Assembly: GCF_004762035.2 (NCBI RefSeq)
Contig: NZ_SIJK02000057.1
Location: 1 to 33,592, forward strand
DNA length: 33,592 nucleotides
From: Candidatus Chloroploca mongolica
GTDB taxonomy: Bacteria; Chloroflexota; Chloroflexia; Chloroflexales; Chloroflexaceae
Reading direction: 5' to 3'
Below are positions 1 to 33,592 of this stretch, in pieces. A program made the position numbers and the translations under genes. The notes beneath the pieces are model-generated. The model was given only the letters and a program-made list of their open reading frames with translations. It ran no database searches and was not told the DNA's origin. Position 1 is the first letter of the stretch, and every line of letters begins with the position of its first letter.

Positions 1-57
1 CTGGACGCGGGGCGACCCGTGCAGGTGACTGGTGCGCAGAGTCGAGGGCTTCCCTAT
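1..57 (+). rRNA. 23S ribosomal RNA, 3' end (partial)
   Basis: The first ~57 bases match the 3' end of bacterial 23S rRNA. The pieces GTGCAGGTGACTGGT (about 19-33) and GTCGAGGGCTT (41-51) line up with the conserved 3'-terminal pattern TGCAGcTGACTGGTActaatnnnCCGAGGGCTT, with a diverged part between them. The body of the 23S gene lies left of the window. The exact 3' end is inferred from the E. coli end, about six bases past the GGCTT. The downstream tRNA and 5S gene support an rRNA operon tail. Confidence 0.72.
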
Positions 58-122
58 CTACCGACATTCGGTGTCGTGTAGGCGAAACGCAATCTATCAT
101 CAGCATTCTGCAGGTAGTATGA

Positions 123-197
123 CGCGGCGTGGAGCAGTGGCAGCTCGTCGGGCTCATAACCCGAAGGTCAGAGGTTCGAATCCTTTCGCCGCTACCA
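123..197 (+). tRNA. Initiator tRNA-fMet (CAT anticodon), CCA encoded
   Basis: A full cloverleaf is visible. The acceptor arms are CGCGGCG (123-129) and CGCCGCT (187-193), the D stem GAGC/GCTC, the anticodon stem TCGGG/CCCGA with CAT at 155-157, and the T arm has TTCGAAT. Discriminator A194 is followed by an encoded CCA (195-197). Initiator identity comes from the three G:C pairs closing the anticodon loop and the unpaired first acceptor position (C1 against T72), both classic features that distinguish initiators from elongator tRNA-Met. It lies between 23S and 5S, so it is probably transcribed with the rRNA. Confidence 0.95.
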
Positions 198-198
198 T

Positions 199-312
199 GC
201 GTGTGTGTCTGGCGCCGTGGAACCACCCCGTCCCATCCCGAACCGGGTCGTGAAACATGGCCGCGCCGATGCTACTGGGGCCTGAGCCCTGGGAACGTAG
301 GTCCACGCACGC
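199..312 (+). rRNA. rrf: 5S ribosomal RNA
   Basis: The stretch carries 5S hallmarks: CCCATCCCGAACCGGG followed by TCGTGAAACATGGCCGCGCCGATG-type sequence and a GGGAACGTAGGTC end. The terminal helix can be drawn between GCGTGTG (199-205) and the final CACGCACGC (304-312) with one G-T pair, giving about 114 nt, close to the usual 115-120. It starts one base after the tRNA CCA end. Confidence 0.92.
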
Positions 313-320
313 TCCAATTT

Positions 321-361
321 ACAAGAGGGGTGACTGTCTATTAGACAGTCACCCCTCTTGT
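321..361 (+). terminator. rRNA operon terminator hairpin
   Basis: The arms 321-339 and 343-361 are perfectly complementary (about 19 bp, ACAAGAGGGGTGACTGTCT and its reverse complement) around a 3-base loop, followed by TGTTTT. It sits nine bases after 5S and 12 bases before the stop of the convergent hydrolase gene, so it probably ends the rRNA transcript and may also act on the opposite strand. Confidence 0.88.
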
Positions 362-373
362 TGTTTTGCGACG

Positions 374-1159
374 TTAGCGTAGTCGGCGGTCAAGAAATTC
401 GCTCAGCACTGCATTAAAGGATGCTGGTTGTTCGAGGTTGCTCAAGTGGCCCGCTCCTTCGATCAGGGCGAGTTCGCTCTCGGGAAGATACTTTTGCATG
501 AACTGCGCTTCGCTCGGTGGCGTTAGCGTGTCTTCGGTGCCGACAATGATTAGCACAGGGACGGCAATGGTTGGCAGATCAACCGTTGAGTCGGGCCGCA
601 GAGCCATCCCGCGTAAGGCCCCGGCGATGCCGTTTGGACTAGTTGCGCTGATGGTGGCGCGTAGCGATGCGCGTAGTTCGTCGCTGGCACCCGGTGCAAT
701 GAGCTTTGGTAGCAGGATGTCGGCAATTGCTGCCGAGCCCTGGCTTTCGACGAGACAGGCGTTGGTTTCTCGTGCTACTTTGCCTTCGCTGCTGTCGGTT
801 CCTGCTCGTGTGTCGGCCAAAACCAACCCATTGATCAGGCTGCGGTGTGAACGCCAGAGCTCAAAGGCAATGTAGCCGCCCATTGATAGCCCGATCACTG
901 TGGCCTGTTTGATACTCAGGGTGGTGAGCAAGAGAGCCAGGTCGTTGGCGTACTGCTGCATAAAATAGACTTCGTTGGGTGCCCCGCTCTTTCCGAAACC
1001 ACGTAAATCAGGCACAATGACCCGGTAACGGTCGCGAAGGACGGCAACTTGATCGTTCCACATCGCTCCATTGAAGGGAAAGGCATGTAGCAAAAGGAGG
1101 GGCGGTCCGGTTCCTTCGTCTTCATAGGTCAGACGAATGCCGTTCAAGTACGTTTCCAT
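374..1159 (-). CDS. Alpha/beta-hydrolase fold protein
   Basis: A 261-residue alpha/beta hydrolase of the type that includes 3-oxoadipate enol-lactonases and related esterases; the substrate cannot be read from sequence. The catalytic triad is visible: nucleophile Ser92 in GLSMGG, acid Asp210 in VGTEDTLTP, and His238 in GAGHLSNLEQP. The oxyanion-side motif is HAFPFN near residue 25, where most relatives have HGFP or HGxP. The family length (260-280) fits. The start is set at the second of two adjacent ATG codons because AAGGAG lies seven bases upstream; the alternative ATG at 1162 leaves only four. The start lies inside the 3' end of the upstream gene (38-base overlap), which implies translational coupling. 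It is the last gene of the hisC cluster. No signal peptide or membrane segment is seen, so it should be cytoplasmic. Confidence 0.88.
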   Translation of the reverse strand: METYLNGIRLTYEDEGTGPPLLLLHAFPFNGAMWNDQVAVLRDRYRVIVPDLRGFGKSGAPNEVYFMQQYANDLALLLTTLSIKQATVIGLSMGGYIAFELWRSHRSLINGLVLADTRAGTDSSEGKVARETNACLVESQGSAAIADILLPKLIAPGASDELRASLRATISATSPNGIAGALRGMALRPDSTVDLPTIAVPVLIIVGTEDTLTPPSEAQFMQKYLPESELALIEGAGHLSNLEQPASFNAVLSEFLDRRLR

Positions 1160-2189
1160 CATTGCGCTCCTTGGCAGGTCTCGGTTCTGGTAAGCGGGGC
1201 ATGCCACCGGCACGCCCAAGGATGAGCAGGGCCTCGATCCAGTTGGGCGAGGTTGATCCTTCCGTGCTCGTGCTCGCAGTCAGGCTTAGTGCAGTGGCCC
1301 GCTCGGTCTCGCCTACTTCTACTGCCAGGATGCTGCTGAAGGCAAGCAAGAGCGGTGAATTGATGCGTTCAGGTTGCTTGACCGCAGGCCAGTGACGTAT
1401 GGCTAGTTCGCGGGTGAGCTCGGACGCGTATGGGGCCATCAAGATCAGGGCTATCACATCTTCGAGGGGTTTGCTCGTCAGCGTGGCTTTCCGACGCTTG
1501 AGATGGTACCCTGAGGCAAAGACTCCGCGACTAGGTAGGCGCGGCCCGCGTAGCACGAGTTGCTCACGTAAGACCTGAAGCCAGCGTTGCCCGGCACTCT
1601 TATGTTCGCTGCCGTAGATATGATCGGCAAGGTGGACGCCCCAGAGTACCAGTGCCATAGCCGACGGGGTGGTGGTGTCGTTTGTGGTCGCAATCGCCCC
1701 GCCATGATCTGCGCGCATCTGTGCGGCGAGCATGGCGACCAATTGCGCATAGGTGTAGCTGAACCGCCAGGTGCTTGACCAGCGAAATTCGAGAGGCGGA
1801 TCATGGTAGCGCTCTTCGCCTAGAAGGGCCGCTAGCCCGAGCAAGGTTGCCAGGGCTCCACTGTAGGCGGCAAAGCCTGCGCCAATCGGGTCTGGCACAA
1901 GCCCCTCTCGGTCAATGGGCGTTGCCCAGTGCGCCCAGATTCGTCGTTGCACCATGCGTTCGAGCGCCGCAACGACGCCTGCCCGCGCCCGTTGTTGCTG
2001 CTCGGGTGTGGCATCTGGTTGTAGGCCCAGGGCTGCGATCGCTATGCCCGTAAAGAGAACCTGCACCCGCAGGTTTTGCTCGCTCTCTTCAGCCTGGGTC
2101 AGATCAAATCCGTCCCACCGATTGATTGGCTGGCAGAGCAGCATTTCCAGATACGTGAGCTCTTCTTCACGCTCTTTTGTCCCATTCAT
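1122..2189 (-). CDS. Linalool dehydratase/isomerase-like (Ldi-type) protein, apparently lacking the active-site cysteines
   Basis: A 355-residue protein of uncertain function. Residues ~98-205 follow the pattern I associate with the Ldi (alpha/alpha)6-barrel family: DPIG then AAYSG (100-111), LLGLAALLGEERY (116-128), PLEFRWS (132-138), FSYTYAQL (143-150), and HLADHIYGSEH (186-196), where relatives have a short HGT-type motif. In characterised linalool dehydratase-isomerase the segment between these carries a CEPN-type motif and a second cysteine. Here it reads GGAIATTNDTTTPSA (163-177), without cysteine, so the known chemistry looks unlikely. The start at 2189 is chosen because AAGGGG lies nine bases upstream; the upstream ATG at 2198 abuts that site. 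It begins 20 bases after hisC and overlaps the hydrolase by 38 bases, so the three genes are probably co-transcribed. The family assignment is from pattern memory and is moderate in certainty. Confidence 0.6.
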   Translation of the reverse strand: MNGTKEREEELTYLEMLLCQPINRWDGFDLTQAEESEQNLRVQVLFTGIAIAALGLQPDATPEQQQRARAGVVAALERMVQRRIWAHWATPIDREGLVPDPIGAGFAAYSGALATLLGLAALLGEERYHDPPLEFRWSSTWRFSYTYAQLVAMLAAQMRADHGGAIATTNDTTTPSAMALVLWGVHLADHIYGSEHKSAGQRWLQVLREQLVLRGPRLPSRGVFASGYHLKRRKATLTSKPLEDVIALILMAPYASELTRELAIRHWPAVKQPERINSPLLLAFSSILAVEVGETERATALSLTASTSTEGSTSPNWIEALLILGRAGGMPRLPEPRPAKERNDGNVLERHSSDL

Positions 2190-2208
2190 TACGCCCATCC
2201 CCTTGCTG

Positions 2209-3279
2209 CTATCTGCCAAGTACGCTCCGTAGCGCCTGGAGGATGGCTTCGTTTTGTGCCTTGGTGCCAAAAGAGATGCGAATAAGCCCGGGAAGCCCCC
2301 ATCCGGTGAGCGGGGTGACCGTAAATCCATGTTCACGGAGCCCGGCTGTGACCGCTGCATCGTCTCCAACCGCGACGGCAACAAAATTGGTCTCGCCGAG
2401 AATTGGTTCAAGCCCGAGTGTACATAGCCCCTGGTCAAAAAAGGCGCGACTCGCTATGGCGTGCTCACGACTCCGTGCGAGATGTTCGCGATCGGTGAGC
2501 GCGGCGACCCCGGCGACTTGCGCCAGGAGGTTGACATTAAACGTTGGCCGTGCCCGTTCAAGGTAGGCAATCAGTCCGGGTTCGGCGTAGGCATACCCCA
2601 GGCGTAACCCGGCTAACCCGTAGATCTTGGCGAAGGTACGCAGCACGATGAGATTGGGGCACCCGGCACGGATCAGCGGGATCAGATCAGGATAGTCGGG
2701 CCGGGTCACAAACTCAAGATAGGCTTCGTCGATGACAACCAGAACATCGTCGGGAACCCTCCTCAAAAATCGGTCAACCTCGGCTGCGTTGTTGCTCGTC
2801 CCAGTGGGATTATTCGGATTGCAGAGAAAGATCATCCGCGTTTGTGGGGTGATCGCTTCGGCCATTGCTTCGAGGTCGTGGGTATAAGCACGGAGTGGAA
2901 CCCGACGCGGATGGGCATTCAGTTCGAGCGTACGGAGCAGGTAACTGATGAAGGTTCCCTCGGCCATGACAACCTCGTCGCCTGCTTCGAGTATCGCCAG
3001 GCAGAGGATCAGGATTAATTCATCCGAGCCGTTGCTACAGGTGACATGCTCGTACCCAAGCCCGACATGTGCCCCAAGCGCCTGGCGCAAGGCCAGACTC
3101 GACGAGTCGGGATAACGATGAACCTGATCAAGTGCTTCGTGCAAGGCTGCCAGCGCCCGTGGCGAAGGTCCGAGGGGATTCTCATTCGACGAAAGTTTGA
3201 TCAGATCAACGGCTGGCCCGGTGAGTAACTGGGGTGGTTTATAAGCCGGCAAACTCTGAATATGTGGTTTCAAGCGCAT
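2209..3279 (-). CDS. hisC: Histidinol-phosphate aminotransferase
   Basis: A 356-residue fold-type I PLP aminotransferase. HisC moves an amino group from glutamate to imidazole-acetol phosphate in histidine synthesis and often also serves aromatic amino acids. Visible marks are SSNENPLGPSP near residue 29, the N-terminal substrate motif; CNPNNPTGT, which holds the PLP-contacting Asn; VVIDEAYLEF with the PLP-ring Asp and Tyr; the Schiff-base lysine Lys218 in RTFAKIYGLAGLRLGY; and a C-terminal IRISFGT with the carboxylate-binding Arg. Length and motif spacing are normal. GAGG lies about nine bases before the ATG. It is first in a minus-strand cluster with the Ldi-like protein and the hydrolase; no other his genes are in the window. 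Confidence 0.95.
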   Translation of the reverse strand: MRLKPHIQSLPAYKPPQLLTGPAVDLIKLSSNENPLGPSPRALAALHEALDQVHRYPDSSSLALRQALGAHVGLGYEHVTCSNGSDELILILCLAILEAGDEVVMAEGTFISYLLRTLELNAHPRRVPLRAYTHDLEAMAEAITPQTRMIFLCNPNNPTGTSNNAAEVDRFLRRVPDDVLVVIDEAYLEFVTRPDYPDLIPLIRAGCPNLIVLRTFAKIYGLAGLRLGYAYAEPGLIAYLERARPTFNVNLLAQVAGVAALTDREHLARSREHAIASRAFFDQGLCTLGLEPILGETNFVAVAVGDDAAVTAGLREHGFTVTPLTGWGLPGLIRISFGTKAQNEAILQALRSVLGR

Positions 3280-3304
3280 AATATTTAACCTCGACGCAAG
3301 TTCC

Positions 3305-3332
3305 GAGGGCCAGCGGTACTCTGTTGGCCCTC
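3305..3332 (-). terminator. Hairpin between the histidine kinase and hisC
   Basis: GAGGGCCAGC (3305-3314) pairs with GTTGGCCCTC (3323-3332), ten pairs with one G-T, around an eight-base loop. It lies in the 84-base gap after the kinase stop. No T-run follows on the minus strand, so it may be a weak or factor-assisted terminator or a leader hairpin for hisC. Confidence 0.4.
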
Positions 3333-3363
3333 ACCACCTACTATCATGCTTTCTCATATAGAT

Positions 3364-5610
3364 TTAGAGTGGCAAGACAAAAGCAAACGTACTCCCGATG
3401 TCTTCATTGCTCTCCACCCAGATACGACCACCGTGCATTTGCACAAACTGGCGACTAAGGTAGAGCCCCAGTCCGAGCCCTTCCGTACGGCTGCTGCGCA
3501 CCCGATAATAGCGTTGAAAGAGGCGCGCCTGTTGTTCCGGGGCAATTCCTGCCCCCTCATTCGTCACACTCAGCACGGCCACCGGGCCACTGAAGCCCTC
3601 GGCCTCGGGAGAGTCAGCGTCACGATGGCAGAGGTGCAAGATAATCGGGCTTTCGGGCGGACTATACTTGATCGCATTGCTGATCAGATTGGTAAGCACC
3701 TGTCTGATCCGCAGCATATCACAGGTAGCGACGAGTTCGTCTTCATTGCATTCAAGGATGAGCGGATGCTGTCCGGCCGCGGGCCGTTGCTGGTCAATGA
3801 CTTGATTTGCCAGATGCACCAGGTTTACCCGTTGTAACTGAAGGTCTAGCTGGCCGGCATCAATGCGTGACACATCAAGCAGGTTGTCAACCATGCGGAG
3901 CATATGGCTCACCTGTTGAGTCAGGATGGTCAGACCATGCAGATCACGTGGGTCAGCCTCACCCCGTTGCTGTTCACGTCTGAGCAACAGGTCTGCGTAG
4001 CTCCGCACAGCCGCCAGGGGGCTCCGCAACTCGTGCGCAGCGACAGCCAGGAATTCATCTTTCGCACGCTCAACCTTTTGACTAGCAGTGACATCACGAA
4101 AGACCACGACAGCCCCCTCGATCATGCCATCACCGGCATGGGCTGGTGCCCCACTAAAACTCATCACCGTTTCATCGCCACTTGATCCGTGCAGGATGAG
4201 GCGATAATCTTGAAACACTTCCCCGGCCAGCGCACGGGTAAACGGGAGGTCTTCGAGGCTAAGGGGACGGCCTTCCATATCACGCATGCGGTAGAAATCG
4301 GGCATTGCGGCCAGGGGTTGTTCAAAGGGGAGCGAGTCGAGGCGCAGCAGCGCAAGGGCGGCATCATTCGCCAGCGTCAACCGTCCTGCGGCATCACAGA
4401 GTAGCACGCCTTCGGCGATAGAGGTGACGACGGTATTCAGCTTGCGCCGTTCACTCGAACTATCGGCATAGAGCAAAACGTTTGCAATGGCAAAGCCAAC
4501 CTGATTGCAGATCGGCATCAGCAGGTCTTTGTCGGTATGCATGGTGAGTCCTGGCGGCCCATAGAGGGCCAGCACACCGGCGACCGTGCCACCTGCCAGC
4601 AAGGGGAAGTAGGCGGCTTCCACGAGACCCCCAGTGATCAATGGCCCCTCGCCACGGTCTTCTAGCAGAGGGCGTTGCATTGGTTGCCCATAATGAACGA
4701 CCTCGGCACAGGGCGAATCGGCAACAGGAAGCTGAGCCAGGTACGTGGCCCCATCGGGGGGAAGCTGATGCTGTGCGGCGAGGGCAAGGTGATCGTGGGT
4801 TGGATCGAGCAAGAGCAGCGCCCCACTGGCATCAGGAATCAAGCCTACCACTACATCAAGCACACTACGTACCATATCATCGAGATCGGTTGCCGTCGAG
4901 ATCGCGGTCACCACGGCATCAAAGGCCTTCAACCGTCGTTCACTCTGCTGGGCCGCGGCGTAGAGTTGCGCATTCTTGATAGCCGAAGCCGCAAGATTGG
5001 CAAAGGCCTGCAAGACCGGGATGGCGGTCTGATCAAGTGGTTGCCACGCGCTGTCGCTTGAGTTGTGGCCGAGATTGATCAGTTCGAGCACGCCGATTGT
5101 TTCAGAACCAACACGCAAGGGCAAGGCCGCCGCAGTCAGGCGCGAGGGCAACTGAGCACTAAGCTGATGGAACAAAGGATCATTGACCGGATTGATCGCG
5201 GCGGCAGTCTGCTGGTACCCTCGGGTCGCCGACTTCAGTTGTGGCTCGGCGTGTTGCAGGGCGAGCCCTGCCAGGCCTTCGCCTGAGCGTAACTGGCAAT
5301 GGTGCAAGGCTTCGTGGGTTGCGGCATCCAGGGGTAACCCCAGCACGGTTTTTGGTCGCAGACGCCCGTTTGTCTCAAGCCAGAGCACCCCTGCCTGCAC
5401 CGAGGGCAAGATCTCGACCAGGCTTGAAACGAGGTTTGTGAGGATCGTCTGAGGATCAATGACGGAAACGAGGTATGATGAGAGCTTGAGCAGCCCGGTC
5501 ACCTGCATCGTTGCAACCTGATTGGTAGCATCAAATCGGTGAACGTTTGCACCGTCACCTCTGCGTCGAGAACGTCGCACATGGCGACGGATCGGCTGCC
5601 GCTCAGTCAC
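3364..5610 (-). CDS. Soluble sensor histidine kinase, GAF-GAF-PAS-HisKA-HATPase
   Basis: About 748 residues with no membrane segment, so a cytoplasmic sensor kinase. Reading from the start: GAF domain 1 (~40-215, starting around LLKLSSYLVSVIDPQTIL), GAF domain 2 (~230-395), a PAS domain (~400-505, SIAEGVLLCDAAGRL to VVFRDVTASQ), the HisKA dimerisation helix with phospho-acceptor His526 in AAHELRSPLAAVRSYADLL, and an HATPase_c domain with N box NLISNAIKYSPP, F box RLFQRYYR and G2 box GLGLGLYL. The G1 box is NEGAGI, Asn instead of the usual Asp, as in some other kinases. The GTG at 5610 is chosen because AGGGG sits eight bases upstream; a GTG at 5640 and an ATG at 5508 are alternatives. No response regulator is adjacent, so it is an orphan kinase. 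The GAF ligands cannot be predicted. Confidence 0.9.
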   Translation of the reverse strand: MTERQPIRRHVRRSRRRGDGANVHRFDATNQVATMQVTGLLKLSSYLVSVIDPQTILTNLVSSLVEILPSVQAGVLWLETNGRLRPKTVLGLPLDAATHEALHHCQLRSGEGLAGLALQHAEPQLKSATRGYQQTAAAINPVNDPLFHQLSAQLPSRLTAAALPLRVGSETIGVLELINLGHNSSDSAWQPLDQTAIPVLQAFANLAASAIKNAQLYAAAQQSERRLKAFDAVVTAISTATDLDDMVRSVLDVVVGLIPDASGALLLLDPTHDHLALAAQHQLPPDGATYLAQLPVADSPCAEVVHYGQPMQRPLLEDRGEGPLITGGLVEAAYFPLLAGGTVAGVLALYGPPGLTMHTDKDLLMPICNQVGFAIANVLLYADSSSERRKLNTVVTSIAEGVLLCDAAGRLTLANDAALALLRLDSLPFEQPLAAMPDFYRMRDMEGRPLSLEDLPFTRALAGEVFQDYRLILHGSSGDETVMSFSGAPAHAGDGMIEGAVVVFRDVTASQKVERAKDEFLAVAAHELRSPLAAVRSYADLLLRREQQRGEADPRDLHGLTILTQQVSHMLRMVDNLLDVSRIDAGQLDLQLQRVNLVHLANQVIDQQRPAAGQHPLILECNEDELVATCDMLRIRQVLTNLISNAIKYSPPESPIILHLCHRDADSPEAEGFSGPVAVLSVTNEGAGIAPEQQARLFQRYYRVRSSRTEGLGLGLYLSRQFVQMHGGRIWVESNEDIGSTFAFVLPL

Positions 5611-5818
5611 TACCCATACCCCTGTCCACTTGCTTGGCACACATACCCAGACAGTGTTGCGCTATGCATTGTGACGCTGAGCACCGTCAATACGTATCGT
5701 GGACACCTACCAGATGGCAATTTGTTTAGCCAGGTACGATGCAATGATCTGCCTGATTCAGCAAGCCAGATGTGGAGTGCTCAGCGTTGACAATCTCTTG
5801 CACTTAGTATACCAGGTC

Positions 5819-6343
5819 TCAGGCTTGCTGAAGCGGGGAATAGACTGCAGCTGAAGCCACCTGGTGCTGATCAAGCAGGGTTGCACCACTGAGGAGATCG
5901 TGGATGCCCTGGAGCAACTGGCGCAGGAGTAGCTCAAGATCGATCAACTGTCCAAAGTCAAAATGTTGTAAAATACGCTCCATATCTTCGCGGCGTGCCT
6001 GTTCGACCTGGGCGAGGCGTTCTTCGCCATGGGCTGTGAGGGTGACTTGCACGACGCGTCGATCTTCGTGATCGCGTACGCGCCCAACCAGATGGTCTTC
6101 GATCAGGCGATCAACAATGCCGGTCAGGGTTCCCGCAGATTGCTGGGTGATTTCGGCCAGTTCGCTCATGCGGCAAGTACCAGCGTCACGAATAGCAAAG
6201 AGGGTTACCATTTGAGGCATTGTCAGGCTAATTTCGGGACGATTCAGGGTTTGCAACAGTTGCTTATGGCTTTGCCAGGTAATCTGGCGAATCACATCAT
6301 CAATCGCGGCAATGTACTCGGTACGGGTTTCGGTCTCGTTCAT
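5819..6343 (-). CDS. MarR-family transcriptional regulator
   Basis: A 174-residue winged-helix regulator of the MarR type: N-terminal dimerisation helix, recognition region MSELAEITQQSAGTLTGIVD, then the wing motif DHEDRRVVQVTLTAHGEE with the conserved D-x-R-R, and C-terminal dimerisation helices. MarR proteins bind palindromic sites as dimers and usually release DNA when a small phenolic or oxidant ligand binds. The tail after residue ~150 is longer than in many relatives. It is preceded by its own strong promoter and a 14-base palindrome at the expected start of transcription, which suggests autoregulation. No obvious target gene lies divergently; the next plus-strand gene is rpoB, more than 700 bases away. 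Target and ligand are unknown. Confidence 0.92.
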   Translation of the reverse strand: MNETETRTEYIAAIDDVIRQITWQSHKQLLQTLNRPEISLTMPQMVTLFAIRDAGTCRMSELAEITQQSAGTLTGIVDRLIEDHLVGRVRDHEDRRVVQVTLTAHGEERLAQVEQARREDMERILQHFDFGQLIDLELLLRQLLQGIHDLLSGATLLDQHQVASAAVYSPLQQA

Positions 6344-6419
6344 CAGGGCCTCCCTGGCCAGGTGGCCATTGGCACGGGCAACAACAAACGGTAGTTTATG
6401 ACATGTGGATTATTCTTGC

Positions 6420-6433
6420 ATGAAACATTTCAT
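6420..6433. promoter_or_regulatory. Candidate MarR operator palindrome
   Basis: ATGAAA-CA-TTTCAT is a perfect 6+2+6 palindrome. It lies about 10 bases past the -10 box of the MarR promoter, near the transcription start, where binding would block the polymerase. Size and position fit MarR autorepression, but binding is an inference. Confidence 0.5.
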
Positions 6434-6442
6434 CTTTCTTGT

Positions 6443-6471
6443 ATATTAGCCTATAAATAATGCAATGTCAA
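6443..6471 (-). promoter_or_regulatory. Sigma-70-type promoter of the MarR gene
   Basis: Read on the minus strand: TTGACA (-35, 6466-6471), a 17-base spacer, then TAATAT (-10, 6443-6448). The leader to the MarR ATG is about 90 bases. Confidence 0.72.
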
Positions 6472-6480
6472 TAATATGCA

Positions 6481-6655
6481 CAGGCATAGCTAGGGCGATT
6501 GCATCTTCCGTGAATGCACCCGCCAGGGGTGCCCGTACACCGGATCCGGCCCCCGGCCTATAGCCTGTAGGGGCACCCCTTGCGGGTGCCCTGATAGAGC
6601 GTCTTTTTGTATCCGGTTTCGTATGATGCAATCGCCCTGCAGGCATAGCTAGGGC
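6481..6655. repeat. Palindromic intergenic element with flanking direct repeats (REP/MITE-like)
   Basis: A 16-base sequence CAGGCATAGCTAGGGC occurs at 6481-6496 and again at 6640-6655. Inside are a perfect 14-base inverted repeat, AGGGCGATTGCATC (6492-6505) against 6625-6638, and a 19-base inverted repeat with one mismatch, GCACCCGCCAGGGGTGCCC (6516-6534) against 6571-6589. The self-complementary CCGGATCCGG lies at 6540-6549. The nested symmetry can fold the whole element into one long hairpin and resembles REP or miniature inverted-repeat elements. No convincing gene lies in it. Its copy number cannot be judged from this window. Confidence 0.7.
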
Positions 6656-6738
6656 TGAGTTCGCATTGCCATGATGCACAGACACTGCTGGCTTGTGGTA
6701 CAATAAAGGGAGAATGCTTTAAAGTACGTATGTTTCGC

Positions 6739-6768
6739 TTGACAAATGTTGGTAGAGGATGGTATATT
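6739..6768 (+). promoter_or_regulatory. Strong promoter for rpoB-rpoC
   Basis: TTGACA (6739-6744), an 18-base spacer, then TATATT (6763-6768) preceded by TGG, giving an extended -10 (TGn). The predicted start near 6775 gives a leader of about 280 bases before the rpoB start. A dedicated promoter means rpoB is not only read from an upstream ribosomal-protein operon, as in many bacteria. Confidence 0.78.
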
Positions 6769-6802
6769 CCTTGTTCGCAGTCAAAATTGGATAAGCTCTC
6801 GA

Positions 6803-6959
6803 CCTGGTTGGTTGCCTTGTCTTGCTAACCAGGATGTTATGGTCGCATGGATATGCCTGAGCTCCAGGCCAGTTGAAACAACATCGCGTGTCCGGATCCC
6901 GCCAGTCGTTCCGGTAGCCCGTTGAGGCTTACCGCCGATGACGGGCGCTTTCTGTTTTC
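6803..6959 (+). promoter_or_regulatory. Structured rpoB leader with possible attenuator
   Basis: Within the long leader, CCTGGTT (6803-6809) pairs with AACCAGG (6827-6833), and GCCCGT (6917-6922) pairs with ACGGGC (6941-6946), the latter followed by GCTTTCTGTTTTCT. The second hairpin plus T-rich tail could act as an attenuator for RNA polymerase synthesis. I do not recognise it as a described leader family. Nothing gene-like is seen between 6656 and 7054. Confidence 0.35.
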
Positions 6960-7054
6960 TGGCTGTCGCCGCGTGTCGGTAGCGTCGTGAAGCGGATGCC
7001 GTCAGCTATCTGAGTCTTGCTGCTCAGAGGATGACGACGAAGAATGAGGTGAGT

Positions 7055-10000
7055 ATGCCCCCGTTGATTGAGTCCGTGGTTCTCCAGCCCCTGATCGCGC
7101 CGATTGACCCGGGCGCCAATGGGCGACGGATCCGCCGGATCGAGCGCCGCTCTTTCGCCAAGATCTATGATGCGATCGAGGTGCCGCGCCTGATCGAGAC
7201 CCAAGTCAACAGCTTTGATTGGTTTCGGCGCGAGGGCCTGCGTGAGTTATTCGAAGAGATTTCACCGATTACGGATTTTACCGGCAAGAACCTTGAACTT
7301 CACTTTAAAGATTATGTCTTTGGTGAGTCGCGCCTGGATGAGTTTCAGTGCCGTGAACGCGATCTTACCTATGCGGCCCCCCTGCGGGTGAATGTCGAGT
7401 TGCGGATTCTTTCGACGGGTGAGATTAAAGAGTCCGAGATTTTTCTTGGTGATTTTCCGGTGATGACGGATAACGGTACCTTTATCTATAATGGTGCCGA
7501 GCGGGTGGTGGTCTCGCAGTTGATCCGTTCGCCAGGGGTCTATTTCAAAGATGACAAGGATCCAACCTCCGGGCGGGCCCTCCATTCAGCAAAATTGATC
7601 CCGAATCGCGGGGCCTGGCTTGAGTTTGAGACCAATAAGCGGGATGTGATTAGCGTCAAGGTTGATCGCAAACGCAAGATTCCTGTGACGATTCTCCTCC
7701 GGGCTATTATGGCCTGGCAGGCCGATGAAGATGGCAATGGGCGTTGGGTGCCCGATAATGAGCTTGATCAGCATGGTCTGAATGATCAGATCATTGAACT
7801 GCTGCGCCAGGTTGATACGCTGACCGATCATCCGTATACCCAGGCGACGCTTGATAAAGATCCAGCCCATAATGCCAAAGAGGCGCTCCTTGAACTCTAT
7901 AAGCGCCTACGTCCCGGTGATCCGCCAACCCTGGAGAATGCGCGCTCGTTGCTCGAGTCGCTGCTCTTTAATCCGCGCCGCTATGACTTGGCGAAGGTTG
8001 GCCGCTATAAGCTCAATAAGAATCTTTGGGAGCGTGAAACGCGCCGCGATGGCAAGAGCGATGCGCCGAGTATGTCGGTGCGTGTTTTGCTGCCTCGCGA
8101 TATTGTCAAGATCGTTGAGCAATTGATCCTGCTGAATAATGGTCACGGGCGTGCGGATGATATCGATCACCTCGGCAATCGCCGTGTGCGTACCGTTGGT
8201 GAGTTGATCCAGCAGCAGTTCCGCGTTGGGTTGCTCCGCCTCGAACGCGTGGTCAAAGAGCGGATGTCGCTCCAGGATCCTGAGAGCGCGACCCCCAATG
8301 GCCTGATCAATATTCGCCCCGTGGTGGCGGCAATGCGCGAGTTCTTTGGTGGCTCGCAGTTGAGTCAGTTTATGGATCAGACCAATCCGCTCGCCGAGTT
8401 GACCAATAAGCGCCGTCTCTCGGCCCTCGGTCCCGGTGGGCTTTCACGTGATCGTGCTGGCTTTGAGGTGCGCGACGTCCACCATAGTCACTATGGCCGC
8501 ATCTGCCCCGTCGAGACACCGGAAGGGCCGAATATCGGTCTGATTGGTACGATGTCGACCTTTGCACGGGTCAACGAGATGGGTTTCCTTGAGACGCCGT
8601 ATCGCAAGGTCTATAATGCCGTGGATAATGCGCCCCTCTGGGTTGAGCGTGGCGTGCTGCTGCGGGATGTGCGTGATTTGCGCACGGGCGATCTGATTGC
8701 GGCCAAAGGCGCACGGGTTGATGAAGCGACAGCCTTCCGGATTACCGTTGGGCTGCTCCGCGGTCAGATCCTGCGTGAAGATGTACTCGACCCCGATACC
8801 GATGAGACGATCGCTGAGGCAACCACCGAAGTGAATCGAGCCCTTGCCGAGAAGATTGCCCGCTTGCCGCTCAAGTCGATTCGCATCCAGCCGGTTGTCT
8901 CGCAAGAGGTGGAGTATCTGAGCGCCGATGAAGAGGATCGCTTCATTGTGGCCCAGGCGAATGCCCCCATTGATGAGCATAATCGCTTTGTGGAGGCTTC
9001 CGCCTCGTGTCGTTTTGCCGAGAAATTTGTCCAGGAACGCGTCGACCGTATTGATTATATGGACGTGTCGCCCAAGCAGGTGGTCAGTGTCTCGACGGCG
9101 CTGATTCCCTTCCTTGAGCACGACGATGCGAACCGTGCCCTGATGGGTTCGAATATGCAACGCCAGGCTGTGCCGCTCTTGCGCCCCGATGCTCCAATTG
9201 TTGGGACGGGGATGGAGTACCGCGCTGCCCGCGATTCGGGTCAGGTGGTGGTGGCGCGTATGTCAGGGGTGGTTGTCAGTTCCACGAGCGAACATATCAT
9301 CATCCAGGAAGATGATGGCTACGAGCGTGAGTATCGCCTGCGCAAGTTTATGCGCAGCAACCAGGATACCTGCATTAACCAGCGTCCAGCAGTCCTCAAG
9401 GGCCAGAAGGTCAAGACGAGTGATGTGATTGCTGATAGTTCGAGTACCGATAATGGTGAACTTGCCCTTGGTCAGAATATTCTGGTTGCCTATATGCCCT
9501 GGGAGGGCGGTAACTTCGAGGACGCGATTCTGGTCTCTGAGCGCCTAGTGCGTGAAGATATCTTTACGTCGATCCATATCGAGAAGTATGAGGTCGAGGC
9601 ACGTGATACCAAGCTTGGACCCGAAGAGATTACCCGCGATATTCCTAATGTCGGTCAGGATAGTCTGCGCAATCTTGACGAGCGCGGCATCATCTATGTG
9701 GGCGCCGAGGTGCAACCCAACGATATTCTCGTGGGTAAGATTACGCCCAAGGGCGAAACCGATCTGACTGCCGAAGAGCGCCTACTGCGGGCTATCTTTG
9801 GTGAGAAGGCCCGTGAGGTCAAGGATAGCTCGCTGCGTGTGCCCAATGGGGTGCGTGGCAAAGTTATTGACGTCAAAGTCTTCTCGCGTAGCGAAGGGGC
9901 CGAGTTGCCTGTCGGAGTCAATCAGACGGTGCGCGTACTGCTCTGTCAAAAGCGCAAAATTAGCGCTGGCGACAAGATGGCTGGTCGCCACGGTAATAAG

Positions 10001-10741
10001 GGCGTCGTTTCGCGGGTTCTCCCGATTGAAGATATGCCCTTCTTGCCCGATGGACGCCCCGTCGATATTATCCTCAATCCGATTGGCGTCCCTTCACGGA
10101 TGAATATCGGGCAGATCCTTGAGACTCACCTTGGGTGGGCCGCCGCACGGCTGGGCTTTCGCGTCGCAACGCCGGTCTTTGATGGGGCGCGCGAAGAACA
10201 GATCAAGGAACATTTGATCGCAGCTGGCTTGCCCCCTGATGGCAAGGTGACGTTGTATGACGGCCGGACGGGCGAACGCTTTGATCATCCGGTGACGGTT
10301 GGGTATGCCTATATGCTCAAGCTTGCCCACCTGGTTGAAGATAAAATTCACGCTCGTTCGACGGGCCCCTATAGCCTGGTGACTCAGCAGCCCCTGGGTG
10401 GTAAGGCCCAGTTTGGTGGTCAGCGCTTCGGTGAGATGGAGGTCTGGGCCCTCGAAGCCTATGGGGCCGCCTATATCCTCCAGGAGATGCTGACGGTCAA
10501 GTCAGATGATGTCGTAGGCCGGGTGAAGACCTATGAGGCGATTGTCAAGGGTGAGCCGATCCAGGAGGCTGGGGTGCCCGAAAGCTTCAAGGTGCTCATT
10601 AAGGAATTGCAGTCGCTCGGCCTGAGTGTCGAAGTGCTCAGCGAAGACGAGAAGCCCGTCGAGCTCACTGATGATGCCGATGGAGATATGGCTTCGCTTG
10701 ATGGCATCAATCTGAGCGGTATGGAACGCGGCGAGTTCTAG
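7055..10741 (+). CDS. rpoB: DNA-directed RNA polymerase subunit beta
   Basis: A 1228-residue RNA polymerase beta subunit. The rifampicin region reads [17 protein letters not shown], then [20 protein letters not shown], and is followed by [20 protein letters not shown]. The two active-centre lysines are Lys974 and Lys982 in [17 protein letters not shown]. The C-terminal segment [33 protein letters not shown] is the clamp-anchoring end that contacts beta prime; a short acidic tail follows. Asn451 sits where E. coli has His526 in the rifampicin pocket. The ATG at 7055 is chosen because GAGGTGA lies just upstream and MPPLIESVV matches remembered Chloroflexi starts; an in-frame ATG at 7031 has no usable ribosome site. 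It is transcribed with rpoC, 192 bases downstream. Confidence 0.98.
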
Positions 10742-10756
10742 CCCCTTTCGCTAGGT

Positions 10757-10824
10757 GCGATGGCTGGTCTAGTTCGCTCGATCCAGGAAACTGGTCGCGC
10801 GTTCGACTGGAAAGCAGCCATCGC
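10757..10824 (+). other. Inverted repeat in the rpoB-rpoC spacer
   Basis: GCGATGGCTG (10757-10766) is perfectly complementary to CAGCCATCGC (10815-10824), enclosing 48 bases that contain a CCAG-GAAA-CTGG tetraloop hairpin. The spacer (10742-10933) has no gene. The rpoC site GAGGAG lies nine bases before its ATG. The structure could be an RNA-processing or pausing element; its role is unknown. Confidence 0.5.
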
Positions 10825-10933
10825 GCCGAACTTTCTGAACTGGCAGCCGAAGAAACGCCCTGAGCACGGTACGATCACTGCGGGGATGCGTCAGCGCTGC
10901 GCTGCGTATCTTCCGCCTGAGGAGTGAGCTTCT

Positions 10934-13900
10934 ATGCTTGAGATTAACGACTTCAACGCGATTCGGATCAGCCTTGCCTCACCCGAGGATATTCGGGGTT
11001 GGTCGCATGGCGAAGTCACGAAGCCTGAGACGATTAACTACCGCACCCTGAAACCTGAGCGTGACGGGTTGTTTTGTGAGCGCATCTTTGGGCCTACCAA
11101 GGATTGGGAGTGTTACTGCGGGAAGTACAAGCGCGTTCGTTATAAAGGTGTCGTCTGCGATAAGTGTGGCGTTGAGGTCACCCGGGCGAAGGTTCGCCGT
11201 GATCGGATGGGCCATATTAGCCTGGCGTCCCCGGTGAGCCATATCTGGTTTGTGAAGGGTACACCGAGCCGTCTCGGGTTGCTGCTCGATATTAGCCCCC
11301 GCAACCTCGAACGGGTGCTCTATTTTGCCTCCTATGTGATCGTGGAGGTCAAAGAGGATCTGCGGCAGGCTACACGTGATGTGATCCAGCAAGAGTATGC
11401 CGAAAAACGCGAGAAGGTACAGCGTCAGGCTGAAGAGAAGCGCATCGAGTTTAGTACGCTGCTGACCCAGGATCTGGGCGGGATGGATACGGCTCAGGTG
11501 AGCACGCAGCACCGCATTGAAGAAGATTATAAGCGTCTTCGCGAAGAGATTACTAATGAGGCTGATCGCCTTCGCGAGCGCCTCGAAGAGTTGACCGGTG
11601 AACCCACCGATGAAGATGTACTCTTTCGGGGGACGGCGATTCTTGAAGAGGGTGAGCTTATTAGCGAGCGGATCATTGATCAGCTCGAAGAGATGGTTGA
11701 GCAAGAACTCGAGGCACTGGAGGCACGCCGCCAGCGCGATCTTGAAGATGCCGAGTTGCTGACCGGGGCCGAGCGTGAGCGCAAAGAGCATGAGGTTTCG
11801 CAAGAGCAAGAGAAGCTTCAGGAGCGCCTTCTGCGTGAACTTGAGGGGATGGTACGCGAAGAGAAAGAGAAGCTTGACCTGCTTGAAGGTTTGAAGGTGT
11901 GCCGGATTCTCACCGAGAATGAGTATCGCCAGTTGCGCGAAGTTGCCCCCGGGGTCTTCCGGGCGGATATGGGCGCAGGTGCGGTGCGTGAATTGATTGA
12001 GGCGACGGTTGATCTCGCGAAGCAGTCCGAAGAGTTGCAATTTGAAGTGCAGACGACCCAGGGCCAGCGCCGTAAAAAGGCGACCAAGCGCCTCCGTGTC
12101 GTTGAGGCCTTCCGCAAGAGTGGCAATAAGCCCGAGTGGATGATCCTCACGATGCTGCCCGTTATTCCGCCCGATCTTCGCCCGATGGTGCAACTTGATG
12201 GTGGTCGTTTTGCCACCAGTGACCTCAATGATCTCTATCGCCGGGTGATTAACCGAAACAATCGTCTCAAGCGGTTGATGGAACTCAATGCGCCCGAAAT
12301 CATTGTGCGCAATGAGAAGCGTATGTTGCAAGAGGCCGTTGATGCGCTGATTGATAATGGCCGCCGTGGCCGCGCTGTCTCGGGCAAAGGCAAGCATCGC
12401 CTCAAGAGCCTCTCGGATATGCTCAAGGGCAAGCAGGGGCGTTTCCGGCAGAATTTGCTGGGTAAGCGCGTTGATTATTCGGGTCGTTCAGTCATTGTGG
12501 TTGGCCCGAATCTCCAGTTGCACCAGTGCGGTCTTCCCAAGAAGATGGCGCTTGAACTCTTCAAGCCCTTTGTCATGCGGCGCCTGGTCGAGAAGGGCTT
12601 TGCACATAATATCAAGAGTGCCAAGCGCATTGTTGAGCGTGTGCGCCCTGAGGTCTGGGATGTGCTGGAAGAGGTGATCAAAGATTATCTCGTGCTGCTC
12701 AATCGTGCGCCGTCGTTGCACCGACTTTCGATCCAGGCCTTTGAGGCCAAGTTGATCGAAGGCTCGGCTATCCAGTTGCACCCGCTCGTGTGTGCCGCTT
12801 TTAACGCCGACTTTGACGGTGACCAGATGGCTGTCCACGTGCCACTTTCGCGCAAGGCGCAGGAAGAGGCGCGCTCGCGGATGCTGAGCAAGTATAATCT
12901 GCTGAGCCCGGCTCACGGTGATCCGATTATTACTCCGTCGCAGGATATCGTGCTTGGTTGTTACTATCTGTCGATGGTCAAGGACGGTGCGAAGGGTAGC
13001 GGTAAGAAGTTCTCGTCGGTTGATGAGGCGATGCTGGCCTATGATCAGGGCTTGCTCGATATTCAGGCCCCGATCTTGATCCGGATGGACGGCGCTCCGT
13101 CAGACAAGAATGACCGGGATGAACAGACCCGTATCTTGCCCTCCACTGCCGATGGTACGCCCCGGATGTTGATTGAGACGACGATTGGCCGGGTGCTGCT
13201 CAACAATCAGTTGCTCGAACCGCTCCGCTATCGCAATCGCCTGGTTGATAAGAAGGGCCTCAAGGAGATCATTGCTGATTGTTATAAGTACTATACGACG
13301 CTGAAGAATCTCTCGGAAGCGGATTTTGATGAGATCCGGGCCGTCCATGGGCAGCGGAGCGATCATGAACTTGCTCGTATCTATGGCTCAGAGAAGACCG
13401 CTCTTCAGGCCGATATGATCAAGGCCCTCGGCTTCAAGTATGCGACCCTCGGGGGTATGACCATCGGTATCAACGATATCGAGGTGCCGCGTGCTAAGTA
13501 TGACATCATTAGTAACGCTGAGGCCATTGTCGCTGATGTCGAGAAGCAGTTCCGGCGTGGTTTGATCACAGAGGAAGAACGCTACGAAGAGGTTGTGCGC
13601 GTCTGGCAGGATGCGACCAAGCAGACAATCAACGCGGTGAAGCTAAACCTGAATCAGTTTGGCCCTGTTGCGATGATGTCTACGTCGGGTGCCCGCGGTA
13701 ACATCAACCAGATTTCCCAGATGGCCGGTATGCGTGGTTTGATGGCCGACCCGACCGGGCGGATTATCGAGTTGCCGATCAAAGCCAATTTCCGCGAGGG
13801 CCTCTCGGTGCTTGACTATTTCGTCTCCACTCACGGTGGTCGCAAGGGGTTGGCTGATACGGCGTTGCGTACGGCTGATGCTGGCTATTTGACCCGCCGT

Positions 13901-15532
13901 TTGGTCGACGTGGCTCAGGATGTGATTGTCACGATTGAGGATTGTGGCACCGAGAATGGGGTCTGGTTGCATGCGGCTGATGACGATGAATTGATGGAGA
14001 AGCTTCAGTTTCGCGTGATCGGGCGTATCCTTGCCGCACCAGTCTATGATCCTGAGACCGGTGAAATGCTAGCGGATCGCAATGCCGAGATTGATGAAGA
14101 GTTGTCGGCATCCTTCGCCGAGCGCAATGTGACCTCGCTCTATGTGCGCTCGACGTTGAGTTGCCAGGCCGAACACGGGATCTGTCGGCTCTGCTATGGC
14201 CGTAATCTGGCAACGGGCAAACTGGTGGATATTGGTGAGGCGTGTGGCATTATTGCTGCTCAGTCGATCGGTGAGCCAGGCACGCAGTTGACGTTGCGTA
14301 CCTTCCATACCGGTGGTGTGGCTTCGGCTGATGATATTACCCAGGGTCTACCCCGTATTCAAGAGATCTTTGAGGCACGCATTCCTAAGGGTAAGGCGCT
14401 GCTCGCCGAGATTGATGGGGTGGTGCAGATTGCCAAAGACGATGATGGGGTGCGCCAGATTCGGGTAGTCGCCTCAGAGATTTATACCGATGAGTATATT
14501 TTGCCCAAGGGCTACGGTGCGCTGATCGAGAACGAGAGCGATGTAGCTGAGAATCAGCCGATTGCTGAGCCTTTACGTGCGGATAGTACCGAACTGCCGA
14601 TTGTCGCCCGGTTGGCCGGACGAGCCTTTGTCTACGAAAATCGTATTGTGGTGAGCCAGGAAGATCGCGAAGAGCGTGAACTTAAGGTTCCGCATACGTC
14701 GCGTATGCGGGTCGAAAGTGGTGAGCGTGTGGTTGCCGGTCAGCATCTGACCGACGGTAGCGCCAATCCGCAAGAGTTGCTGGATCTGCAAGGGAAAGAA
14801 GCTGTCCAGCGTTATCTGGTCAATGAGGCCCAGAAGGTCTATCGTAGCCAGGGTGTGAATATCAACGATAAGCACGTCGAGGTAATCGTCCGGCAGATGT
14901 TGCGACGTGTTCGTATCGAAGAGCCAGGCGATACCGGGTTGCTGCCTGGTGAGTTGATTGATGCTGCCGAGTTCCGTCGGCTCAACAACGATATTGTCAG
15001 CCAGGGCGGTGAACCGGCGACAGCCGCAACGGTGCTGCTTGGCATCACCAAGGCCTCGTTGAATACCGACAGCTTCCTTTCGGCAGCGTCGTTCCAGGAG
15101 ACCACACGGGTCTTGACCGATGCGGCAATCAACGGCAAAGTGGATTACCTGCGTGGCCTGAAAGAGAATGTGGTTATCGGCAAGTTGATCCCTGCCGGAT
15201 CGGGGATCGAAAAGCGCTTGCTCGATGGTACACGGCGTGAGGATCTTGTTGGTGAGATGGCTCGGATGATGGAAGAGGGTGTGAATGCGGAGGCGTCGGC
15301 CCCCACGCCCGATGAGGTTCGCCGGGCCGAGACGTTGCTCGGCATTGTTGACCCCGAGGATACCGTTGATCAGCAGGATGCCGATGAAAAGTTGCGGGCG
15401 AAACTGCTGGCAATTATCGGTGAAGAGGGTCTGGCCACGATGGATCTCGATCTTGAGGCCGAATTTGAGGATGTAACCCTCGATCTTGTGGATGAGGATG
15501 ATGAAGAGATGCCCCCGGTAGACGAGGCGTAA
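10934..15532 (+). CDS. rpoC: DNA-directed RNA polymerase subunit beta'
   Basis: A 1532-residue beta prime subunit. The N-terminal zinc ribbon uses Cys60, Cys62, Cys75 and Cys78. The catalytic [16 protein letters not shown] motif starts at 624, with the Mg-binding Asp626, Asp628 and Asp630. A second zinc site has Cys1004, Cys1077, Cys1084 and Cys1087. The trigger-loop region includes [19 protein letters not shown]. Compared with E. coli, a highly charged, coiled-coil-like insertion occupies about residues 141-320, in the place where actinobacteria and Thermus also carry insertions. The C-terminus is acidic (about residues 1505-1532). GAGGAG nine bases before the ATG supports the start. It follows rpoB and ends at a 30-bp terminator. 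Confidence 0.98.
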
Positions 15533-15541
15533 GCTTTGGGT

Positions 15542-15605
15542 TCTCCCGAGACAACAAAGCGCCGAGCCAGCGAAAGCTGGCTCGGCGCTTTGTTGTCTCG
15601 GGAGA
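15542..15605. terminator. Bidirectional terminator between rpoC and gpmI
   Basis: Arms 15542-15571 and 15576-15605 form 30 perfect base pairs around a GAAA tetraloop. The GC-rich inner part (GCGCCGAGCCAGC and its complement) is flanked by ACAACAAA on one side and TTTGTTGT on the other, so each strand has a T-rich tract after the core. It fills the gap between two convergent genes. Confidence 0.92.
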
Positions 15606-15610
15606 GCGAA

Positions 15611-17239
15611 CTACATGTGCTCGATTAGGCTTTGCCCCGTCATATCGGCTGCATATGCAAGGCCCATCAAATCGAGCAACGTGGGAGCTATATCAGCGAG
15701 GCGGCCACCCTCGCGCAGGCGTACCTCACCTTTGCCAAGCCCAAGCCCGTCGGCGGCTACCAGGATACAGGGCACCGGATTGGTCGTATGGGCGGTATGC
15801 ACCCCACCAGTCTCAGGGTCGATCATCTGTTCGGCGTTGCCATGGTCGGCGATCATCAGCACGACCCCCCCTCGTGCCACCACTTCGGGTACGACCTGCC
15901 CTAGACTAGCATCCACCGTTTCGCATGCCGTCACCACAGCTGGAATAAAACCGGTATGTCCGACCATATCAGGATTGGCATAATTAACGACGATCAGATC
16001 GTACTGTTCACTTTTGATCGCCTTGAGCAGTTCGTCGGTGACACCGGACGCACTCATTTCGGGCTGGAGATCGTAGGTTGCTACTTTGGGTGATGACACG
16101 AGGATGCGATCTTCGCCTGGAAAGGGTTCTTCGCGGCCCCCATTGAGAAAAAAGGTGACGTGGGGGTACTTCTCGGTTTCGGCAATATGAAACTGTGTTT
16201 TGCCTGCGGCACTGACGACGGCGGCGAGCGGGTCATTGACTGGGCGCGGCGGGAAGGCGACCTCTACTGGGAGGCCACGCTCATAGCGGGTCAAGGTTAC
16301 CATATAGAGGTTCGCAAGTTGGCGGGGGCGTTGCCAGATGCTATCAGGCAACTTCTGGCCCTCTTCCTCCTGGCGAGCGTAGTGTTGCTTGATCTGCTCG
16401 TTGAGATCAGACACAACCAGCGCACGGGTCAACTGGCGTCCCCGGTCAGGACGGAAATTGGTGAAGATGACCGCATCACCATCATTGATCGTCGCCACGG
16501 GTGCGCCATTCTCAATGATCACCGTAGGCAACATAAACTCATCGTTGACCCCGGCGGCATACGATTGGCTGATCGCCGTGCGGGCATCCGGGGCAGTCTC
16601 ACCCTCGCCGTCGGTCATAGTCGCATACGCCCGCCCGATCCGTTCCCAGCGCTTATCGCGATCCATTGCATAATACCGCCCGATCACCGTGGCAATCTTG
16701 CCTACACCGGTCTTTGCCATCGCAGCATCGAGATGATCCATAAAACTGAGCGCACTGCGCGGCAACACATCGCGACCATCGAGAAAGAGATGCAAAAAGA
16801 CCCGGTCAAACTGTTCGCGCTGGGCCAGCTCGAGCAGGGCATGCAAATGATCTTCGTGGGAATGCACCCCACCAGGCCCAAAGAGCCCGATCACATGCAG
16901 GGCCCCGCCCGTCTGCTCGGCATGGCGAATTGCCTTGAGCAAATTGGGATTGGTAAAAAAATCACCATCCCGAATCGCTTTGCTGATCCGGGTCAACTCC
17001 TGGTAGACCACAAATCCCGCACCAATATTGAGATGTCCCACCTCAGAGTTGCCGATCTGCCCTTCGGGAAGACCAACATCCAGACCTGAGGCGCTGAGCG
17101 TCGTAAAGGGTGACTGCTCGATCCAGGCATCAACATGCGGTGTATGCGCAAGGCTGACTGCATTGCCGGGGCCATCAGCAGCGAGACCCCAACCATCCAT
17201 AATAGCCAGAACCACAGGGCGAGGGCGAGCAGTGGTCAT
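15611..17239 (-). CDS. gpmI: 2,3-bisphosphoglycerate-independent phosphoglycerate mutase
   Basis: A 542-residue enzyme that interconverts 3- and 2-phosphoglycerate in glycolysis and gluconeogenesis, using two metal ions and a phosphoserine intermediate. It is of the alkaline-phosphatase superfamily. Seen: the metal-binding MDGWG (Asp15), the active Ser65 in GQIGNSEVGHLNIGAG, the substrate-side GVHSHEDHLHAL and FLDGRDVLPRSA, and the C-terminal metal motif MIADHGNAEQM. Length fits the family (510-550). AGGAGG lies eight bases before the ATG. A small membrane-protein gene precedes it on the same strand. No cofactor-dependent mutase is seen in the window. Confidence 0.97.
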   Translation of the reverse strand: MTTARPRPVVLAIMDGWGLAADGPGNAVSLAHTPHVDAWIEQSPFTTLSASGLDVGLPEGQIGNSEVGHLNIGAGFVVYQELTRISKAIRDGDFFTNPNLLKAIRHAEQTGGALHVIGLFGPGGVHSHEDHLHALLELAQREQFDRVFLHLFLDGRDVLPRSALSFMDHLDAAMAKTGVGKIATVIGRYYAMDRDKRWERIGRAYATMTDGEGETAPDARTAISQSYAAGVNDEFMLPTVIIENGAPVATINDGDAVIFTNFRPDRGRQLTRALVVSDLNEQIKQHYARQEEEGQKLPDSIWQRPRQLANLYMVTLTRYERGLPVEVAFPPRPVNDPLAAVVSAAGKTQFHIAETEKYPHVTFFLNGGREEPFPGEDRILVSSPKVATYDLQPEMSASGVTDELLKAIKSEQYDLIVVNYANPDMVGHTGFIPAVVTACETVDASLGQVVPEVVARGGVVLMIADHGNAEQMIDPETGGVHTAHTTNPVPCILVAADGLGLGKGEVRLREGGRLADIAPTLLDLMGLAYAADMTGQSLIEHM

Positions 17240-17284
17240 ACAAACAACCTCCTGATAGACAACAAAAACCGAGACAACAGATTA

Positions 17285-17311
17285 GACCAGGCTTGAGACT
17301 GGAGCCTGGTC
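17285..17311 (-). terminator. Hairpin between the small membrane gene and gpmI
   Basis: GACCAGGCT (17285-17293) pairs perfectly with AGCCTGGTC (17303-17311). On the minus strand it follows the small membrane-protein stop. A T5 tract lies about 17 bases further on, too far for a textbook terminator, so its activity is uncertain. Confidence 0.45.
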
Positions 17312-17333
17312 GATTATGAGGGCTGCGTGCGTG

Positions 17334-17585
17334 TCAACTCAGACCGAGACCGACCTGAAATAAACGTCCGGCAGCCAGCAGACCAAAGATACCGGTGATG
17401 ATCAATGGCAAGCCAACGAGCAAAAGGGTCGTCATCCGTGTGCTACTGCTTGCGCTCGTGCGCACATAATCACGTGCGATCTCGGTCCGCAGGCTCTGCA
17501 GGCCACCCCAGATGGTCAGCAAACCCATGATGCCAAAAACTACCCCGGCACCGATCGCGATCAATACACCAAGAAAGTAGAGCAT
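17334..17585 (-). CDS. Small two-helix membrane protein of unknown function
   Basis: 83 residues with two hydrophobic segments, about 3-29 (FLGVLIAIGAGVVFGIMGLL) and 52-72 (TTLLLVGLPLIITGIFGLLAA), joined by a polar stretch with several charges and a run of Ser/Thr. I do not recognise a family. The ribosome site is weak (GACGGG close to the ATG). It lies 94 bases upstream of gpmI on the same strand, with a hairpin between them, so co-transcription is uncertain. The two clear membrane segments and the lack of any competing gene argue that it is real. Confidence 0.62.
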   Translation of the reverse strand: MLYFLGVLIAIGAGVVFGIMGLLTIWGGLQSLRTEIARDYVRTSASSSTRMTTLLLVGLPLIITGIFGLLAAGRLFQVGLGLS

Positions 17586-17628
17586 ACCCGTCTCACTTCA
17601 TTCAGTTAGATGGGCAAAGCGAAGGTTC

Positions 17629-17641
17629 TTGGTTGAACCAA
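17629..17641. promoter_or_regulatory. 13-base perfect palindrome, possible operator
   Basis: TTGGTT-G-AACCAA lies in the divergent gap (17586-17863) between the small membrane gene and the serine hydrolase gene. Perfect symmetry in a divergent control region suggests a regulator site, but the protein is unknown. Apart from this palindrome and the promoter at 17805, I see nothing else convincing in the gap. Confidence 0.3.
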
Positions 17642-17804
17642 CAGACTCGTCTCCATCTACACACGGTACGACTCCAGTATACCGCGCCCGTGCAGATACG
17701 TCGAGTTGTTTTTGCATGGATTTGAGATCTTTTGCAAAGTCGTTGGGGGTCAGCAGGCTCTCATCCTCCAGCCAACGGCGTACCTTCAACCGTCCTGGTT
17801 GGTG

Positions 17805-17810
17805 TATAAT
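17805..17810 (+). promoter_or_regulatory. -10 box upstream of the serine hydrolase operon
   Basis: A consensus TATAAT stands 54 bases before the ATG. The matching -35 region is weak (TACCTT at an 18-base spacing is the best I see), which would suit activator-dependent expression, for example by the response regulator encoded downstream. Confidence 0.5.
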
Positions 17811-17863
17811 AACGATGATACACAGATCTTCCACTCACCCTGTCTGGTCGTTTCGGAGCTGCT

Positions 17864-19108
17864 ATGCGTTACCTTGCCCGCGTGGTCGGGCTTACTCTCG
17901 CTTTGCTTGTTGGTTTGACGACGTGCAGCACGTCTAGCAGAGACAGCCGAGAGCCATCGCTTTCGGGTTTTGTTGCTACGCCCTTACCTTCAGCACGGCT
18001 AGTGCCCACGATTCTACCTACGGTTACCCCTGAGTTTGAGGTTGGGGTTGGGGCTTCAACGACAAGCACTGATCCAGTGGCCCCCCCACTGGCTGCAGTG
18101 ACGACGCCGTCTTCGGCGCGGGCTCAACCGACACCTGACCTGATCGAACGTGCGGGTCAGATGGATGCCTATATGTCGGGTCTGGTCAACCAGGGCTTTA
18201 GCGGGGCAGTCCTGGTTGCCTACCAGGGCAATACGCTGATCAGTCGTGGGTACGGGTTGGCAAATCGTGAGGCCGGGATCGTGGCAACAAGTTCAACCCG
18301 TTTTCGGCTTGCTTCAGTGACCAAGCCGATCACGGCGCTTGCGGTTTTGCGCCTGGTGGCGGCGGGCAAGGTTCAACTTGAGGCGTCAATCTGCGCCTAC
18401 CTCGATCCGTGTCCCGCAACCTGGCAGGCGATCACCGTGGCTGATCTGTTGCGCCACAATTCGGGGATCCCCAACTACACCGATTTTGCCAGTTTTGCGA
18501 GTGTTGAACTTCAGCCTGCAACCCCCGAAGCGATCGTCGCACGTTTTCGCGATCTTCCCCTCAATTTCGTTCCGGGTTCAATGTACCATTATAGTAATTC
18601 GAACTATGTGTTACTCGGGTTGATTATCGAACGGGCTTCAGGCCAGACCTATGCTGACTTCCTGCAGAATGATCTCTTTACGCTGCTCGAGATGAGCAAT
18701 AGTGGTCTCGATCCAGGCGATTTCAGCCCGCTTGGAGGAACCCGAGGATATGCCGGGGGGGCGCTCGATATCCCCCTCGACGTTAGCAATCTCTTTGCCG
18801 CAGGCGATCTCTATGCCTCGGTGGAAGATCTGCATCGCCTGACCCGAGCGCTCTATGCGGGTTTGTTGCTGCCGCCTGAGTTGATGACGATGATGACAAC
18901 GCCACGGCATATGCGCTATGGAATGGGGTGGTTGATTGAACAACGTGGTGATCAGCGTCTTGTTTACCATCCTGGCTGGATGAGTGGCGCCAATACCTGG
19001 CTTGGGCATTACCCTGATACCGGGTTGACCATTGTCATCCTGAGCAATAATACGCAGATCAATCTGTTCCCCATTGCCGATGCACTGGCTGGTCTGGCGT
19101 TGAATTAG
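17864..19108 (+). CDS. Serine hydrolase of the beta-lactamase/class C penicillin-binding type, probable lipoprotein
   Basis: 414 residues. The N-terminus is an export signal with a hydrophobic core (LTLALLVGLTT) and a possible lipobox ending at Cys21 (LTTC, imperfect at -1). A low-complexity Pro/Thr/Ser linker follows to about residue 92, then a serine-hydrolase domain. The three active motifs are present: S151-V-T-K154, Y243-S-N245, and H369-P-G371 in place of the K-T-G box, as in AmpC-like esterases and DD-peptidases. This class includes esterases, D-peptidases and beta-lactamases; the substrate cannot be assigned. GGAG lies six bases before the ATG. It ends seven bases before the response regulator, so the kinase/regulator pair and this envelope enzyme likely form one operon. 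Confidence 0.87.
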   Translation: MRYLARVVGLTLALLVGLTTCSTSSRDSREPSLSGFVATPLPSARLVPTILPTVTPEFEVGVGASTTSTDPVAPPLAAVTTPSSARAQPTPDLIERAGQMDAYMSGLVNQGFSGAVLVAYQGNTLISRGYGLANREAGIVATSSTRFRLASVTKPITALAVLRLVAAGKVQLEASICAYLDPCPATWQAITVADLLRHNSGIPNYTDFASFASVELQPATPEAIVARFRDLPLNFVPGSMYHYSNSNYVLLGLIIERASGQTYADFLQNDLFTLLEMSNSGLDPGDFSPLGGTRGYAGGALDIPLDVSNLFAAGDLYASVEDLHRLTRALYAGLLLPPELMTMMTTPRHMRYGMGWLIEQRGDQRLVYHPGWMSGANTWLGHYPDTGLTIVILSNNTQINLFPIADALAGLALN

Positions 19109-19115
19109 GCCTGTT

Positions 19116-19808
19116 ATGCGTGAGACTGCGACGATTCTGGTTGTTGATGACGAGGCGAGTATTCGCACGATCGCTCGTGCTTATCTTGAGCAGGCGGGCT
19201 TTACCGTCGTGTGTGTTGATAACGGCCTCGCGGCACTCCAGGCGGCTCGGGATTATACCCCGGCGATGATTATCCTCGATCTCAATTTGCCCGGTATGGA
19301 TGGGATGGAGGTGGCTGCCCGGTTGCGTGAACATTCTGATGTCTTTATTTTGATGTTGACGGCACGCAGCGATGAGGCTGATCGGGTGGCCGGGTTGCGG
19401 ATTGGGGCCGATGATTATCTGACCAAACCCTTTAGCCCGCGCGAACTTGCGGCACGTGTCGAAGCGATCCTTCGTCGGCGACGGGGCGTGGTTGCCCCAA
19501 CCAATGAGTTGCGCTTCAAGCATGTGGTGGTTGACCCCGATAGCCGTGAAGCACGAGCGGGTGGTCAATTGCTCGATCTGAGCCCGACTGAATTCGATGT
19601 CTTAATGGCGCTCGCACGCCATCCAGGGCGGGCGCTCAGTCGTGAGCAACTGATCGATCTGGTCTGGGGCACCGATTTTTTTGGTACCGACCGGGTCGTT
19701 GATGTCTATGTTGGTCAGGTGCGCCGGAAGATTGAGGCAGTGACGGGACAGACGGTTATCGGCACAGTGCGAGGCATTGGCTATCGGTTTACCGACGAAC
19801 GCCTATGA
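19116..19808 (+). CDS. OmpR/PhoB-type response regulator
   Basis: 230 residues. The receiver domain has the acidic pair Asp11/Asp12, phospho-acceptor Asp55 in IILDLNLPGMDG, Thr82 and Lys104 (YLTKPF). The C-terminal part (about 130-228) is a winged-helix domain, with LLDLSPTEFDVLMALARHPG and DRVVDVYVGQVRRKIE typical of OmpR/PhoB. Phosphorylation by the adjacent kinase should let it bind direct repeats as a dimer. It starts seven bases after the serine hydrolase and overlaps the kinase by four bases (ATGA), a sign of translational coupling. The regulon is unknown; the upstream promoter with a poor -35 is a candidate. Confidence 0.95.
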   Translation: MRETATILVVDDEASIRTIARAYLEQAGFTVVCVDNGLAALQAARDYTPAMIILDLNLPGMDGMEVAARLREHSDVFILMLTARSDEADRVAGLRIGADDYLTKPFSPRELAARVEAILRRRRGVVAPTNELRFKHVVVDPDSREARAGGQLLDLSPTEFDVLMALARHPGRALSREQLIDLVWGTDFFGTDRVVDVYVGQVRRKIEAVTGQTVIGTVRGIGYRFTDERL

Positions 19809-20941
19809 AATTGTTGCGTCAGTTGCGTTGGCAACTCATCGCTGCCCAGATGCTGGTGGTCTTCGTTGGGGCGCTTATGCTTGGCGTAACAGCCGATCTG
19901 CTGGGCCAGCAGATCTTCCTCACCGATCTCCGCTCACTCACCACACAGCCCGGGGCACTCAATCCAGGTGACCTTGAAATGGCACTGGTTCAGAGTTTTC
20001 GCCAGGCGATTGCGAAATCACTCGCGCTTGCCGCAGTGACGGCGGCGGTCGTTGGCCTGGCCACGAGCCTGCTCTTGTTGCGCCAGATTCTGCGCCCGTT
20101 GCACGAGATTGCTACGAGCAGTAGCCGCATTGCCGATGGACGCTACGATGAGCGGGTCACGGTGCCAGCCAGTGATGAGTTGGCGATTGTTGCGACCAGT
20201 TTTAACCAGATGGCTGGAACCCTCGAACGGATCGAGCAGCAGCGCATTGCCTTGATTGGCAACGTTGCCCACGAGTTGCGTACCCCTCTCACTGGTCTCG
20301 AAGGCTATCTCGAAGGCTTGATTGACGGTGTCTTTCAGCCCGGCCCCGAAACATTTGCCGAGATGCAGCACGAAGTGCGGCGGCTCCGCAATCTTGTCGC
20401 TGACCTGCAGATCCTCTCGAATGTTGAGGCTGGTCAGGTTCATCTGCACATGAGTGAGCTTGAACTTGTTGCCGTTGTGCGCCGTATGGTCGAGCAACTG
20501 CGCCCCCAGACCCTGGCCGGTTGCCTTGAGATCAAGCTTAGCCCGGGGGTTGAACCAGTCTATGTTCAGGCTGATCAGGATCGGGTTGCTCAGATCTTGA
20601 TTAACCTGATTGGCAATGCGATCCGTTACACTCCCGAGGGGGGATGTGTCACAGTTGGGGTGAAGGTTGTCGGCCGTGTCGCTCAGGTGGAGGTCGTTGA
20701 CACGGGGATTGGTCTTGCCGCCGAGGATCTGGCGCTCATTTTCGAGCGTTTCTATCGTGTGGATCGCTCACGGGCGCGTGTCAGTGGTGGCAGTGGCATC
20801 GGCCTGACCATTTCGCGCCACCTTGCCTGGGCGATGGGGGGCGATATTACGGCGGCGAGTCCTGGGGTGGGCCAGGGAAGCACCTTCACTTTGAGTATGC
20901 CGCTCGCTCGATCACCGCGTGTGAGTCACGAGCAACGGTAG
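19805..20941 (+). CDS. Membrane sensor histidine kinase
   Basis: 378 residues. Two membrane helices (about 10-34 and 72-95) enclose a short extracytoplasmic loop of ~38 residues, too small for a typical sensor domain, so it may sense within or near the membrane. A HAMP linker follows (about 92-145), then HisKA with His156 in VAHELRTPLTGLEGYL, and HATPase_c with N box NLIGNAIRYTPEGG (267-280), G1 box DTGIGL (Asp299), F box IFERFYRVDRS and G2 box GGSGIGLTI. All motifs look intact. It shares an ATGA overlap with its response regulator, its probable partner. Confidence 0.95.
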   Translation: MKLLRQLRWQLIAAQMLVVFVGALMLGVTADLLGQQIFLTDLRSLTTQPGALNPGDLEMALVQSFRQAIAKSLALAAVTAAVVGLATSLLLLRQILRPLHEIATSSSRIADGRYDERVTVPASDELAIVATSFNQMAGTLERIEQQRIALIGNVAHELRTPLTGLEGYLEGLIDGVFQPGPETFAEMQHEVRRLRNLVADLQILSNVEAGQVHLHMSELELVAVVRRMVEQLRPQTLAGCLEIKLSPGVEPVYVQADQDRVAQILINLIGNAIRYTPEGGCVTVGVKVVGRVAQVEVVDTGIGLAAEDLALIFERFYRVDRSRARVSGGSGIGLTISRHLAWAMGGDITAASPGVGQGSTFTLSMPLARSPRVSHEQR

Positions 20942-20983
20942 ATCATGTGCTGCGTCGGGTGATATTCAGCTGGTTTGTGCATC

Positions 20984-21034
20984 CGCTGCACGCGCACCAG
21001 GGCCAGCCATGCTGGCCCTGGTGCGCGTGCAGCG
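20984..21034 (+). terminator. Terminator of the serine-hydrolase/two-component operon
   Basis: Arms 20984-21007 and 21011-21034 form 24 perfect pairs with a CAT loop, followed on the plus strand by TATTTCTT. It stands between the kinase and the convergent oxidoreductase. Confidence 0.85.
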
Positions 21035-21040
21035 TATTTC

Positions 21041-22774
21041 TTACTGATCAAGCAGGATCTGGGCTGCCAAATCTTCCTCGGCATGCGAGACAAAGGGAAT
21101 GCCAGGTGCGCCTGTGGCAAGCGTGGTGCGATAAAAACTGGTGAAGGTTCGTCCGCCACCGGCCAGGGTTGCCACATCATCAAATCCGTGTTGGCGCAGA
21201 ATGCGGTAGGCAAGATAGCTCCGGAAGCCAACCATGCAGTAGATGCGCATGGGCTTTGCATCGACAGGCCGCAACTCTTCGACCCGTGACCGCAGTTCGG
21301 TGAGCGGGATATTCACGGCTCCAGGGATGTGCCATTGGGCGTATTCCTGGGGGCCACGGACATCAAGAAAGACCGTTTCGGCTGATTGCTGCTCGTATTC
21401 GTCAGGATACCAGAAAGCGACATCGCCACGGAGCAGATTAGCGGCGAGGAAGCCGGCCATATTCACCGGATCTTTGGCTGAACCGTATGGCGGTGCATAG
21501 GCTAGCTCAAGCCGTTCAAGGTCAAAGACCGTCATTCCAGCACGAATCGCGGTTGCAAAGACATCAAGGCGTTTGTCTACGCCATCGTACCCGACGATCT
21601 GTGCCCCAAGGACGCGCCCATCTTCAGGGGCAAAGAGTAGTTTGATATGCATTGGGGCTGTGCCAGGGTAGTAACTCGCGTGACCGGCAGGATGCAAATA
21701 GACCTTGCGATACGCCCGCCCGAGGCGGCGCAGGGTCTTTTCAGAGGCTCCGGTGGCACCCCCGGTCATCGCAAAGATTTTGACCACGGCGGTACCCTGC
21801 GTCGTCGTATAGGTGCTATCGCGTCCGCAGATCTGATCGGCCACAATCCGTCCCTGGCGATTGGCTGGACCGGCGAGGGCGACCAGGGTTGGCTCGCCAG
21901 TGACGGTATCAATGACTTCGACCATATCGCCAGCGGCATAGATATGGGGATCACTGGTACGCATCGTAGCATCGACCTTGATGCCACCGGTCTTGCCCAA
22001 TGCTAGTCCGATCTGCTGGGCGAGGCTCGTGATCGGGCGGACACCAGCGGCCAAGACGACAAAATCGGCAACGAGGGTTTCGCCTGTACGCAGGGTCACG
22101 GCAATGCGTCCATCCACGTCGGCGCACGAGCTTGCAGCGGTACCCAGATGCAACGTAACGCCGTGAAGCTCCATGTGATAGCGCAGATCGGTAGCCATCT
22201 CGATATCCAGCAAAGGCATGACCTGATCCTGAAGTTCGATCAGATGCACGTCAAGTTGGCGTTCGCGCAGGGCCTCGGCGACCTCGACCCCGATGTAGCT
22301 ACCGCCGACAACAATGGCGCGTTCGGCCCCACCATCCACGATAGCCTTGATCGCATCCATATCAGGCATGCTGCGCAGGGTAAAGACGCGGGGATGATCG
22401 ATCCCGGGGACTGGTGGACGCAGCGGTGCGGCCCCTTGGGCTAGAACCAGAATGTCATACGCCTCGATATAACGTGAACCGCGCTGGTGATCGTGTACTT
22501 CTACCGTCTGGGCCTCGCGATCAATCGCAATGACTTCGTGTTCTGTGCGAACATCGAGATTGAGGGTTGCCCGCAGATGCTCGGGGGTTACAACGAGCAA
22601 CTGCTCGCGATCAGGGATAGCGCCACCAATATGATAGGGTAAGCCACAGTTGGCATACGAAACATAACGATCACGCTCAAGCACGACAATCGAAACTTCC
22701 TCATCCAGTCGACGCAGGCGCGCTGCCGCTGACATGCCAGCCGCAACTCCACCAATGATGACAACACGCTTCAT
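21041..22774 (-). CDS. cdr: CoA-disulfide/persulfide reductase with C-terminal rhodanese domain
   Basis: 577 residues. The N-terminal ~445 residues are a FAD- and NAD(P)H-binding oxidoreductase of the CoA-disulfide-reductase/NADH-oxidase type: dinucleotide motif IIGGVAAGMSAAARLRR, active Cys43 in SYANCGLPYHIGG, second nucleotide motif VVGGSYIGVEVAEAL, and IYAAGDMVE for FAD. The last ~110 residues are a rhodanese domain with active Cys513 in YCMVGFRSYLAYR. This fusion is known as CoADR-RHD or NADH-dependent persulfide reductase, which reduces CoA disulfide or persulfide for thiol redox balance or sulfur handling. AAGGA is five to six bases before the ATG. It is divergent from dps, fitting a stress-defence context. 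Exact substrate is inferred. Confidence 0.9.
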   Translation of the reverse strand: MKRVVIIGGVAAGMSAAARLRRLDEEVSIVVLERDRYVSYANCGLPYHIGGAIPDREQLLVVTPEHLRATLNLDVRTEHEVIAIDREAQTVEVHDHQRGSRYIEAYDILVLAQGAAPLRPPVPGIDHPRVFTLRSMPDMDAIKAIVDGGAERAIVVGGSYIGVEVAEALRERQLDVHLIELQDQVMPLLDIEMATDLRYHMELHGVTLHLGTAASSCADVDGRIAVTLRTGETLVADFVVLAAGVRPITSLAQQIGLALGKTGGIKVDATMRTSDPHIYAAGDMVEVIDTVTGEPTLVALAGPANRQGRIVADQICGRDSTYTTTQGTAVVKIFAMTGGATGASEKTLRRLGRAYRKVYLHPAGHASYYPGTAPMHIKLLFAPEDGRVLGAQIVGYDGVDKRLDVFATAIRAGMTVFDLERLELAYAPPYGSAKDPVNMAGFLAANLLRGDVAFWYPDEYEQQSAETVFLDVRGPQEYAQWHIPGAVNIPLTELRSRVEELRPVDAKPMRIYCMVGFRSYLAYRILRQHGFDDVATLAGGGRTFTSFYRTTLATGAPGIPFVSHAEEDLAAQILLDQ

Positions 22775-23214
22775 GACGTTCCTTAGATCTTAAATTCTTT
22801 GCTTCATAGCTGGGAATTTGGGGGCCGCAGGCTCTCAACAATCTTCGTTGGCACAAGAAGCCAGCGAAGAAGCCGAGTGTGGGGACTCTCTTCCCTCGCG
22901 ATCAGTCCGTTAGGACTGATCTCTAGCATAACAGACGCGATCAAGCCCCCTGACAGCATTTCAGTAGAGAAGGGTCAATTAGTAAGAAACGTTTAGCAAC
23001 CACAACTGAAGCATTGACCAATGCGCAACTTTTTGGTATTGTATGCGTAGTCCTCGTGTGGATAACTAAAAATCATACAACCAAGTTGTTTTCTCTTTAC
23101 CATTCGCCCGTTACGCGTTCGACCAATTTTGCATCATATCATGAGACCTGTTACCATGTTACCTAGGGCTTGGTCTTATCTGGGATTATCCCAGCAACAG
23201 AAGGAGACGGAACA
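22775..23214. other. 440-base divergent control region between the CoA-disulfide reductase and dps
   Basis: No credible gene is present. It holds an 8-bp hairpin, ATCAGTCC-GTTA-GGACTGAT (22901-22920), a short palindrome ACAAC-CAA-GTTGT (23077-23089), and CTGGGA-TTA-TCCCAG (23180-23194) just before the dps ribosome site. GGCTTCTT repeats on the minus strand close to 22857-22876. I see no convincing -35/-10 pair for either gene. Confidence 0.45.
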
Positions 23215-23721
23215 ATGACCACCAAAGCAATGGTGACCTCGACCATCGACATTGGGCTGAGTGCCTCGAATACGCAGGGGCTGATCAGCATTCTGAGCCG
23301 TGTGCTTGCCGACGAGCATGTGCTCTACATGCGTTTGCGCAACTACCACTGGAATGTGGTCGGCATGGCCTTTGGTCCGTTGCATGAAATGTTCCAGGAG
23401 CAGTACGAGGATCTGGCGAACGAGATTGACGATATTGCCGAGCGTATTCGTATGATCGGCGGCATTGCACCTGGCACGATGACCGAATTCCTGCAGCTTG
23501 CCACACTCACCGAGCGCCCGGGCGATCTGCCCAACGATGAGACAATGGTTGCTCATCTGGTCGCCGATCACGAGGCGATTATCCGCAACCTGCGGCGTGA
23601 TGTCCGTGCCTCTGATGAGCAGTACGATGACGTCGGCACGAGTGATTTCTTGACTGGTTTGATGGAGAAGCACGAGAAGATGGCCTGGTTGCTGCGTGCT
23701 CACATCGAGCAGCGTGGTTAG
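23215..23721 (+). CDS. dps: Dps, DNA-binding ferritin-like protein
   Basis: 168 residues. Dps forms a 12-subunit shell that oxidises Fe(II) with peroxide and stores iron, protecting DNA. The ferroxidase residues are in the right spacing: His45 (RNYHWNV), His57 (LHEMFQEQYEDL), Asp72 and Glu76 (NEIDDIAERI). The N-terminus (TKAMVTSTIDIGLSASNTQG) is short and not Lys-rich, so DNA binding is unproven. The ATG at 23215 has AAGGAG eight bases upstream; an upstream TTG at 23170 would put that site inside the coding sequence. It is divergent from the CoA-disulfide reductase and ends 10 bases before a terminator. Confidence 0.95.
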   Translation: MTTKAMVTSTIDIGLSASNTQGLISILSRVLADEHVLYMRLRNYHWNVVGMAFGPLHEMFQEQYEDLANEIDDIAERIRMIGGIAPGTMTEFLQLATLTERPGDLPNDETMVAHLVADHEAIIRNLRRDVRASDEQYDDVGTSDFLTGLMEKHEKMAWLLRAHIEQRG

Positions 23722-23731
23722 CATTGGATAC

Positions 23732-23778
23732 GGGCAAGCGAAAACCTGCCAGCAAAGCTGGCAGGTTTTCGCTTGCCC
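23732..23778. terminator. Bidirectional terminator between dps and the ABC ATPase
   Basis: Arms 23732-23753 and 23757-23778 form 22 perfect pairs with an AAA loop. The GC core CCTGCCAGC is flanked by AAAA on one side and TTTT on the other, so it can work on both strands. It ends one base before the stop of the convergent gene. Confidence 0.9.
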
Positions 23779-23779
23779 T

Positions 23780-24763
23780 TCAGTTTGTTCCGCCGTATGC
23801 CGAGCCTCTGGTAACCTGCATGAAGATGTCTTCAAGGTCATTCGTTTGACCGGCAAAGTGCGTAATCTGGACCCCGCCTCCAATCAAGTGCGTGAGTAGC
23901 GCACTGACGACGTGATCATCACCATCAAGATCAACTTGAAGTTGTGGGGGATGCTCGTCGGGCATCATGCGAACATCAAGCACATGGGGAAGGTCGCGTA
24001 CTAGGGCGGCGGCATGTTCCAGGCTGACGAGAGGTTCGGTGCCTTCGACTGGCAGCAGGTGGATTTCAAAGGTACGGTGTGGTTGCAGCGACCGCAGAAT
24101 GGTGTTGACATCACCCGACGTGATCAGCGTGCCACGTTCGATAATGCCAATGTGGGTACACATCTCGGCCAGTTCGGTCAAGATGTGGGAACTGATCATG
24201 ATCGTCTTGCCGAGGCGGCGCAATTCTTTGAGGAGTTCGCGTAGCTCGACGCGTGCCCGTGGATCGAGCCCGCTTGCCGGTTCATCAAGGATGAGCAGGG
24301 CCGGATCATGCAGCATCGTACGCGCTAGGCTCAACCGTTGCTTCATCCCCCGCGACAGACCCATCACGTCGGCCTGCTTTTTGTGGGTCAGGTCAACCAG
24401 TTCAAGCAGATCGTCAATCAGACGTGAACGACGTGCGGGATTGATCTCGTATGCTTCGGCAAAGAACTCCAGGTACTCGTGCGCTTGCATATTGTCGTAC
24501 ACGCCAAAAAAGTCGGGCATAAAGCCGACCTGGCGCCGTACCTCCAGCCGCTCACGCACCACCGAATGCCCCGCTACATACGCTTCACCCTCACTGGGAA
24601 GCAACAACGTCGTGAGAATGCGCATGGTGGTGGTTTTGCCTGCCCCATTCGGCCCAATGAAACCATACACCGCCCCCTGGGGAATGGTCAGGTTGAGATC
24701 ATGGAGGGCCACCATGTCTCCGTAGCGACGGGTGAGGGCATGTGTTTCGACGATGGCGCTCAT
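23780..24763 (-). CDS. ABC transporter ATP-binding protein
   Basis: 327 residues. A full ABC nucleotide-binding domain: Walker A GPNGAGKTT (37-45), the Q-loop region VGFMPDFFGVYDNM where the usual Gln is Pro, signature LSRGMKQRLSLA, Walker B LLILDEPASGLD and His switch SSHI. The ATPase is closest in type to the ABC-2 and GldA/NatA-like exporter subfamily, followed by an extra C-terminal domain (about 225-327). Its ATG overlaps the upstream gene's TGA (ATGA), so it is translationally coupled to the 635-residue membrane protein. No permease gene lies downstream; dps is convergent. It may work with that membrane protein or with a permease encoded elsewhere. Confidence 0.93.
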   Translation of the reverse strand: MSAIVETHALTRRYGDMVALHDLNLTIPQGAVYGFIGPNGAGKTTTMRILTTLLLPSEGEAYVAGHSVVRERLEVRRQVGFMPDFFGVYDNMQAHEYLEFFAEAYEINPARRSRLIDDLLELVDLTHKKQADVMGLSRGMKQRLSLARTMLHDPALLILDEPASGLDPRARVELRELLKELRRLGKTIMISSHILTELAEMCTHIGIIERGTLITSGDVNTILRSLQPHRTFEIHLLPVEGTEPLVSLEHAAALVRDLPHVLDVRMMPDEHPPQLQVDLDGDDHVVSALLTHLIGGGVQITHFAGQTNDLEDIFMQVTRGSAYGGTN

Positions 24764-26667
24764 GGGTGCTCCAGCCGAATCATATAGAGGGTTTCGCCCT
24801 GGTGTTGGGGCGTATGCCCGGGCAAGGTCACCTCAAGCAGTGACGCCTCTTGCCAGCCAAGCAAATAGATGCCATCATCAACTATGCCAGGGCTGGTGTT
24901 TTGCACAGGTGCGTTGAAGGGCATAAAGTTCCCAGAGCCAAAAAGGTTATTGAGAACCTGCCCGCGATTGATCATCGTACTGTTTTCTTGCCAGAAACCA
25001 AACGGAAAATTGCCTTGATCAAGCATAAGGTCGACTGCTACCTGTGTCCCAGCCCGCAGATCCCCAAGGCTCTGGGCTGATTCGCCATGCACGATCATCG
25101 CATCACGGAGATCGGTGTCAGTCACGGTGAGCTCACCATAGATGCGTCGGCGTTCCATCTGGAGCTTGCTCACGACGTCGGGCACCTCGTCAACCATCTG
25201 TTCAACCATCAGGGTGCGCAGCGACGACACATCAATGAGCAGATCTTCCATTCCTGCCGAAGCATCATCACGGGTTACCGGTACATTGTTGGCCTGAAAG
25301 CGCTCAAAGGTTGCGGGGGTGATCAGGGCCTGCGCGTCCACTTGAAGCTGGTAGCTCTGCCGTTGGGGTGAAAAAACCCCGAGAAAGACGGTGGCCTTGC
25401 CCTGCTGGTGCCCCTCAAAGCTCTGGACAAGCGCCAGTTGCGGGACAGTCGGGGCTGTACCGCGAATGAGCAGACTGATGCCATAGGAGGCTATCAGAAA
25501 GAGCACAATCAGGCCCGGAGTCGTAAACCATGCCAGATCAATGCGTCCGAGTTTGCGTAGCACAAGGAAATTGAGCGGGCCAATGATCACAATATAGAAC
25601 CCCATCAGCAGCAGCAGGATACCGGTGGAAGGGAACTGAAGCCCGGGGAGTTGCAGGGTATTCGCGAGTAGACTCTCGTTGCGCCAGCGAAAGCTCGCCG
25701 CAATAGGCATCTGAGGTTGCAGCGTGATAACTGCTTGCCAGAGTTCTGCTTCGCCACTCCACATCCGTGTGCTAGCAAGATCAAAAGCCGCAAAGATCAC
25801 CTGACCAACCCCGAGATGGTGGCTCACCAGAAGACCGGCGCGATCAAGCGGCTGAGCCCCGGGGCGGAACGTAACGCGGTTGGCACTGAAGTTGGGGAGT
25901 TCGCCAACGCTGGTCGCTTGCTGCACCAGGGCTGCCAGACTGGCCGCACTGACCCCGGCTTGCAATTCGCCGACGTTGACTGGCAAGAGATCATCGAGCC
26001 CTGGGACAGACTGCGACGCGGCTGCCCCGCCGCTCACAACCAGAACACCCCCAAGGTGAATCCACAAATCCAGCGCCTCACGTTGACGAGGGCTCAGGTC
26101 AGCCGTGACGAAATCATGCACAAAGATGATATTTATGCCTGAGAGCAGAGCGGGATCATCGGGCAACAGCGTCGGGTCGAGATGACTCACGATCGTCGTC
26201 GTATTAGGTGCAAAGGTTGCCGCAGCGAGGCTATTGAGCATCGAGCGATCACGACTAAGCACCCCGACCGTAATCTGGCTCTCGTTCAGGGGGACAAGAC
26301 TCACCCGGGTGCTTGTCAACGCCTCGCCATCAACGCTGAACGCAACGGTCGCGGCACGGGTCATCCCGGTTGTCATCACAGGCAAGCGCACCTGTTTCCG
26401 CGCCCCCTGGGGCAGATCAAGGCGATAGCGATAGAGCGCCTGATCATGGTTCGCGAAGCGCCACTCCAGAGTACCCTGAAGATCGGGGCCATCGTTGCTC
26501 ACCACAAGGCTGGTGGGAAACCAGTGACCGATGCGATAGTGTCCAGCCCCATCGAACCCGGCCAGCACCTCGATTCGCACCGGCGTCTCGTCCTGCGCGT
26601 GGGTCAACCGGGCAGGCACAAACAGCACCAGTAACGCAAACAGCACCAGCAAGCGCCAGTGTTTCAA
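24760..26667 (-). CDS. Signal-peptide-bearing membrane protein with GATase-like domain, ABC-associated
   Basis: 635 residues. It starts with TTG: GGGAG lies six bases before it. A signal peptide covers residues 1-24 (LLVLFALLVLFVPARLTHA). A beta-rich region (about 28-125) follows, then a segment (about 130-300) with IIFVHDFVTAD and LDLWIHLGGVLVVSGG like the class I glutamine-amidotransferase fold used by ABC-auxiliary proteins such as GldG. Two membrane helices lie near 347-370 and 380-401, with PLNFLVLRKLGRIDLAWF between them. A long outside domain (about 405-635) completes it. I recognise the general layout but no named family. It is 15 bases after the PH-domain gene and overlaps the ABC ATPase by four bases, so a physical partnership is likely. 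Confidence 0.75.
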   Translation of the reverse strand: MKHWRLLVLFALLVLFVPARLTHAQDETPVRIEVLAGFDGAGHYRIGHWFPTSLVVSNDGPDLQGTLEWRFANHDQALYRYRLDLPQGARKQVRLPVMTTGMTRAATVAFSVDGEALTSTRVSLVPLNESQITVGVLSRDRSMLNSLAAATFAPNTTTIVSHLDPTLLPDDPALLSGINIIFVHDFVTADLSPRQREALDLWIHLGGVLVVSGGAAASQSVPGLDDLLPVNVGELQAGVSAASLAALVQQATSVGELPNFSANRVTFRPGAQPLDRAGLLVSHHLGVGQVIFAAFDLASTRMWSGEAELWQAVITLQPQMPIAASFRWRNESLLANTLQLPGLQFPSTGILLLLMGFYIVIIGPLNFLVLRKLGRIDLAWFTTPGLIVLFLIASYGISLLIRGTAPTVPQLALVQSFEGHQQGKATVFLGVFSPQRQSYQLQVDAQALITPATFERFQANNVPVTRDDASAGMEDLLIDVSSLRTLMVEQMVDEVPDVVSKLQMERRRIYGELTVTDTDLRDAMIVHGESAQSLGDLRAGTQVAVDLMLDQGNFPFGFWQENSTMINRGQVLNNLFGSGNFMPFNAPVQNTSPGIVDDGIYLLGWQEASLLEVTLPGHTPQHQGETLYMIRLEHP

Positions 26668-26682
26668 GGGTGTCTCCCGGGC

Positions 26683-28194
26683 TTATGTTTTAATTTCATC
26701 GTGTTTGATCTGCGCTTCATGATAATGGCGCAAGAGTGCAAGGGTATCATTGAGGGCACGATCTTTATCTTTGCGCTTGAAGCGGACATTATATTCCGTC
26801 ACCTTGGTGACAACATCAGCGGGACGTGGCACGCGATGAAAGGTGAAATTCCCTCCTGCGCCTGCGGTGCTCAACTCGACATCGCCATAGCCTAGCAGGT
26901 TACTGATATAGGTTGTCTTGGATTGCACATTATTAATACTGCCCAGGCCGGCCTCACGGCGTTCCTCTGGGCCAAAGGGCTTTTTCTCGATATCAATCAC
27001 CTTTTCGGGGGTAAGGGTATAGGTGTCATTGCGATAGTCCTCGACTTCATACGCGGCCCAGGCGATAAAGACGAGCATCACTACCAGCAACCCGAAGATG
27101 ATCAAGGGAAAGCCAAGGAGCAGCGCGCTCCCGCCGACCAGCACCACAGGTACCCCGAGCAAAAGCCAGAGCACTGGCCCGATCAACCCGCGCACAAGAA
27201 AGAGCCAATGCGGGCGCCAGACGATCTGCTGGGTCTCATAATTAATCTCAGGATTATCGTGCAGAAACTGGCGCATCCACCCCATCATGCGCGTTTGTCG
27301 CGGGGGTTGGGCCAGCGGTGATGCACTTGACGCTTTTTCACCATAAATCCGATCAGCAATCAGTTCTTCAAAGGTGTGCTCACTACTTACTTTGCGCAAG
27401 GCACGCACCTGAGCCATAATCTGCTGCTGCATCACCATCGGCTTGTCGGCAGACGTAAAGACAATATTGCCATTGATACGTGCTGATTTGAGCTCAATCG
27501 TGCCATATTGCAACCAGTGTTGGGGATACGTTTTGGTGAAGGCGTTCACATCCTGCACATCTTCCAGAAAAATCTGGCGTTGCACGCGACGCTCGATGAG
27601 ACGCGGAATAATCACCTGATCATTATCATAGACAATGCGTTGATTGGTAAGGATCAACTCATCGTTGAGCCAGTCATAAAACGTAAAGAGCACCATCACC
27701 GTACTGATGATGGCACCGAGCACGAGAATCAGATTGAACGCATCGCTACTCTGCCCAACAGCGGCATTGGCATCGAGGTAGAAGATGCGCCCACCGGTGA
27801 AACGAAAATAGAAGAGCAATCCATGCCCAATCAGGGCCAGGGTAATGATGATCTGGGCCGAGCGATTCTGCTTGCCACGTACAGCCAGGATGACCCAGAT
27901 GAAACCAAGCAGCAGCATCAGAAGGAGCAGCAGCCAGTTGAACACATCAATGCTGCCCCGGTCATCTACCTGCGAGGCAAGGAATTGCCCGCCCAGCGCC
28001 CGATAGAGCGCCAAGCCACCAAAAAAGATCAGGCTAAAGAGAGGAGGAATCAGGCGTCCGAGCAGGACAATATAGTGACGCCCAGTGACGTGAAGAATTT
28101 CCTCCGTCTCACCGAGATCAATGGCTGATTCGGCATCAAGGTGCAGTTGAATCCGCAACCATTCAGCGACTGACCATGAGGAATTGCTAGCCAT
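26683..28194 (-). CDS. Membrane protein with two bacterial PH (YdbT-type) domains
   Basis: 503 residues. Hydrophobic segments are at about 42-66, 86-106, 113-133, 153-173, 333-355 and 358-382. Each block of membrane helices is followed by a bacterial PH domain: the first (about 173-265) has LTNQRIVYDND and YGTIELKSARING, the second (about 384-475) has YTLTPEKVIDIEKKP and YGDVELSTAGAGGNF. Relatives are the YdbS/YdbT type. Their function is not settled. GGAGG stands 12 bases before the ATG, a longer spacing than usual. It is 43 bases after cytidylate kinase and 15 bases before the GATase-like membrane protein, so they probably share a transcript. Confidence 0.86.
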   Translation of the reverse strand: MASNSSWSVAEWLRIQLHLDAESAIDLGETEEILHVTGRHYIVLLGRLIPPLFSLIFFGGLALYRALGGQFLASQVDDRGSIDVFNWLLLLLMLLLGFIWVILAVRGKQNRSAQIIITLALIGHGLLFYFRFTGGRIFYLDANAAVGQSSDAFNLILVLGAIISTVMVLFTFYDWLNDELILTNQRIVYDNDQVIIPRLIERRVQRQIFLEDVQDVNAFTKTYPQHWLQYGTIELKSARINGNIVFTSADKPMVMQQQIMAQVRALRKVSSEHTFEELIADRIYGEKASSASPLAQPPRQTRMMGWMRQFLHDNPEINYETQQIVWRPHWLFLVRGLIGPVLWLLLGVPVVLVGGSALLLGFPLIIFGLLVVMLVFIAWAAYEVEDYRNDTYTLTPEKVIDIEKKPFGPEERREAGLGSINNVQSKTTYISNLLGYGDVELSTAGAGGNFTFHRVPRPADVVTKVTEYNVRFKRKDKDRALNDTLALLRHYHEAQIKHDEIKT

Positions 28195-28237
28195 ACGAAG
28201 ATGTTTCCTCCGGGATATGCGTTCGCAATCGCGCTGG

Positions 28238-28915
28238 TTATCCGTTGTGATGACCCGCCAGATAGTCTAGAATCCACGCCAGTTCATCATCTGGCGAGAG
28301 GCCATCTGTCTGGAGGATAACGGCATCATCGGCTGGTTTCAGCACATGGTCATCAAGTTGGTCACGACGGGCGAGATCTTGCTGAATCTGAGCCATCACG
28401 GTCTGGTCGGGATCATCATCGCGTTCAACAGCACGGCGACGGGCGCGTTCCTGGAGCGAGGCTTCCAGGAAGATCTTGAGGTCAGCGTCGGGCATCACAA
28501 TGGTACCAATATCGCGTCCAACCATCACTGTGTTGCCACGCCGTCCGATCTGCTGTTGTTGGCGTACCATCTCGCGGCGTACCTGGGGATATCGCGCAAC
28601 GAGGGATACATTACGCTCGACCTCGGGGCTACGGATGGCCCACGTCACATCCTCACCATTGACGAGCACCGTATACTGGCGTCCGTCATCGGTGATTGGG
28701 GCGGCGACCTCTATCTGTACCTCATAGGCTAGCCTTGCCATTTCTGCCTCATCGTGCAGATCAAGCTTTGCTTGCAAGGCAACCAGCGCAAGCGCACGAT
28801 ACATGACCCCTGTATCAAAATAGAGGTAACCAAGCTGGTTGGCTAACAGTGCCCCCAGGGTACTTTTTCCTGCCCCTGCAGGCCCATCAATCGCAATCAC
28901 TGAGGGTTGCAACAT
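28238..28915 (-). CDS. cmk: Cytidylate kinase
   Basis: 225 residues. The enzyme moves phosphate from ATP to CMP or dCMP, in pyrimidine nucleotide supply. Seen: P-loop GPAGAGKSTL (11-20), CMP-site LGYLYFDTGVMYRALAL, MVGRDIGTIVMPDADLKIFLEAS for nucleotide binding, and the RRAVERDDD-type lid region. Length fits the family (about 225). The ATG at 28915 gives the normal N-terminus MLQPSVIAIDGPAG, though its ribosome site is weak. It has its own promoter (28994-29023) and is followed 43 bases later by the PH-domain gene. Confidence 0.96.
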   Translation of the reverse strand: MLQPSVIAIDGPAGAGKSTLGALLANQLGYLYFDTGVMYRALALVALQAKLDLHDEAEMARLAYEVQIEVAAPITDDGRQYTVLVNGEDVTWAIRSPEVERNVSLVARYPQVRREMVRQQQQIGRRGNTVMVGRDIGTIVMPDADLKIFLEASLQERARRRAVERDDDPDQTVMAQIQQDLARRDQLDDHVLKPADDAVILQTDGLSPDDELAWILDYLAGHHNG

Positions 28916-28940
28916 AGTGCGTATTCTGTCATGCAGAAAC

Positions 28941-28992
28941 AACAAAAGAGCCCGAGCATCGCAGCGTTTCGCAACGTTGCGTGTGCAGGCTC
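28941..28992 (-). terminator. Terminator after the DUF4388 gene, overlapping the cmk promoter
   Basis: On the minus strand GAGCCT (28987-28992) pairs with GGGCTC (28948-28953), with further internal pairing such as GCA/TGC and the CGCAACGTTGCG palindrome, followed by TTTTGTT. The downstream end of the hairpin precedes cmk. The predicted cmk start falls at or inside the 5' arm, so only read-through RNA from upstream can fold it. Confidence 0.6.
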
Positions 28993-28993
28993 T

Positions 28994-29023
28994 ATTGTAG
29001 CATGGCGCAAGGCTTGATGACAA
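28994..29023 (-). promoter_or_regulatory. Promoter of the cmk cluster
   Basis: On the minus strand: TTGTCA (29018-29023), 18-base spacer, TACAAT (28994-28999) preceded by TGC, an extended -10. It sits between the DUF4388 stop and cmk. Confidence 0.62.
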
Positions 29024-29028
29024 GCATC

Positions 29029-29742
29029 TCAGGTTCGCAGTACCTTGAGAATGAACTCTTCCTGGTTCTGTGGTTCACGCATGACGGGGTTGGTGGGCAA
29101 CACATCGGGTTGACGCGTGGCTGCGGCGCGGGCCAGCATCCGATCAAATAACCCGCTTTTTGTGCTCGTCACCGACTCTTCGTCACGTTTGGTGCGTGCC
29201 ACCCGGTCGGGTTTGCGCAAATCAACCAACCCGTCAACATTCATCTGAACAAGTGCCTCGGCCACATCAATCGTGGCCCAGCCAAGATGCTCGGCAATCT
29301 CGGCCAGGTTCTTTTTTCCATCGATCTCGTTCAAGACCGGATAATGGGCCGGTCCGACCTGGGGTAGGGCTGCTTCATATGCGTGAAGCAAGGAGGGGAT
29401 CAGCTTGAGATCAGGGACATACGCACGAACCTGTCGCCAACGCATCGCTTGACGCTCGGCATGCTGAAGGTGGCCGGTGAGTGAGCCCCAGAGGGTCTCT
29501 CGTTCACTTGTGATCCCACTGATAAATTCGAAGCGAGCCTGATGAAACTCAAAGAGCTCGGCGAGCGCATCAATCCCAGTACTTTCACCTCGTTTCACGT
29601 GATAGAGCAGGCCATCACGGAAAAAGAGCTCACCAGCTTTGCCTGGCCCAAGGATCACGAGCATGCCAGTCACTGAGCTGTAGATCACCATCTCGATGAG
29701 CTCGCGAAGCGGAAATGTTTCAATTGTGCCGTGTAGTTTCAA
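29029..29742 (-). CDS. DUF4388-domain protein
   Basis: 237 residues with a TTG start. The first ~75 residues match the DUF4388 pattern (LHGTIETFPLRELIEMV, ELFFRDGLLYHVKRGE), a small domain often fused to regulatory or signalling modules. Residues ~130-190 (PVLNEIDGKKNLAEIAEHLGW) look like a winged-helix or PqqD-like segment. The remainder is charged. The ribosome site decides the start: AGGAG lies seven bases before the TTG at 29742, and that start yields the usual domain N-terminus MKLHGTIETFPL. An upstream in-frame ATG at 29790 has no ribosome site. Function is unknown. Confidence 0.75.
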   Translation of the reverse strand: MKLHGTIETFPLRELIEMVIYSSVTGMLVILGPGKAGELFFRDGLLYHVKRGESTGIDALAELFEFHQARFEFISGITSERETLWGSLTGHLQHAERQAMRWRQVRAYVPDLKLIPSLLHAYEAALPQVGPAHYPVLNEIDGKKNLAEIAEHLGWATIDVAEALVQMNVDGLVDLRKPDRVARTKRDEESVTSTKSGLFDRMLARAAATRQPDVLPTNPVMREPQNQEEFILKVLRT

Positions 29743-29806
29743 TCTCCTGCTCCTGGATTGTAATTGAAGGTTGTCAGGATGCGGCTGCATCGTTAGATCT
29801 GTTTCT

Positions 29807-29836
29807 ATGCTAGCACTCCATGTGATCGTTATGCAA
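29807..29836 (-). promoter_or_regulatory. Possible promoter of the DUF4388 gene
   Basis: Minus strand TTGCAT (29831-29836), 18-base spacer, TAGCAT (29807-29812) preceded by TGC. Moderate match to consensus; the implied leader to the TTG start is about 58 bases. Confidence 0.35.
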
Positions 29837-29981
29837 CATGACTGAAGTACTCACATTCGATAGCCCCAGGCTGAAATAGTGGGCGTATCCATGCGTGTAA
29901 GTGGTTCTCTATCTGAGGTGAGCTTTGCCTTTGGGAGCGCAGGTGGCCCGCTCGCGCTCTAGAACTCAGGTGTATCAATTC

Positions 29982-31823
29982 TCAGGTTGTTGCTGCGCAT
30001 GGGAGCCCCACCAGGGCCATGAGCCGTAACGCATTGGTGGTCGTGGCTAAGCCAGGGCGAAGTTGATAATCGAACCGCATCTCGGGGGGGCTGGCATCGT
30101 TGGTGAAATATTCGCTGAAGTGGGCAAGCTGGACAATTTGCTGGATCTGTGGGTCGGCCGCCAGGGCGAGATCATGGGTCGAAACAATCCCAATCGCCTC
30201 TAATTCAACGAGATGGCTGATCACGTGTGCAGCGGCAATCAGGCGTTCGGTGCTGTTCGTTCCGTGCAGGATCTCGTCGAGCAAGAAGCAGACGAGGTGC
30301 TCGTCTGGTCTGGCTCGGGCCAGATCAACAATCTGCTTGAGCCGCTGCAGTTCCGCCATAAAATATGAAACTCCCCGGGCCAGCGAGTCTTGCACCCGCA
30401 TGCTCGTTGCCAGCGCCACCGGTGGTAGCCGCAGCGCTTCGGCGCAGACTGGCCCACCTGCCTGCGCTAGAACCACATTGATGCCAACCGCACGCAATAA
30501 GGTGCTTTTGCCTGACATATTCGAGCCAGTGATCAACACAAAGCTACCGGGAGGGCCAATCGTCATGCTGTTGGCGACGGCCTGATCGGGCACCAGCAGC
30601 GGATGTGCCAGTTGCTCGGCTTGGATGCGTGGTGGTTCGCTGGGTTGCACCACGGGCATTTGCCAAGTCGGGTGATCATGCTGGAGGGTTGCCAGGGCTG
30701 CCAACGCTTCCATCTCACCAAGCGTAGTTAACCAGGTTTCAACCTGCCCGCCCGAGCGTTGACGCCAGCGCTCGGCCAGGGCCACGATATGGAAGTTCCA
30801 CAGCAGACCAAATTGCAGCACAGGAAAGAGCAGCGAACGGCTCAATTCGGCACCTGCTGCAATCAGACTCAACCGCTGTAACCGATGATCGGCGCGCTCG
30901 GCACCTTGCCCGAGCGTTGCCTTGAGCCGTTGCAAGGTGGGGGCTTGCCATGATGGTGATGCCAGGTGACCAAACAGCCCGGCATAGGTAGCGAGCAGTT
31001 CGCCCCGGTCATACAACTGACTCAAGGTTTCGATGCTCCGCCAACCATAGAGGGCGGTCAGCGACAGATTGAGCAGGAGAAATGGCCCCCAGAGCGGCCA
31101 GACGGTCAGACCAAGCATCTGGACGATGATGCTGATCACGAGCAAGAGGGGCGACACCCGCATAACCCAGAGCAAAGCGGGTTTCGTGACGAGCCATGGT
31201 GTGCCTCGCGCCCAGGTCGTAAAGCGTTCATAGCGTTCTTGCACCTCACCGGCCTCTTCAGCCAGAAAGGCCAATTCGTCACGCAGGTCAATGAGGGGGG
31301 CCAGTTCAGCCACGGCTTGCTGGCGCTCTTGCACAACGTGTGGCCTAGCGGGGTTGAGCAGCCAGTGTTGTAACGTCGCCCGACCGGCTGGACTACGTGG
31401 TGTGTTGAGCAGATGTTGGAGTGAGGCTGGCCCGAGCAGATCGAGGTCAACGGCGAGCATCAACTCGGTTGCCTCCAGGATGTGACCAGTTGGCTGGCGG
31501 AGCGGTAGCGCCGCCCAATCGCGCCGCAAACGCAAAAGCCCTTCGTCATTCTGGGCAACTAAAGCCGCCAAACGATCACGCTGTGCGGCAAGCCGATTGT
31601 GGTAGGCAACCAGACCGAGGAAGATCCCGAGCAACCCTAGGGCAAGCCAGAGCAGGATCGGTAGGCCGCGCCACCAGCCAACCCCACCACTTGTCATCAG
31701 TGCCACAGCGATGATCAACCGCCAGTTGGCGACCTGGCTCCACCGTCGTGTCGCTACCACACGCAGTGCCTCGAATTGCGTCCTCCGCTCTTGATAGATC
31801 TGCTCAATCCTTGTCACAGCCAC
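29982..31823 (-). CDS. Membrane-anchored MutS-like ATPase
   Basis: 613 residues. The C-terminal ~200 residues are a MutS-type ABC ATPase: Walker A TGSNMSGKSTLL (432-443), Walker B FLLDEILHGTNS (513-524) and the His loop STHD (549-552). There is no N-terminal mismatch-recognition domain. Instead residues 34-74 hold two closely spaced membrane helices and about 214-258 two more, with a connector/lever-like helical region between (~110-210). This is the MutS-family type found with membrane segments, for which the role is not established; it should not be assumed to repair mismatches. GTG start at 31823, AGAAG six bases upstream. It lies nine bases after the CBS gene, so it is probably co-transcribed with it and heme A synthase. 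Confidence 0.88.
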   Translation of the reverse strand: MAVTRIEQIYQERRTQFEALRVVATRRWSQVANWRLIIAVALMTSGGVGWWRGLPILLWLALGLLGIFLGLVAYHNRLAAQRDRLAALVAQNDEGLLRLRRDWAALPLRQPTGHILEATELMLAVDLDLLGPASLQHLLNTPRSPAGRATLQHWLLNPARPHVVQERQQAVAELAPLIDLRDELAFLAEEAGEVQERYERFTTWARGTPWLVTKPALLWVMRVSPLLLVISIIVQMLGLTVWPLWGPFLLLNLSLTALYGWRSIETLSQLYDRGELLATYAGLFGHLASPSWQAPTLQRLKATLGQGAERADHRLQRLSLIAAGAELSRSLLFPVLQFGLLWNFHIVALAERWRQRSGGQVETWLTTLGEMEALAALATLQHDHPTWQMPVVQPSEPPRIQAEQLAHPLLVPDQAVANSMTIGPPGSFVLITGSNMSGKSTLLRAVGINVVLAQAGGPVCAEALRLPPVALATSMRVQDSLARGVSYFMAELQRLKQIVDLARARPDEHLVCFLLDEILHGTNSTERLIAAAHVISHLVELEAIGIVSTHDLALAADPQIQQIVQLAHFSEYFTNDASPPEMRFDYQLRPGLATTTNALRLMALVGLPCAATT

Positions 31824-31832
31824 CGAAATCTT

Positions 31833-32288
31833 CTATGTACGCTGATGAGGAGGAAGTTCGTAGATATACTGTTCGAGTTGCTCGATGAGGAAACTCTGCT
31901 CGGCCACAATATCAGCCACCACATCACGAATCGAAATAATCCCAACCAACTGCCCGTGCTCGAGCACGGGCAGATGGCGTACCTGTCGTTCACTCATCAG
32001 CGCCATACACTCTGCAAGGGGTTGCTCGGGGCGCACATAGAGCACTCGTTCAGTCATCAGGTCACCGACACGAAGCCCTTCAAGCCGGCCTGCGGCAACC
32101 ACTTTTCGCGCAACATCGCGTTCGGTAATAATACCGGCGACGCGTTCACCATCAAGCACCATCAAAGCCCCAACATCTTTGGTGGTCATAAGATGCACCG
32201 CATCACTCACCGATGCATCAGGGGATGTTGTCCAGACTGGCCCACGTCGAACCTTCAATAATTGACGAACCGTCTTTGTCGACTCCAT
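31833..32288 (-). CDS. CBS-pair domain protein
   Basis: 151 residues holding little more than two CBS domains (about 8-65 and 70-130). Each ends in a nucleotide-binding-type stretch, GIITERDVARKVV and GIISIRDVVADIV. CBS pairs bind adenosine ligands such as AMP or ATP and act as switches for a partner protein. Here no catalytic domain is attached, so the partner is unknown. GGGGAG is seven bases before the ATG. It sits 48 bases after heme A synthase and nine bases before the MutS-like gene. Confidence 0.93.
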   Translation of the reverse strand: MESTKTVRQLLKVRRGPVWTTSPDASVSDAVHLMTTKDVGALMVLDGERVAGIITERDVARKVVAAGRLEGLRVGDLMTERVLYVRPEQPLAECMALMSERQVRHLPVLEHGQLVGIISIRDVVADIVAEQSFLIEQLEQYIYELPPHQRT

Positions 32289-32336
32289 ACCTTGCTCCCC
32301 TCAACATTCTAGCTGCAGAGACAATCTGAGCGTCGT

Positions 32337-33302
32337 TCAAGTCCCAAGGCGGACTGGACGCGAAGTGACCGATCTGGCTGCGGCTTGCGCATGCGCTGGT
32401 TGGGCGAGGGCCGCCGCACTGAGGAGAACGAGGAATGACCAGACAAGATCTGCCATGAACAAATGAACCAGTTGCATCCAGACCGGCGCTTTGAGCGTCA
32501 CATTGAGCCCACCGAGCAGAATCTGAACGAAAAAGAGAATGACGAGGGCCCATGCCAGGCGTGAACTGGTTTTCCCTGGGCGGTAGGTCGCAACAGTTCG
32601 TGCGAGAAACAACGTATAGATGCCCACGATCAGGCCGATGATTGGATGAATAATCCGCATCTGTAGCAGAAGATGGGAGTCTCGGGTCACTGGCTGATCG
32701 ATGCCACCGGGCAAGGCACCGTGTTGCAGCAACGTATCGCCCAGGGCAGTCACGGCACCGCTCGACCCAACCAGGATTGTCCCAAACAGACCCACCCCGA
32801 GCAACCAGAGCATCTTGCTATGACCGCGCAATGTGATCGATGCACCGCCAGAGGCCCACCATGCAGTCAGTACGAGTGCCCCGAGCAGCAAAAACGTATT
32901 GGCAAGATGAAGCGCCATCATTGCTGCGCGCGTCATTGACGTATTCATTGCCACCAGTTCAAGCAACACCAGGGCGGCACCGAGGAGTGCCTCAATAATC
33001 ATGAAAATCATCGCAACGAGGGCGGCCTTGCGCACAATATGACCCGGCGCATATGCACGCCAGGCCCAGATCAGCAATGCTAGCGTTCCGAGTAACGCAA
33101 GCCCACTAGTGACGCGGTGGGTAAATTCGATCATCATCTCGGTGTTTGGGGCACGGGGAATGACCTGCCCATCGCAGAGAGGCCAGTGATCACCGCATCC
33201 TGCCCCTGAACCTGTCGCCCTGACGAAGGCACCCCCCAGAATGACGAGTAGATTATAGGCAACATTCGCCCAGGCAAACGCCGCAAACCGTTGATTGAGC
33301 AT
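32337..33302 (-). CDS. ctaA: Heme A synthase (COX15/CtaA family)
   Basis: 321 residues and about eight membrane helices. CtaA oxidises heme O to heme A for aa3-type terminal oxidases, so this points to aerobic respiration. Seen: VRATGSGAGCGDHWPLC with the Cys36/Cys43 pair of the Cys-type family, Glu59 and His62 in IEFTHR, His133 in MALHLANT, His220 in RIIHP and His281 in LVHLF, the four heme-ligand positions. The two halves mirror each other, as expected from the internal duplication. ATG at 33302 has GAAGG nine bases upstream; the TTG at 33308 is an alternative. No heme O synthase or oxidase gene is in the window. Confidence 0.95.
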   Translation of the reverse strand: MLNQRFAAFAWANVAYNLLVILGGAFVRATGSGAGCGDHWPLCDGQVIPRAPNTEMMIEFTHRVTSGLALLGTLALLIWAWRAYAPGHIVRKAALVAMIFMIIEALLGAALVLLELVAMNTSMTRAAMMALHLANTFLLLGALVLTAWWASGGASITLRGHSKMLWLLGVGLFGTILVGSSGAVTALGDTLLQHGALPGGIDQPVTRDSHLLLQMRIIHPIIGLIVGIYTLFLARTVATYRPGKTSSRLAWALVILFFVQILLGGLNVTLKAPVWMQLVHLFMADLVWSFLVLLSAAALAQPAHAQAAARSVTSRPVRLGT

Positions 33303-33317
33303 ACGCAATAACCTTCA

Positions 33318-33329
33318 AATCGGCCGATT
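33318..33329. promoter_or_regulatory. 12-base palindrome before ctaA
   Basis: AATCGGCCGATT is perfectly symmetrical and lies just upstream of the ctaA ribosome site. It may be an operator or chance. Confidence 0.25.
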
Positions 33330-33407
33330 ATCATCGTGCAATCTTTCCCCTAGATGATACCACGATCTCTCCCTTGCGGGAATAGAACCACGTGTATAAA
33401 ATGCCAG

Positions 33408-33436
33408 TTGACAAATCGGTAGTCGTGCGATATAAT
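33408..33436 (+). promoter_or_regulatory. Consensus sigma-70-type promoter facing right
   Basis: TTGACA (33408-33413), a 17-base spacer and TATAAT (33431-33436): a perfect match to the consensus. Such promoters drive highly expressed RNA or translation genes. The gene it serves lies beyond the window. Confidence 0.85.
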
Positions 33437-33461
33437 CTTTTTTCGTGAGCCGCTAATAGTA

Positions 33462-33529
33462 ATTGGCGCTCCTGACAATTGACGTATGGGCACTACGGTG
33501 CAGCGCCAATGGCCTGCCCCGTCTTTTTT
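33462..33529 (+). promoter_or_regulatory. Structured leader downstream of the consensus promoter
   Basis: ATTGGCGCT (33462-33470) pairs perfectly with AGCGCCAAT (33502-33510), with a nested GCAC-TACG-GTGC hairpin (33490-33501). A T6 tract at 33524-33529 follows about 13 bases later. GGGCA (33488-33492) could instead pair with TGCCC (33515-33519), placing a hairpin right before the T6 tract. This gives two alternative folds, as in attenuators, but the family is not recognised. Confidence 0.4.
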
Positions 33530-33592
33530 CGCCCAACGCCGTACTTTACCAACTGAAGCGTAGTGATGAGAAGATACCACCGAGCCGTGCGT

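Follow-up and report, generated by a model that had tools for sequence, protein, structure and literature searches.

A PH–GIFT–ABC ATPase gene block of Candidatus Chloroploca and its probable permease encoded elsewhere in the genome

Does the ABC ATPase encoded by a compact gene block with no permease gene work without a permease, or is its permease encoded at another site? The question is raised by three genes on the minus strand of the window, a stretch of 33,592 nucleotides that is contig C113 of the 6.3-Mb genome G000 of the genus Candidatus Chloroploca; they encode a double-PH (bPH_2) membrane protein, a membrane protein with a GIFT/GATase1-like domain, and an ABC ATPase. The GIFT fold takes its name from GldG and IFT52 (PMC7226087, in excerpt). 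The block probably accounts for three parts of a four-subunit envelope machine of the ABC-2 type, completed by a lone permease encoded elsewhere; on the best reading the set is a GldAFG-like ABC-2 machine, both conserved and dispersed, to which a double-PH subunit has been added. The families compared are labelled f1 (Chloroflexaceae, the family of the window), f2 (Herpetosiphon), f3 and f4; we take f3 to be Kallotenuaceae and f4 to be Roseiflexaceae, guesses on whose names no evidence rests.

The three-gene block and its products

The gene for the double-PH protein (26683..28194, minus strand; 503 aa) stands first in the set, and is followed after a 15-base gap (26668..26682, minus strand) by the gene for the GIFT/GATase1-like membrane protein (24760..26667, minus strand; 635 aa, TTG start), which shares a 4-base overlap (24760..24763, minus strand) with the ABC ATPase gene (23780..24763, minus strand; 327 aa); these ORF coordinates confirm the tight spacing described in the initial annotation. 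A pattern scan finds a 20-pair hairpin (23732..23778) in the interval between the ATPase gene and a convergent Dps-like gene downstream, the latter judged by eye; the hairpin is a possible terminator. In the congeneric loci L059 and L060, alignment places a 192-aa six-helix gene in this same interval, a gene that the window does not have and that finds a strong match in 16 of the 41 family genomes; as a candidate for a hidden permease it was rejected, since neither Pfam nor NCBIfam shows an ABC-2 match for it and it is absent from the window. Upstream of the block lie genes for a cytidylate kinase (28238..29023, minus strand; Pfam Cytidylate_kin), a DUF4388 protein and a MutS-like protein (Pfam). 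The cytidylate kinase gene is a frequent neighbour, which precedes the set in most loci of f1 and f4 and in both f2 loci read.

The ATPase displays the Walker A (GPNGAGKT), signature (LSRGMKQ), Walker B (LLILDEP) and H-loop (SSH) motifs and matches Pfam ABC_tran with 99.4 bits; all four motifs are intact in each of the 23 family ATPase rows examined, and dN/dS within the genus is 0.08-0.12. Its best NCBIfam family is DrrA (TIGR01188) with 242.9 bits, below the cut-off of 312.45, and NosF is among the solved chains that it matches. The resemblance to GldA and GldG proposed in the initial annotation holds in so far as GldA (TIGR03522, 208 bits) is the second-best NCBIfam family and the neighbouring membrane protein has a GldG-like fold, while the curated GldA cut-off of 402.6 lies well above the score. 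The window's genome encodes two close ATPases, that of the window (100%) and ATP105 (52%), the next relative being at 38% identity. In a quick tree, from which pieces of <250 residues or <40% identity were dropped (two L092 pieces and the weak L202/L203 matches) and which has long branches for some f4 rows, the window ATPase falls within a family clade of 23 rows that is distinct from that of the paralogous ATP105. The ATPases of G017 and G029 are each found in two pieces or frames, perhaps through assembly errors.

The PH protein matches Pfam PF03703 (bPH_2) with 32.4 bits, above the gathering score of 22, and all 27 aligned PH rows match this family. Its AlphaFold2 model is of moderate confidence (mean pLDDT 76.2, pTM 0.55) and features two modules, each of six strands followed by a helix (residues ~178-284 and 391-502), as well as six membrane-length helices; we read the latter as probable membrane helices, and the six-helix double-PH architecture attributed to this protein from its sequence is borne out at the confidence of the model. 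Foldseek gives no match for the model that reaches E 0.001. By hydropathy count, the PH proteins have six helices in most f4 loci as compared with three to four in f2 and f3. The protein is under strong selection within the genus; dN/dS spans 0.08-0.15 for the ATPase, the PH protein and the lone permease taken together.

The GIFT protein is modelled by AlphaFold2 with a mean pLDDT of 85.7 as an N-terminal helix, a β-sandwich, a GATase1-like domain (~130-318), a helix hairpin and a C-terminal β domain, in that order; the hairpin is formed by two membrane-length helices (348-372 and 376-402), and the short basic link within it suggests that the large domains of the protein lie outside the cell. 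The structure comparison took the whole model, and the GATase1-like domain was picked out by a second look with VIA-align: residues ~130-318 match GATase1-like, ThuA-like and IFT52 structures with Z 17.1 to 12.7, namely 2gk3 (Z 17.1), 3soz, 3rht and IFT52 (Z 12.7). The Foldseek top list, with TM-scores of 0.09-0.22 by query length, was set aside. Judged by its model, the fold is of the GIFT type, and the GldG-like amidotransferase fold named in the initial annotation is thereby upheld at fold level. The protein matches no Pfam or NCBIfam family up to E 0.1, in libraries that presumably contain a GldG model; among the aligned GIFT rows, DUF7408 is matched in 17/34 and DUF4350 in 10/34 (E up to 0.01). 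The window protein and 16 more of the 34 aligned rows are free of cysteine, and one row of the 34 has a cysteine at residues 130-318 in its own numbering; the nucleophile cysteine of class I glutamine amidotransferases is missing from the window protein, which makes amidotransferase-type catalysis unlikely. Constraint on the GIFT protein within the genus (dN/dS 0.24-0.30) is weaker than that on the ATPase, the PH protein and the lone permease.

Conservation of the block and the lone permease

Every one of the 41 family genomes has its PH gene next to the GATase-like gene, which in 38 of them also neighbours the ATPase gene; adjacency was scored between tblastn matches with gaps of <800 bases for the PH gene and <700 for the ATPase, and the PH matches of G010 and G029 are truncated at contig ends. 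The PH-GIFT adjacency persists across 18 family genera although GATase-like identity falls to 34%, and the sequence comparison thus indicates conservation far beyond chance; the initial annotation had named a lack of conserved linkage as evidence against its proposal, and the linkage is conserved. The three genomes with no ATPase at the locus are G001, where the contig ends, and G039 and G040 of genus g18. In the latter two, ccmB follows the GIFT gene and the ATPase gene lies at another site, where the neighbouring gene encodes a CcmA-like ATPase that scores 128.5 and 131.3 bits in the two genomes, against a cut-off of 131.6; this looks like a tail exchange between the ccmABC locus and the GIFT locus, which leaves PH-GIFT, ATPase and permease at three separate places. 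The ccmB gene was rejected as the permease of the set, being a cytochrome-maturation gene (Pfam) that is found here in two genomes only, with the ATPase elsewhere.

A tblastn search (E 1e-3) finds an ABC-2 permease relative at the orthologous locus in none of the 41 family genomes, 37 of which offer 3 kb or more of sequence downstream of the GATase-like gene; the local observation that no permease accompanies the block therefore holds. The genome of the window does encode an ABC-2 permease at an unlinked site close to a contig end (G000:C127:187-1107, minus strand), referred to here as the lone permease, which matches PF12679 with 29.8 bits (cut-off 27.2). It is found at 50-100% identity in 40 of the 41 family genomes, as two pieces on two contigs in G002, and is missing in G020, an assembly that is 71% complete. 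In the single-contig genomes G006, G007 and G009, a distance of 1.0 to 1.5 Mb separates it from the block. Relatives of either ATPase (E 1e-3) are absent around the lone permease in the 20 loci read, several of which end at contig ends, and its neighbours vary among the genera examined. In G019, G029 and G032 the lone permease is the only permease of its kind, and each of these genomes has a single GIFT match. Its dN/dS of 0.10-0.11 indicates selection similar to that on the ATPase. The initial annotation, which described an ATPase with no accompanying permease, had itself cited a permease consistently located elsewhere in relatives as contrary evidence; such a permease is what is found, and from these sequences the permease-less claim is most likely wrong.

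A true permease-less machine would have the ATPase drive the GIFT protein and the six-helix PH protein alone, leaving the lone permease to serve another system. The empty locus in all 41 genomes agrees with such a machine, and a six-helix PH protein could replace a permease, the PH proteins of f2 and f3 having three to four helices; against it, an orthologous permease is strongly constrained and retained in 40 of the 41 genomes, with no ATPase relative found near it. A mirror-tree analysis corrected with cytidylate kinase over 15 genomes gives a correlation with the ATPase of 0.94 for the lone permease (PERM3) and 0.92 for the paralogue PERM105, values so close that they weigh neither for nor against the pairing of the lone permease with the ATPase. 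GIFT and permease matches agree in number in 67/82 order genomes (rho 0.88), an agreement that depends on threshold and is uncorrected for kinship, the two tables having been made at different thresholds; with a GIFT model of higher sensitivity, several Chloroflexus-type genomes go from two matches to three. Weighed with the arrangements in sister families described below, the permease-less machine is highly improbable.

Arrangements in sister families and in paralogous sets

The four genes stand together as one PH-GIFT-ATPase-permease block in Herpetosiphon (L046, L052 and the named loci L271-L273) and in family f3 (L044, L058 and L113-L115). A careful permease tree, built from 39 of 105 permease rows, places the lone permease in one group with the operonic permeases of f3 and those linked to an ATPase in f4 (100/98), and splits this group, together with the f2 and class-level permeases, from PERM105 and PERM127 (100/99); it supersedes a first, quick tree with long branches, from which pieces of <220 residues had been dropped. 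In AU tests, trees that pool the lone permease with PERM127 (p 3e-6) or with PERM105 (p 2e-49) are rejected, with p-values that are somewhat flattering because the groups were chosen after the first quick tree. By this phylogeny the lone permease is the orthologue of the operonic permease in the Herpetosiphon and f3 blocks. PERM127, considered as a candidate for the relocated operonic permease, is ruled out by the same tree. GldF (TIGR03518) is the best NCBIfam family for each of the five permeases tested, with 23.6-46.5 bits (lone permease 23.6, f3 permease 46.5, f2 permease 40) against a cut-off of 288.5.

Family f4 divides the set in another way. Neither an ATPase nor a permease stands beside the GIFT gene in any of 21 loci read, and a TilS-phosphoribosyltransferase relative follows it in 19 of them; the GIFT loci L102, L104 and L107 stop soon after or within the GIFT gene. 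At a separate site, an ATPase relative adjoins the permease in 20 of 22 genomes searched (of the 26 in f4); 19 of these pairs were read from coordinates, and that of G061, with its ATPase cut by a contig end, was read separately. Outside genus g34 there are 13 pairs, 12 with 57-71% ATPase identity and that of G061 with an ATPase piece only; the seven pairs of g34, with 45-53% ATPase identity and long branches where placed, are less surely placed. Of the two remaining genomes, G063 has its ATPase on a 3.1-kb contig that carries no permease, and nowhere yields a strong permease match; in G062 no ATPase is found, and the permease is represented by a piece lying at a contig end. G089, from outside the order, has PH, GIFT and ATPase genes together and its sole permease match on another contig.

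Read together, these loci are best described, from gene order and homology, as one set kept as four together, three plus one, or two plus two, and this different splitting of one set by sister families suggests that the subunits act together in trans. The orthologues of the lone permease adjoin relatives of the window ATPase in f2, f3 and f4, which speaks against a machine without a permease, as does the six-helix PH protein of f4, a family that has the ATPase-permease pair all the same. A physical pairing of the window ATPase with the lone permease is inferred from this comparative sequence record.

The genome of the window encodes paralogous sets as well. On contig C105 (L039) there is a full GIFT-ATPase-permease block, and near 106 kb on C127 a GIFT127 and PERM127 pair without an ATPase. 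The C105 block and the blocks of Anaerolineae combine the same types of GIFT protein, ATPase and permease in one block; they differ from the window set in that their operon is complete and no PH protein is found in them, and the C105 set lies in clades separate from those of the window set in both the permease and the ATPase trees. These paralogues bear on whether the window ATPase is shared, energising both the lone permease and PERM127, an arrangement that is compatible with the four-subunit reading; the window ATPase might also serve PERM127 in place of the lone permease. The genome has only two close ATPases for its three GIFT matches and its three strong permeases of this kind, and none of the nine GIFT127-PERM127 loci showing both genes has an ATPase, counts that a shared ATPase would explain. 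The eight Chloroflexus-type genomes (g4), however, keep the ATPase, and among their strong permeases there are only the lone and PERM105 types; ATP105 is an equal candidate for PERM127, since PERM127 is nearer to PERM105 in the permease tree; sharing is possible, and on balance we consider it unlikely.

Proposed mechanism, known systems and the question of gliding

In the four-subunit machine that we favour, the ABC core would consist of two ATPase subunits together with a dimer of the unlinked permease. The GIFT protein, which its hairpin would anchor with the large domains outside, would act on the outer side as a working or ligand-binding part driven by the ATP cycle, by analogy with the role proposed for GldG beside GldA and GldF. 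The PH protein may place its two PH modules on the inner face of the membrane, where it would dock or steady the ATPase or the cargo, somewhat like the PH-domain proteins of leaderless-bacteriocin export. The likeliest task of such a machine is the export or remodelling of an envelope component; candidates for what is handled are a lipid, a polysaccharide, a protein, or force on the envelope.

Coupling of an ABC ATPase to an extracytoplasmic partner is the feature of NosDFY that the window set may share; the partner protein and the operon are different, and NosDFY serves as an analogy of mechanism only. In enterocin DD14 export, the PH-domain proteins DdE and DdF are required beside the ABC transporter DdHIJ (PMC8657885, in excerpt), which resembles the PH protein beside the ABC components of the window set; the likeness is confined to the PH domain. 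The closest parallel is with Flavobacterium GldA-GldF-GldG, which likewise comprises an ATPase, a small ABC-2 permease and a GIFT/GATase1-like membrane protein; like GldG, the window protein is predicted, by fold match and hairpin, to carry the GIFT/GATase1-like domain in a membrane protein. According to the excerpted text of PMC9127263, gldA (Fjoh_1516) is far by locus number from gldF and gldG (Fjoh_2722 and Fjoh_2721), which provides a precedent for a dispersed set, and the membrane localisation of GldA requires GldF and GldG. The window set differs in having the permease gene separated, whereas in GldAFG it is the ATPase gene; it adds a double-PH protein and belongs to another phylum, its ATPase and permease score below curated cut-offs, and its GIFT protein has no family match.

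This parallel raises the question of whether the set is a gliding motor, or a gliding-linked secretion device, of filamentous Chloroflexota that is functionally GldAFG-like. The naming of the GIFT fold after GldG, the presence of GldA and GldF among the best family matches, and the PH protein, which accompanies the set in the order of the named gliders and finds no match in the Anaerolineae loci when the window PH protein is the query, all agree with such a role. The GldA and GldF cut-offs are, however, missed by far, a PH relative is also found in G089 outside the order, and some f4 members have no PH protein. GIFT proteins of like kind, paralogues included, are found in 134 of 400 phylum genomes, and the GIFT-type core is also found in Anaerolineae and Thermoflexus records; with a distribution of 134/400 the core is not a glider's hallmark. 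In the excerpt consulted of the 2011 Herpetosiphon genome paper, H. aurantiacus has no homologues of the gliding genes of Flavobacterium johnsoniae, which stands against a GldAFG-like motor, and the Chloroflexi gliding genes are given as unidentified, which leaves room for one (PMC3368417). A 2026 review includes Chloroflexota gliding and, in the part cited, names no genes for it (PMC13104615). A gliding motor or gliding-linked device is on these grounds improbable; as a whole, the more composite proposal of a dispersed, ATP-driven GldAFG-like surface machine with a double-PH subunit on the inner face, in which one ATPase serves several permease-GIFT pairs and which contributes to gliding, is distinctly improbable.

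A literature search with the terms and library used found no paper on the PH-GIFT-ATPase-permease set. What appeared to be an ABC ATPase without a permease becomes, on the four-subunit reading, a probable system of four subunits in which the missing gene has a named candidate; the split operon is an example of an arrangement open to misreading by annotation from neighbourhood only. For the biology of these organisms, a GldAFG-like set conserved through gliding families would be a concrete candidate for deletion, because the cited portion of the Herpetosiphon genome paper reports the gliding genes of Chloroflexi as still to be named and no Flavobacterium homologues found (PMC3368417).

Genes beside permeases that lack an ATPase

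The same genome carries a GIFT-permease pair on contig C127 (locus L040, 3680-8403), next to a gene for a DnaJ-TPR protein and with no ATPase gene beside it; an ATPase is likewise lacking at all loci of this type that show both genes (0 of 9). This pair is the mirror image of the PH-GIFT-ATPase set, which has no permease gene at its own locus. The lone permease gene, the unlinked orthologue of the operonic ABC-2 permease, is preceded in the window's genus by two genes (locus L171), one for a CHRD-domain subtilase (2235-5291) and one for an alpha/beta hydrolase (1104-2141), the second of which overlaps the permease gene by 4 bases; this arrangement is not present in the other genera examined.

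Genes following the GIFT and ATPase genes

At two loci the gene after the GIFT gene encodes TilS fused to a phosphoribosyltransferase domain, as assigned by Pfam (L051, 4382-6424; L043, 5427-7475); relatives of this gene occur at 19 of the 21 GIFT loci read in the sister family f4, in some as two separate ORFs. Two congeners have a gene for a 192-aa six-helix protein with the N-terminal motif YTEQDTE...SSAG between the ATPase and Dps-like genes (L059, 9977-10555; L060, 10354-10932). The same interval in the window (23722-23779) is no more than a 58-base gap containing a hairpin; a search of the window's genome for the six-helix protein returned only one 34% identical relative and one chance-level match.

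The displaced ATPase gene of genus g18

In g18, a genus of the window's family (loci L066, 1387-2142; L074, 5844-6530; L202, 5135-6761; L203, 1847-4503), ccmB follows the GIFT gene and the ATPase gene is sited elsewhere, adjoining a CcmA-like ATPase gene; at this new site in G039 (L203) the six-helix gene still adjoins the ATPase gene. It looks as if the ccmABC and PH-GIFT-ATPase loci have swapped tails in this genus.
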